IMG/VR virus record: IMGVR_UViG_3300027659_000060
Span: 1 to 45,299 of that record
Source: a virus
Reading direction: 5' to 3' (one strand)
Length of the DNA: 45,299 nt
The notes below the pieces were generated by a model. It worked only from the letters and a program-made list of their open reading frames with translations. It had not been told where the DNA came from and did no database searches. Below are positions 1 through 45,299 of the stretch, piece after piece (positions within the stretch are counted from its first letter, which is position 1; every line of letters starts with the position of its first letter). Made by a program: the position numbers and the translations under genes.

Positions 1-306
1 TGGTGAAACGGTGATGTCTGCAGCTACCTCAACCTTAATACTCTGCTTAAGGCCAACACGATCCAGGACATCCGCTGCGGCTTTTTGTCTCACCGATGCT
101 GCGACGGTGTCATCGGTGATGATCTCTTCAATAGCATCAATAGCAATCGGTGTGAGCTTCAGCAATCTTCGGGCGGCGAGCTCATGGGTGGCACTAACTG
201 CTTCATTAAGATCTGACCCGTCGTCAAACACGGGCGCAGAAACCTCCCTCTTCACGGGTGAAGAAGAAGGAACTGCCGGGACGAAGAAGTCGTCTTCAGT
301 AGACAA
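1..306 (-). CDS. Terminase small subunit-like protein, 3' end cut by the window edge
   Basis: A minus-strand reading frame opens at TTG 306-304 and stays open for 102 codons to the first base of the window, so its C-terminus lies outside. The start follows a GAGGGG ribosome-binding site about ten bases upstream, and the preceding minus-strand gene stops six bases before it. The N-terminal 35 residues are acidic and Pro/Ser-rich. Residues 36-90 form a helical, Ala-rich segment ending in AAADVLDRVGL, the R..A...iLdR.GL pattern I associate with phage terminase small subunits or DNA-packaging adaptors. A large terminase gene would be expected beyond the left edge. The coding frame is well supported; the family is a tentative motif-level call. 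Confidence 0.6.
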   Translation of the reverse strand, partial: MSTEDDFFVPAVPSSSPVKREVSAPVFDDGSDLNEAVSATHELAARRLLKLTPIAIDAIEEIITDDTVAASVRQKAAADVLDRVGLKQSIKVEVAADITVSP

Positions 307-311
307 GGGTG

Positions 312-863
312 TTACGCCCCTCGGTAAGTACCACTTATAAAAAATGTATCAGTATTTATGACGATCTCGGCACCTACTCCGGTAATAACATTATCAATTG
401 GCGTTATCGTCTGGTCTACAGCAAGGGCGGAAAGCTTAACAACCGTAGTTGAGGAGGTTAGTGTGTCACCAATAAGGGTGTAATAAAGACCTTCGCCGTA
501 GTGAATCCAATGACCACTAAATATCTCTCTACCCGGAGTTGCATTGCGGGCAACGGGGAGGGTGAAGGACAATTGAGTTGCAGAGAACGTGGTGGTAGTA
601 CCAACAACCATTCTCCACTTAAAGTGAATAGTCTTTGATCCAGTCTTTGAAATATCTTGCTTGTAGACCGCTTGGAGTGTCCCGTTGCCGATTGTCAGGC
701 CGGTGTAAGTTGGAGTCCAAGTTGTCCATGAGCCGACATATCCGGCGACGGTGTTTAGGGACGTGTCTACTCCGGTGGCCAGCGCGCTGAGTTGAGCAGG
801 ACCATTGGGTGGGTCAGACGACTCAGGATACGGAAATCCGTAGTTAGTCGTAGTGAGTGTCAA
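312..863 (-). CDS. Tail-fibre-like structural protein
   Basis: The 183-residue protein starts at TTG 863-861 behind a strong GGAGG. Residues 1-35 (YGFPYPESSDPPNGPAQLSA and following) match a segment common at the N-terminus of short phage tail and fibre proteins, where it precedes a beta-rich distal domain. The rest is Thr/Ser/Gly-rich, with alternating hydrophobic residues suggesting beta structure. It is separated from the main tail cluster (26757-33258) and sits immediately upstream of the terminase-like gene, six bases away. It may be a receptor-binding accessory or decoration protein. Virion location is inferred from the N-terminal motif and composition only. Confidence 0.55.
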   Translation of the reverse strand: MTLTTTNYGFPYPESSDPPNGPAQLSALATGVDTSLNTVAGYVGSWTTWTPTYTGLTIGNGTLQAVYKQDISKTGSKTIHFKWRMVVGTTTTFSATQLSFTLPVARNATPGREIFSGHWIHYGEGLYYTLIGDTLTSSTTVVKLSALAVDQTITPIDNVITGVGAEIVINTDTFFISGTYRGA

Positions 864-896
864 GATTCCTCCAGGTGCGGGCAGCTCAAGCTTACT

Positions 897-927
897 GCTA
901 ACTTTAGCAGAAGTCTGCTACTTTAGC
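897..927. repeat. Two adjacent palindromes with a direct repeat
   Basis: GCTAA and TTAGC flank two bases (897-908), and TAGCAGA and TCTGCTA flank two bases (905-920). The phrase CTGCTA(A)CTTTAGC also occurs twice in direct orientation, at 895-908 and 915-927. The cluster lies upstream of the minus-strand gene starting at 863 and could be an operator or a hairpin. No T-tract follows that would make it an obvious terminator. Confidence 0.4.
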
Positions 928-1027
928 TGCGTGTTAGATGCCCGTGTCGGTAACTAACGCGCGCAGCCTCGCCAAGGTGAGTTGATGTTACTGGTACCAA
1001 TAGTAGCACGGCCCGCTGCAGGGTTCC

Positions 1028-1132
1028 TCAGTTGAAGATAGTCTGAATAAACCAGACCGTCGCTGCGACCGTGGCGGCGATGAGGCATACGCTTAAAACT
1101 GCTCCGAGAATGGCGTTAAGGATTTTATTCAT
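1028..1132 (-). CDS. 34-residue single-pass membrane peptide
   Basis: This short gene starts at ATG 1132-1130 after a GGAG eight bases upstream and ends at TGA 1030-1028. It overlaps the stop of the preceding minus-strand gene by eight bases, a typical phage arrangement for translational coupling. The peptide begins MNKILNAILG and continues as one hydrophobic helix rich in Val, Ala and Ile up to WFIQTIFN. Nothing identifies a function; a small membrane effector or holin-like helper is possible but unsupported. The ribosome-binding site and the overlap are the main evidence that it is real. Confidence 0.5.
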   Translation of the reverse strand: MNKILNAILGAVLSVCLIAATVAATVWFIQTIFN

Positions 1133-1523
1133 CTTCTACTCCTAGTTCGATTGGATTGTGGCTTTGGTAAATGTACTCCATCAGGCCGACTAGTTCGTAC
1201 TGACGGGAGAATAGCTCGCCGCACTCTACCACTATCTCTAGGAGATTGGAAAGCGCGGCGTGGTCAAACATGGATAGTTTTGAGTCTTGAGTTAGAAACT
1301 GGGCCGAGGTTATTGCTACAGATAAGCGACCTGAAGCTACGTACGCGGCGGGGAAGATCTCATCTAGTAGTTGGACAAAACCGGACAAAGCGGGATGATT
1401 GTCACGATATACGGCTAATGTGGACGAAAGCCGCTTAGCGACCTCGTCGGACTCGGCTTGGATATCTGCGAGCGCGTCAAGAGCCTCGCTGTACGCGCGC
1501 TCACCGAACTCCTCTTCCCGCAT
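1125..1523 (-). CDS. Hypothetical helical protein
   Basis: The 132-residue acidic protein starts at ATG 1523-1521. It looks almost entirely alpha-helical (for example ALDALADIQAESDEVAKRL near residues 15-33) and has no recognisable catalytic or metal-binding motif. It lies between the small membrane protein at 1549-1731 and the 34-residue membrane peptide at 1028-1132, with which it overlaps, so the three are probably co-transcribed leftwards from the promoter at 1738-1766. I do not recognise the family. Confidence 0.55.
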   Translation of the reverse strand: MREEEFGERAYSEALDALADIQAESDEVAKRLSSTLAVYRDNHPALSGFVQLLDEIFPAAYVASGRLSVAITSAQFLTQDSKLSMFDHAALSNLLEIVVECGELFSRQYELVGLMEYIYQSHNPIELGVEDE

Positions 1524-1548
1524 AGTAGTAACCTACCATGAGTCTTAA

Positions 1549-1731
1549 TCAGTTGAAGAAGGCAAAGTAGATTACCCCGACGGCTCCGAGTGCGTAGCCG
1601 AGCAGAGACATGAGTGCCTTGAACCGCTCAACTCTATCGGAGCCTGAGATAACTTCGTACTCCTCAAGGACGATTCTGTCCCGTGCAAAGCCGAATTCGT
1701 CGTATACCTGTGCTGATACTTTTTTAGTCAT
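1549..1731 (-). CDS. Small C-terminal membrane protein
   Basis: The 60-residue protein begins MTKKVSAQVYDEFGF and ends in one hydrophobic helix (LLGYALGAVGVIYFAFFN), so it is probably tail-anchored with a cytoplasmic N-terminus. Two in-frame ATG codons exist, at 1737 and 1731. A promoter-like -10 box (TATACT) touches the first ATG, so a transcript from it would begin at about base 1731, the second ATG, making the mRNA leaderless; I chose that start for this reason. A GGAG upstream of 1737 would serve a longer transcript, giving 62 residues. The function is unknown. Confidence 0.55.
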   Translation of the reverse strand: MTKKVSAQVYDEFGFARDRIVLEEYEVISGSDRVERFKALMSLLGYALGAVGVIYFAFFN

Positions 1732-1737
1732 GGTCAT

Positions 1738-1766
1738 AGTATAACTCCGGGATCTATTCTTGTCAA
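1738..1766 (-). promoter_or_regulatory. Minus-strand promoter, consensus boxes
   Basis: Read on the minus strand, TTGACA (1766-1761), a 17-base spacer and TATACT (1743-1738) match the bacterial housekeeping consensus closely. The -10 box abuts the ATG at 1737. The predicted transcription start falls on the second in-frame ATG at 1731, which suggests a leaderless message. Confidence 0.7.
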
Positions 1767-1837
1767 ATGTACGGGAATGTGGTTACAGTAGTGATACTAG
1801 TGGAAGTAGAGTCAAGTAACTACACCTTCCTACAGAG

Positions 1838-1866
1838 TTGTCTTAAAGTAAAAAAGGGAGTATACT
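1838..1866 (+). promoter_or_regulatory. Plus-strand promoter
   Basis: TTGTCT (1838-1843) and TATACT (1861-1866) are spaced by 17 bases. Both boxes are close to consensus. The promoter points toward the rightward genes that begin at 2066, leaving an untranslated leader of nearly 200 bases that carries the CTAGTGCA repeats. Confidence 0.6.
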
Positions 1867-1925
1867 AGAGAACACACAGTATAGGCAAGTCTGTAGGAAC
1901 GCGTTGTTAGTTACCTCTAGTTCAT

Positions 1926-1982
1926 CTAGTGCACTCTAGGGCGCTGTTTCATACTACTTTGCACTAGTGTACAATTAGTGCA
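1926..1982. promoter_or_regulatory. Cluster of CTAGTGCA operator-like sites
   Basis: CTAGTGCA occurs at 1926-1933, as its reverse complement TGCACTAG at 1960-1967, and with one mismatch (TTAGTGCA) at 1975-1982. The first copy is embedded in the palindrome AGTGCACT (1928-1935) and the second overlaps CACTAGTG (1962-1969). A possible -10 box TACAAT (1970-1975) lies between the second and third copies. The spacing and orientation suggest binding sites for a dimeric repressor or activator. Confidence 0.45.
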
Positions 1983-2065
1983 TCAAGACTTACGGACACC
2001 AGAACCACCTAAATGTCCGTATTGAGCAAATTAAACCTATTTGTCCAAATATACGAAGGAGAACC

Positions 2066-2296
2066 ATGACCACCAGCGCATCAAGTTTCGCTTATCTACA
2101 ACCCGGAGACACAGCAATCCGTCTCTTGGCAGGTCGAATCCCGACCGAAATCACCGTCAAAACAGTCACCGATGATCTCATCATCTCGGACTGCGGATGG
2201 GAGTTTGACCGAACCACAGGGTTTGAAATTGACAACGAATTGGGCTTTAGCCCAGAGACCGGAACCATCGTTTCGTTCCTCTCTCACCGCCGTTGA
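2066..2296 (+). CDS. Hypothetical small beta-rich protein
   Basis: The 76-residue protein starts at ATG 2066 behind GAAGGAG, four to five bases upstream, and is the first gene of the rightward block. Short alternating hydrophobic stretches (TAIRLLAGRIPTEITVKTVT, then a second strand pair around DLIISDCGWEFD) suggest a compact beta fold, perhaps SH3- or OB-like. There is no signal peptide, membrane segment or metal site. As the first rightward product it may be early, but the function is unknown. Confidence 0.6.
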   Translation: MTTSASSFAYLQPGDTAIRLLAGRIPTEITVKTVTDDLIISDCGWEFDRTTGFEIDNELGFSPETGTIVSFLSHRR

Positions 2297-2362
2297 TTTG
2301 ACAGCACCGCTCTACTGCACTACTTTCCTACCAACCAACTTAAATAATCTGGAGGTATCACT

Positions 2363-3007
2363 ATGGGGCAATTTGACCCCGAAGCCGTTTCACTAATCCG
2401 GCAGTCGCTAGCCGATCACGGAATCACAAACACCAGACCTGCCTCACGAGGTCCAGTTGATATTTGTCGCTGTGGACACTCCAAGCAGTTCCACTCCGAT
2501 GTGCCCGACACCGAGTACACATGGCTGGCTTCTCCCGACTCTGCGAACCACTCTGGATGCTTCTGTGTCCGATCTAAGCAAGACACGGAGGCCGAGTTTG
2601 GCAGGGCTGTTCCACCCCCCTGTCCATGCCCAGGATTTGATGCCGTACTCCAAGTCCGAGGCTTTGGAAACCACTTCCGCAGACGACCGCCTCAGTTAGT
2701 TCGCGGACGCTTCCGCTCTCCCCTACCCGCTCTACAGGCATCCATCTTGTCCATCTTTGAGGACAACGATGCCCGAACCAGCGCTCAAACCTCAGCCAGA
2801 AACACCGGCATGAAGTCACCATTACCATCCCCTAAGAACCTTGATAAGGCTCTCAAGTGGCTCACCCCCTGCGAAGTTTGCGGGAGCATCACCAAACCAC
2901 TCACAGCTTTTTTCGCAAACCGAGAACTTGACATCCGCTTAGGTTGTTCCGACTCCTGCTGTTTTGTCGGATATGACCCACTCTCTGACCCGAACTGGAC
3001 GGCATAA
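2363..3007 (+). CDS. Cysteine-rich putative zinc-binding protein
   Basis: The 214-residue protein starts after GGAGG. It carries two clusters of potential metal ligands. Residues 30-90 contain CRCGHSKQFH, then CFC and CPCPGF, a Cys/His arrangement seen in small zinc-binding modules of actinobacterial phages. Near the C-terminus, CEVCGS and later CSDSCC form a second possible four-Cys site. The middle is Pro/Arg-rich and probably unstructured. Zinc binding is inferred from ligand spacing; whether the target is DNA, RNA or protein is unknown. It sits four bases before the next gene, in an apparent operon. Confidence 0.6.
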   Translation: MGQFDPEAVSLIRQSLADHGITNTRPASRGPVDICRCGHSKQFHSDVPDTEYTWLASPDSANHSGCFCVRSKQDTEAEFGRAVPPPCPCPGFDAVLQVRGFGNHFRRRPPQLVRGRFRSPLPALQASILSIFEDNDARTSAQTSARNTGMKSPLPSPKNLDKALKWLTPCEVCGSITKPLTAFFANRELDIRLGCSDSCCFVGYDPLSDPNWTA

Positions 3008-3010
3008 ATA

Positions 3011-3424
3011 ATGATTAGACGAAATTTCTCAGACGTAATGTTGGCGATTCAAACAATGGTCAACATGGTAAATCCGAGCACCGCCGAGCAACGGCTGGAC
3101 TCCTACGACACCACGCGCGATACAGCAGTGGTTGAGCAGTTAGTAGCCACCATCGGATACCTCACCGCATACGCCCGAACCTTTGATATCTCGTACATCC
3201 CGAAGATTGAAGAGTCACTCACCGCGCCACTTATGTCACTTAACAAGGCTTGCGCCAAGTTTGACTCCACCAATGAGAAATCATTTGACGCGGTCAAAAG
3301 TGCCTCAATGTGGTTTTCTGCTTCCATGATGACATTTGTTGTTGAGGTGACTAAGCAGGCCAGCGATCCAGTCGCCAAGCAAACCTATGGAGTAAACCAG
3401 ATTGATCTGGAGGACCCTCAATGA
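3011..3424 (+). CDS. Hypothetical helical protein
   Basis: The 137-residue protein is predominantly helical, with amphipathic stretches throughout and no enzyme motif. It has no strong ribosome-binding site and begins four bases after the previous stop, so it probably depends on translational coupling. Its last codons overlap the ATG of the deoxynucleotidase-like gene at 3421. A role connected to that enzyme is possible only by neighbourhood. Confidence 0.5.
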   Translation: MIRRNFSDVMLAIQTMVNMVNPSTAEQRLDSYDTTRDTAVVEQLVATIGYLTAYARTFDISYIPKIEESLTAPLMSLNKACAKFDSTNEKSFDAVKSASMWFSASMMTFVVEVTKQASDPVAKQTYGVNQIDLEDPQ

Positions 3425-4014
3425 ATCTAGGCTTTGACATTGACGGAGTACTGTACAACTTCGTTGATGCTTTTCGTGACTACTTGATTACTGATAAGGG
3501 CTACTCTGCCGAGCAACTTTCGGCTGAACCGTCTAACTACGCCTTCTTCACTTCCTGGGGATTGACCCGCGAAGAGTTTGAGTTCTACTGCAATCTTGCT
3601 GGAAGAGACGGAAAACTTTTCTCTGGCCCGCCCGATCCAGAAGACCTTAGTCAGACGTTTAAGAGACTAAAGTCATCTGGTCACGACATCACCATCATCT
3701 CTGCTAGGTATCACGGGCCTGACCCGCACGGTCAAACTCTTGATTGGCTGACTAAGAACAACATTCCGTACGACAACCTCGTGATGTCTTCGGATAAATC
3801 CATTGTCCATACTGATGTTTACATTGACGATTTTCTCAGTAACCTAGCCAAACTGCCCAAGACAACGTACCCTTACCTGATGGATCGTCCTTGGAATCAG
3901 TACGAACCAATGTTCATGTCTGCTCATCGTGTGTACTCACTTGATGAAATGATTGATCACGCAGTATCACTACGCTTCAATGCCCCAACTGATACACTTG
4001 AAGCATCCCACTAA
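3421..4014 (+). CDS. HAD-superfamily 5'(3')-deoxyribonucleotidase-like phosphatase
   Basis: The 197-residue protein shows the four HAD phosphatase motifs in order. Motif I is FDIDGVL with the nucleophile/acid pair D6 and D8; motif II is IISAR in mid-protein; motif III is the Lys in SSDKS; motif IV is YIDDF with two acidic residues. The size and order fit the 5' nucleotidase C / deoxyribonucleotidase branch, which removes phosphate from (d)NMPs, though an unrelated phosphatase role is possible. It starts with ATGA overlapping the previous stop, after GAGGA. With the dCMP deaminase at 6540 it suggests manipulation of host nucleotide pools. Confidence 0.7.
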   Translation: MNLGFDIDGVLYNFVDAFRDYLITDKGYSAEQLSAEPSNYAFFTSWGLTREEFEFYCNLAGRDGKLFSGPPDPEDLSQTFKRLKSSGHDITIISARYHGPDPHGQTLDWLTKNNIPYDNLVMSSDKSIVHTDVYIDDFLSNLAKLPKTTYPYLMDRPWNQYEPMFMSAHRVYSLDEMIDHAVSLRFNAPTDTLEASH

Positions 4015-4034
4015 AGAGAAAGAGGTATTACTCA

Positions 4035-4280
4035 ATGCCCGCATGGTTGCGCTCTGCGCTCACCACGTTCGTTGTAACTCTCATCAGCCTTATTCCGATT
4101 GAGGCTTTGTCCGGCGGAGACCTTACTTGGGTCCAGACCGCTGTCACCGCTGCTGCTTTGGCTGCCGTCCGCACTCTCGTTGTTGCTCTTAACCCAACTG
4201 ACCCAAGTTACGGTATTGGTAGCGACTCCGGTGTTGCAGATGGTTACACCGAAGACACCGAAGTCTCTTCAACCAACTAA
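4035..4280 (+). CDS. Putative holin
   Basis: The 81-residue protein has two predicted membrane helices (about residues 8-25 and 33-52) joined by a short turn (SGGDLTW), followed by a soluble, acidic tail of some 30 residues. Length, topology and position directly before the amidase endolysin fit an r1t-type holin of Gram-positive phages, which opens the membrane at the end of infection so that endolysin reaches the wall. Start ATG 4035 follows AGAGG. The assignment rests on topology and context. Confidence 0.7.
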   Translation: MPAWLRSALTTFVVTLISLIPIEALSGGDLTWVQTAVTAAALAAVRTLVVALNPTDPSYGIGSDSGVADGYTEDTEVSSTN

Positions 4281-4294
4281 TAGGAGAAGTAGTA

Positions 4295-5191
4295 ATGGCT
4301 TACGAAAGAATCACTTGGTTACCCGCAGTGCTTCGTGCTGCTGGTCTAACTGTTGTTGAACATGCTGGTTGGGAAAAGCGCGGACTGTCCGGAGGAACTT
4401 TCACTCCTAAGTCTGTTGTCTGGCACCACGATGCAAGTCCAAAGGGAGATTCACCCGGCGTACCTGCTTACATGATTCGCAACTTTGAAAAAGCTGCTGC
4501 CCAACTCTGGGTAGACAGACAAGGCCACTGGCACATCATTGCATCCGGTCGTGCACCACACGCCGGACTTACCAAGTTAGGTAAGCCAGGAAACAAAAAC
4601 TCCATTGGTATTGAGACTGATCACACCACTGGAGAAGTTTGGCCCGAGCCCTTGTTGGTTTCCTTGCGAAAGGGAACGGCTGCGATTCTCAAGCACATGA
4701 AGGTTAGTGAGAACGCACTTGAGTTCCACAAGACAATCTGCTTCCCATCGGGACGCAAGAATGATCCTGCTGGACTTGACCTTGCTAAGGAACGCGCCCG
4801 AGTTAAGACCAACATGACTGCAAAGCCTGTTGCTCCTAAGCCTCCGGCTAAGCCAACAACGCCCAAGCCACCGGCTAAGCCCAAGCCCCCAGCCAAGCCT
4901 AAGCCGACTCCGTCCGTTTCTCTTGCACGGATTACTAAGGCTGCCAAGACTGATCCATCAACTAACAAGAGTTCTTACCCAACCGGAACCAAGGTTGTTG
5001 AGAGCGCTCTAGTTGCTGAGAAGCTTTTGGCAAAGAAGTATGCCGAAGGTTACTATGGAACACTCACTGTTGAGGCTTACAAGAAGTGGCAACGTAAGTG
5101 CGGATTCACCGGAGCAGACGCTAACGGAATTCCTGGACTTAAGTCGTTGACCATCCTCGGCAAGAAGTACGGCTTCAAAGTAACTAAGTAG
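4295..5191 (+). CDS. Endolysin: N-acetylmuramoyl-L-alanine amidase with wall-binding domain
   Basis: The 298-residue endolysin has an N-terminal Amidase_2-type zinc domain. VVWHHDASP supplies the first zinc histidine and SGRAPHAGLT the region of the second, while FHKTICFPSGRKNDP contains the distal histidine and the conserved GRK-DP ending. This family cleaves the bond between muramic acid and L-alanine in peptidoglycan. Residues ~178-210 form a Pro/Lys linker of PKPPAKP repeats. The C-terminal ~80 residues (EAYKKWQRKCGFTGADANG and onward) resemble a peptidoglycan-binding module. No signal peptide is present, consistent with release through the holin encoded 14 bases upstream. Confidence 0.85.
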   Translation: MAYERITWLPAVLRAAGLTVVEHAGWEKRGLSGGTFTPKSVVWHHDASPKGDSPGVPAYMIRNFEKAAAQLWVDRQGHWHIIASGRAPHAGLTKLGKPGNKNSIGIETDHTTGEVWPEPLLVSLRKGTAAILKHMKVSENALEFHKTICFPSGRKNDPAGLDLAKERARVKTNMTAKPVAPKPPAKPTTPKPPAKPKPPAKPKPTPSVSLARITKAAKTDPSTNKSSYPTGTKVVESALVAEKLLAKKYAEGYYGTLTVEAYKKWQRKCGFTGADANGIPGLKSLTILGKKYGFKVTK

Positions 5192-5219
5192 CCCGACCAA
5201 AAACAAGAGAGGCTACACC

Positions 5220-5567
5220 TTGTCTGACGAACACGAGCACGAAGACGAGTTCGATCAAGACGATCTCCCAGAAGTCCCCATCATTGTGACTAAGTCCAAT
5301 GGTGGGGACTTGGATGATGAAGCATTCCTTTTAGGTTGCTCTTACGGCGCACTTGAAGTTCTTGTTGAAATGGAACTTCCAATGATTGTTGCCGTTGTTG
5401 ATGATCGTTTATTAGAACAATTAGATCTTCTGACAATGGCTGGTGGCTACACATGCACCGACACACCGCACGAAGAATACGAAGGCGCATCAAATATAAT
5501 CATGGTATTAGCGGACCGTTCCATAACTTCGGACACAATACCTGACTGGTTTACCGACACAAAATAA
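5220..5567 (+). CDS. Hypothetical acidic protein
   Basis: The 115-residue protein starts at TTG 5220 with GAGAGG seven bases upstream. The first 20 residues are strongly acidic (EHEHEDEFDQDDLPE); the remainder alternates strands and helices, with the hydrophobic patch EVLVEMELPMIVAVVDDRLL. I recognise no family. It closes the amidase operon: the next gene lies beyond a promoter-like element and a hairpin terminator. Confidence 0.5.
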   Translation: MSDEHEHEDEFDQDDLPEVPIIVTKSNGGDLDDEAFLLGCSYGALEVLVEMELPMIVAVVDDRLLEQLDLLTMAGGYTCTDTPHEEYEGASNIIMVLADRSITSDTIPDWFTDTK

Positions 5568-5628
5568 CTCTTGTGAGATAGCCCACAGTCCGTTTTGTAC
5601 CTCTTGTCTGTTATGACTTTTTTGCCTC

Positions 5629-5637
5629 TGCTACAAT
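5629..5637 (+). promoter_or_regulatory. Possible extended -10 promoter
   Basis: TGC directly precedes TACAAT (5632-5637), an extended -10 configuration. No good -35 box is placed 17 bases upstream; TTGTCT at 5604-5609 is 22 bases away. It would drive the gene at 5706, but transcripts would immediately meet the hairpin at 5645-5660. Confidence 0.4.
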
Positions 5638-5644
5638 TTATTTG

Positions 5645-5664
5645 TGTCCCTTCGGGGACATTTT
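5645..5664 (+). terminator. UUCG-tetraloop hairpin terminator
   Basis: TGTCCC (5645-5650) and GGGACA (5655-5660) form a perfect six-base-pair stem closed by the very stable TTCG loop and followed by TTTT and, after GC, a second TTTT. This is a classic intrinsic terminator for the operon ending at 5567. Alternatively it stabilises the leader of the gene at 5706. Confidence 0.65.
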
Positions 5665-5705
5665 GCTTTTACAGCAAAGTTTTGTCCATCTAGGTAAGGA
5701 GCAAT

Positions 5706-6326
5706 ATGAGTATCATCCAAGCACGAAAAACGAAGTTGCTGATGTCTGCGACCGCAGTTGCCGTCTTTATCGGACTCACGCTGGCAGTCGCACCGTCAAC
5801 AGCAGTAGCACCAGAACAAACACAGACAACCACAAAGAAGACACAAACCACTCAAAAGAAGACAACACCAGCAAAGACAAAAAAGAAGAAGATCGTCACT
5901 CGCAAAGCGACCAGCACCAAGCGCATCAAGAAGACATCACGGTCTAGTGTTCGAACGAAGACTTACACAACACCAGCCAGTGGAAAGCGCAAGTGCGAAT
6001 CTTGGGAAGACTGGACCACCCCCTGTGGCAAGAACCAACGAATTGGATACGCTCAAGCATCTGATCGTGGTTGGACTGGTCGCCAGTGGGTTTGTCTAAA
6101 GAAGCTTTGGTACCGCGAAAGCGGATGGTCAAAGAACTCTGGATCTCCTGACGGCGGGGCCTTTGGTATCCCACAGGCTCTCCCTGGTTCAAAGATGGCA
6201 TCCGCTGGATCGGATTGGCGCACCAACGCTGCCACCCAAATTAAATGGGGACTTGGCTACATTGATGGTCGCTACGGATCTCCCTGCTCAGCCTACGCTC
6301 ACTGGCAATCCCATAACTGGTATTAA
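5706..6326 (+). CDS. Secreted lytic transglycosylase-like protein
   Basis: The 206-residue protein has an N-terminal signal or anchor (residues ~10-35, ending near STAVA), then a Thr/Lys-rich stalk to about residue 95. The C-terminal domain resembles actinobacterial transglycosylases: LWYRESGW carries the presumed catalytic Glu138, AFGIPQALPGSKM follows, and the end has the WGLGYIDGRYGSPCSAYAHW pattern. Such enzymes cut glycan strands of peptidoglycan. Its own export signal sets it apart from the amidase at 4295 and suggests action before lysis or independent of the holin. It could help remodel the wall, weaken it, or affect superinfection. AAGGAG precedes ATG 5706. Confidence 0.75.
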   Translation: MSIIQARKTKLLMSATAVAVFIGLTLAVAPSTAVAPEQTQTTTKKTQTTQKKTTPAKTKKKKIVTRKATSTKRIKKTSRSSVRTKTYTTPASGKRKCESWEDWTTPCGKNQRIGYAQASDRGWTGRQWVCLKKLWYRESGWSKNSGSPDGGAFGIPQALPGSKMASAGSDWRTNAATQIKWGLGYIDGRYGSPCSAYAHWQSHNWY

Positions 6327-6336
6327 GGATTAGAAA

Positions 6337-6543
6337 TTGAAACGACTAACGACAACCGCCAAACTTCTAGTAAGCAACGGGAGTCTTCCAAAGGCTCTCG
6401 TTGCTTTACTAGTTTTCGGGCTAATGCCCATTCCATTATTCTTTGATGAGATCGCCCTAGTTATTGCCTGCGCTTGGGCTTGGCTTCTTTACCGTCCGAT
6501 CATTAAGCAAGCTTGGGAAAGTTCATATAGGGTTGAGGCATGA
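6337..6543 (+). CDS. Small two-helix membrane protein
   Basis: This 68-residue protein starts at TTG 6337, seven bases after AAGGA. Residues ~20-36 and ~38-52 are hydrophobic (ALVALLVFGLMPIPLFF and EIALVIACAWAWLLY), separated by an acidic turn. It overlaps the dCMP deaminase start by four bases. It could be a second holin or antiholin given its proximity to cell-wall enzymes, but the sequence does not decide this. Confidence 0.5.
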   Translation: MKRLTTTAKLLVSNGSLPKALVALLVFGLMPIPLFFDEIALVIACAWAWLLYRPIIKQAWESSYRVEA

Positions 6544-6935
6544 CCGTACTCAGACCTACATGGGACGAGTACTACTTGGGAATCGCTGTAGCCGTATCAA
6601 AACGCGGAGACTGTACTCGGGCGCAACATGGGGCAGTTGTCGTCAAAGACCACAAGATTGTTTCAACCGGATACAACGGAACTCCACCAGGAAACGACAA
6701 CTCCTGCGGATCTTCTGGCCTTTGTCCTCGGGCACAAGACCCCTCCGCCGAACACTCTGAGGGAAACTACGACCTGTGCTGGTCAACTCATGCCGAGGCC
6801 AACGCCCTGCTTCGGGCCTCGTGGAATGACCTGCAAAACTCTACGCTGTACGTCACTGGAAAACCCTGTCCTGGATGCGCAAAACTAATTGCTTCTGCTG
6901 GAGTCGGAAGAGTCATCTACCCACCCAGCTCTTAA
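6540..6935 (+). CDS. Deoxycytidylate (dCMP) deaminase
   Basis: The 131-residue enzyme has the signature zinc motifs of the cytidine/deoxycytidylate deaminase family: HAE at residues 84-86, with Glu as proton shuttle, and PCPGC at 109-113, supplying the two cysteines. The segment GYNGTPPGNDNSCG is typical of dCMP deaminases, which convert dCMP to dUMP and so feed dTTP synthesis. Length matches the family. The gene starts at ATGA overlapping the previous stop and is followed by an intergenic promoter. No thymidylate synthase was seen in this window. Confidence 0.85.
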   Translation: MTVLRPTWDEYYLGIAVAVSKRGDCTRAQHGAVVVKDHKIVSTGYNGTPPGNDNSCGSSGLCPRAQDPSAEHSEGNYDLCWSTHAEANALLRASWNDLQNSTLYVTGKPCPGCAKLIASAGVGRVIYPPSS

Positions 6936-6993
6936 TAGTACGAACTAAAGTACTGGCGTGTCGCTACCAACTTTCTCCCCCTCACGTGGTAGT

Positions 6994-7023
6994 TTGACAC
7001 CAACCACTTACGTGTAGTATGCT
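6994..7023 (+). promoter_or_regulatory. Phage promoter, TTGACA-N18-TATGCT
   Basis: TTGACA (6994-6999) and TATGCT (7018-7023) are spaced by 18 bases. The eleven bases TAGTATGCTCT around the -10 recur exactly at the promoter in front of the phosphatase gene (16251-16262), also with TTGACA and 18-base spacing. The next ATG is only ten bases downstream, so the transcript would be leaderless or nearly so. Confidence 0.75.
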
Positions 7024-7032
7024 CTACACCTG

Positions 7033-7155
7033 ATGCTTGAGTGCGATTACTGCGGGAAAGAATTTGAGCCCACCTACACAAGGTGGCTCTGTCCGCACTG
7101 CCACATGAAGGCAAATTGTTGTGAGGGATTCCCACTACCAGAGAGCGAACAATGA
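7033..7155 (+). CDS. 40-residue zinc-ribbon protein
   Basis: The short gene begins at ATG 7033 and ends at TGA 7155, overlapping the next ATG (7152) by four bases. The product starts MLECDYCGKEF and continues to CPHCHMKANCC, giving CxxC...CxxC plus further Cys/His: a minimal zinc ribbon. There is no Shine-Dalgarno sequence, and the promoter -10 box ends ten bases upstream, so translation is probably near-leaderless. A DNA- or protein-binding accessory role is plausible, but nothing points to a partner. Confidence 0.65.
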   Translation: MLECDYCGKEFEPTYTRWLCPHCHMKANCCEGFPLPESEQ

Positions 7156-7433
7156 TTTTCTCATTTTTGCTCGCTGCCGGAAGTATCGCCGGTCTCTGGT
7201 TAGTTAGTAGAAATCCACGCGCAGGATGGGCTTGGTGCCTCTTGATGGAGATTCCTTGGACACTCTACGCAGTCCTTGTAGGCGAATACGGACTTGCATT
7301 CCTTTGCTTGTTCTACGGATTCGTTTATGCCTACAACCTCAAGAAAAGCAAGTCCAACCTAAACTCGAAAGGAACTACCCGAAATGAACAAGAGAATCAC
7401 ACTTGCAGTTGTTGCGAGCATTGTTGCGCTTAG
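7152..7433 (+). CDS. Membrane protein with about three helices
   Basis: The 93-residue protein is dominated by hydrophobic segments at ~2-19, ~27-43 and ~46-62 (FLCLFYGFVYAYNL), followed by a Lys/Asn-rich tail ending in SCCEHCCA. The pattern resembles small integral membrane proteins common in actinophages. The last 50 bases overlap the lipoprotein gene at 7384 in another frame, and the Cys-rich end may simply reflect that overlap. Function unknown; context suggests an envelope role. Confidence 0.5.
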   Translation: MIFSFLLAAGSIAGLWLVSRNPRAGWAWCLLMEIPWTLYAVLVGEYGLAFLCLFYGFVYAYNLKKSKSNLNSKGTTRNEQENHTCSCCEHCCA

Positions 7434-7779
7434 TGTAACCGGATGTGCTTCGTCACCTGCTCCAAGCAACTCAGCACCAGCTCCTGCTCCTGTTTACTCC
7501 TATGACCCACCTGTTTACGAGCCACCCGCACAAAGTGCAGAAGATATCTTTTACTCTGTGATTGAACCCCGCTTCCCAACTGTCCCTCGCTCAACCGCAG
7601 TGAACCTTGGTAAAGCAATCTGTAACGCTCTTGACTCCGGTGCATCTATTACCGATGTTGGTCAGGTCGCTGCGAACAACGGAATTAGTTACAGCGATGC
7701 TGGATACCTTGTAGGCGCATCAATCGCTTCCTTCTGCCCCGAGTACGAAGACGATGCTCGGGCTTTGCTCGGTAACTAG
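7384..7779 (+). CDS. DUF732-like secreted lipoprotein
   Basis: The 131-residue protein has a lipoprotein signal: a positively charged start MNKR, a hydrophobic core, and the lipobox VTGC with Cys21 as the expected lipidated residue. A Pro/Ala linker follows to about residue 50. The C-terminal 75 residues contain two cysteines (AICNAL and SFCPEY) about 50 residues apart, flanked by helices, matching the DUF732 pattern known from mycobacteria and other actinobacteria. Phage-encoded lipoproteins often block superinfection, but that is inference here. AAGGA lies ahead of the ATG. Confidence 0.7.
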   Translation: MNKRITLAVVASIVALSVTGCASSPAPSNSAPAPAPVYSYDPPVYEPPAQSAEDIFYSVIEPRFPTVPRSTAVNLGKAICNALDSGASITDVGQVAANNGISYSDAGYLVGASIASFCPEYEDDARALLGN

Positions 7780-7781
7780 TA

Positions 7782-7931
7782 ATGCCAAAGCCTGAATACT
7801 GCGAGAAGTGCAAGCGGATCATTGGGATCGGCTGTGCTTGCGACATGACTTTCAAAGAGAAGATTGAGAGCCAGATACTCTCACTACCCGACTCTTTCAA
7901 AGCAACCAAAGACAATCGGAGAAATAAGTGA
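7782..7931 (+). CDS. 49-residue cysteine-motif protein
   Basis: The gene runs from ATG 7782, two bases after the lipoprotein stop, to TGA 7931, and overlaps the GTG start of the next gene by four bases. The product begins MPKPEYCEKCKRIIGIGCAC, giving CxxC followed by CxC, probably a small metal site, and then a helix. Continuous four-base coupling on its 3' side supports expression. No function can be assigned. Confidence 0.5.
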   Translation: MPKPEYCEKCKRIIGIGCACDMTFKEKIESQILSLPDSFKATKDNRRNK

Positions 7932-9040
7932 CCAAGGAAACGCCACAACGGCGCATTGAGTACACCTATGGATACCAAGGCGATCTCTCACAAGAGTCTG
8001 GTCAGATCTACGAGTCCTACGAGATGCTCGGGTTAGACGGAGCAATCAGTAAGACCCGCAAGAACTCAACCGTACTTTCTTACTCTTGTTGGAACTTTGT
8101 GCAGACCGCACGAACTCTAGTCGGCGAGACGTTAGAGACCTCTCTTATCAAGACTGCTGGACTAACCTCCAGCACCCGGACTGGGAATGACCGAGTTAAG
8201 AACGTAGCCTCACTTGCCTCTTACTGGGATAGCAGAGGGGGATTATTCAAATCGGACAGTTCTTTCTCTCCATCCGCCGGGGATATTTTCTTCCTCGGAT
8301 CTTCTGGTATGAAGTGGAGCCCTTTGTTTGCTGGGATTGTTGAGTGCGTTGAAGGAGAGATAGTCACCGGAATCTCAAGGCACGCCTTGACTGCTGATTC
8401 TCCCGGCCTTGTTACTCGCTCGCGCTACGCCAAGTTTGCTATTAGTCCGTTCTCTAAGAATGGGATTATTGGCTACGCTCGCCCTGATCACAAAGGCATT
8501 TACATGCCAACTAGTGAGGCAGTGCTCAGCGGAAACTTGACAGAAGAAGAGATCTATTGGGCTTCTTACGGAAAACTTCTTCTTCAAACTGGTTTCTTGT
8601 CTGGACCAATAGCACTGCGTAAAACACCAGAGTATGTTGACGCAAGTAAAAAAGTATGTAAAGAGTTTGGGTTTCCGTTCTCCCGACTTGACAGCAACAC
8701 TGTTGCTTGGGTAAGCTTACTTCTTGGTGGAGCAAGTGAAGACATCCCCACCGAAAGACCAAGTCTTTCTATACTGGATGCTTCTAAGCAGGCTCTGTCA
8801 AAGATACAACGGAAGAAGATTTACACCACGCATATTTACTACGGCGCGCGGTCTTGTAAGTCTGTTAAAGAACTCCAACGAGCACTGAACGCAACTGGAA
8901 CAGTGCCTCCTGTTGAAGTCACCGGACACTACTTTGACAACACCAAGAAATCTTTTGACCAATATCTAGAGAACTTCTCCGGAGATAGGCTCCAAGCCTT
9001 CAAGGAATTGTTCCCTACAACTAAATACAAACTAGTCTGA
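7928..9040 (+). CDS. Putative CHAP/NlpC-like cell-wall hydrolase with peptidoglycan-binding C-terminus
   Basis: The 370-residue protein starts at GTG 7928. YSCWNFVQTARTL near residue 53 fits the nucleophile-cysteine helix of a CHAP or NlpC/P60 domain; SAGDIFFLGSSG matches the conserved GD-i-ff strand, and SRHA near residue 150 may give the catalytic histidine. These enzymes cleave peptide bonds in peptidoglycan. The C-terminal ~60 residues (SVKELQRALNATG ... NTKKSFDQYL) look like a PG_binding_1 repeat. No signal peptide is present. With the amidase and transglycosylase this is the third wall-degrading candidate in 5 kb. The domain call is motif-level. Confidence 0.55.
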   Translation: MTKETPQRRIEYTYGYQGDLSQESGQIYESYEMLGLDGAISKTRKNSTVLSYSCWNFVQTARTLVGETLETSLIKTAGLTSSTRTGNDRVKNVASLASYWDSRGGLFKSDSSFSPSAGDIFFLGSSGMKWSPLFAGIVECVEGEIVTGISRHALTADSPGLVTRSRYAKFAISPFSKNGIIGYARPDHKGIYMPTSEAVLSGNLTEEEIYWASYGKLLLQTGFLSGPIALRKTPEYVDASKKVCKEFGFPFSRLDSNTVAWVSLLLGGASEDIPTERPSLSILDASKQALSKIQRKKIYTTHIYYGARSCKSVKELQRALNATGTVPPVEVTGHYFDNTKKSFDQYLENFSGDRLQAFKELFPTTKYKLV

Positions 9041-9050
9041 AAGGACAAAA

Positions 9051-9896
9051 ATGATTGAACTAGACACTGAAAAGCGCAACCAAGAACTTGTATTCAAGTT
9101 TAAGGAAACAAACGCAACTCTTGAGGAACTTGGAACTGAGTACGCACTCTCACGTGAGCGCGTCCGTCAGATCTTGTCCAGAGAACTTGGTGAGAGCAAG
9201 TACAGCAAACTCACCAGAAGTCGTACCTCTGCTCGCAGTGACGAAAACGGCGAGTACTTGAAGACAACCATCAAAGAGATCGCTGACGAGATCATTGATG
9301 CTACTGACAAGGGCGACGAACTCCCCACCATCTTGTCAATCTGTGATGAGTACGAAGTATCTGTAGCAGTTGCTTCCAGCGCACTTGAACTGGTTTCCAA
9401 GTCACTCGGCAGAGAGCACGTGCACATGCTTGCTCTTAAGCGCACCACGACAAAAAACCTGCAGTACAGCGAGAAAGAACTTGTTACTCTGGTTAAGCGC
9501 GCTTACAAAGAAGTTACCGCTGACGGCAAGTCATTCTCTGCAAAGAACTACAGCGACTGGAGAGAGGCACAGAAAGAATCCTGCCCAACTCCTCTTACTC
9601 TGATGAAGCGCATGAGCAATGACAACCGCTGGTCAGATGTTAAGGCAGTGGCTTCGGGCAGTAAGGTCGCGCACGCTCGCGGTCCAGGTGGCCCCCAACG
9701 CTCTTGGGATCACAAGGCTTTGATGAAGGTTCTCCGTGACTTCCTGTCTTGGTCGCACAAGAACCAACGCGCAGCAACACAGAACGCTTATCTGGAGTAT
9801 CAAGAGCAGACCTCAGTAGATACCCCGTCCATCACTTTGATTCGTCTCCGTCTTGGATCTTGGATGAATGCCCTAGAAACGGCAAAAAACAAGTAA
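9051..9896 (+). CDS. Sigma-region-4-like DNA-binding protein with two HNH-associated repeats
   Basis: Residues ~18-45 (ATLEELGTEYALSRERVRQI) are a textbook sigma-70 region 4.2 helix-turn-helix. No region 2 is present, so it is not a complete sigma factor. The C-terminal half holds two copies of a ~60-residue helical repeat (W/E..L......L....A...Y.......P....I..R.G.W..A) that I recognise as the homing-endonuclease-associated repeat, ending in LRLGSWMNALETAK. No HNH nuclease motif is visible. The protein therefore looks like a multi-domain DNA binder, perhaps a regulator of the promoter with an inverted repeat directly downstream (9906-9934). AAAGGA precedes ATG 9051. Confidence 0.65.
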   Translation: MIELDTEKRNQELVFKFKETNATLEELGTEYALSRERVRQILSRELGESKYSKLTRSRTSARSDENGEYLKTTIKEIADEIIDATDKGDELPTILSICDEYEVSVAVASSALELVSKSLGREHVHMLALKRTTTKNLQYSEKELVTLVKRAYKEVTADGKSFSAKNYSDWREAQKESCPTPLTLMKRMSNDNRWSDVKAVASGSKVAHARGPGGPQRSWDHKALMKVLRDFLSWSHKNQRAATQNAYLEYQEQTSVDTPSITLIRLRLGSWMNALETAKNK

Positions 9897-9905
9897 CCTT
9901 ACGAC

Positions 9906-9934
9906 TTGACAAAGCTTGCCGAGTAGGCAAGAAT
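9906..9934 (+). promoter_or_regulatory. Promoter with an operator-like inverted repeat between its boxes
   Basis: TTGACA (9906-9911) is followed after 17 bases by AAGAAT (9929-9934). Within that span CTTGCC (9915-9920) and GGCAAG (9926-9931) form a perfect inverted repeat around GAGTA. A protein bound there would block polymerase. It sits between the regulator gene at 9051 and the replication/recombination operon, which it probably drives. Confidence 0.6.
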
Positions 9935-9962
9935 GACACTAATGACATCTGAAAGAGGTCTT

Positions 9963-11786
9963 ATGACAAACGTACGTGCTGAGATACATGACACTCAGTT
10001 CCGTCGAATTGCAGTCAATGGCGAATACCGTGACCGCGATCTCATCAAGTCAGTTCCAGGTGCTTCATGGAGCAAGCGAGCAGACGGCTGGACAGTCCCC
10101 CTGTCTTGGTCGGCCTGCCTTGCTCTTCGTGGAATCTTCGGAGACCGCCTTGAAATCGGCAAGAGGCTAGACGAATGGGCGCGTAACTACCAAGAAAATG
10201 TAGTTGGGCCACCCCTCGCTCTTCGTGAAGCCCTTGACGCTCCAGGAGACGACGACCTCTATTCATTCCAAAGAGCGGGAGTCAAGTTTCTCGCATCGCT
10301 TGACTCCGCTCTTTTGGCTGACGATCCCGGCTCTGGCAAAACTGTCCAAGCAATTCGCGCGCTCAAGCTTCGTGAAGAGCGCGGAGAGACTGTTTTCCCT
10401 GCGCTTATCGTTGCACCTAACTCCGTGAAGTTTTCATGGAAGCGCGAGTTTGAGAAGTTCTGGCCAATGAAGCCTGAACTCGCAGTAGGTGGCGGACCCT
10501 CAATCTCTGTTGTTGATGGATCTGCAGTCGCTCGCCGTAAGGCACTTGAACCAGGATTTGATGTTTACATCATTAACTGGGAGATGCTTCGTTCACACTC
10601 ACGACTTTCTGCCAGAGGCTCCATCGCTCTGCGCCGTTGCTTTGAATGTGGCGGAGAAGACACCACCGTTTCAGTTGCTCGTTGTCACGCACATGAGAAG
10701 GAACTGAACCAGATTGATTTTGTCACCGTAATTGCTGACGAGATTCACCGCGCTAAGGACCCAGCAAGCCAGCAGGCACGCGCACTACTTGCTGCCTCTG
10801 AATCAGAATCAACTAAATACCGAATTGCTTTGACCGGAACTCCAGTTGCTAATAGCCCAAGCGATATGTGGTCTATCTTCCACTGGCTCCGTCCGCACGA
10901 ATGGTCAACCAAGGTTAAGTGGATTGACCGCTACGTCAACTACTCACTCAACCCTTGGGGCGGAATGAGCATCTACGGTCTTCGCAACGACACCAAAGAT
11001 GAGTTCTTCAAATCAACTGACTACATGATTCGCCGTATGCCAAAGTCCATCACTCTTCCGTTCCTGCCACCTGTCGTTCACGAACGCCGTGACGCTCCAA
11101 TGGTTCCCAAGCAGAAGAAGGCATACGACGAGATGGAGAAGCACTTGATGACTCGTCTTGAAGACGGCTCGCTCTTGTCTGCTCCTAATCCAATGACACA
11201 AACACTTCGTCTGGTTCAGTTTGCTAGTGCCAGCGGAGAGATCATCACCAATGAAGCGGGCGACGAAAAGCTCGTACTAACTGAGCCGTCCGGAAAGATT
11301 GACACTTTCATGGACGACATTCTTGCCGGAGACTTTGACGGACAGTCTGTTGTTGTGTTTGCTCAGTCCAAGCAACTCATTGACTTACTCGGCGCACGCA
11401 TGGCTGAGAAAGAACTAACCTACTGTCGTATCACTGGAGATGAAGACGCTATGACGCGCCAGTCAGCCATTGATATGTTCCAAGATGGAAAACGACAGTT
11501 CATTCTGTGCACGCTTGGCGCTGGCTCAACCGGCATCACGCTGACCAAAGCATCTGTTATGGTCTTCCTTCAACGCTCATGGTCTGCTGTTGAAATGACT
11601 CAGGCAGAAAATCGTGCTCACCGTATTGGCTCCGAGCAACACGAGTCTATTTTACGAGTTGACTACGTCACTCCGGGCACTGTAGAAGAATCTGTTCTCC
11701 GTGTGCTTGACCAGAAAGAAGGCTACTTAGAAGAAGTAGTCCGATCAAAAGATCTAATCAACCGATTCATTAAAGGAGAGCTATGA
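9963..11786 (+). CDS. SNF2/SMARCAL1-like superfamily 2 helicase
   Basis: From ATG 9963, behind GAAAGAGG, the protein has 607 residues. Motif I DDPGSGKT contains K126; motif II is DEIH at 259-262; motif III follows in ALTGTPVANS; the second RecA lobe has GAGSTGITLT and the motif VI block QAENRAHRIGS around 547-557. This order and the absence of a chromodomain fit SNF2-type helicases of phages, which remodel forks or anneal strands. Residues 1-70 resemble the small domain before SMARCAL1-like motors, and a CxxC with a downstream Cys and His (RCFECGG...RCHAHE) inserted before motif II may bind zinc. In-frame ATGs at 9933 and 9942 are alternatives; 9942 coincides with the predicted transcription start. 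Confidence 0.85.
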   Translation: MTNVRAEIHDTQFRRIAVNGEYRDRDLIKSVPGASWSKRADGWTVPLSWSACLALRGIFGDRLEIGKRLDEWARNYQENVVGPPLALREALDAPGDDDLYSFQRAGVKFLASLDSALLADDPGSGKTVQAIRALKLREERGETVFPALIVAPNSVKFSWKREFEKFWPMKPELAVGGGPSISVVDGSAVARRKALEPGFDVYIINWEMLRSHSRLSARGSIALRRCFECGGEDTTVSVARCHAHEKELNQIDFVTVIADEIHRAKDPASQQARALLAASESESTKYRIALTGTPVANSPSDMWSIFHWLRPHEWSTKVKWIDRYVNYSLNPWGGMSIYGLRNDTKDEFFKSTDYMIRRMPKSITLPFLPPVVHERRDAPMVPKQKKAYDEMEKHLMTRLEDGSLLSAPNPMTQTLRLVQFASASGEIITNEAGDEKLVLTEPSGKIDTFMDDILAGDFDGQSVVVFAQSKQLIDLLGARMAEKELTYCRITGDEDAMTRQSAIDMFQDGKRQFILCTLGAGSTGITLTKASVMVFLQRSWSAVEMTQAENRAHRIGSEQHESILRVDYVTPGTVEESVLRVLDQKEGYLEEVVRSKDLINRFIKGEL

Positions 11787-12778
11787 CAGCCGAACACTTG
11801 ATGGCTGATACTTCGCTATCAACAGTTGACTCTGCTGACGGAACACTTGGTGTGTCCAACTCAGAGATCCAGACATTCAAGCAATGTCGCCGTAAGTGGT
11901 ACATCCAGTACTACTTGAAGTACCGTCCTCGCAAGACAGAGATTGTTTCTGCTCGCGCACTTGGTACTCGCGTCCACGCTGCTCTTGAGCACTACTACCG
12001 TGACGGAATCCCGTTGCTTGAGACGCACTCCAAGCTTTTGGCAGAAGATCGTCTTGTTCTTGAGAGCCAGGGAATGGACCCTGCTGATCTGGATAACGAT
12101 GGAGACCTCGGCCACGTCATGCTTGAAGGCTATGAGCAGTGGGTTGCCGAAGAAGGTCTTGACGCAAACCTTGAGATTATCTCGGTTGAAGAGATGATGA
12201 GCCTTCCTGTTGAGACTGCTTACGGCACGGTCAACCTTGTTGGAAAACTTGACCTCCGTGTTCGCAACTTAGCAACAGGCGCTCGCCGAGTTCTTGACTT
12301 CAAGACCGCTCAGGCGTTCAGCAACTTCACCGCAATCTCACACATTGCTGAGCAGTTGCCTACCTACACAATTCTTGACCGAGCGACACACGAAGCTTCG
12401 GGCGATACCGACTATGTTGAAGGTGGTATCTACCGAATCCTCCGCAAGGTTAAGCGCGGGCCTCGCGCGAACCCTCCGTTCTATGGAGAGTTTGAGATCC
12501 GCCACAACGAGTTCCACCTTCGGTCTGTGTGGACACGAATCACAGGAATCATCAGTGACATGATGCGTACGCGCAAAGCACTTGATGAAGGTGCAAACCA
12601 CCTGTTTGTTGTGTACCCTACACCAGATCGTTCATGTTCTTGGAAGTGCGAAGCGTACTCAATTTGTCCGCTTTTCGACGATGGATCTGACTTCCGAGGA
12701 ATGCTTGAAGAAGACTTTGAGCGTTCTGATCCCTACGCTTACTACGGAAGTAAGCCCGAAGAGGAGCATGATGTTTAA
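11783..12778 (+). CDS. Cas4/RecB-family PD-(D/E)xK exonuclease
   Basis: The 331-residue protein has the architecture of a Cas4/AddB-type nuclease. The nuclease motif is D157 (VGKLDLRV) with D172-x-K174 (LDFKT), and a QLPTY segment follows as in RecB-family domains. C35 (FKQCRRKW) plus three cysteines near residues 285-295 (CSWKCEAYSICPLF) form the expected four-Cys iron-sulfur site. Such enzymes resect DNA ends to give single strands for annealing. It starts at ATGA overlapping the helicase stop. The neighbouring Sak4-like ATPase and ssDNA-binding protein make a recombination module. Confidence 0.8.
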   Translation: MTAEHLMADTSLSTVDSADGTLGVSNSEIQTFKQCRRKWYIQYYLKYRPRKTEIVSARALGTRVHAALEHYYRDGIPLLETHSKLLAEDRLVLESQGMDPADLDNDGDLGHVMLEGYEQWVAEEGLDANLEIISVEEMMSLPVETAYGTVNLVGKLDLRVRNLATGARRVLDFKTAQAFSNFTAISHIAEQLPTYTILDRATHEASGDTDYVEGGIYRILRKVKRGPRANPPFYGEFEIRHNEFHLRSVWTRITGIISDMMRTRKALDEGANHLFVVYPTPDRSCSWKCEAYSICPLFDDGSDFRGMLEEDFERSDPYAYYGSKPEEEHDV

Positions 12779-12820
12779 GATTGCTCCCGTACAAAACAAC
12801 ACCAGGAAGGATAAACTGAA

Positions 12821-13576
12821 ATGACTCTCCACCAGTCTTTGACTATGGTTATCTATGGTCAATCAAAGACAGGCAAGTCAACGCTTTCGGTTACCGCACC
12901 TGCTCCACGACTTCTGCTTGACGTAGAAGGTGGCGCACGGTTCTTGCCGATCAAGCCAGTTGCATGGGACCCGACTACTCAGGCTCCGCCAGAGGACACG
13001 GGAACTTGGGACACTTGCGTTGTCACCATGACCCAGTTTGGTACGCTCCAGAAAGTTTACGAGTGGCTCCAGTCAGGCAACCACCCGTTCAAGAGCGTAG
13101 TTATTGACAGTGTCACTGAGGCACAAGTCAAGATCGTTGACAGCGTTGCCGGTCGTAGTCAGGTCAAGATGCAGGACTGGGGCGAGATTCTTCGTTCCAC
13201 CACTGGTCTTCTCCGCGACTTGCGCGACTTGACGATGCACCCAACTAACCCTCTTACTTCTGTGATCTTGATTGCAATGGAGTCTGAGGACCAAAACGGC
13301 AAGAAGCGTCCTTGGTTGCAGGGCAAGTCAGGTGTTACTCTGCCTTACTTGTTTGACATCACCGGACACCTTCGTGTTGATGAATACCCGAACGCTGACC
13401 CGACTCAACCGAACACTCGTGTTCGTCGTCTTGTGATTGGTCCGAATGAGGACGCAGTTGCTGGCGAGCGAGTTGGCGGACGTCTTGGTGAGGTCGTTGA
13501 AGAAGGCGACCTGAACATCACCAAAATGATCGAACGTATCTACGGTACGGTCGGAGCAACAACCACTACTGAATAG
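12821..13576 (+). CDS. Sak4-like RecA-family ATPase
   Basis: The 251-residue protein has a Walker A motif GQSKTGKST at residues 13-21 and the strand LLLDVEGGARFL soon after, the hallmark of phage AAA_24/Sak4 proteins, small relatives of RecA/Rad51 that promote single-strand annealing. Later segments (SVVIDSVTEAQVKIVDSVAG and SVILIAMESEDQNGKKRPW) provide the Walker B region and the sensor strand. Length is typical. It lies 42 bases after the nuclease and 39 before the ssDNA-binding gene, matching the usual Sak4-SSB order. Confidence 0.75.
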   Translation: MTLHQSLTMVIYGQSKTGKSTLSVTAPAPRLLLDVEGGARFLPIKPVAWDPTTQAPPEDTGTWDTCVVTMTQFGTLQKVYEWLQSGNHPFKSVVIDSVTEAQVKIVDSVAGRSQVKMQDWGEILRSTTGLLRDLRDLTMHPTNPLTSVILIAMESEDQNGKKRPWLQGKSGVTLPYLFDITGHLRVDEYPNADPTQPNTRVRRLVIGPNEDAVAGERVGGRLGEVVEEGDLNITKMIERIYGTVGATTTTE

Positions 13577-13615
13577 ACCGTATCAACGGCTATCAAACCC
13601 GAGAGGAATATGAAC

Positions 13616-14164
13616 ATGGCTTCAACAGCATGGGACGCGCTACTTGACAGCGCAGAAGACACCAGTGGTGGTGGAGATTACTCCCCCATCCCCGCTGGAG
13701 ATTACACCGCCACGGTGAAGGATGCCTCGCCTAAGACTTCGTCTACTGGCAAGGATATGTACAAGGTCACTTTTGAGATCGCCGATATGGGACCTCACAA
13801 GGGACGCTTGGTGTTCACGCAGTTTGTTATCTCTCCTGAGAACCCGACTGCGCTTGGCATCTTCTTCCGTCAAATGGCCGCTTTTGGTCTGACCGCAGAC
13901 TACTTCCGGACTAACCGTCCATCAGGTGAAGAAGCCTGCAGGAAGCTTGTTGGTCGCACCGTGAAGATCAAGGTGACTGAGGGCGAGTACAACGGCAAGC
14001 CAAAGAACGACGTTAAGAACGTTGCTCCTGTTGCAGGCTCGGCAGCTCCGGCTCCGACTGCATCGGCTCCTGCCCCTGCTCCCGCACCAGCACCTGCCCC
14101 CGCTCCGGCACCTGCACCAAGCCCGAGCGACGAAGAGAGCCTTGCTAGCAAGCCCTCTTTCTAG
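13616..14164 (+). CDS. Phage single-stranded-DNA-binding protein (DUF669-like)
   Basis: The 182-residue protein has a beta-rich N-terminal domain with the pattern PAGDYTATVKDASPK and YKVTFEIADMGPHKGRL, as in the DUF669 family of phage ssDNA-binding proteins. After residue ~138 comes a flexible Ala-Pro linker of at least eight consecutive AP repeats and an acidic tail ending in SPSDEESLASKPSF, analogous to the SSB C-tail that recruits partners. I chose ATG 13616 because AGAGGA is eight bases upstream; ATG 13610 would be too close. It is followed by a strong hairpin. It probably coats strands produced by the upstream nuclease and loads the Sak4-like ATPase. Confidence 0.75.
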   Translation: MASTAWDALLDSAEDTSGGGDYSPIPAGDYTATVKDASPKTSSTGKDMYKVTFEIADMGPHKGRLVFTQFVISPENPTALGIFFRQMAAFGLTADYFRTNRPSGEEACRKLVGRTVKIKVTEGEYNGKPKNDVKNVAPVAGSAAPAPTASAPAPAPAPAPAPAPAPAPSPSDEESLASKPSF

Positions 14165-14167
14165 TCC

Positions 14168-14222
14168 GATAGAGCAGGGGCCACATGCACCCCGAACCCG
14201 CAAAAGTGGCCCCTGCTTTATC
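14168..14222 (+). terminator. Long-stem hairpin after the ssDNA-binding gene
   Basis: Bases 14168-14184 and 14206-14222 pair over 17 base pairs with a single G-U, the core being AGCAGGGGCCAC with GTGGCCCCTGCT, around a 21-base loop. The stem starts four bases after the stop codon. The U-tract is weak, so termination may be partial, or the structure may protect the 3' end of the mRNA. Confidence 0.6.
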
Positions 14223-14242
14223 TCTCATAAAAGAATTGGACA

Positions 14243-15253
14243 ATGACACTTTTAATCACAGGTACTTCGTCTAGAGCGTGCTCTAAGAAGCGCGAAGGAA
14301 CACTTGCTAGTTTGATTAGCTGGGCTATGGCTAACTCGGACGAGAACGTAACGCATGTATTTCCTCACGCGGTTGACGAGATCACTCAGCCAGTTTTGAT
14401 TGGCTTGTCATCTCCGACTGCTCCAGTTTCGAATTACACCTACCACGGATTTGCAACTCTCTCGGACGCTTATGACCAAGGGATGTTGGCTGGAGTCTTC
14501 ATTGACCAGCCAGACCCAAACTCTGTGGCTAACGGATGCAGAACTGCACTCAGTGATTACGCGCGTCTGTCGTCTGACTTCTACTCCAAGCGACCGGGCC
14601 ACGGGCAGTATCTTGAAGATGACGACTTTCGAAAGAAAGTACACCGTGGAATGTCACTGTACTTGAACGAGCAACTGAACTTGATTGTTCCGGCTTACCC
14701 TTGGGCAAACGAGAAGAAGATTAAGAAGCTTGTTCCAGAGCAGCACCGACTTCGCTTAGTTGATCCATCAGGAGCTTTTGACTCTCTTATGTCAATAATT
14801 TCTTTGTCCTACCCAAGAAGTTCTGTTGACGCTTCCAAGGTTTGGGCAAGGGAGACTTCATTCTCAGGAAGAAAGCTCAAAAGCTCGGATCAAACTTTTC
14901 CTGTTATCACTACTAAGTGGTCTGGAAAGCAACAAGACTTTGAGACTTACCGAGCCTCTTGGGGAGTGGTGGAGACGGACCCATCAGCCCCAGGTTGGTG
15001 GACCCCGACTGCTATTGCTTCACTAACATTTGGATCATTGTTCATTGGTGGAAAGCACACTGCGGAAAGATTTATGTCGCCGTGGTTTGACCAAGCCGAA
15101 TCAATGACACCGGACGAAAGATCACTGCACGTTTCTAGACAATTAAGCCTACTAAGGAGATCAACATGGTCAATGGAAGACCTTCTAAGCCCAATTCATG
15201 GATTGATTCGTTCGACACGACCATTGGAGAAGTTGGATACTCCGCTAGCCTGA
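14243..15253 (+). CDS. Hypothetical 336-residue protein
   Basis: I do not recognise this family. The start MTLLITGTSSRACSKKREGT looks like a strand-turn-helix nucleotide-binding edge, but no Walker motif or catalytic signature is evident. The middle is polar with many aromatics; the C-terminal part contains a Trp-rich segment (PGWWTPTAIASL) and FGSLFIGGKHTAERFM. It is probably soluble and enzymatic, judging by its globular composition. It follows the hairpin terminator, lacks a strong ribosome-binding site, and overlaps the next gene by 88 bases. Position suggests early or middle expression among replication genes. Confidence 0.55.
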   Translation: MTLLITGTSSRACSKKREGTLASLISWAMANSDENVTHVFPHAVDEITQPVLIGLSSPTAPVSNYTYHGFATLSDAYDQGMLAGVFIDQPDPNSVANGCRTALSDYARLSSDFYSKRPGHGQYLEDDDFRKKVHRGMSLYLNEQLNLIVPAYPWANEKKIKKLVPEQHRLRLVDPSGAFDSLMSIISLSYPRSSVDASKVWARETSFSGRKLKSSDQTFPVITTKWSGKQQDFETYRASWGVVETDPSAPGWWTPTAIASLTFGSLFIGGKHTAERFMSPWFDQAESMTPDERSLHVSRQLSLLRRSTWSMEDLLSPIHGLIRSTRPLEKLDTPLA

Positions 15254-15591
15254 TCTCCGACATTGCTAAAGACTTTGCCTTGACTTGCCTTTTGTGGGAA
15301 ATTCCTACAGAAGACATACCTAAAGTCTTTGGTCTGCTGTACTACGCGTCCTCTGGAGAGCCTATCCCAGAAAATCTATGGGACGACTCCTACAAGGAAG
15401 CAAAGAAGGCCGAAGCAAGGCAGTGGGCACCTTGGCGATCTGGTCTTTTTGGACTAGGATCAACCTGTCGTGTTGCTGGTAGCACAGAAGAAGGTAAGTG
15501 CGTAGGCATCCGATCTGGACGAGTTGCAGTAGATTTTGGTTCTACTACGATTGTTTTGAATCCTGCAGTTGTGGAAGGAAAAGTTGAATGA
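15166..15591 (+). CDS. Hypothetical 141-residue protein
   Basis: The gene starts at ATG 15166 with a near-perfect AAGGAG six bases upstream, inside the last 88 bases of the preceding gene and in another frame. Residues 20-60 form hydrophobic helices (ASLISDIAKDFALTCLLWEI). The C-terminal half is rich in Gly and beta-prone (GSTCRVAGSTEEGKCVGIRS, then VAVDFGSTTIVLNPAVV), a pattern compatible with a small beta-barrel domain. No family recognised. It is followed by a four-base overlap with the next gene. Confidence 0.55.
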   Translation: MVNGRPSKPNSWIDSFDTTIGEVGYSASLISDIAKDFALTCLLWEIPTEDIPKVFGLLYYASSGEPIPENLWDDSYKEAKKAEARQWAPWRSGLFGLGSTCRVAGSTEEGKCVGIRSGRVAVDFGSTTIVLNPAVVEGKVE

Positions 15592-15737
15592 AGCTTTCTC
15601 CGTACGTTATAGCCTGCATTACTTTGTTCTTTGCAGGATCAATCCTTGCTTTGTTTGGTGAGTTTAAGGTTGGGGTTGTAGTCCTCGTCGGTTCTTTGAT
15701 TGCTGCCGTAGCCTCAATTCGAGATGATTTGCTATGA
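15588..15737 (+). CDS. 49-residue two-helix membrane protein
   Basis: The gene runs from ATG 15588, overlapping the previous stop by four bases, to TGA 15737, which overlaps the next ATG by four. The product starts MKLSPYVIACITLFFAGS and consists of two hydrophobic helices separated by FGEFK, ending in a short charged tail. The continuous ATGA coupling on both sides is strong evidence for translation. Function unknown. Confidence 0.6.
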   Translation: MKLSPYVIACITLFFAGSILALFGEFKVGVVVLVGSLIAAVASIRDDLL

Positions 15738-16009
15738 GCACCAAGTGGGTAGTCGAAGACTTCGGCAACATCCACATTGAACACACGCAGTTTGGAAATC
15801 CTCAGCAAGTCTTAGTTGATCTATCAAAGCACCTTGAGCGAGCGATTGCTTACGGAATTGATATTGAAGAGACGTTCGTAGACTCTTTCCCAATGACTGA
15901 TGGAACAAAGCGAAGTTGTGTTAAGTGGGTAGGTAAAGTCCCCCTGCGCCATGTCGCCGATGCCAGAGAGTTTCTGATGAACATAACTCTGAAGAATGTT
16001 CACTTGTGA
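15734..16009 (+). CDS. Hypothetical protein
   Basis: The 91-residue protein begins MSTKWVVEDFGNIHIEHTQF and alternates beta strands with a helix around VLVDLSKHLERAIAYG. It carries no recognisable motif. It is coupled to both neighbours by four-base overlaps (ATGA at the start, GTGA at the end). It belongs to a string of small genes between the recombination module and the primase genes. Confidence 0.5.
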   Translation: MSTKWVVEDFGNIHIEHTQFGNPQQVLVDLSKHLERAIAYGIDIEETFVDSFPMTDGTKRSCVKWVGKVPLRHVADAREFLMNITLKNVHL

Positions 16010-16242
16010 GATGGACAGAAGTTAGCGACGAGTACGACAAGTTAAAGCTTGGAACTCCTGGCTTTGTTGATCCAGGTAACGACGACGTGATGTACACGCT
16101 TGCCATAGCAGTAGTGCAAGCAGGAGCAGTAGACACAATGCGATCCGCAAGAGAATGGGCCGAGTCTGCTGTGTTCTCCACTGATGTATCAGAAGATGGA
16201 ACGATGTGGACATACGCCGAAGATGCAGATTTGACAGAGTAG
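16006..16242 (+). CDS. Hypothetical acidic protein
   Basis: The 78-residue, strongly acidic protein starts at GTG 16006, overlapping the upstream stop by four bases. It is mainly helical (VMYTLAIAVVQAGAVDTMRS) and has a C-terminal acidic tail. The promoter for the phosphatase gene begins inside its last codons, the -35 box lying over codons 76-77. No family recognised. Confidence 0.5.
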   Translation: MRWTEVSDEYDKLKLGTPGFVDPGNDDVMYTLAIAVVQAGAVDTMRSAREWAESAVFSTDVSEDGTMWTYAEDADLTE

Positions 16243-16260
16243 TACATAATCTAGTATGCT
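16231..16260 (+). promoter_or_regulatory. Phage promoter, TTGACA-N18-TATGCT
   Basis: TTGACA (16231-16236) and TATGCT (16255-16260) are spaced by 18 bases and share the eleven bases TAGTATGCTCT with the promoter at 6994-7023. It drives the phosphatase-like gene starting at 16294, which has a TTAGGAG ribosome-binding site. Confidence 0.75.
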
Positions 16261-16293
16261 CTGGGAATCAAATCAAAAATTATTAGGAGAAAA

Positions 16294-16863
16294 ATGACTA
16301 CAGAAAATATCTACATCGCTGGTCTAGGTCAACTTACCTTTGAAGAGTGGGCTGAACTTGAGCCTGCGACACCTCTGTCTGTAATCCCTATTGAAGGTCG
16401 CCCAGCCTTCTACGTTGGAGAGACACCGCACTCAGAGGATACGTACCTTGATCCGTCTGCTGGGTCTAGGTTCTCAGAGATCTACACAACAGACAGCATT
16501 GATGTCCGTATTAATCTGTACGGTTTCTCTAGCCCCTCTGCTCCTGGAGTCTTTGAGTACCGCTACTTGATCAACGATGCTGGTCTAACCAACGAAGATG
16601 CACAGCGACTCCTGAACTTTCTCCCTGATGCTTATGAAGCATGGGCAATTAACGGATACCGAGTTGCAGTCAACTGCCAAGCAGGGTTGAACCGCTCCTC
16701 TTTGTTTGCAGCGATGATGCTGATCACCGATGGGTTCTCTCCAGAGCGAGCAATCCAACTTATCAGGGACAACAGATCCTCACTTTGCTTAGTCAACCAA
16801 GACTTTGTAGACTTCCTTACGAGCAATGAAAAGGTTATCCGACAGGCAGGACTAGGAGAATAG
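16294..16863 (+). CDS. Dual-specificity/tyrosine phosphatase-like protein
   Basis: The 189-residue protein contains the Cx5R phosphatase loop NCQAGLNRSS, with nucleophile Cys128 and phosphate-binding Arg134, preceded by the strand YRVAVN and followed by the helix LFAAMMLI, as in cysteine-based phosphatases. The usual His before Cys is Asn here. D95 in LINDAG may be the general acid. Substrate could be phosphoprotein, RNA or a nucleotide. It starts after TTAGGAG under its own promoter and is directly followed by an overlapping GTG gene. A host-signalling role is speculation; the fold call is well supported by the loop. Confidence 0.65.
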   Translation: MTTENIYIAGLGQLTFEEWAELEPATPLSVIPIEGRPAFYVGETPHSEDTYLDPSAGSRFSEIYTTDSIDVRINLYGFSSPSAPGVFEYRYLINDAGLTNEDAQRLLNFLPDAYEAWAINGYRVAVNCQAGLNRSSLFAAMMLITDGFSPERAIQLIRDNRSSLCLVNQDFVDFLTSNEKVIRQAGLGE

Positions 16864-17138
16864 TGACATACGAACACAAAGGAACCTTCACAAGGAGCTT
16901 CTATACAAAAGCACCCGGCCATTTCATTGAGTTTACTGATATGGCCAAGGGAGGAATCAGGGCTGAGTGTTCCTGTGGAATCTGGTCTGATTTCACTGAT
17001 TTTGACAGTGCAACCAAGTATGCTAAGCGACACATCCACATAGTCAAAAGAGCAATAAAGCAGTTAGATCCAGCAACCAAACTAAGAATTCAAACCAGCA
17101 AAAAGTTTCGTCCACTATCACTGTCAGATGAGGAGTAA
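16863..17138 (+). CDS. Small CxC-containing protein
   Basis: The 91-residue protein starts at GTG 16863, touching the stop of the phosphatase gene. ECSCGIWSDFTDFDSATKYA followed by KRHIH gives CxC plus two histidines, a probable small metal-binding module of a type frequent in actinophages. The C-terminus is basic. Whether it works with the phosphatase is unknown; the one-base overlap suggests co-translation. Confidence 0.55.
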   Translation: MTYEHKGTFTRSFYTKAPGHFIEFTDMAKGGIRAECSCGIWSDFTDFDSATKYAKRHIHIVKRAIKQLDPATKLRIQTSKKFRPLSLSDEE

Positions 17139-17142
17139 TATA

Positions 17143-17316
17143 GTGTATGTGAGTAACACTGAGTTTGATTCAGATGCTGACTTTACTATGCCTCCAGCAA
17201 AAGTTGACAAAGAAGAAACCATAGCTAAAATCATTCCCTTATTCAGGGAGCAAGATAAGACTCCGGTAGCCCCGGAGTTTGAACGGAGAAGCAATGGCAA
17301 GACGGAAAAGACTTAA
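17143..17316 (+). CDS. Hypothetical 57-residue acidic protein
   Basis: I place the start at GTG 17143 because GAGGAG (17130-17135), overlapping the upstream stop, lies at ideal distance. ATG 17128 would extend it five codons but has no ribosome-binding site. The product is acidic and probably disordered in its first half (NTEFDSDADFTMPPAKVDK). It overlaps the next gene by 23 bases. No function assigned. Confidence 0.45.
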   Translation: MYVSNTEFDSDADFTMPPAKVDKEETIAKIIPLFREQDKTPVAPEFERRSNGKTEKT

Positions 17317-17620
17317 ATTATCACCTCCTAAAGAAGGTGTAACCGTAAGCGATTCGGCAACCATTAATAAGCGTCAAGTTGTTCGCGGAACTGAACTAAC
17401 AATCAGAGATATAAAAGGAAGATTTAAGTTTCTATATCACACAAAGACCGAACTTCCTGATGGATCTTTCTCCGAGCATATTGATGTAATCGGAGGATAC
17501 CGAGGGGTAGTTTTACACCGGACATTCCGACCAGAGCAAGTCAAGACTGTCCACCGGAACAAAAAGATGCGACTGCATCCTGCATCATGGAGAGGCGACA
17601 ACGCCTTGCCAAAGACCTGA
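17294..17620 (+). CDS. Hypothetical basic protein
   Basis: The start ATG 17294 follows CGGAGAA five bases upstream, giving 108 residues. The N-terminus MARRKRLKLSPPKEG is very basic, then a beta-rich core (GTELTIRDIKGRFKFLYHTK ... HIDVIGGYRGVVLHRTFRP) and a basic C-terminus. Charge distribution suggests nucleic-acid binding. It lies just ahead of the promoter for the primase genes, whose -35 box starts inside its last codons. Confidence 0.5.
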   Translation: MARRKRLKLSPPKEGVTVSDSATINKRQVVRGTELTIRDIKGRFKFLYHTKTELPDGSFSEHIDVIGGYRGVVLHRTFRPEQVKTVHRNKKMRLHPASWRGDNALPKT

Positions 17621-17635
17621 TCTATAGAGTACGAT
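17606..17635 (+). promoter_or_regulatory. Promoter of the primase operon
   Basis: TTGCCA (17606-17611), 18 bases, then TACGAT (17630-17635). The spacing matches the other two phage promoters and both boxes fit TTGNCA/TANNNT. The primase-family gene begins at 17675, about 33 bases after the predicted transcription start. Confidence 0.6.
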
Positions 17636-17674
17636 CCACCTATTATCAAAAATATAAACACATAACGAGGAGCC

Positions 17675-18895
17675 ATGACAACAGAAGCCCAAGAATGGAT
17701 GACCGCAGTATGGTCTCCGCTCGGACTTGACCACATCATTGAGGTCAGTCTTAAAACAAAGTCTGGTCAGTGGAAGTCAGTCCACTCACCACTCGCGGAT
17801 GCTATTGAAGCTGCTGGCAAAGGCACGTTCACAAAGTTTGCTGAGCAAGGTAATGATGTTTACGCAGGTCTTATTGGTCTGAGTAAAGCTCCGGACGGTC
17901 CAGGCAAGCGCGGGTCTAGTTCACTGCGTGACTTTGGTGCGTGCATCTGGATGGATGTTGACTGTGTCGCTCCAGGTCGTAGCAAGCAGAACTTGTTTGA
18001 GACAGTTGAAGACGCTATTGAGCAGATTGACTCAGCCGGACGATACTTAGGAATTGGTCCTGCAGATGTTGTTGTGCACTCTGGTTGGGGTGTTCACGTG
18101 GCTTGGTTGCTCAGTGAACCTGCTCTTGCGAATAACCTAAGTGCTGCTGTCCGCATGGTTGAGAACACATTGTCTTCTCTGACTGGAAAGCATGTTGACC
18201 ATGTAGGGGATGTAACTCGTGTCCTCCGTGTCCCCGGAACTTTCAACCGCCGTGGTGAAGATGCCAAGGTAACTCTGGTTCGCTGTGACACTAGTAACCG
18301 TAGAACTTGGGAATCTCTTAAGTTCTCTCTTGGTCTTTCTGATGAGATGCTCAACCGAGTTGTGTCTCCAGTTGAGCGCAAAGACTCACTTGGTGGATAC
18401 ACCAAAGACAACCGACCACTGATGGACATCCCCTCTTTGTTTGAGGCTACGACTAAGTGGTCTGACGTTCTTGTCCCCTTCGGTTGGACTCTAGTCTCTA
18501 GCAACGACCGTGAAGACTCATGGCTTCGCCCAGGTAAAGAGGACGACAGGAGCACGGGAGAACGCTCCGGAGTGGTGTACGCTGACACACCAGGGCTCAT
18601 GGTTATTTACACCGATGCTCCGACTGGACTAAATAACTTAAGGATGACTGATGATCGTGCAGGCGCAGGCTCTGGCTGTATTGACAGATGGAGAGCGTGG
18701 GTTGATTTGATGTGGGATGGTGACTTTAAGTCTGCCCTAGAAGATGCCTCCAAGAGAGCCTTTGATGGTGAAGGAGATCTTGGCACTTGGCCTGACACCT
18801 TCATTGATGAACTCACGCAGGAGTACTCGCTTGGAATCCGATGGGCACAGAAGTCGCGCGTAGCAGCTGTTGACCTCATTGCGAGGGGACTGTGA
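17675..18895 (+). CDS. Archaeo-eukaryotic primase-family protein
   Basis: The 406-residue protein shows the three motifs of archaeo-eukaryotic primases of the RepB/PrimPol type. WMDVDC has D94 and D96 as metal ligands; HSGWGVH provides the nucleotide-binding His141; and HVGDVTRVLRVPGTFN near 175-195 gives the third acidic residue with the conserved R-PGT-N. Primer synthesis for phage replication is the expected role. The C-terminal ~200 residues match no domain I know. GAGGAG lies two bases before ATG 17675. The stop overlaps the start of the primase-helicase gene, suggesting the two work together. Confidence 0.7.
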   Translation: MTTEAQEWMTAVWSPLGLDHIIEVSLKTKSGQWKSVHSPLADAIEAAGKGTFTKFAEQGNDVYAGLIGLSKAPDGPGKRGSSSLRDFGACIWMDVDCVAPGRSKQNLFETVEDAIEQIDSAGRYLGIGPADVVVHSGWGVHVAWLLSEPALANNLSAAVRMVENTLSSLTGKHVDHVGDVTRVLRVPGTFNRRGEDAKVTLVRCDTSNRRTWESLKFSLGLSDEMLNRVVSPVERKDSLGGYTKDNRPLMDIPSLFEATTKWSDVLVPFGWTLVSSNDREDSWLRPGKEDDRSTGERSGVVYADTPGLMVIYTDAPTGLNNLRMTDDRAGAGSGCIDRWRAWVDLMWDGDFKSALEDASKRAFDGEGDLGTWPDTFIDELTQEYSLGIRWAQKSRVAAVDLIARGL

Positions 18896-21015
18896 CCCTT
18901 ATGGAAGCACACTCAACCGAACCTATGCGCGCATCATTGAAGATGGCTCTTGGGTATGTCCGTGCAAACTGGATAATCATGCCGGTGTGGGGAATCACAG
19001 AAGACCACAACTGCGCTTGTGGCTCCGACGATTGTGTTGGGGCAGGTCGCCACCTCGTAGGTGAAGGCGGTCTTGTCGTTCGTGACGAAGAGCACGCTAA
19101 CGCAGAGTGGGGTCCCTCGCATACGTACGAGCGAGGAATTGCACTGAAAACTGGACGCGAGTCTGGCATCATCGTTATTGACGTTCCCCCAAGTGCTGAG
19201 CCACCTGACGCCGTTGCGTATTCACGTCGTGCGTACTCAATGACTCCCTCTGGCGGACACCACTACTTCTACCGCATCAGCGAAACTGACATCCTTGTTC
19301 CTACTGAGGACGACGGACGCTCCAGCCTTACTGGCTCAGGTCTTCGTGTCGTTGGTGAAGGTGGTTACGCATTCCTCCCTAGCGGAACGGACGTAGGCCC
19401 CCACGGTCGCCGTTGGGTCTCTAGAGATGAACTTGGCGTTCTAGACCAAGACGTCAAGGCAATGCTTGTCTCTGCTGGGATTATCCAGATTGACTCGGAC
19501 GAAACTTTTGACGCGGATATTCCGTGGATGGTAACTCCGGGTGCCGGATCATTGGTGCGCCGTTCTTCCACACCGCTTGGTATTGGTCGTGTAATCATTG
19601 ATATGCACGGGCACTTAATCTGCTCTGTCCTCTCAGTGAGTACAAGCAACAGCGAACTTATGGTGTGGAAAGATGGATGGAACTCAGGAGCAGATGCTGA
19701 GGCTTCACTGCAGAACATGATTCTCGGAACAATGTCTAACCCTGTGCGCTCTTGGTTTGCAGATGCAGCTGCTGTGAACGACACTCAGTCAATCCAGACG
19801 CTCCGACGCTTAACACAAAAGATCCGTGCTGGTGAAGGCAAGCGCGCGACCATTGACTTTATCCGCTCGGATGAGCGCATCAAGACTCGTGACGAAGAGT
19901 GGGATGCACAAGATCATCTTCTTGGTCTCCCAGGCGGTCGTGTTCTTAACCTAAAGAACAAAGAGGTCTACTCAGGTAGTGCAGCTCGTAATGCTCGGAT
20001 TCGTTACCGCACAGATGTTGACTACATCCCAGGAGCACACGATCCGATCCTTGACCAGTTCCTTGAAGACTGCCACGTGTTCAACGACGAGGAGGGCGGA
20101 ACTGAGTTCCTGCTTGACGTAGCAGCAGCTACTCTCGCCGGTAAGCGCATCATTGGTGACAAGGTAGTTATCCTTTACGGCCCCACGGGCTCAGGTAAGT
20201 CAACCTTTGTTGACCTGCTTGCTTCCACAATGGGAATGAGAGACGAGGGCTACGCCTCTGTTATCTCGCACGCTCTCGTCGTGGGCAATGGAGTTAACAA
20301 TGACTCGTACTCGCTGGCTAAGACTCGTGGTTCGCGGATGTTCACACTTGACGAACTTCCTCAGGGAAAGCCTCTTAAAGAAGACATGCTCAAGACTTTG
20401 TCGGGCTCTACCGTTCTTGCTGTCCGACAGATTCACCGGGCTGAGGAGACAATCCGAAACAACGGAACTCTGTGGATTGCTACTAACGAACCACCAATCA
20501 CCGCAGACGATGCTCTATGGCGCAGATTCTTGTTCATCAACTTTCCAATCAAGCGAGACGACACAAACATTGACGACCGCATCAAGCGCACCCTGCTTGA
20601 CCCGCACCGTCCGCTTGCTCGTCAGGCCCTCCTGGCAAAGCTTGTTGAGCGCACTCCACGCTTGTTCGGTGCGCTGGATGCTAAGGCTGGAACTCTCAGC
20701 CAAGGCTTCACCATCCACCCGTCTGCCATGACCTATGCACGCGCTATCCGATCACAGTCAGACCCATTCTTGGCTTGGCGTGAAGCAAACCTTGAGCACT
20801 CTCCAGGAAACGACTCAGTGGCTATCGCCAGCGCGTATATGTCGTACCGACGGTTTTACGATCAGGAAGGTTTTGCTGGTCGTGAGGGACAAATGACAAT
20901 GACAGCATTCAGAGACAAATTGCGAACTGAAGGCTTACTTTCCGACAGTGGTAAGTATCTGCTAGATGTCGCGTTAATAGAACAAACAACAAGCCAGGTC
21001 TTCGGATCTCTTTAG
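18892..21015 (+). CDS. PrimPol-like domain fused to an SF3/D5-type helicase
   Basis: The 707-residue protein begins at GTG 18892 (ATG 18901 is an alternative). Residues 20-160 resemble bifunctional primase-polymerase domains: a Cys-rich loop (CACGSDDC), the strand IIVID97VP99 where D-x-D is usual, and TPSGGHHYF at 118-126. The C-terminal half is a phage D5/P4-type helicase with Walker A GPTGSGKST (430-438), Walker B D487-E488 in FTLDELP, and sensor 1 TLWIATNEPP (526-535). It probably unwinds the fork as a hexamer. Because the second catalytic aspartate is replaced by proline, its primase part may be inactive, with synthesis left to the upstream protein. Confidence 0.85.
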   Translation: MTLMEAHSTEPMRASLKMALGYVRANWIIMPVWGITEDHNCACGSDDCVGAGRHLVGEGGLVVRDEEHANAEWGPSHTYERGIALKTGRESGIIVIDVPPSAEPPDAVAYSRRAYSMTPSGGHHYFYRISETDILVPTEDDGRSSLTGSGLRVVGEGGYAFLPSGTDVGPHGRRWVSRDELGVLDQDVKAMLVSAGIIQIDSDETFDADIPWMVTPGAGSLVRRSSTPLGIGRVIIDMHGHLICSVLSVSTSNSELMVWKDGWNSGADAEASLQNMILGTMSNPVRSWFADAAAVNDTQSIQTLRRLTQKIRAGEGKRATIDFIRSDERIKTRDEEWDAQDHLLGLPGGRVLNLKNKEVYSGSAARNARIRYRTDVDYIPGAHDPILDQFLEDCHVFNDEEGGTEFLLDVAAATLAGKRIIGDKVVILYGPTGSGKSTFVDLLASTMGMRDEGYASVISHALVVGNGVNNDSYSLAKTRGSRMFTLDELPQGKPLKEDMLKTLSGSTVLAVRQIHRAEETIRNNGTLWIATNEPPITADDALWRRFLFINFPIKRDDTNIDDRIKRTLLDPHRPLARQALLAKLVERTPRLFGALDAKAGTLSQGFTIHPSAMTYARAIRSQSDPFLAWREANLEHSPGNDSVAIASAYMSYRRFYDQEGFAGREGQMTMTAFRDKLRTEGLLSDSGKYLLDVALIEQTTSQVFGSL

Positions 21016-21027
21016 GAAGGCATCAAA

Positions 21028-21270
21028 ATGAACAGCAACGACGTAAAAAATAGAACGCCTCTAGACACCGACGTAACTCGTGTCTCTGATCTTGAGCCCG
21101 GAGACAGACTTGCTCCTGGAATCTGCCTAGGCCCTTTCAGTGTTATTGATATAGTTAGCGTTAAATCGCTTACTGCTGCAGATAACGGAAAGTTCGCCGT
21201 CACTTTCTACAACCAAGGAACACTGTTTCTTCATGGTGATTTACTTGTAGAAGTTGTTTCTACCCCATAA
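21028..21270 (+). CDS. Hypothetical small protein
   Basis: The 80-residue protein follows the primase-helicase by 12 bases, with GGAAGG ahead of ATG 21028. It looks like a small beta-barrel (RVSDLEPGDRLAPGICLGPF, then FAVTFYNQGTLFLHGDLLVE), reminiscent of hedgehog/intein-edge or SH3-like folds, but this is fold-level guesswork. No catalytic motif. It may be part of the replication operon. Confidence 0.5.
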   Translation: MNSNDVKNRTPLDTDVTRVSDLEPGDRLAPGICLGPFSVIDIVSVKSLTAADNGKFAVTFYNQGTLFLHGDLLVEVVSTP

Positions 21271-21282
21271 TTGTGGTAGTGT
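21254..21282 (+). promoter_or_regulatory. Weak candidate promoter
   Basis: TTGTTT (21254-21259) and TAGTGT (21277-21282) are 17 bases apart. Both boxes are below consensus. If real it would drive the small genes from 21318 and the LPXTG protein. Confidence 0.3.
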
Positions 21283-21317
21283 CCGAGATACAAGATTCAT
21301 AGACAATAAGGATAAAC

Positions 21318-21566
21318 ATGGGCAAGCGATCATCAGGCAAGTCTCGCGCAGCTAGAACTGAGAACCAAGTTCAAGCAGCGATCACAACCCTTCACCGTCA
21401 TGGCTGGGATGTTGCCATGCAAGACGGGGAGGCTGAAGGAGAGACAGAAAATCCAGCTATGGTTAGGGCGATTGTTGTTAGCCCTTGGCAACCAAAAGAA
21501 CTGATTCATAACCAAACGTATGGTTATCTTCCAGAAAGTGAAGAAAACGATGATACTCTGGCTTGA
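21318..21566 (+). CDS. Hypothetical protein
   Basis: The 82-residue protein starts after AAGGAT with a basic, lysine/arginine-rich stretch (MGKRSSGKSRAARTENQVQA) and continues into an acidic C-terminus (PESEENDDTLA). Such charge separation is common in small nucleic-acid-associated phage proteins. No family recognised. It overlaps the next gene by 17 bases. Confidence 0.5.
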   Translation: MGKRSSGKSRAARTENQVQAAITTLHRHGWDVAMQDGEAEGETENPAMVRAIVVSPWQPKELIHNQTYGYLPESEENDDTLA

Positions 21567-21792
21567 GCCTGTTTCTGAACCAATACCCTGTATTCAGTGG
21601 GCTGGTGTCAATGTTGATGAAGTTATTGAATTTACTGGTGGAGAGTTCTCCATTGAAGTCCTAGACAATGGGGCTGCACTTGGACTCCTGCACGGCGAGC
21701 CAGTAGATGTTGAAAAGTTTATTGTATTTGAGAACGGCAAGTACTCAGCGTACACAAAGTCTCATATTGAGCAGAAGTATAGATTGCTTTAA
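21550..21792 (+). CDS. Hypothetical protein
   Basis: Starting at ATG 21550 the protein has 80 residues; ATG 21520 would add ten but lacks a ribosome-binding site and lies deep in the upstream gene. It is acidic with a probable all-beta core (VNVDEVIEFTGGEFSIEVLD). No motif is recognisable. It precedes the LPXTG protein by eleven bases. Confidence 0.45.
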   Translation: MILWLEPVSEPIPCIQWAGVNVDEVIEFTGGEFSIEVLDNGAALGLLHGEPVDVEKFIVFENGKYSAYTKSHIEQKYRLL

Positions 21793-21803
21793 GTTAGGTC
21801 ATA

Positions 21804-22499
21804 GTGAGTATCAAAAAATTAGTAACTGTCCTTGTTGGGTTTGCATTTTTTTCCGTTGGTTGTGGTTTACTCTTTGCTGTTGGAACTTCGTCTGCATCAT
21901 CAGAAGACAAAGTAACCATCTGCCACCGAACTAGCTCACAGACTAACCCTTACGTCAGAGAAACCGTAGATCGTTCCTCTATCAAAGAGGGCCACTCACT
22001 GCACGTTGGACCAATTTGGTCTGATGGAATTGAACCTTTTTGGGGCGACATCATTCCCCCATTTGAAGATTTTGCCGGGTATAACTGGACTGAAGAAGGT
22101 CAGTCTATCTGGAGTAACAAGTGTAATTTAGTCTCGCCAACTCCAACACCAACTCCAACTGAGACTGAGAACGAGACTGAGAGTCCAACTCCAACTCCTA
22201 CTGCAACCGAGACAGAGACTCCTACTCCTACTCCTACTCCGTCAGAGACAGTAACCGAGACTCCAACACCAGAGCCAACGGAGACAGAGACTCCTACTGC
22301 GACTCCTACGCCTACCACCACTGAGACTGTTGTCCCATCTCCTTCACCAGAAGAGACAACCCCAGCCCCAGCAATAAGTCAGGGCACGCCTCTACCAGGT
22401 GAACTACCTCAAACTGGTTTTCCAGCATTACTGATTGTCATTGTTGGATCTTTGATGATTATTACTGGAATTGCCACAGTGGTTGCTGCTACCGCATAA
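21804..22499 (+). CDS. LPXTG-type cell-wall-anchored protein
   Basis: The 231-residue protein starts at GTG 21804. An N-terminal signal peptide (LVTVLVGFAFFSVGCGLLFA) is followed by a ~75-residue domain with two cysteines, KVTICHRTSSQTNPYVRETV to SIWSNKC, similar to an ICH-T...NPY module of actinobacterial surface proteins. Residues ~115-190 are a Thr/Pro/Glu stalk. The end is a sortase signal: LPQTG at 201-205 and a hydrophobic helix, but no basic tail (it ends VVAATA). The protein should be exported and linked to, or held at, the host envelope. It lies at the end of the rightward block, eight bases from the converging genes. Confidence 0.75.
   Translation: MSIKKLVTVLVGFAFFSVGCGLLFAVGTSSASSEDKVTICHRTSSQTNPYVRETVDRSSIKEGHSLHVGPIWSDGIEPFWGDIIPPFEDFAGYNWTEEGQSIWSNKCNLVSPTPTPTPTETENETESPTPTPTATETETPTPTPTPSETVTETPTPEPTETETPTATPTPTTTETVVPSPSPEETTPAPAISQGTPLPGELPQTGFPALLIVIVGSLMIITGIATVVAATA
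22138..22320 (+). repeat. Low-complexity Thr/Pro/Glu-coding repeat
   Basis: Degenerate hexamers of the type ACTCCA/ACTCCT and GAGACT/GAGACA repeat throughout, encoding the PTPTPTETE stalk of the LPXTG protein. Such tracts expand and contract by slippage, so stalk length may vary between related phages. Confidence 0.7.
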
Positions 22500-22507
22500 A
22501 AGATAGT

Positions 22508-23050
22508 TTAGTAAGTCTGCTCAAACTTTAAGTGGTTGATCGGACCACGGACGCCTGTGCTGAATTCAGCTGATGCTTTTACCGCTTTAATTACGCGGTT
22601 CTTCGGCGACAGGTCGTCCGTGCTAAACAGCGATCCAAGAGCAGCGAGAGATCCATTACCAATTGCCATGTAGGGCTGCGTTGCTTCGTGGACGCTGTAG
22701 TCAGACCCGATTAGGAACAGTCTTCCTAGTGTTCCAACTAGGATTTCTGTTCCTTCTTCCATCTTCTCTCGTGTAGCTGTGCCTGGAGTATTTTCAAGGG
22801 TTTCAGCGATGTCTTGAACAAACTCAACAGACATAAAAGAATAAAGGTTACTAAGCGAAGGCACAGGAGGAAGGGAAGTATTATGAAGAATATTAAGCAC
22901 CCGAAGACTCTGAGAAACCCCGACAATATAGTCACCGTTAACCGCAATCTTTGGAGTTGAGATTGTCACGCAAGAACTATCGTCGCTAGCCTCTGAATCT
23001 GAGGCCATATGGATAATGCCATTGTGCACAAGCGCCGCGATGCAAGTCAT
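22508..23050 (-). CDS. Proteasome-beta/HslV-like Ntn hydrolase
   Basis: I choose ATG 23050 over the upstream in-frame TTG 23170 because it has GAGAGGA and makes Thr the second residue (MTCIAALV). After removal of Met, Thr1 is the N-terminal nucleophile, and the sequence gives D17 (HMASDSE) and K33 (TPKIAV), exactly the catalytic triad numbering of proteasome beta subunits. Later YMAIGNGSLAALG and TGVRGP fit the fold. The protein has 180 residues, close to HslV size, and no ATPase partner is encoded nearby. It may be a stand-alone protease or amidohydrolase. It has its own promoter (23088-23117) and converges on the LPXTG gene. Confidence 0.75.
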   Translation of the reverse strand: MTCIAALVHNGIIHMASDSEASDDSSCVTISTPKIAVNGDYIVGVSQSLRVLNILHNTSLPPVPSLSNLYSFMSVEFVQDIAETLENTPGTATREKMEEGTEILVGTLGRLFLIGSDYSVHEATQPYMAIGNGSLAALGSLFSTDDLSPKNRVIKAVKASAEFSTGVRGPINHLKFEQTY

Positions 23051-23087
23051 GCTATTTGTGTCCTCTCGGCTGCCTGTATTTAAGATA

Positions 23088-23117
23088 ATTCTACCAATAC
23101 TTACGGTCTTCCCATAA
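23088..23117 (-). promoter_or_regulatory. Minus-strand promoter for the Ntn hydrolase
   Basis: On the minus strand TTATGG (23117-23112), 18 bases, TAGAAT (23093-23088); TGG just before the -10 adds an extended element. A small hairpin (GAGCC 23127-23131, GGCTC 23140-23144) lies between it and the whiB stop. It supports the start at 23050 rather than 23170. Confidence 0.5.
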
Positions 23118-23162
23118 CACCCTTTAGAGCCCTTAGAACGGCTCACAGGGCCTCCTAAAGAC

Positions 23163-23561
23163 CTATTCAAGCCCTCTGGACCAGTTGTGTAGGTCTACAT
23201 CTGTCTGGTCCCAGATATCTTCTGTCCGCTTCTCCAATTCTGCGGATGCAGTACTCAGGTAAAGCTCAACTGGCTTCGGGGGATTCCCCGCCCTTATCGC
23301 CCTTGCCCGCTCTTTGTGGGCCTTTCTCAGAGCCGATACAGTCAGCCCTCCCCAGATACCAAAACGCTCCCCAGTCTGGAAAGCAGAAGCCAGACATTGG
23401 GGAGCAACAGTGCACTCAGTAAGACATATTTCTCGCTCAGAGAGGCTGTGACGACCGGGCTCAGGAAACCAAGACTCCGGATCGCTGCTACAGACTGCGT
23501 CATCTCGCCAGTGCGGATTTTTGCCTATTACCTCGGACAAGTCTTTATTCGGATTTGTCAT
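23163..23561 (-). CDS. whiB: WhiB-family iron-sulfur transcription factor
   Basis: The 132-residue protein starts at ATG 23561, overlapping the RuvC-like stop by four bases. It has the four cluster cysteines C24, C46, C50 and C56, and the family signature FGIWGGLT at 68-75 followed by a basic C-terminal segment (LRKAHKERARAIRAG) that contacts DNA. WhiB proteins are confined to actinobacteria and their phages and bind sigma factor region 4; phage copies can repress host whiB genes. The middle pair is spaced CX3C (CLTEC) whereas the family norm is CX2C. The C-terminal extension beyond residue 95 is also unusual. Confidence 0.85.
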   Translation of the reverse strand: MTNPNKDLSEVIGKNPHWRDDAVCSSDPESWFPEPGRHSLSEREICLTECTVAPQCLASAFQTGERFGIWGGLTVSALRKAHKERARAIRAGNPPKPVELYLSTASAELEKRTEDIWDQTDVDLHNWSRGLE

Positions 23562-24013
23562 ACCGGAAGCACGCCATCGCCCTTCCAACCAAGTTGGATT
23601 GCTCGGTACATACCATGTCTAATAGCATCATTAGCATGACCAGCGCCGCCCCTGTGCCACACGCCCGCATCCTTAATCATCTGATTAGTCACTAGACGCT
23701 TAGCTTGCGATGGGGTCTGCTCCACGTACGGAACACCATTTTTCTCTGAAAGATAGTGGGCTACCCCGAGAAGTCGCAAAGACCAGGGGCTCTGGGTCTT
23801 CTTCCCAGTCTCTGGAGTGATGATAAAGGACTCACACACGACCTCAGTAATGCCAGAGTGGGAGTCATTGACTGTGTTCTCTAGCCATTCCCAGGTCTCT
23901 TGAACAGTATTCTCTGCACTCTCCATGAGGACCAGAGAAGACTGACTGACATAGACCACGGCACACCCTGATTTCAAACCAGGATCTAGGCAGACTAAAG
24001 TACGGGGTTCCAT
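23558..24013 (-). CDS. RuvC-like Holliday junction resolvase
   Basis: The 151-residue protein has the RNase H-fold pattern of RuvC: CLDPGLKSGCAVV with the first catalytic Asp near residue 10, VCESFII with a Glu around 60, and GHANDAIRHG with a terminal Asp near 127. Resolving branched replication or recombination intermediates before packaging is the expected role. It lies 42 bases downstream of the DNA polymerase gene and overlaps whiB by four bases. Confidence 0.75.
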   Translation of the reverse strand: MEPRTLVCLDPGLKSGCAVVYVSQSSLVLMESAENTVQETWEWLENTVNDSHSGITEVVCESFIITPETGKKTQSPWSLRLLGVAHYLSEKNGVPYVEQTPSQAKRLVTNQMIKDAGVWHRGGAGHANDAIRHGMYRAIQLGWKGDGVLPV

Positions 24014-24055
24014 CCTAGAATCATACAGATAAACGCCCGAATAGTCCAGTCCGTA

Positions 24056-25855
24056 CTATTCGTACTTTTCGCCCCACTTGAGCAGAGGACCTTCAGACTC
24101 AGCAAGAATCTTGACTGAGTAGTCCGTTGTGTTAGACATAATATCGGGAATCTCACGCATAGCCTCATCTGCCAATTCGGCAGGAAGATCCACAAGGATT
24201 TCATCGTGTACCGGAACTACGAAGAACTCTCCGTATCCAGCCGAGTCAAGGTCAATCAACGACTTCTTAAAGATCTCGGCTGCATGACCTTGGAGTAGGT
24301 AGTTGACCAGACTGTACGTGCGGTCATTGTCACAGGGAAGCCTGCGCCCAAATGGCGTCAGTACATAGCCCTGTCCTTCGTACTTCTCTCGGTCAGACCC
24401 AATCCCTTCAACCCGCTTCATCATGTCCGCAATTCCTGGGTACTGAGTGTTGATAGCGTCCGCCACAACTTCCATCTGCTCAAATGGCACACCGGCACTA
24501 GCTGCCATCTTCGCAACCCCGGCCCCGTATGCCTTACCGTACATGACGTTCTTGACCAGCCCACGCCTCTTGTCCTTCTTTGAGAACTCAGGGTCTCCGT
24601 ACACAGCGGCTCCCATAGTTGTAAAGAAGTCACCGCCGTGCTTGTCCGCTTCGTTGAACGTCTCAATCAAGTCAAGGTCGTCTGAGAAGTGTGCCATCAG
24701 GCGCATTTCAACCTGAGCAAAGTCTGTACTGATCAGTACGTTGCCCTCTCGTGGGATAAACATATTTCTTACCAGAGCAGATCCACGAGGAAGTTGCTGT
24801 AGGGGAGGATTAGAAACTGACATACGACCAGTTCGTGCACCAAGAGTATTAATCTCGGCGTGCACAAGACCGTCCACGTCCATCGCTTCAATACAACCCT
24901 TGAAGTAAGTCTCAGCAGTCTTGCCGGACTCACGCATATCAATCACACTTTGCGCAAGAGTTGAAAGTTCTGGGCTTCCAGTGTTAACCCAGAAGTTGAG
25001 GTCGTCTTTAGTAACCTTCGGATTACCACGTGCTGTGCGCTCACGGATCTGTCCACCAAGGGTTTCAATCAACCCACCGAGTTGGATAGTGGAAGCAACA
25101 TTGATTCCGTACTTCTCTTCGCCCCACGTGATGACTTCATCATGGACCTTGTCAAGTCGCTCGTACTGCTCGCGTGCATAGTCTTGGTCAATCCGCATAC
25201 CACGGATTTCCATGCTTGATGCAATGTGGCGAACCGCCATATCTAAGTCGTACGCAGATCTAAATCTTCCGTCACCTGTAATCAGCGGAGAGAACTTGTC
25301 AAAGATTCCACGAGTAAGAACTGTGTCAAGCGCGCCGTACTGCCAGTACTCGGGAAGGTTGATTGGGACATCTCCCCATCCCCAGTTATTCTTTGCCATG
25401 ATTTCTTTGAGTGCGCCCTGACCAAACGAGGCCCTACGGTCTAAGTGCTTATCTGACAAAGCTTTAAGAGCAGCTGACTGGAGCGGGTCAATGATTCGTG
25501 ACGCAATCATCGTGTCGTGTGTGCGGTCAGTTGGGAAACGATAGCCGTCTCCATGAACGTACAGCCACCTTGTTTCGAACGCTAGGTTGTGCGTCATCCA
25601 CTCGCCGTCCCAGCGGTCTAACGTCTCAAGCGCAAGTCCCCGCCAGTCTTTCCACGGAATAGACCAACCCTGCTGTGCATCGCCAAACTGGATGAGTCTG
25701 AGTTCTGCCCCAGCATCCCAAGGATTAAGACCAGAAGTTTCTGTGTCCACAGCCAGACCACCGCGCACAGTACCAAGCCAATGCTTGAACTCGGCGGCAT
25801 CGTCCAGATTCTCAACGAGGTGTACTTTTACAGCCCGGAGATTAAATGCTGTCAT
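24056..25855 (-). CDS. polA: Family A DNA polymerase with 3'-5' exonuclease
   Basis: The 599-residue protein has an N-terminal proofreading domain starting with VDTETSG (D37, E39) and a complete family A polymerase domain: motif A LISTDFAQVEMR with D378, motif B RRGLVKNVMYGKAYG, and motif C PVHDEIL with H550-D551-E552. The 5'-3' exonuclease domain of bacterial PolI is absent, as is common in phages. The motif B helix has Tyr in the YGKAYG position, and the first residue after motif A's aspartate is Phe. It is the likely replicative polymerase, paired with the primases on the other strand. A promoter-like TTGAAG/TAAGGT lies just upstream. Confidence 0.92.
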   Translation of the reverse strand: MTAFNLRAVKVHLVENLDDAAEFKHWLGTVRGGLAVDTETSGLNPWDAGAELRLIQFGDAQQGWSIPWKDWRGLALETLDRWDGEWMTHNLAFETRWLYVHGDGYRFPTDRTHDTMIASRIIDPLQSAALKALSDKHLDRRASFGQGALKEIMAKNNWGWGDVPINLPEYWQYGALDTVLTRGIFDKFSPLITGDGRFRSAYDLDMAVRHIASSMEIRGMRIDQDYAREQYERLDKVHDEVITWGEEKYGINVASTIQLGGLIETLGGQIRERTARGNPKVTKDDLNFWVNTGSPELSTLAQSVIDMRESGKTAETYFKGCIEAMDVDGLVHAEINTLGARTGRMSVSNPPLQQLPRGSALVRNMFIPREGNVLISTDFAQVEMRLMAHFSDDLDLIETFNEADKHGGDFFTTMGAAVYGDPEFSKKDKRRGLVKNVMYGKAYGAGVAKMAASAGVPFEQMEVVADAINTQYPGIADMMKRVEGIGSDREKYEGQGYVLTPFGRRLPCDNDRTYSLVNYLLQGHAAEIFKKSLIDLDSAGYGEFFVVPVHDEILVDLPAELADEAMREIPDIMSNTTDYSVKILAESEGPLLKWGEKYE

Positions 25856-25887
25856 TTTTATCTTTCTTGTCGTTTGTCGTTTTGCTT

Positions 25888-25916
25888 ACCTTACCAGATC
25901 TAGAATACGTCTTCAA
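25888..25916 (-). promoter_or_regulatory. Candidate promoter of the polymerase gene
   Basis: On the minus strand TTGAAG (25916-25911), 17 bases, TAAGGT (25893-25888). The -35 lies inside the end of the upstream gene; the polymerase ATG is at 25855, with AGAAAG before it. Confidence 0.45.
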
Positions 25917-26382
25917 CCTTGTACGCTTGGGCGATGTTGCTATCAACGGCAGAAGCCTCATCCAACAGTTGCTCAGCCACGTTAGTCAGGTATCTCACAC
26001 CGGACTCGTTGTACTTGTACAGTGCGTCAACCACCCCAGTCGGGCTTTCTGAGACGGTAGCCCAGTAGCGAGGCATCTCAACATAGACTTCAATCTCTGA
26101 GAGAGATCCTGGTCTAGGTGGCTGACACTGGTTGCAAGGAGACGAGCCATCCTTAAGCGCAGGAATAGCAGTCTTTGGGGGCTTATTCCTAGAAACAACG
26201 TCGCAGCCTTGTGCGTGATAGACGCGGGTCTGTCCAATTCGGGACAAGATGTAGGCTCCGCCAACAGTGCGGTACAGGGTGAACTCAACCCAGCGAGGGG
26301 AGTCTTCTCGGTATGAGGAAGAGAAGGCTAGAAGGGCTCCGTCAAATCGGAGCGTCCTCTTGCCATTGAGGACCTCATACAT
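25900..26382 (-). CDS. Hypothetical protein with Cys/His pairs
   Basis: The 160-residue protein starts at ATG 26382 after CAGGAG. Residues 1-50 look like beta strands. The middle contains YHAQGCDVV and SSPCNQCQPPRPG, giving a His, a Cys and a CxxC that could bind zinc. The C-terminal third is helical and acidic. No family is recognised. It lies between the tail genes and the polymerase. Confidence 0.55.
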   Translation of the reverse strand: MYEVLNGKRTLRFDGALLAFSSSYREDSPRWVEFTLYRTVGGAYILSRIGQTRVYHAQGCDVVSRNKPPKTAIPALKDGSSPCNQCQPPRPGSLSEIEVYVEMPRYWATVSESPTGVVDALYKYNESGVRYLTNVAEQLLDEASAVDSNIAQAYKVEDVF

Positions 26383-26447
26383 CGTAAGACTCCTGTCATG
26401 GTGACGTTTGGTTAATCCTAGCAGAAAAGCCTAGGCAAAGCTTGAAA

Positions 26448-26711
26448 TCAGGCGTTTGGACGCTTAATTGCTCGTGAAATTCTTGGTGACTTGGGAGCCT
26501 CACCAGTATAGAGAGGGGCTGACTTTGGCTTAGAAACCTTCACTTCAGCCTTAGGAGCAGGGGTCTTCTTCACCTTTGCAGGCTTCTTCTCAGCCACAAC
26601 CGGCTCAACAGGGGCCTCAACAACCGGCTCCTCGGCGGTAACGACTTCTTCTACTGGCTGTTCAGGGGTCTCTTCGACCTCGCCCAGCAAGTTGTCCCAG
26701 TCAGTGCTCAT
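26448..26711 (-). CDS. Low-complexity acidic/Pro-Ala-Lys protein
   Basis: The 87-residue protein starts after GAGAGGA. Residues 1-45 are Glu/Val/Pro-rich (WDNLLGEVEETPEQPVEEVV), residues 46-70 Lys/Pro-rich, and the end is basic (SRISRAIKRPNA-like composition). It is almost certainly disordered, with a short N-terminal motif (STDWDNLLGEVE) that may dock to a partner. It lies between the tail fibre genes and the replication genes. Function unknown. Confidence 0.5.
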   Translation of the reverse strand: MSTDWDNLLGEVEETPEQPVEEVVTAEEPVVEAPVEPVVAEKKPAKVKKTPAPKAEVKVSKPKSAPLYTGEAPKSPRISRAIKRPNA

Positions 26712-26756
26712 TGTATTCCTCTCGTGAACGAACCCTATAAGTGTACCAGAAACAGC

Positions 26757-27515
26757 CTAGTATCTAGATATCCCATAGCCTCTTTTGTAACCGCAAGACT
26801 CAAGGATAGAGGCTGATCCCAGAGTCCAAGTTCCACTAGACCCACCAGTAGATCCAGCAACAAAGAATCTTACGCTTTCATTTGCTGACGGCAGGGACAC
26901 AGAGACAGGATAAAATATCTCTAATCCATCCTTCAGCATACTGAACTCATAGGAAGTTCCACCTGTATAGATAGCAACTATTTTGTAAGTTGCCACTCCT
27001 GAGAAACTTATGCTAGATACAGTTGTAGTTGTGGCAGTTCCGTTATGGGTTGCTCTTCTAGATAGAGTTAAATTGCTGTTGTAGTTACTGCAAAGAAACG
27101 CTACTCCGGCTAGACCAGGACTATTGAATCCCAATGCACTACCATTCCCACCAATAGCAGTTGAAGACTCTTGGCTTGCGTAAAGTATTCCAGCGCTAAA
27201 TCCGTCAGCTCCCGTTGCTGCGCTCATTGTAATATTAAATTCAAATGATTTCATTTCGTAAGTTGATTTAGTTACTATGTTTCCTACTTGAGACGTAGAT
27301 GTGGCTAGTGTTGCTCCTGCTGTCTGCAGGGCCGCCGTTCCATTATCTTCCCAGTAAGCACTGTTTGCTGTTCCTGGAGCAGGAACTTTTTCACACGTAA
27401 ATCCAGTAGGGGCAAAAACATTATTTGTTGTTACATACTCAAACGCATCTTTGCTTTCGGTAAATAAAATTCCATTATTTACTGTTACATACTCAAATCC
27501 ATCTTGGTAAGCCAC
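26757..27515 (-). CDS. Distal minor tail protein, lectin-like
   Basis: The 252-residue protein starts at GTG 27515, two bases after the preceding stop. The first ~35 residues hold an 18-residue tandem repeat (FEYVTVNNG and FEYVTTNNV). The remainder (ANSAYWEDNGTAAL to SGTWTLGSAS) is Ser/Thr/Gly-rich and beta-stranded, resembling a concanavalin-type jelly-roll that could bind glycans. Position at the 3' end of the tail cluster suggests a receptor-binding protein or fibre tip. Confidence 0.55.
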   Translation of the reverse strand: MAYQDGFEYVTVNNGILFTESKDAFEYVTTNNVFAPTGFTCEKVPAPGTANSAYWEDNGTAALQTAGATLATSTSQVGNIVTKSTYEMKSFEFNITMSAATGADGFSAGILYASQESSTAIGGNGSALGFNSPGLAGVAFLCSNYNSNLTLSRRATHNGTATTTTVSSISFSGVATYKIVAIYTGGTSYEFSMLKDGLEIFYPVSVSLPSANESVRFFVAGSTGGSSGTWTLGSASILESCGYKRGYGISRY

Positions 27516-27516
27516 T

Positions 27517-28380
27517 TTATGTCCAAGAAGTTGCTAAGGCTTTTACTGTTCCAGCCCATAGTGAAAGAGCAGCATTACTTGGATTAGTCAGTCTTAGAGT
27601 GAGTATGTTACTGATCGCACCAGGAGCTAAAGAGCTAATTGTTTGAGTGCTGGCAAATGATCCACCATTCAAATTTAGGGTGTAGTTACCGATCGCTGTT
27701 GGTGACAAATCGGTAAGAGTTGCCATGCTAACTACAACGGTATTGGAAGTTAGAGTTGAAGACTGATTTTTTACACGAAAAGAAATATCTGTCGTTGTAG
27801 ACCGAGTTTTATCTCCAAAATCAAAATGGCTAGCACTCACACGAGCATCCGATGTTGGGTGCCAAAGATCAAGCCTTGAAGGAGTTTGTCCCGAAGTTAG
27901 TGTTCCAAACACATGCCAAGATCCGACGTAGTCGTTTCTAAATCCACCAGAACCGAGATCTGGAATTCTAAGACCTCTAACCCCAGTCTGTGAGACAGAG
28001 TAAATATTTGTTCGGTAGTTTGTGTCTGCACTCCAGTTTCGAGCCGCAACCAAAGTTGACCATGTTCCATCTAAACCGTTTGTTGTGTCTGCGGAATATT
28101 GAACACGTTTTGTACTGCTGTCGTAGCAATTCAAAAACATACCAGTAATATCTCTCAGTTGAGGAAAGACCATTCCAATCCAACCACTACCTTGGTTTGA
28201 ATTCCAGTAAGTTCCACCGATATTTTCATCGTTTAGGGAACTCAATGCCCCACCGCTAGTTACAGTGTCTGTAATTGTTGAAGGTGTCTGTGGAGAGCCT
28301 GTTGTTGCTCCGCGCATCAAAACGGTGCCATCAAGGTGGTAAGCCATCCGGTGGTCTGGGTACGAAGAATAGACAGGCAT
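27517..28380 (-). CDS. Minor tail protein, discoidin/Ig-like
   Basis: The 287-residue protein has an AGGAG ribosome-binding site. Residues ~40-165 have the spacing of an F5/8 type C (discoidin-like) domain, with NIGGTYWNSNQGSGWIGMVF, and end in FRNDYVGSWHVFGTL. The C-terminal ~110 residues look like an Ig-like beta sandwich. Both are common carbohydrate- or surface-binding modules on phage tails. The adjacency of four such proteins suggests a multi-protein baseplate tip. Confidence 0.55.
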   Translation of the reverse strand: MPVYSSYPDHRMAYHLDGTVLMRGATTGSPQTPSTITDTVTSGGALSSLNDENIGGTYWNSNQGSGWIGMVFPQLRDITGMFLNCYDSSTKRVQYSADTTNGLDGTWSTLVAARNWSADTNYRTNIYSVSQTGVRGLRIPDLGSGGFRNDYVGSWHVFGTLTSGQTPSRLDLWHPTSDARVSASHFDFGDKTRSTTTDISFRVKNQSSTLTSNTVVVSMATLTDLSPTAIGNYTLNLNGGSFASTQTISSLAPGAISNILTLRLTNPSNAALSLWAGTVKALATSWT

Positions 28381-28388
28381 GTTTACTC

Positions 28389-28973
28389 CTACTGCGTACT
28401 TAGATCTATTGACACGATGCCGTACTGCGGTGATCCACTAACAGAGTCTACATCAATGGTGAGATAGTCCCCGTCGTCTAGATAGGTCTGTGTCATTGCT
28501 GTGGAAGTCTGAACAGCACTTGTAGCTGAACTCAGCACAAGCTTTGTAGAGGTAAATATTGTTGTACCGTTCCGGTTAATGTCAAAGGTAACTGTCGAAC
28601 TGGCAGCGAATGAGGCCCACACCCGCGAGAAGTAAAGGCGAGCACCAGTCTTGTTGTACCAGCGAAACACGTCCGCCTCCGCCGTAAGAACTTTTCCAAT
28701 GCTGTAGTCAAGAGAGCGTGTTTGAGCTCCAACTACATAGTCAGAAATTGCCCCGATGGCAATCATACGGTTGCCTTGGATTAAAACAGCGCAAGACTCC
28801 CCATCTCTTGGAGTAAAAGCACTTGTCTTAATAATTTCAATCGTGTTTGACACGTCACCATCAAACGTGACAATAACCTTCTTGTTGTCTGCGCTTGTGC
28901 CCACAACCCCCGCAAACTCAAGCCGAGGAGCACGATTTGGATCGTTACTAGAAGATGTTGAATAGTTAGCCAT
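28389..28973 (-). CDS. Minor tail/baseplate protein
   Basis: The 194-residue protein starts at ATG 28973, sharing its first base with the stop of the preceding gene. The N-terminal ~85 residues contain an OB-like strand series (VIVTFDGDVSNTIEIIKTSA, then CAVLIQGNRMIAIGAI) typical of baseplate hub proteins. The C-terminal half is a beta-rich domain with no known motif. It is located between a baseplate-like protein (28973) and the discoidin-like protein. Confidence 0.55.
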   Translation of the reverse strand: MANYSTSSSNDPNRAPRLEFAGVVGTSADNKKVIVTFDGDVSNTIEIIKTSAFTPRDGESCAVLIQGNRMIAIGAISDYVVGAQTRSLDYSIGKVLTAEADVFRWYNKTGARLYFSRVWASFAASSTVTFDINRNGTTIFTSTKLVLSSATSAVQTSTAMTQTYLDDGDYLTIDVDSVSGSPQYGIVSIDLSTQ

Positions 28974-30268
28974 TATGAAGGTCCACCTTCTACAGGGGGT
29001 GGGGATGGAGGTCCACTATACGTGGGGAATACCCCAGCAACTAGAGCGTCTGCTACGGCTGTTTCGGTAGCGACTAACTCAATAGTCATCGTGTCAGTCA
29101 GGCCAAGCGGAAGAGTAATTGAAGTAATTTTTGCTGGAAAAGGATTTCTTCCCGGCAACTCTAAAGAAACAATGTCGTTAGGATCAAGAGTTGGATCAGG
29201 GATAGTAGTAATAGTAAAAGTTCTAGTTCTGTCTTTAAGAATACTTTCAAGACGAAACTCAGCAGCTAACTCTGCTGCCACAGTGTCCCCGAGCAAGTCA
29301 GACTCGTAAAAGAAAGGAACATTACCAAATGGTCCTCCCCAGTAAGTCTTTGTTGAGTAGTCCAAATTTTCGTACACCCCTTGCACTGGGTATATATCGG
29401 CAATTCTTTCCCCTCTAGCCACTACTGCGTTATACAAACCATCCCGTGTATTTTTGGTTGACACACTGAATATAGGTGGAAGTGTCTGCGGGTCATCAGG
29501 TAATATTGATGGTAGGGCTTCAATTGTCTCTAACCGAAGCTTCCCTTCCCTACTGACAAAAGCTCTACAGTTAATAAACCCAGCTATATCAGTTATAGCT
29601 TTTCCTCTGTCTTCTTGGTACACAATAGAGGAGTAAGCAGGTATAACTGTTTCTGTTCCTAAAAATGCACCAGTACCATCACCTAGACCAAGACCAAAAT
29701 TACTTTTATCAATCTCAATTATTGCACCGTCTTGGCAAAGATAGTCAAGCTCTTCCTCAATTGTGTTACCAGGAGTTGGCTGAGTAATGGTTATCATTTT
29801 ATAGTCAATAATATTTGCTGTTCTATCTTCCCCGTCTATAGATACTTCGGCTCCCCCGTAGTACCAAAGTTTGGGATTGTTTTGTCCTTCAGGGTTGTCA
29901 TTGTTCCAGAATTCCCGGGCCGTATGAGACTGCACTCTAAAAATCCCAACTGGTACTTCTTCAATCTCAGATGTGCCAAGTCCATTTGTGTACTCAATAC
30001 CTCTATAAATACGAATTTCATGCCCATAAATACTGAGATCGCTATGAATTGTGTCTGGCAACAGAGACAAATCTGTGTCAAACGTAGTTAAACCTGAGAG
30101 AGATGACCTAGACAAGTCATCTGCTTTCAACGAGATGGACCCGCCGGAAATCTTTAAGTCAGGAATAACTATTTCTCCGTCGTACCAAACTTCTGCTCGT
30201 ACAGTCGGAGTATGGGACTTATATAAATTAGCGTAAAAGTATTCTTCCGAAGCACCTGTGTATGCCAT
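28973..30268 (-). CDS. Baseplate/minor tail protein, DUF5047-like
   Basis: The 431-residue protein begins with a strand-rich domain containing LSLLPDTIHSDLSIYGHEIR and EVPVGIFRVQSH, the pattern of a tail-tip or Dit/Tal-adjacent protein (DUF5047-type) in actinophages. Residues ~160-250 include a helical insertion with YLCQDGAIIEIDKS; the C-terminal part (DPNDIVSLELPG ... ITLPLGLTDTMTIELV) resembles a phage tail-hub fold. It ends in a Pro-rich tail. It probably sits at the tail tip between the 992-residue protein and the fibre proteins. AGGAGA precedes ATG 30268. Confidence 0.6.
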   Translation of the reverse strand: MAYTGASEEYFYANLYKSHTPTVRAEVWYDGEIVIPDLKISGGSISLKADDLSRSSLSGLTTFDTDLSLLPDTIHSDLSIYGHEIRIYRGIEYTNGLGTSEIEEVPVGIFRVQSHTAREFWNNDNPEGQNNPKLWYYGGAEVSIDGEDRTANIIDYKMITITQPTPGNTIEEELDYLCQDGAIIEIDKSNFGLGLGDGTGAFLGTETVIPAYSSIVYQEDRGKAITDIAGFINCRAFVSREGKLRLETIEALPSILPDDPQTLPPIFSVSTKNTRDGLYNAVVARGERIADIYPVQGVYENLDYSTKTYWGGPFGNVPFFYESDLLGDTVAAELAAEFRLESILKDRTRTFTITTIPDPTLDPNDIVSLELPGRNPFPAKITSITLPLGLTDTMTIELVATETAVADALVAGVFPTYSGPPSPPPVEGGPS

Positions 30269-30279
30269 GTGCTCTCCTG

Positions 30280-33258
30280 CTAATTAATTACGGCTGGATT
30301 AGAGACAACATAGTACCAAGTTGGAGCTTCTGTGGTATTAGCAACCAAGTCACCCCATGTGCTGTAAGAACCAGCAACTCCAGAAGGTGGCTCAACCTCT
30401 CCCCAAGTATTCTCTGTAACAAACAGTTGTTCAATAACTGGGAGTGCAACCTCTACAAAATCAATATTCCACTTACGCTCTGGCCTACTGATATGAGGCA
30501 GAATGACCGGCTCTTCAGCAACTTTACTGACAGCAATTGCAATTGCAGGTCTCTCTGGCCGCGCCTCGCTTATAACTCTGAACATCAGACTGCGCCCAGT
30601 AGAGAACAAAGTTCTCATCATGTTAGCTTGTTGTTGCGTGTGCGTGATCATCGTAATTGATCCACGAGCCGCCGACCTCTTACCAGAAAGAGCAATTGGA
30701 TACATAGATCCGATTACATCGTTGACACTCATTCGTTCTTGGTATTCAAACGGACGATAAATTTGTAGCGTTGCTGCTTGAATATAGTCAGTGTTCTTAG
30801 GGTCACTGACTAGACACTGGTAGCAGACTTGGGAATCGGTAGGTACTCCATCAAGAGTTATTGAAGCTGACGCCACCTCTACAGGCGCTGCTTCATACGA
30901 GACGTTATACGTCACGTGAGAGTCAAGCGGAACTGCCCTGTCAAAGTAGGTAGTGGTTCCGATAAACTCGTTATCGTAGAGAATTCTTTCTCCAGGATAA
31001 CCCGCCGTTGATCTAGTAATGATCAGAACCTTTGGGATTCCTTCGCTGTACTCAGCTGTCGCTCCGGACACTGCAGCAATTTTGTCAAAGTAAGCAGCAT
31101 TGGTAGCTCCGGTTGTACCAAACTCTACAAGTACATACCAACCAGTCGTCCCTGCAGGAGCTATTGCACCTTCAATAGTAGCCTCGTACCAAGTACCTAG
31201 AGTAGTTAAAGTCTCTGTTGTTCCCCATTCAATTGTTCCAGCAGTTCCTTGCCACAAAATTCCAACACGACCAGTAGTGACGTTTGCGTCTCCCCTAGCC
31301 AAACTTGCTACTGCTGATTTAGTTGCTCCAGGAATAGCTGACCCAACCAGACCACTGCTAACTCTGATTGTTCCACTAGCTACGTCCGTTGTGGTTGCTA
31401 CACCATACCCAGAACCAACTGCTCCAGCAGCAGGAGAGTCGTCTAATGCTGGATAGCTCCAGTCTATATCTTCAGCTCTACTAGTTGAAATTTTGTCAAA
31501 AAGTGCTCCAGTACTATCCGCAGAGAACTTAAACTCTATAACTACTCTCCATCCGGTTGCTCCTGCGGGGGCTGTCATGTTCGGAAGGGAACTCTCTGTC
31601 CAAGTTCCAACCGTCAGTGACTGGTATTCTGAAGGATAGGAAAAAGTGTAAGCGGGAGATCCCAACCACTCAATCCCAACTCTTCCTCCGATAGCTTTAT
31701 TGTCTCGTGCACTCAGCATTGCTGAGACAGAGACAACATCTCCTTCTACGCAGTCTTTGGTACCAGTCTCGTAGACTACTGGAAGAGTTTCACTATTGCT
31801 ATGTTCGTTAGACGTAACCAGTCCATACCCGTCACCAACTACAGGCTCAAACACCTGACCAGGTACACCATCTATAGTGGTAGTAATACCAGGCACTGAC
31901 CAATAAGCAGTTGATCCCTCACCAGCAGAAACTTTGTCAAAATATCCTTCTGCCTGCGCCCCAGCACTAGAAGCAATAGTAAATTCAATGACTACTCTAA
32001 ACCCAATGTTTCCGGCGGCGGCTGTTCCAGTAGCAGTTGCTTGCTGCCAAGTGTAAGCATTGGGGGTTATCGCAGTCCCCCAGTCAATTGTTGATGTGTT
32101 GTCCCAGTTGATTCCAACTCTTGCACTGGTTATATATGTTGCACTTTTTGTGGATAGATACGCAGAGGCGTACCGTGTAGTTCCCACCGCAAGAGTTCCA
32201 CCAACTCTCTCGCTAAACACACGGTTTGTTCCAACTCCTGCTGTGTTTAGCGCGCTGTTTACGAGAACTCCGTGGTTCTCACCAACAGCCGCAAAGTCTC
32301 CTGCTACGGAACTAGGGTAGTACCACTCTCCGACCGAGTCCAAAGCACGACCACCTAAGTGTGCTTTATCAAACAAAAGAGAGTTTCCTGCTGCAGTAGC
32401 AGTGTACTCAACGACTAGTTGAGCACTTGTTACTGAGGAAGCTGCAGACACGGTATTAAGGCTTAACTTAGTCCACGCGCCCGTTGACACAGTCACGTAA
32501 GAGGACCAAGTTGTTGTGCCTCCGCTCCACTTAATTCCAACTCGTGCTTGTGTAAATGTTCCAGTAAATTTTCTTACGTACACAATTGCTGCGTAGCCAG
32601 TTGACGTAGTTGCAGCAATTGTTGCTGTTTTTACACTACAAGCCCCAGAAGCAGTAGAAGAAAATTGACCACAGTGTTCTCCGATGAGTGGAGAGACAAA
32701 AGCACTTGATGGAACTCTAGTTAAAGAAGCGCAGTTTGTGTTAGTTATCCAAGTACCAATAGAGTGTTCAATACTTGCTGTATCAGAGGTTAACTGATTT
32801 TCTTGAGCAGCATTTGTACTAGCAAGACCGCCTGGAATAAAGGCTGTTTTACTCCCAGTTCGCGGGTCAAATGAACTGAGTACTTCCCAACTCCCAGTTG
32901 ATGATCCTAGACCCTCAAGTACCGCACTCCCATACGACAGCAGGTTTTTAGCTGGTCCTTCACTAGTGTAGGAAATAAGTCCATAGTCAGTATCCCAGTC
33001 ACCTATTCCTGCATCAAGACTGGCTGACTCAGGAGTAAGTACGTTTTCGTCTGAGCTTTTAGTTACATGGTCAACAAGAGATATAGTCTTTGTCCCAAGA
33101 TATAGCTCTTCTTTGTGCCAGTTTCCAGCACTCTGCTCAAGACTTGCATCTATTCCGTCTAACTGGTTTGCAGCCCCACCTGCTTCTATATCAATTTGAA
33201 CGGTCGTGGGCTTACCGTTGTACGGCTCAACTCCGGATAGGTTGATTGACACTGACAT
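30280..33258 (-). CDS. Large minor tail protein with four repeated carbohydrate-binding-like modules
   Basis: The 992-residue protein starts at ATG 33258, sharing one base with the tape-measure stop. Between residues ~150 and ~735 a ~145-residue module occurs four times, each with a G-R-VGI-W strand and a closing FDKi motif near 295, 439, 586 and 722. This is the CBM4/9-like jelly-roll seen in phage tails. The C-terminal ~250 residues contain ITLDGVPTDSQVCYQ and YQERMSVNDVIGSMYPIAL, a probable baseplate-joining domain. Position directly after the tape measure suggests the distal tail or baseplate; the modules may bind cell-wall glycans. Confidence 0.65.
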   Translation of the reverse strand: MSVSINLSGVEPYNGKPTTVQIDIEAGGAANQLDGIDASLEQSAGNWHKEELYLGTKTISLVDHVTKSSDENVLTPESASLDAGIGDWDTDYGLISYTSEGPAKNLLSYGSAVLEGLGSSTGSWEVLSSFDPRTGSKTAFIPGGLASTNAAQENQLTSDTASIEHSIGTWITNTNCASLTRVPSSAFVSPLIGEHCGQFSSTASGACSVKTATIAATTSTGYAAIVYVRKFTGTFTQARVGIKWSGGTTTWSSYVTVSTGAWTKLSLNTVSAASSVTSAQLVVEYTATAAGNSLLFDKAHLGGRALDSVGEWYYPSSVAGDFAAVGENHGVLVNSALNTAGVGTNRVFSERVGGTLAVGTTRYASAYLSTKSATYITSARVGINWDNTSTIDWGTAITPNAYTWQQATATGTAAAGNIGFRVVIEFTIASSAGAQAEGYFDKVSAGEGSTAYWSVPGITTTIDGVPGQVFEPVVGDGYGLVTSNEHSNSETLPVVYETGTKDCVEGDVVSVSAMLSARDNKAIGGRVGIEWLGSPAYTFSYPSEYQSLTVGTWTESSLPNMTAPAGATGWRVVIEFKFSADSTGALFDKISTSRAEDIDWSYPALDDSPAAGAVGSGYGVATTTDVASGTIRVSSGLVGSAIPGATKSAVASLARGDANVTTGRVGILWQGTAGTIEWGTTETLTTLGTWYEATIEGAIAPAGTTGWYVLVEFGTTGATNAAYFDKIAAVSGATAEYSEGIPKVLIITRSTAGYPGERILYDNEFIGTTTYFDRAVPLDSHVTYNVSYEAAPVEVASASITLDGVPTDSQVCYQCLVSDPKNTDYIQAATLQIYRPFEYQERMSVNDVIGSMYPIALSGKRSAARGSITMITHTQQQANMMRTLFSTGRSLMFRVISEARPERPAIAIAVSKVAEEPVILPHISRPERKWNIDFVEVALPVIEQLFVTENTWGEVEPPSGVAGSYSTWGDLVANTTEAPTWYYVVSNPAVIN

Positions 33259-36200
33259 TAGTTAACCGGCCTTGAGTAGTTGGTGCGGCGTGCGTCTCGG
33301 ACAGACTTGCCATTCATCTTAACATCAACGATGTCTTGAATCTGCTGGTTCCCGACGAACACTTGGATGTTAATATCTTTCTCAGATGAGTCTCCCTGCA
33401 GTGCCGCAAGAATCTGACGCTCAGCCGGAGTAAACCCGTTCGAGTCAAGAGGCGTAACGCGCTCTGCACGACCTGCTTCTGCTAGAAGAGCTAGAGTTCC
33501 AGAAGACGAGGGGCTGATAAGTCCACCTGCAGCGAGCATATACGGGTTTTTTAGCTGATCAAGTATTGTGCTTCTTCCAAACATGTTTGCTGACAGTCCA
33601 GGTATCTTTGGAATTATTACGCCACTTTGTGTTGGTACAAATAATTCTGGGCGCTTTTCACCGACAATGTATGGACGACCCTTAACAACTGGACCACCAG
33701 CTTCCTGCGTAGCGATCCTTCTACCACGCACAACAATACCAAACGATGTACCACTCCAGCTTTTAATATCGTTAAAGAATGTTTTACTGGCTGCATCTTT
33801 TGCTGTTATAGAGACCTCTACTTTGGGCGTAACAATTAAGTTTTTCAGAAGCCCCATCTTGTCAGCTAAACCCTCTGCTTCAGTTTTTGAAGCCCCCATT
33901 TTTTCTGCAAGAGCAACAAATTTAGCTCGCTGGACTTCCATTACCCTGTTTACAGCACGATCAGCTTCAGCTTTTTTACCAGACTCGGTTGTTGCTTTAC
34001 TAGTTGCCAAAATATTATCGTATGTAGCGGTAGCTAGATCCTTAACTTGACCTGAAATATCGCGCAAAGCGGCACGATTTGCTCGGCCCTTATCAGTGTT
34101 ATCACTTAGAGTTCTACCATTTTCTTTTATTGCATCAGTTGCATCAGCGAATGCTCCCTTAAGGTTGTCGCTAGCAGCTTGCGTGTTAACGAATCCTCCG
34201 TCAAGCAAGTCAAGCGCAGTTCTGAGGGCATTAGTTTTATCTGTGGCAGTAGAAGTTTCGTCTGCAAGAACTTTTTGCGCTTCCATTAGCTCAGTTGAAA
34301 CTATTTTGGTTCTTACTGTACTAGTTATAGCATTTTCTAGAGCAATTTTATTTTCTATATATGAAGCATTAGAGTCTAGAACGCCCACTGACAGCAGACG
34401 AACGGAAGACTCTGCAAGACCGTACTGAGTTGCAAGTTCCTTAATCGGCCCATCAGTAGCAGCAAGGGCTGCTTGGTTTGCCGCAAGCTCAGCATTAAGT
34501 CCTTCTAGTGTGCTCTTTCCTGTGACCCCTTCTTTTACGACATCACCAAGAACACGAGTAAACCTGTTCCATCCGTCACTAACCGACGTTACTTTTTCTA
34601 AGCTGTACGCTTTATCAAGATCTTGAATAGCTTGCCGTGTCTTGTCAGTTTTGTCTCTTAGCTTATCCAGCCCCTCAAGAGAGTACCCCTTCTGGAAGTC
34701 TTCTCTTGCTTTCTTTGAGTCTCTCAGCACATCACTATATTTTTTAACTGATACACCTGCACCAATAAGAATTGCACCTAAGAGTACAAACCCAGCCGCG
34801 ACTGCCGAACCCGCAAGAGTTACACCACTAACAAAACCAGCAAGTACTCTTCCTATCTGACCGAATACTTGGCCCCAGCTAACCCCAAAACCTTTTATTA
34901 ACCGTCCAAACTGTGAAAACGATTTCCATGCGTTAGATAGCATCGGTATAATTGGTCCAAGGATTGCCTTAGCAAAGAATACGAACGCGTATCCAAGAAG
35001 TCTGAGTGCTACGAGTATTGAGAAAATTACACCAGCAACTTTTGCAAAAAATCCAACAATAGGAGTTATTATTGCAATACCTATTCTAAGCGTATCAAAG
35101 AATGCTTTAATAGCTCCGGTATCAGTCAAAGCATCAACAAACTTAAGAACTTGAATCACGAGTGCAGCAAACGCAGGAGCAGCATCCATAATCTTCGTTC
35201 CAATTTTTTCAAGAAGCGGAATAGCTTCTTGGTACTTTTGCAAAGCTTCGTTGAACGCTGGACTTGCGCCAAGCTTGAACAAAATCTTTACAAGCCCACT
35301 GGCAAGCTTCATAATTTCTTGAAAGTTTAGTGCCGACGAGTTGAAGAAGTCTTCGAATCCCTTTGTGTTGCCTTTTATACTGGACTCAAGATCTCTAAGT
35401 GTCCCAGTAAATTGCTTGAACAGGTAAATACCGCTTGGAAGTGCTGCTCCTGCAAGCCCCTTCAGAACATCCCAAAGCGCGGAAAAATAACCAAAGACAA
35501 TCTCAGCTACGTTACCAGCTCTGGAGAACGTGTCAGATAGTTCTGCAATCCCACCCTCTGTCTCAAGTGAGGCGCGGTACGCACCCGTGAGTGTCTCAAC
35601 CCATTTAGCAAACTCTAGTGTGACTGGAGCAGCTGCCTTTAGAACGTAGACGAGTATCGCAGTTAAGTCTTTAATAACGGAACCTATAGTTCCAAGAATT
35701 GTTGCGTTAGACTGCATCAAGTCAAAAAATTGTTGCCTAAAGAATGGGTTCTTAAATAGATCAATTAAACCTGCAACAAAATCACCAAGAACTGCTGCAG
35801 TGTTAACAAAGGCATCTTTTAACTGATTAAAAAATGATGTTGCTCCCTTTTCTTTGAAAAGGTCTTTAAGAGCCGCAGTAACTGGTGGGAAAAATCCATC
35901 ACCAACAGCATTTTTAAGTTCCTGAAACATTGGCTGAAGCGACACAATAAATTTTACAAATTCTCTTTGCGCCGGAGAAAGTTTTTTCAGTGCTTCTTGG
36001 AACTTATTAACTGCTCCTGTAGCCCCAGATGCAGCTGCCCCACCTTGCCTACGAGCATAAGCTAGGTCAGACAAAGCGTCTGCAATTGCTTCTTGAGATT
36101 CTCTAGTCGCAATCGCCTGTTCTTCAAGCGCCCTCATCAACGCTTCTTGAGACTCAATAACTTTTTGATCAGCATCTACAATGTCATTCTTTACAGCAAG

Positions 36201-37412
36201 GACTTCTTGTGATCCTTCAATACCTGCTTCAGCAGACTTTCTCTGCTCTTCAGTAAGATCAGCATTTCTATCTTTTGCTTCTCGGTAGTTGAGCTCAGCT
36301 TCCTTGAATGTAAGTTCAACTTCTCTACGTGCTCTATTATCTGGTGGGAGTGACTGAACAGCGATCAACTGTCTTTGAGCATTTTCAAGCGCAATACCAG
36401 CACGCTCTTCAGCCAGTGCAGCTCCCTCAACACTAAACGCTAGTTGCTGTGCTGCTTCGGCTGCTTCGACTCTAGCTCTAGTAAGTTGTCTTTGAAGGTC
36501 TAAAGAGTCATTTACAGCATCCGACAAGTCTTGCTCAGCTGCTGCTACGTTTCTAAGATTTTTAACTGCACTTTCTTCGGCGCTCTGGTACGCGTCACGA
36601 AGTCTGCGCAGGGCGAGTTCAATAGCTCTTGCATTGTCGCTACCAGATCTAGCTGCTCGTGCTCCAGATTTAGTGCTTTGTTCAAAACCAGCACCGAGTG
36701 CTTCACCAACCCCGCGAAAAGCCAGAATTAGTGTAAGTGCTCCTTGAAGCACAGCACCAAGAAGAGCCGGAAGCACAATGAGTGACTGAGCTGCAAAAGC
36801 AACAGCACTACCAAGAGAGAACAGACCAGAAACAAGAGCACCAATTGCTCCACCAAGCTGTACAACAACTTGGCCAACAATGTTTCCTGTAAGAATCATC
36901 ATGTCTAATTGTTTACGTGCTGCTTTGCCCTCTTGTGCAAACTTACTTAAACCTTTTGACCCATCGGCAAACCCATCCATAGCGCCGCTCAGAGATTGAG
37001 TTGCCTGGCCTAATCCTTGACTAACTGAACTAAAAGCTTGTGACGCACCACCAGCGGTTTGAGCAACATTAGATATTAATTCTGAAAGAGACGCTAATGC
37101 TGATCCAGACCCATTACTGGAAGTAACAAGCTCACTCAGTACCTCTGCCGTTGACCCAAGATTTCCTGAAGCGTTTTTTGCAGAGTCTCCTAGTCTGTCT
37201 GAGCTGTCAGATACGCCGTCTAGAGAGGCGCTTACATTAGCATCTACAGCATCACTAAATGCGTCACCAAAAGCATCGCCTGCTTGCTGACCACCGATTC
37301 TGCTTTGGATTTCTGCTGCGGATACACCAGCCGTCACTGCATCTGCAATAGCACGACGGAGAGGATCAGCATTCGCGCGTATGTTTACAAACGCTTCGCC
37401 AACAGTGGCCAT
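33258..37412 (-). CDS. Tape measure protein
   Basis: This is the longest gene in the window, 1384 residues. It has the expected tape-measure organisation: a helical N-terminal part, a long coiled-coil region (~260-450, rich in Glu/Ala/Arg heptads), hydrophobic segments (for example near 175-235 and in the stretch ending LVALRLLGYAFVFFAKAILG), and a C-terminal domain containing a VGEKRPELFVPTQSG motif common in siphovirus tape measures. It sets tail length and assists DNA ejection. Using about 1.5 angstroms per residue, tail length would be near 200 nm. It follows the tail chaperones and precedes the minor tail genes, the canonical order. Confidence 0.9.
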   Translation of the reverse strand: MATVGEAFVNIRANADPLRRAIADAVTAGVSAAEIQSRIGGQQAGDAFGDAFSDAVDANVSASLDGVSDSSDRLGDSAKNASGNLGSTAEVLSELVTSSNGSGSALASLSELISNVAQTAGGASQAFSSVSQGLGQATQSLSGAMDGFADGSKGLSKFAQEGKAARKQLDMMILTGNIVGQVVVQLGGAIGALVSGLFSLGSAVAFAAQSLIVLPALLGAVLQGALTLILAFRGVGEALGAGFEQSTKSGARAARSGSDNARAIELALRRLRDAYQSAEESAVKNLRNVAAAEQDLSDAVNDSLDLQRQLTRARVEAAEAAQQLAFSVEGAALAEERAGIALENAQRQLIAVQSLPPDNRARREVELTFKEAELNYREAKDRNADLTEEQRKSAEAGIEGSQEVLAVKNDIVDADQKVIESQEALMRALEEQAIATRESQEAIADALSDLAYARRQGGAAASGATGAVNKFQEALKKLSPAQREFVKFIVSLQPMFQELKNAVGDGFFPPVTAALKDLFKEKGATSFFNQLKDAFVNTAAVLGDFVAGLIDLFKNPFFRQQFFDLMQSNATILGTIGSVIKDLTAILVYVLKAAAPVTLEFAKWVETLTGAYRASLETEGGIAELSDTFSRAGNVAEIVFGYFSALWDVLKGLAGAALPSGIYLFKQFTGTLRDLESSIKGNTKGFEDFFNSSALNFQEIMKLASGLVKILFKLGASPAFNEALQKYQEAIPLLEKIGTKIMDAAPAFAALVIQVLKFVDALTDTGAIKAFFDTLRIGIAIITPIVGFFAKVAGVIFSILVALRLLGYAFVFFAKAILGPIIPMLSNAWKSFSQFGRLIKGFGVSWGQVFGQIGRVLAGFVSGVTLAGSAVAAGFVLLGAILIGAGVSVKKYSDVLRDSKKAREDFQKGYSLEGLDKLRDKTDKTRQAIQDLDKAYSLEKVTSVSDGWNRFTRVLGDVVKEGVTGKSTLEGLNAELAANQAALAATDGPIKELATQYGLAESSVRLLSVGVLDSNASYIENKIALENAITSTVRTKIVSTELMEAQKVLADETSTATDKTNALRTALDLLDGGFVNTQAASDNLKGAFADATDAIKENGRTLSDNTDKGRANRAALRDISGQVKDLATATYDNILATSKATTESGKKAEADRAVNRVMEVQRAKFVALAEKMGASKTEAEGLADKMGLLKNLIVTPKVEVSITAKDAASKTFFNDIKSWSGTSFGIVVRGRRIATQEAGGPVVKGRPYIVGEKRPELFVPTQSGVIIPKIPGLSANMFGRSTILDQLKNPYMLAAGGLISPSSSGTLALLAEAGRAERVTPLDSNGFTPAERQILAALQGDSSEKDINIQVFVGNQQIQDIVDVKMNGKSVRDARRTNYSRPVN

Positions 37413-37424
37413 GCCTCACTCCTC

Positions 37425-37745
37425 TCAGCCCAGTGGTGCGTCTAATCCTTCAAAAGGATTATTGGGGTCATTTGTCATCGGAGTGGGTGGTACATACGGC
37501 GTATGTGTCATCTTGGGCATCGCCGTTTTTGGTGTTGATTCTGCAGAGTAGTTAGAATCAAAACCGTAACTAGGTGAGGAACTGGAAGATCCCCAACTAT
37601 ATTCTACCCCATACACACCGTAGATCATTGATCTAGCACTGTGCTTGGCTTCGTGCACCTCTTTTTCAGACGGAGGATTGTCAGTCTCAAAGCAATAATG
37701 AGCTATATCTAGGAAATCGCTCATCGGAAGCTTTGAGAGTGACAA
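37425..37745 (-). CDS. Tail assembly chaperone, -1 frameshift extension
   Basis: This frame lies one base back from the preceding chaperone frame. It is open from about 37874 to 37425 and reads on from the upstream gene as GKWAADHWPYFRGWYLV and then SLSKLPMSDFLDIAHYCFE. The possible TTG start at 37745 has no good ribosome-binding site, so the protein is more likely made as the extended chaperone (start 38170, end 37425) by -1 frameshifting near 37829-37835. The last ~50 residues are Ser/Pro-rich and probably disordered. Extended and short chaperones jointly coat the tape measure during tail assembly. Confidence 0.75.
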   Translation of the reverse strand: MSLSKLPMSDFLDIAHYCFETDNPPSEKEVHEAKHSARSMIYGVYGVEYSWGSSSSSPSYGFDSNYSAESTPKTAMPKMTHTPYVPPTPMTNDPNNPFEGLDAPLG

Positions 37746-37762
37746 TCTAGGTTCTCCTGAAA

Positions 37763-38170
37763 CTACGCCTGAACTTCCGGAGTTGACGAGATACCATCCT
37801 CTGAAGTAAGGCCAGTGGTCTGCAGCCCATTTTCCGAAGAAGAGGGCCGCATCGTAGGGCGCTCTGCGTACTGCTCAATGAGCCACTCAAGGATGGCTAC
37901 TAAGCCTTCCATACTGACAACGGTGTCAGTTCCCTCAATAATCTCTGTGAATCGGTCAAAATCTTCAGGAATAACAGCGTCCTTGAAAAGATCCATAATG
38001 GTTGCAACTCCACCACTGGGACTTTCAGCAGCCTGGATAACCCGCACGAGTGCAGTTCCAGGAAGGGCTGGGCGGCATCTGAATGTCTCGCCGAGTAGTG
38101 TGAATGAAATTTCTTCTAGGTCCTCAGGGCGAAAAACCCCTACTGACCCAAATTCCTTGTGACGTGCCAT
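37763..38170 (-). CDS. Tail assembly chaperone, short form
   Basis: The 135-residue protein starts at ATG 38170 after AGGAG. Its N-terminal strand and GETFRCRPALPGTALVRVIQ segment, followed by VVSMEGLVAILEWLIEQYAE and a Ser-rich end, is the usual form of actinophage tail chaperones located just before the tape measure. Its frame is the zero frame for the programmed frameshift that produces the long form ending at 37425. Confidence 0.8.
   Translation of the reverse strand: MARHKEFGSVGVFRPEDLEEISFTLLGETFRCRPALPGTALVRVIQAAESPSGGVATIMDLFKDAVIPEDFDRFTEIIEGTDTVVSMEGLVAILEWLIEQYAERPTMRPSSSENGLQTTGLTSEDGISSTPEVQA
37829..37835 (-). other. Candidate -1 frameshift slippery site
   Basis: On the minus strand the heptamer G GAA AAT sits in the zero frame of the short chaperone. 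The -1 frame is closed by a TGA at 37877-37875 and open afterwards, so any -1 shift must fall between there and the zero-frame stop at 37765-37763; this heptamer lies inside that interval. It is not a classical X-XXY-YYZ site, so the exact position is uncertain. Confidence 0.5.
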
Positions 38171-38231
38171 TTCGTTAATCTCCTAAGACAGGTGTCGGGT
38201 GTCGCCGTGAACTGGCGTTGTCTAAATTGTA

Positions 38232-38615
38232 CTACAGTCTGGCGGCTGGTAGTGCCTTGAGTAGGTACGGATTTGGACGAGTTCCAGGGTGGAGTACAGA
38301 AGTCTCAAAAATTATACGTCCTCTGCTGGGGAATCTAAGGAACCCACCGGGCTTTGCTGTGATTACGTGCCGTCTTGTCCCGTTGTGGTGGTCTAGCGCG
38401 TAAGGTAGAGATGAGCCTACTCTGCAGTAGATACCTCTAAAGTCCCTTTGCATAGAGGAATTAATGCTGGTACGGAGAGCACCGCTCTCTTTTCCGGCGA
38501 ACTTCTTAGCCGCGATCTCTACTTTTCTTCCGCGTCTGGCGAGTTCCCTACCAACTGGGCCATTTTGGTTGTTAAGAAAATCAAACATAGCGGACTCGTT
38601 TAGCTTAAATCGCAT
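38232..38615 (-). CDS. HK97 gp10-like tail component
   Basis: I use ATG 38615 because GGGAG is about ten bases upstream; GTG 38624 would be too close to it. The 127-residue protein contains GPVGRELARRGRKVEIAAKK, then SGALRTSINS and PYALDHHNGT, the K/R-rich helix followed by YA..H..GTR that characterises HK97 gp10-type proteins. These sit at the head-tail junction or tail terminus. The C-terminus LHPGTRPNPYLLKAL matches the family ending. Confidence 0.75.
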   Translation of the reverse strand: MRFKLNESAMFDFLNNQNGPVGRELARRGRKVEIAAKKFAGKESGALRTSINSSMQRDFRGIYCRVGSSLPYALDHHNGTRRHVITAKPGGFLRFPSRGRIIFETSVLHPGTRPNPYLLKALPAARL

Positions 38616-38630
38616 TATTAACACTCTCCC

Positions 38631-39131
38631 TTACGGTACTTGTATAGCAAGAGTTGCTATTACTCCGTGAAGTCCACCCTCTGGCTGGACGGTATCAATA
38701 GTGAGAATGACTCCTGAGCGGTAAACGTCAATTTCCTTAAACACATCAATAAGAGCCCATGAGTCAATGGCTGGGCCAACACTCATAGTTTGAATAGCAT
38801 TTCCTTGTGGAACATTGTGTCCAGTAGGCCCAACTACGGGTACCTTGCGCAGAATCTGGATACCAATAACAGCACTTCTAGGCCCATCACACTGGGTGGG
38901 GATCATGCCGTCTTGCCCAGGAAGCCCGATGTAAGTCTGCAGAAGTGTCACAGTAAGTTGCTCACAGTCGGCTGCTACAGCACTAATCGCCCAGTATTTT
39001 TTAGCAGGAAGTGGGATCATTTCTTGCTCATAGAAAGAGACAATAGCGTCTAAGATCTCGTCCATAAAAGTGACGACTGACCGGACCCGGGCGTCAGTGC
39101 CAGAAAACTCTGGAGGTATGGCAGTTGGCAT
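38631..39131 (-). CDS. Tail terminator/neck-like protein
   Basis: The 166-residue protein starts after AAGAGA. Its all-beta core (EQLTVTLLQTYIGLPGQDG ... VIGIQILRKVPVV) preceded by a helix (VVTFMDEILDAIVSFYEQE) resembles phage neck or tail terminator proteins. It lies in the usual spot between the connector protein (39144) and the gp10-like protein. The family call is positional, supported by composition. Confidence 0.5.
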   Translation of the reverse strand: MPTAIPPEFSGTDARVRSVVTFMDEILDAIVSFYEQEMIPLPAKKYWAISAVAADCEQLTVTLLQTYIGLPGQDGMIPTQCDGPRSAVIGIQILRKVPVVGPTGHNVPQGNAIQTMSVGPAIDSWALIDVFKEIDVYRSGVILTIDTVQPEGGLHGVIATLAIQVP

Positions 39132-39143
39132 GGTGTCTCTTTC

Positions 39144-40157
39144 TTAGGTAACTTCGGTTTGGGCTGTTCTCACAATCGTACCAGTAGACATGTGAGTCAG
39201 AGCTCCACTCTCGGAGATTTCATATACGTCCATAGTCGCCTTGTCAGGAACTAAAGATGTATCAGAAGCAAGAGTTCCAATGATTTCCCAGTCGTCTGTC
39301 CCAGCATTTCTTTCAATCATTCGACGAGGAATTTCCCAAGATTCTTTATTGTGTGCTGACACCTGCACAACAATATGGGTGGACTCAGACAGACCAACAA
39401 CGTAAGTAAACGGGCTCCCCTTTGTCGCAGCGATAGTTATACTCTCACCTGAGGTCTGCGTGCGTGGTCGGCTGAGTCTTCCGGCCACCGGAGTATCAGG
39501 GTTGAACACACGAGGACGGACACGGGACCCAGTTGGGTTTACTGTCTTCAAGAACAAGTCAACTAGGTACATACCAGTTCGACCTTGGTCTAGGAAGTCT
39601 TGTGGGTCAATGATTGTCCACGAAACACCTTGGCGGTTAATAGAAGTAACGCGGTCTGGGAGTCTGCATCTGTCATCGTTGGTGGCAGAATAGAGAATCT
39701 GGTTTGCCAACTCACGAGCAGCAAGAATTCCCGGAGCAGGAACTTCAATACCGTAGGTGTAAGTAACTACAATGTCTTGGAGACCTCCTCCCCAACACGT
39801 GTATGGACTGGTTGGGACAAGTCTGTTGTTATCAAGCAAAATGTATTCTGATGGATCAAGTTCTGCGTTAGCCGTCTCAAACCGAACAATGTTGTGTACT
39901 GGACGATTTCTGAGCCACAGAGTGTGGACGTGACCACACCTTCTACAGCGTGTGTTGACCATACCGCTACCAGGGATGCTATACGCGTACATCTTGTCTA
40001 GCGGAACTGGGTTCTGTCGGTAGATTTCACTGATGGTTTTTACACCGCTGAACTTACGTCCAGACAGCTGCCAAAGAATATACGAAGCAGACTCAATCGC
40101 TTCGTTTGCATACGGGGATGAAGGAGTGTCTAAGTCTTGGTCGGTTATCCAACGCAT
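39144..40157 (-). CDS. Head-tail connector/adaptor protein with zinc-like pair
   Basis: The 337-residue protein starts with a helical portion (YANEAIESASYILWQLSGRKF), as in HK97 gp6-like adaptors, then a beta-rich region with CRRCGHVHTLW (CxxC plus two His, possibly zinc). VVTYTYGIEVPAPGILAARE is a typical adaptor segment. The C-terminal part (ESITIAATKGSPFTYVVGLS) is a separate beta domain. It joins the portal ring to the tail. It is longer than most adaptors, owing to the C-terminal domain. Confidence 0.65.
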   Translation of the reverse strand: MRWITDQDLDTPSSPYANEAIESASYILWQLSGRKFSGVKTISEIYRQNPVPLDKMYAYSIPGSGMVNTRCRRCGHVHTLWLRNRPVHNIVRFETANAELDPSEYILLDNNRLVPTSPYTCWGGGLQDIVVTYTYGIEVPAPGILAARELANQILYSATNDDRCRLPDRVTSINRQGVSWTIIDPQDFLDQGRTGMYLVDLFLKTVNPTGSRVRPRVFNPDTPVAGRLSRPRTQTSGESITIAATKGSPFTYVVGLSESTHIVVQVSAHNKESWEIPRRMIERNAGTDDWEIIGTLASDTSLVPDKATMDVYEISESGALTHMSTGTIVRTAQTEVT

Positions 40158-40171
40158 AGAACTATCCTTTC

Positions 40172-40222
40172 AAAAAGTTAGCGGTGCGCGGGTCCAGCTT
40201 GTTAGCCAGACCCGCACACCGC
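40172..40222 (-). terminator. Intrinsic terminator after the major tail gene
   Basis: On the minus strand, 14 bases at 40222-40209 pair with 40194-40181 (GCGGTGTGCGGGTC with GACCCGCGCACCGC, one G-U) around a 14-base loop, and TAAC then TTTTT follows. It begins nine bases after the 40231 stop, giving a strong rho-independent terminator that would lower expression of downstream tail genes relative to capsid and major tail protein. Confidence 0.8.
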
Positions 40223-40230
40223 GAAACTAA

Positions 40231-40974
40231 CTATTCAGCTTGGTAGAGGTCGTCAGTCAACGTGTCTGGGCTGTCATTGAGGGCCTCAAGGTCAGTGACA
40301 GCAGTTCCTGTACCAGTTGCTGGGTCCCAAGTGTACAGACCACGAAGGCCAGTCGGAGCCCAGTCAGAGCGAGCGTAAGAGTACGGGCGGTCAGTAACAT
40401 CTGGCCACACCCAACGTCCGTCAACACCAGTTCCGAACTCGGCGTTTCCAACACCCCAACCTTGGAAGGTCGTGGCGAGCATACCGTTTTCAATAACACG
40501 GTCGCCGGAGATACGGGTCTTGACGTATGGGAAGATCCAGTGGTAGTAAGGGTTGGTTGAAGCAGTCTTACCGTTTTGCACGGCGCGGGACCAAACTTCA
40601 ATCGCAACACCGTATGGAGTCGCTTCTTCGAATACGGACGGTGAGGTCCAACCAGCTGCGAGACCATCTGCGTCAAGCAGAGTGGTACCACCGCTGAGTG
40701 CCCAGGTAAGCTCGGGGTCTGGCTCACAGATTGCAAGTTCGAACGTGACGCGCTTCAGCGTGTCGGGAGCCTTGTATGAAACACAGAGCTGTCCATTAGC
40801 AGACTTCTCGGTGATTTCGTCGCCTTCTTCAAACTCAGGCGTGAATGAAACTCGGATGAACGCGCTCGTTACGATTGAGTCGCGGTCTCCGTCTTTGAGT
40901 GTACCATCTTCGTTCAGATTGGTTACACGGACAGCAACACCCTGGACGCTGGCCGCATAGTCTTGAGTCGCCAT
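40231..40974 (-). CDS. Probable major tail protein
   Basis: The 247-residue protein is rich in beta strands with segments TSAFIRVSFTPEFEEGDEIT and LKRVTFELAICEPDPELTWA, a pattern of tail-tube proteins. It starts with MATQDYAASVQGVAVRVTNL and is followed by a strong terminator, as expected for a highly expressed structural gene. The order in this genome (capsid, then this, then connectors) is a little different from phages where tail protein follows the connectors. An alternative is a head decoration or fibrous head protein. Confidence 0.6.
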   Translation of the reverse strand: MATQDYAASVQGVAVRVTNLNEDGTLKDGDRDSIVTSAFIRVSFTPEFEEGDEITEKSANGQLCVSYKAPDTLKRVTFELAICEPDPELTWALSGGTTLLDADGLAAGWTSPSVFEEATPYGVAIEVWSRAVQNGKTASTNPYYHWIFPYVKTRISGDRVIENGMLATTFQGWGVGNAEFGTGVDGRWVWPDVTDRPYSYARSDWAPTGLRGLYTWDPATGTGTAVTDLEALNDSPDTLTDDLYQAE

Positions 40975-40992
40975 GTGGCTTCCCTTTCTTCG

Positions 40993-41820
40993 TTAGAGGG
41001 TGGCCAAGTCAACCTGCACGGCGAACAGACAGTCACTTGCAAAAGTGAATGCTGCGAACCGCTCGGCCCTGACCAGGAGTGTGTTGTCGGATGAGTCGAA
41101 CCCATTAGCCGTCTTGTCAACGACAGTAGTTACTGGGCTTAGGTGGACCGTGATTGGTCCAGTTGCGTAGAGCCAAGTCTTTGAATCATTCTCGTCAAGA
41201 CCAGAATAACCAACACCGGCTGCAATGTGAGTTCCACTGAAAGTCTGAAGGTGTCCGTCGCGCTCTTGGAGTATGTTCGATCCAAGTGCTGCTCCGGTAC
41301 CCTTTGACATGTGAATGATGCCTTGCTCACCCATACTGCAGTCAGCAAGAGCGTCTTCAAGAAGTGCTAGACCTTCTATAACAGATCCAGCAGGACCAGC
41401 ATCAACAGCATCACCGTTAGTTAAGTAAAACGGACCACTAACTGGGGCAGCACAGCCATTCCAAAGAACGTGCTCAAGTGCTTTTCCAGTTACTACATCA
41501 AGAGCGTCACTTGCTTCTTGGTTGCGCTGTTCTAGTGTGCTTCCGATTGTTGAACAAGCCCTGTCAACAGTAATGCCGAATGCAGTGTTAGTTACATATC
41601 TATCCATCGTAGTTGAGTCATAGATAGTGTGTGCTGGTGTACTTGCGCCACAGGTGGCCCAAACACCAGCTGAGTAGTCTGCATTGTTTCTGACATAGTC
41701 AAAATCAAAGCCTGCCCAGTTGACGTCATCTTCACTGTGTTCCATAACAGTAGCAACGCTCAGCAGCCCAAAGGGTGCGCGAACGACCTTAGTAGCGGGA
41801 AAGTGTCCCTTGAAAGCCAT
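40993..41820 (-). CDS. Structural protein downstream of capsid, perhaps minor capsid or tail-related
   Basis: The 275-residue protein starts after AGGGA. The sequence MAFKGHFPATKVVRAPFGLL and EQRNQEASDALDVVTGKALE suggests a virion protein with an HK97-like or adhesin-like beta/alpha fold. It is 18 bases upstream of the putative major tail gene and 58 bases downstream of the capsid gene. Gene position suggests head decoration, capsid accessory or tail-tube partner. I do not recognise the family beyond that. Confidence 0.45.
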   Translation of the reverse strand: MAFKGHFPATKVVRAPFGLLSVATVMEHSEDDVNWAGFDFDYVRNNADYSAGVWATCGASTPAHTIYDSTTMDRYVTNTAFGITVDRACSTIGSTLEQRNQEASDALDVVTGKALEHVLWNGCAAPVSGPFYLTNGDAVDAGPAGSVIEGLALLEDALADCSMGEQGIIHMSKGTGAALGSNILQERDGHLQTFSGTHIAAGVGYSGLDENDSKTWLYATGPITVHLSPVTTVVDKTANGFDSSDNTLLVRAERFAAFTFASDCLFAVQVDLATL

Positions 41821-41878
41821 TTGTTTAATCCCTTCGGGTCTGCTGAGCGGTTGCTATCTGTCTATCGGTTTACAGTGA

Positions 41879-43888
41879 TCAGTCGTCGATGCCAGTGACG
41901 CCCACGAGGGCGGCAGCTGCACCAAGGATCTCAACAGATGAGGTCACGTGGATTGACTCGGCACCGATCTTAGCGACAGCTTCGAACGTCTCAACGAACT
42001 GCTTGTAAGCGTTCGTCTCAACGAGCGAGGAGTCACGGATGATACCCAGGTCAAGGTTTCCACCATCAACGAACAGGAAGGTTCCTTCAGCGAAGAGGTC
42101 CCACTGAACTGCAGTCGGGAAGACTCCAGCGCCGGTGGTACCGAATGCGTTAAGGGTTTCCAGCGACCAACCAACAGTGATGTTGCGCTTCGTGAAGAAG
42201 GCTTCAATCTCGTTGTCAGCCTTGTCGAAGGTGTAGTCGCCGGGTGCCTGCAGAACGAGGTCTGCACGCATGGCGGACTTGACCCACGTCGGGATGATGG
42301 CGCGGAGTGCGGTGCTGTCCGACAGACGGTGGGTCTGGCGGTAACGAGCGGACACAACTTCCACGTCAAACAGGAACTGGCGAGCAAAGCCCACGTGGTC
42401 CAAGGTCTGCCATGCGGTACGTTCAGTACCGGCATCCTTGATCGCACGAAGAAGGGTCAACTCAGCCAAGCGAGCGTGGGCAACAAGAGCCAACTCGTTG
42501 TTCTGCGCAATCATTTCGGGGTGCGCACGAGCGTTCATGTTGTCAAACACCAGACAGGCGGTGATGGCGTCAACGTAGACGGCATCTTCCGAGCCGCAGT
42601 CAACGATCAGACATGGCTTGACACCAGTTCCGAGTAGACCGGCACGGTCACCATCTTCACCACTCCACACACCAACAGCAGTGGCGTCGTCATCTGATTC
42701 AGAGATGAACGAACCCAAGGCAGGGGCGGGAACGAAGCGGATGCCACCACGGTCGGCACCGAAGCCAACGAGTGCGTCGCGGACCGGACGGTCAACAACA
42801 CCCAAGCCAGGAACTTCGTAGTATGCGTCAATAGGCGCACACACACCAGCAGCGGTAAGAGCCGAAGGAGCCAACGCGTTGGCAATCAAGTCAACGTTGC
42901 GTGAGCGGTCCGCACTCAAGATGCGGTCTTCGGGGAGGTTGGTCTGGAAAGAAGCAACAACGTGCTGTTCTCCGTCGCCACCAGAAACACGACGAACCGT
43001 GTCAAGGCGCTTAACGAAAGCAGACGCAACGTCCTTCATGCCAGCCATTTCGGTTCCGGCGGTCAAGCCCGGAATGTCTGCCCCAGCAGTGATAGTTACG
43101 AGTGTGTTAGCCGTCTCAACGGGGTCGTGGCTCTCGGGGCGTGAAAGAGCCGCGTCGTCGTTACGGATCTCGTCGGTGCCCGAAGCAGTCATCGGGGTCT
43201 CCTCCTGAGAGTCGGTTTCGGTAGCGGTGCTGTCATCTGCGGATGCAGTGACCGGGGTTGACGTGTCGTCAGTGCTCTCCACGGCGGCTTCGGCAACAAC
43301 TTCTTCAGTTGCGTATTCCACAGGGGCGGCAGGTGTCTCTTCTTCTTCTTCTGGAGCAGTGGTGACTTCGATTTCAACGACAGGCTCGTCGTCCTTGGTC
43401 ACGTCTCCAGTCATCTCATCAAAAACTTGGGCTTCAGCAGCAGCTGGAGCAGTCTCTTCTGAGGCATCAGACATCTGGTCAGCAGGCTTCTTCTTTTCAT
43501 CAGTTGCCTCTTCTTCAGGTGTCTCTTCTGCCGGGGCCTCTTCAACAGCAGTAGCTGCTTCATCGGCTACGGGTGCTTCTTCAACGGTCTCGCCGCCAGT
43601 GTCCTCCGTAGGTGCTTCCTCTGAGCCATCTTCCTGAGTGCCGGTGATACGAGCAGCCGCTTCAGCGGCACGCGATTGGAGTTCCTTTGCAGCAGCAACT
43701 CGGTTCGCTTGCTCGTTCCTTACGGCCTCAAGTGAGTCGGCCAGCGCAAACATAGAGTCTACGCTTTCAGGGGTGTGCTCCTGAGACGAAATCGTCTCAT
43801 ATTCGGAGAGGATCTTGGCTTCGAGATCGCTCATCTCTTGCTCGTTCAGGCTCTGAAGCCTGTCAAGCGAGGACTTAATCTCGTCCAT
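41879..43888 (-). CDS. Major capsid protein with long acidic N-terminal extension
   Basis: The 669-residue protein has two parts. Residues 1-230 are extremely acidic and Glu/Ala/Thr-rich, beginning with a coiled coil (MDEIKSSLDRLQSLNEQEMS), and resemble the delta/scaffold domain that HK97-type capsids remove by proteolysis. Residues ~230-669 carry the capsid fold, with FVKRLDTVRRVSG, LTLLRAIKDAGTERTAWQTL and WDLFAEGTFLFVDGGNLDLG. A separate scaffold gene was not found between protease and capsid, so the N-terminal part likely serves that role and is cut by the protease encoded upstream. AGGAAGG lies before the ATG. Confidence 0.85.
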   Translation of the reverse strand: MDEIKSSLDRLQSLNEQEMSDLEAKILSEYETISSQEHTPESVDSMFALADSLEAVRNEQANRVAAAKELQSRAAEAAARITGTQEDGSEEAPTEDTGGETVEEAPVADEAATAVEEAPAEETPEEEATDEKKKPADQMSDASEETAPAAAEAQVFDEMTGDVTKDDEPVVEIEVTTAPEEEEETPAAPVEYATEEVVAEAAVESTDDTSTPVTASADDSTATETDSQEETPMTASGTDEIRNDDAALSRPESHDPVETANTLVTITAGADIPGLTAGTEMAGMKDVASAFVKRLDTVRRVSGGDGEQHVVASFQTNLPEDRILSADRSRNVDLIANALAPSALTAAGVCAPIDAYYEVPGLGVVDRPVRDALVGFGADRGGIRFVPAPALGSFISESDDDATAVGVWSGEDGDRAGLLGTGVKPCLIVDCGSEDAVYVDAITACLVFDNMNARAHPEMIAQNNELALVAHARLAELTLLRAIKDAGTERTAWQTLDHVGFARQFLFDVEVVSARYRQTHRLSDSTALRAIIPTWVKSAMRADLVLQAPGDYTFDKADNEIEAFFTKRNITVGWSLETLNAFGTTGAGVFPTAVQWDLFAEGTFLFVDGGNLDLGIIRDSSLVETNAYKQFVETFEAVAKIGAESIHVTSSVEILGAAAALVGVTGIDD

Positions 43889-44082
43889 TGGATACCTTCC
43901 TGCCTACGGAAAAGGCGCGAAGATCACGCCCGAATGAGAGTAGGCACGCTCGGGGTTTGGATCTTGCGACGTAGGCAGGGAATGCCTCAGGTGACATACA
44001 TGAATATGTCAGTTATTGAATAGTATCACACCAAATGACCGTATTTAGTCTTTTAGCCTGCCTACTCATAGTTCTTACTGAA
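43889..44082 (-). promoter_or_regulatory. Structured leader of the capsid gene
   Basis: This 194-base gap between protease and capsid contains four copies of a TGCCTAC/GTAGGCA unit: CCTGCCTACG 43899-43908, AGTAGGCA 43939-43946, CGTAGGCAGG 43970-43979 and CCTGCCTACT 44057-44066. Copies one and three pair over ten bases and copies two and four over eight, in an interleaved way. A separate inverted repeat TGACATA/TATGTCA spans 43992-44011. An extended -10-like element (TACTAT after TGA, minus strand, 44025-44020) could start capsid transcription. Confidence 0.55.
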
Positions 44083-45299
44083 TCAGATAAGAATTCTAAC
44101 CAACTTGGATAGCGATGCAGAGATTTCAGCTTGGGTTAGCTGGCGATCTCCGGACATGTACTTGTTCAAAAATTGCACAGCCTTTGCTTCTTCATCGTCT
44201 GCGGACAAGTTGTTTACCTTCTGTATCAGCTGATCTATGAAGTTCTTCAACTCTTCTGGAAGCTCTGAGTAGCGGAGACTCTTGTCTTCACCTAGAGGAA
44301 CACCGATGTTGTAGACGACGTCACCAAGGATGGCGTAGTCGTCACGAAGACGCTCAGCAAGACGGGCGTCACCTACCTCGGTATCTGTTCGGTCAAGAGC
44401 AAGGATCAATTTTTGCCCTGCTATCTTCGCGGCGTTAAGGTCACCACCAACAAGTTTGTCGTCAATCTTTTTGATGTCAGCGACTTTAGAGTCAGTTTTC
44501 TCATCTCCTGCGTCTGATCGTGCTTCTTCAACATCATCTTTCAGACGAGCTAGTACTCCTCTAAACTTTCCTTCAGCGTCTCTAGGATGCGCCAACGGAT
44601 CAAAGTCCTGTGGTCCTGTAGCAAATGCCTCAAACTTTGCGTTTGCTTCCGAGTAACGCTGAGCAAGAGTCTTGACTCCCATGCTCTCAAACTTAGCCTG
44701 AATGTCTTCAGCAGAAGCAATCAGAGCCGCCTCTTGCCACTTACCAGGAAGTGAGTCTGTCGCCTTCAGCGCACGAGCACGAGAGATGATGTGCTTCTTC
44801 GCGGCTTCTTTATCCTTGGCACGACCATAAGCTTGGATTGCATTGCGCAAGTCACCTTCATTTTCAATCGGGTAAGAACCGTCGGGCATTGCTATGCCTT
44901 CTTTGGCGTACTTGGCACGAGTCTCTTCGCTGTAGTCGCGGAACTCAGCAATGCTAGAAGACGCAAGTTCTTCAAACTTTGTCCGAACTTGCGTAGCACG
45001 ACGGTCTAGTGACGCCATGCGCAGAGCCTCAAGCTTGTCGCGTTGTGGCCCCTCAAGGCGAGCAACTCTAAGTGCCAACTCGTCCAGGACTGAGTTGTCA
45101 GCAGTCTTGTACTGCTCAAGCAAGGTTGCAGTACCAGCAGCTACCAGCGAGAGAAGTGACCCAGAGGCAACGAATGCGCGGGTTACTGGGAAGCCAGGAA
45201 CGTTGACTGAGCAAACAGCAACCATTTCCAAGCGACCGTTGACTGGACGCCAGTCTCCGGAAGGAGCGGATGCACGAACGGCGCGGATTTGTTCTGGGC
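44083..45299 (-). CDS. Capsid maturation protease, 5' end beyond the right edge
   Basis: The frame is open from the right edge (first complete codon at 45297) to TGA 44085-44083, giving 404 residues; the internal TTG at 45231 is not the true start. The first residues read IRAVRASAPSGDWRPVNGR and then LEMVAVCSVNVPGFPVTR, the pattern I know from actinophage capsid maturation proteases (SGDWR...LELva..VN.PGFPv). The catalytic part is outside or just at the edge. The remaining C-terminal region is helical and charged, with a HPRDAEGKFRG motif seen in related proteins. It lies upstream of the capsid gene, as usual. Confidence 0.75.
   Translation of the reverse strand, partial: PEQIRAVRASAPSGDWRPVNGRLEMVAVCSVNVPGFPVTRAFVASGSLLSLVAAGTATLLEQYKTADNSVLDELALRVARLEGPQRDKLEALRMASLDRRATQVRTKFEELASSSIAEFRDYSEETRAKYAKEGIAMPDGSYPIENEGDLRNAIQAYGRAKDKEAAKKHIISRARALKATDSLPGKWQEAALIASAEDIQAKFESMGVKTLAQRYSEANAKFEAFATGPQDFDPLAHPRDAEGKFRGVLARLKDDVEEARSDAGDEKTDSKVADIKKIDDKLVGGDLNAAKIAGQKLILALDRTDTEVGDARLAERLRDDYAILGDVVYNIGVPLGEDKSLRYSELPEELKNFIDQLIQKVNNLSADDEEAKAVQFLNKYMSGDRQLTQAEISASLSKLVRILI

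Follow-up and report, generated by a model that had tools for sequence, protein, structure and literature searches.

Many phages encode proteasome-like subunits for which neither an ATPase nor a substrate is known, and a gene of this kind standing alone in a viral genome raises the question of what enzyme it encodes and how such an enzyme could act during infection. The locus analysed here lies in a 45,299-nucleotide stretch of DNA (positions 1 to 45,299 of the IMG/VR record IMGVR_UViG_3300027659_000060), the whole of which is referred to below as the window. The first-pass annotation, made from the letters alone, proposed a phage-encoded proteasome-type Ntn hydrolase and offered several roles for it, ranging from proteolysis of host regulators to head processing.

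The window and its proteasome-like gene

The window holds an actinophage genome that is incomplete and that encodes an ordinary head protease. Both the capsid protein and the DNA polymerase are nearest to those of the Actinomycetia phage DSL-LC01 (approximately 46%), followed by those of Arthrobacter and Microbacterium phages, and these affinities, together with the presence of WhiB, indicate an actinophage origin. A cellular contig was rejected, since the capsid, tail, polymerase and WhiB genes are all actinophage-like.

The Ntn gene is a minus-strand ORF that begins MTCIAALVHNGIIHMASDSEA and encodes a protein of HslV-like size, as had been proposed (Table 1). Comparison with relatives upholds its coordinates and the ATG at 23050 as its start. 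At 188 homologous loci, the start codon is followed by Thr (182) or Ser (6), where the start was taken as the nearest Met, Val, Leu or Ile before Thr, Ser or Cys, a rule biased towards a Met-Thr/Ser outcome. Independently of this rule, 67 of 100 representatives have an in-frame stop ahead of Met-Thr with no intervening start codon. The TTG at 23170, an alternative upstream start that would have left the threonine internal and unprocessed, was rejected on both grounds, and the threonine is thus regarded as N-terminal.

Counted in the processed protein, Thr1, Asp17 and Lys33 are found where the first-pass annotation had placed them and are invariant among the aligned homologues. Gly43 is placed like the oxyanion-hole glycines, Gly45 of HslV and Gly47 of the proteasome, to which it corresponds in the alignment. 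The window protein is very probably catalytic. Most relatives carry Cys or Ser at residue 131, beside conserved glycines, where the window protein has Asn (72-sequence alignment), and this substitution, together with the long branch of the protein, may possibly mean that the predicted activity is lowered or altered.

Table 1. Features of the Ntn hydrolase locus and of related genes, in window positions
Feature	Position	Strand	Basis or remark
Proteasome-like Ntn hydrolase CDS	22508..23050	-	180 aa, stop codon included; ORF read, profile and model
Shine-Dalgarno-like GAGAGGA	23061..23067	-	10 nt before ATG; read from sequence
Thr1 codon (expected nucleophile once Met is removed)	23045..23047	-	Thr in 72/72 aligned homologues
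Asp17 codon	22997..22999	-	72/72 aligned homologues
Lys33 codon	22949..22951	-	72/72 aligned homologues
Gly43 codon	22919..22921	-	Gly 67/72, Ala 5/72 in alignment
WhiB-family regulator	23163..23588	-	112 bp upstream of Ntn gene; PF02467 1.1e-13, phrog_472 1e-15
RuvC-like resolvase candidate	23558..24013	-	phrog_1981 (unknown function) 1.9e-13; phrog_1770 Holliday junction resolvase 0.0053
DNA polymerase A	24056..25855	-	PF00476 3.8e-54
Capsid maturation protease, C-terminal part, and following region	44083..45297	-	cut by contig end; 65% identity over 83 aa to DSL-LC01 protein

Fold and family

The profile search that had been suggested as a check gave a divided result. PHROG 1040, annotated as "peptidase HslV family", matches the full length of the protein (4.9e-18), whereas the Pfam Proteasome match (0.062, 13.4 bits) fell below the cut-off of 22.4 and none of the NCBIfam models, including those for HslV, gave a match even at an E value of 10. 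A search of the PDB with the window sequence alone returned no match; a 13-sequence family profile compared with solved structures retrieved HslV (1m4y, 1.8e-15), the beta-proteobacterial proteasome homologue BPH (5ovs, 1.5e-12) and bacterial PrcB (approximately 1e-7). PADLOC gave no match.

Structure prediction, the other suggested check, yielded the four-layer fold of a proteasome subunit. The single-chain AlphaFold2 model (72 homologues; pLDDT 94.2, pTM 0.90) contains the strands and four helices of compact proteasome-like subunits, with the helices at residues 49-58, 69-86, 134-143 and 149-163 and the final strand at 172-176. Foldseek ranked BPH first and HslV second, and VIA-align gave Z scores of 21.5 for BPH, 20.0 for HslV and 18.7 for the Mycobacterium tuberculosis proteasome beta subunit, these three being the best among 1000 aligned PDB chains, all of which had Z of at least 8. 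The VIA-align matches listed include no non-proteasome Ntn hydrolases, which carries no weight with regard to those enzymes. On the evidence of the model, the predicted architecture is genuinely that of a proteasome-fold Ntn hydrolase, and profile, fold and conservation together lend good support to the proposal of a proteasome-type enzyme whose Thr1 is exposed by methionine removal, with the removal itself presumed.

Relatives and distribution

The unusualness that the first-pass annotation had implied did not hold, given the existence of PHROG 1040, the survey of Fuchs, Alva and Lupas (2021; PMC8665760) and relatives in hundreds of viral contigs; the window gene is a further actinophage member of a known phage proteasome-like family. 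Searches with tblastn found 25 phage records, each at most 35% identical to the window protein. Alignment-based scans of IMG/VR, built on smaller alignments, as the 13-sequence one is too divergent for a pattern scan, recovered 245 relatives in the first and at least 510 in the second (the two sets overlap), while an IMG/VR scan with the single window protein recovered no relative. Relatives also occur at 13 bacterial loci, including rhizobia, Azospirillum, Metabacillus and Acholeplasmatales, and on 24 plasmids, including rhizobial and Streptomyces plasmids; most plasmid matches are rhizobial, and cellular actinobacterial homologues are represented by two Streptomyces plasmids. In the tree, whose bootstrap support is not fully settled and in which the branch of the window protein is long (1.36), the protein groups with the viral record L014 (98/91) and with a freshwater clade (97/83).

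Together with its DSL-LC01 counterpart, the window gene shows that the family is carried by actinophages, and more distant "protease" genes of the family are already present in Microbacterium and Arthrobacter phages. The mild surprises are the presence in actinophages, reported absent in 2021 but already shown by DSL-LC01 and these more distant genes, and the recurrent WhiB neighbourhood described below. An uncharacterised protein of 207 aa from Gordonia phage Daredevil (BFVD A0A345MIR8) is predicted to adopt the same fold (TM 0.80, 18% identity), and this modelled match indicates that further actinophages would carry unannotated members.

Several relatives depart from the compact form or its usual setting. 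In two marine phages (L008:4001-5167 and L010:4001-4867), the Ntn domain is extended by a long stretch at its C-terminus, giving proteins of 388 and 288 aa, respectively. Homologues from Acholeplasmatales, Izimaplasma and other Bacilli MAGs (L173 and L175-L178) form a separate long-branched clade of MSVVVAIK.. type with Ser as nucleophile. A homologue on Sinorhizobium americanum plasmid B (NZ_CP013109.1; L180:5001-5546) lies within the nitrogen-fixation region, flanked by nifQ and an iron-sulphur assembly gene, with nifS farther on.

Gene neighbourhood and transcription

The Ntn gene lies, as first described, between the gene for the WhiB-family regulator and an LPXTG-type ORF, in which the motif LPQTG was found. 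The candidate promoter of its own that had also been described was not reproduced: a sigma-70 scan of positions 22300-23700, covering sigma-70 consensus sites only, found no promoter-like site on the minus strand and a single match overall, on the other strand, where 1.5 would be expected by chance. An own sigma-70 promoter was consequently rejected. Since the upstream WhiB gene, on the same strand, ends 112 bp away and in turn shares 31 bp with the RuvC-like gene, read-through is the simpler reading, and the Ntn gene is more likely to be co-transcribed with the WhiB and RuvC-like genes from the PolA/RuvC-like/WhiB run. As it ends this run, its product would probably be made together with replication and host-regulation proteins.

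Mode of action and alternatives

The statement that the window holds no ATPase partner was confirmed. A search for AAA_2 (HslU/ClpX-type) ATPases gave no match in the window or in DSL-LC01, and none in 18 of a further 21 virus records, a weak match below the cut-off in the record G006 being counted as none; the clear matches, in L021, L138 and L164, lie 16 kb or more away from the Ntn gene. An ATPase may possibly be encoded elsewhere in the genome, the window being incomplete.

The reading that we prefer, and hold with roughly even confidence, is that of a Met-processed, ring-forming threonine peptidase that, during infection, acts either independently of ATP or together with a host unfoldase. 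Host methionine aminopeptidase would take off Met1, as is generally understood for HslV and BPH, and because this step would expose Thr1, no propeptide would be needed. BPH and HslV are ring-forming peptidases, and by analogy the subunits may assemble into a closed ring or double ring. Needing no ATP, its chamber might cut peptides or unstructured segments of certain proteins of the host or the phage; alternatively, it might borrow a host AAA+ unfoldase, both options being suggested by the lack of a detectable phage unfoldase. Action on host regulators, one of the roles first proposed, is possible. In the open-access literature, we found no study assigning a function to a phage-borne member.

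A more specific scenario, considered unlikely, is that the phage ring docks on the host unfoldases Mpa/ARC or ClpX/ClpC, where it would replace or compete with the host proteasome or Clp peptidase and thereby redirect host proteolysis. HslV has an AAA+ unfoldase as its partner, none of phage origin was seen in the window, the fold is near that of the mycobacterial proteasome beta subunit (see above) and actinobacteria often possess proteasome ATPases of their own; against this, relatives occur in hosts of many phyla, whose ATPases differ.

It is quite improbable that the protein is a non-proteolytic Ntn enzyme, either a monomeric amidohydrolase or a connectase-like protein ligase. Connectase demonstrates that proteasome homologues can turn into monomeric ligases (PMC8665760), but the window protein has the compact group-I form with all four helices and is nearest to BPH and HslV.

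The genomic contexts of the family bear on a third alternative, in which the peptidase would help the ordinary prohead protease by trimming or removing a protein of the head or of packaging. Among 101 representative lineages, 11 have the Ntn gene next to that for the large terminase, directly after it in eight (L016, L028, L033, L036, L039, L096, L103 and L107) and before it in the others (L019, L072 and L169), a context that is not mentioned in the 2021 survey (PMC8665760). In the Planktophila phage E7 (OX376640.1, L005:7500-8036), and also in OX376641.1, it directly follows the portal gene; E7 and F5 are the first cultured Planktophila (Nanopelagicales) phages, and the main text of their description does not name the Ntn gene (PMC10202952). 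These linkages hint at another role in some phages. For the window, however, the gene lies near WhiB and PolA, approximately 19-22 kb from the head genes, and the end of a separate capsid maturation protease lies at the contig end. The head-processing role that was first suggested thus becomes unlikely here, and the Ntn protein as the sole head protease of this phage was rejected on the same evidence. The terminase-linked L016 likewise encodes a separate prohead protease (phrog_80), of which L096 and L103 carry homologues. An auxiliary packaging function of the window protein is regarded as very improbable; for the terminase-linked relatives, a part in head processing is possible.

The neighbourhood of WhiB raises the last alternative. 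The Ntn gene recurrently adjoins or lies near WhiB in several actinophage lineages and in two gene orders. In L014 and the freshwater clade, WhiB is encoded on the same strand approximately 0.8-1.6 kb upstream, a few small genes lying in between (L014 and L094 share a common gene order and were counted as one lineage), whereas WhiB is directly downstream of the Ntn gene in DSL-LC01 and in L134, L137, L147-L150, L152, L153 and L155. The gap between the two genes is 112 bp in the window, 45 bp in DSL-LC01, approximately 233 bp in contigs of the L147/L148 type and 1.0-1.6 kb in large contigs of the clade to which the window belongs. Every tested record of the freshwater clade carries WhiB, and for this reason the clade appears to be actinophage-borne. 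In this freshwater actinophage clade, a second protease gene (phrog_3677, L094:7001-7933) is found 0.4 kb downstream of the Ntn gene.

The probability of such proximity under random placement was 0.006 for the window, 0.04 for L014 and 0.002 for DSL-LC01, and the combined value was approximately 0.002 with lineages thinned to one record each and unlinked ones included, or 0.008 with a smaller set; these values presume independent lineages and were calculated once the pattern had been seen, and are thus no more than suggestive. That the peptidase and the WhiB iron-sulphur regulator form a functional pair in actinophages, with the peptidase determining how long WhiB-type regulators of the phage or host persist, is given a very slim chance; if true, it would represent a viral module of regulated proteolysis that lacks an ATPase of its own. 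WhiB-linked proteolysis, in the sense of the peptidase acting on phage or host WhiB-type regulators, is by a little the least probable of the alternatives, as WhiB is unlinked to the Ntn gene in L138, L160, L164 and E7, WhiB is frequent in actinophages, relatives in other phages (G006-G009) are without it, and adjacency may reflect module structure alone.

In larger phages, the Ntn gene is situated among nucleotide-metabolism genes (ThyX, DHFR, RNR and MazG), and the contexts are too varied for naming one function. Nevertheless, the WhiB-linked and terminase-linked contexts constitute testable starting points, and a member from a culturable actinophage could reveal the part played by the chamber in infection.

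Comparison with known proteasome homologues

Among enzymes of known structure, BPH (5ovs/5ovt) is the top structural match, with 172 residues aligned, and to our knowledge it too acts without a known ATPase; it differs in being a cellular gene of beta-proteobacteria and in sharing only 21% identity across the structural alignment. HslV (ClpQ) has in common with the window protein the fold, the triad, the logic of a Met-Thr start and the size. In contrast to HslV, the window protein has no HslU gene in the window, scores below every HslV model and falls outside the HslV branch of the tree, and a true HslV was rejected on the model scores and the lack of HslU in the window.

The HslV-like gene of DSL-LC01 (WJZ48484.1) is likewise carried by an actinophage, the one with the closest capsid protein and polymerase, and adjoins WhiB. 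However, it belongs to another sub-clade, is 27% identical, has an MTTI start and a longer C-terminus, and is arranged in the order Ntn-WhiB rather than the WhiB-Ntn order of the window.

The survey of Fuchs, Alva and Lupas described 22 new proteasome homologues, including PPH and AAH, which were found without a co-occurring AAA+ partner and without a gene context pointing to function (PMC8665760). PPH is, like the window protein, a proteasome-like subunit carried by phages, but it has approximately 140 aa and lacks helix H2 (PMC8665760); it was rejected, given that the window protein has 180 aa and that H2 is present (helix 69-86). AAH occurs in many phages and in actinobacteria, with none reported in actinobacteria-specific phages (PMC8665760). 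The AAH/PHROG 1040 proteins share with the window protein a compact subunit of 170-200 aa with four helices, the Thr1/Asp17/Lys33 triad, the Met-Thr start and the lack of an adjoining ATPase gene, and they are spread over phages, rhizobia and Streptomyces. The window protein differs in being carried by an actinophage, a group in which the 2021 survey saw no AAH, in its identity of at most 40% to any relative found and in the Asn that replaces the Cys or Ser of most of them. Its AlphaFold2 model shows helices H1-H4 and lacks the C-terminal S12/H5, which is the compact group-I form of AAH, and the tree groups it with rhizobial, Streptomyces and phage relatives, a placement that agrees with AAH. 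By size, helices and distribution as described, the window protein fits the AAH subfamily, of which it is a putative member.
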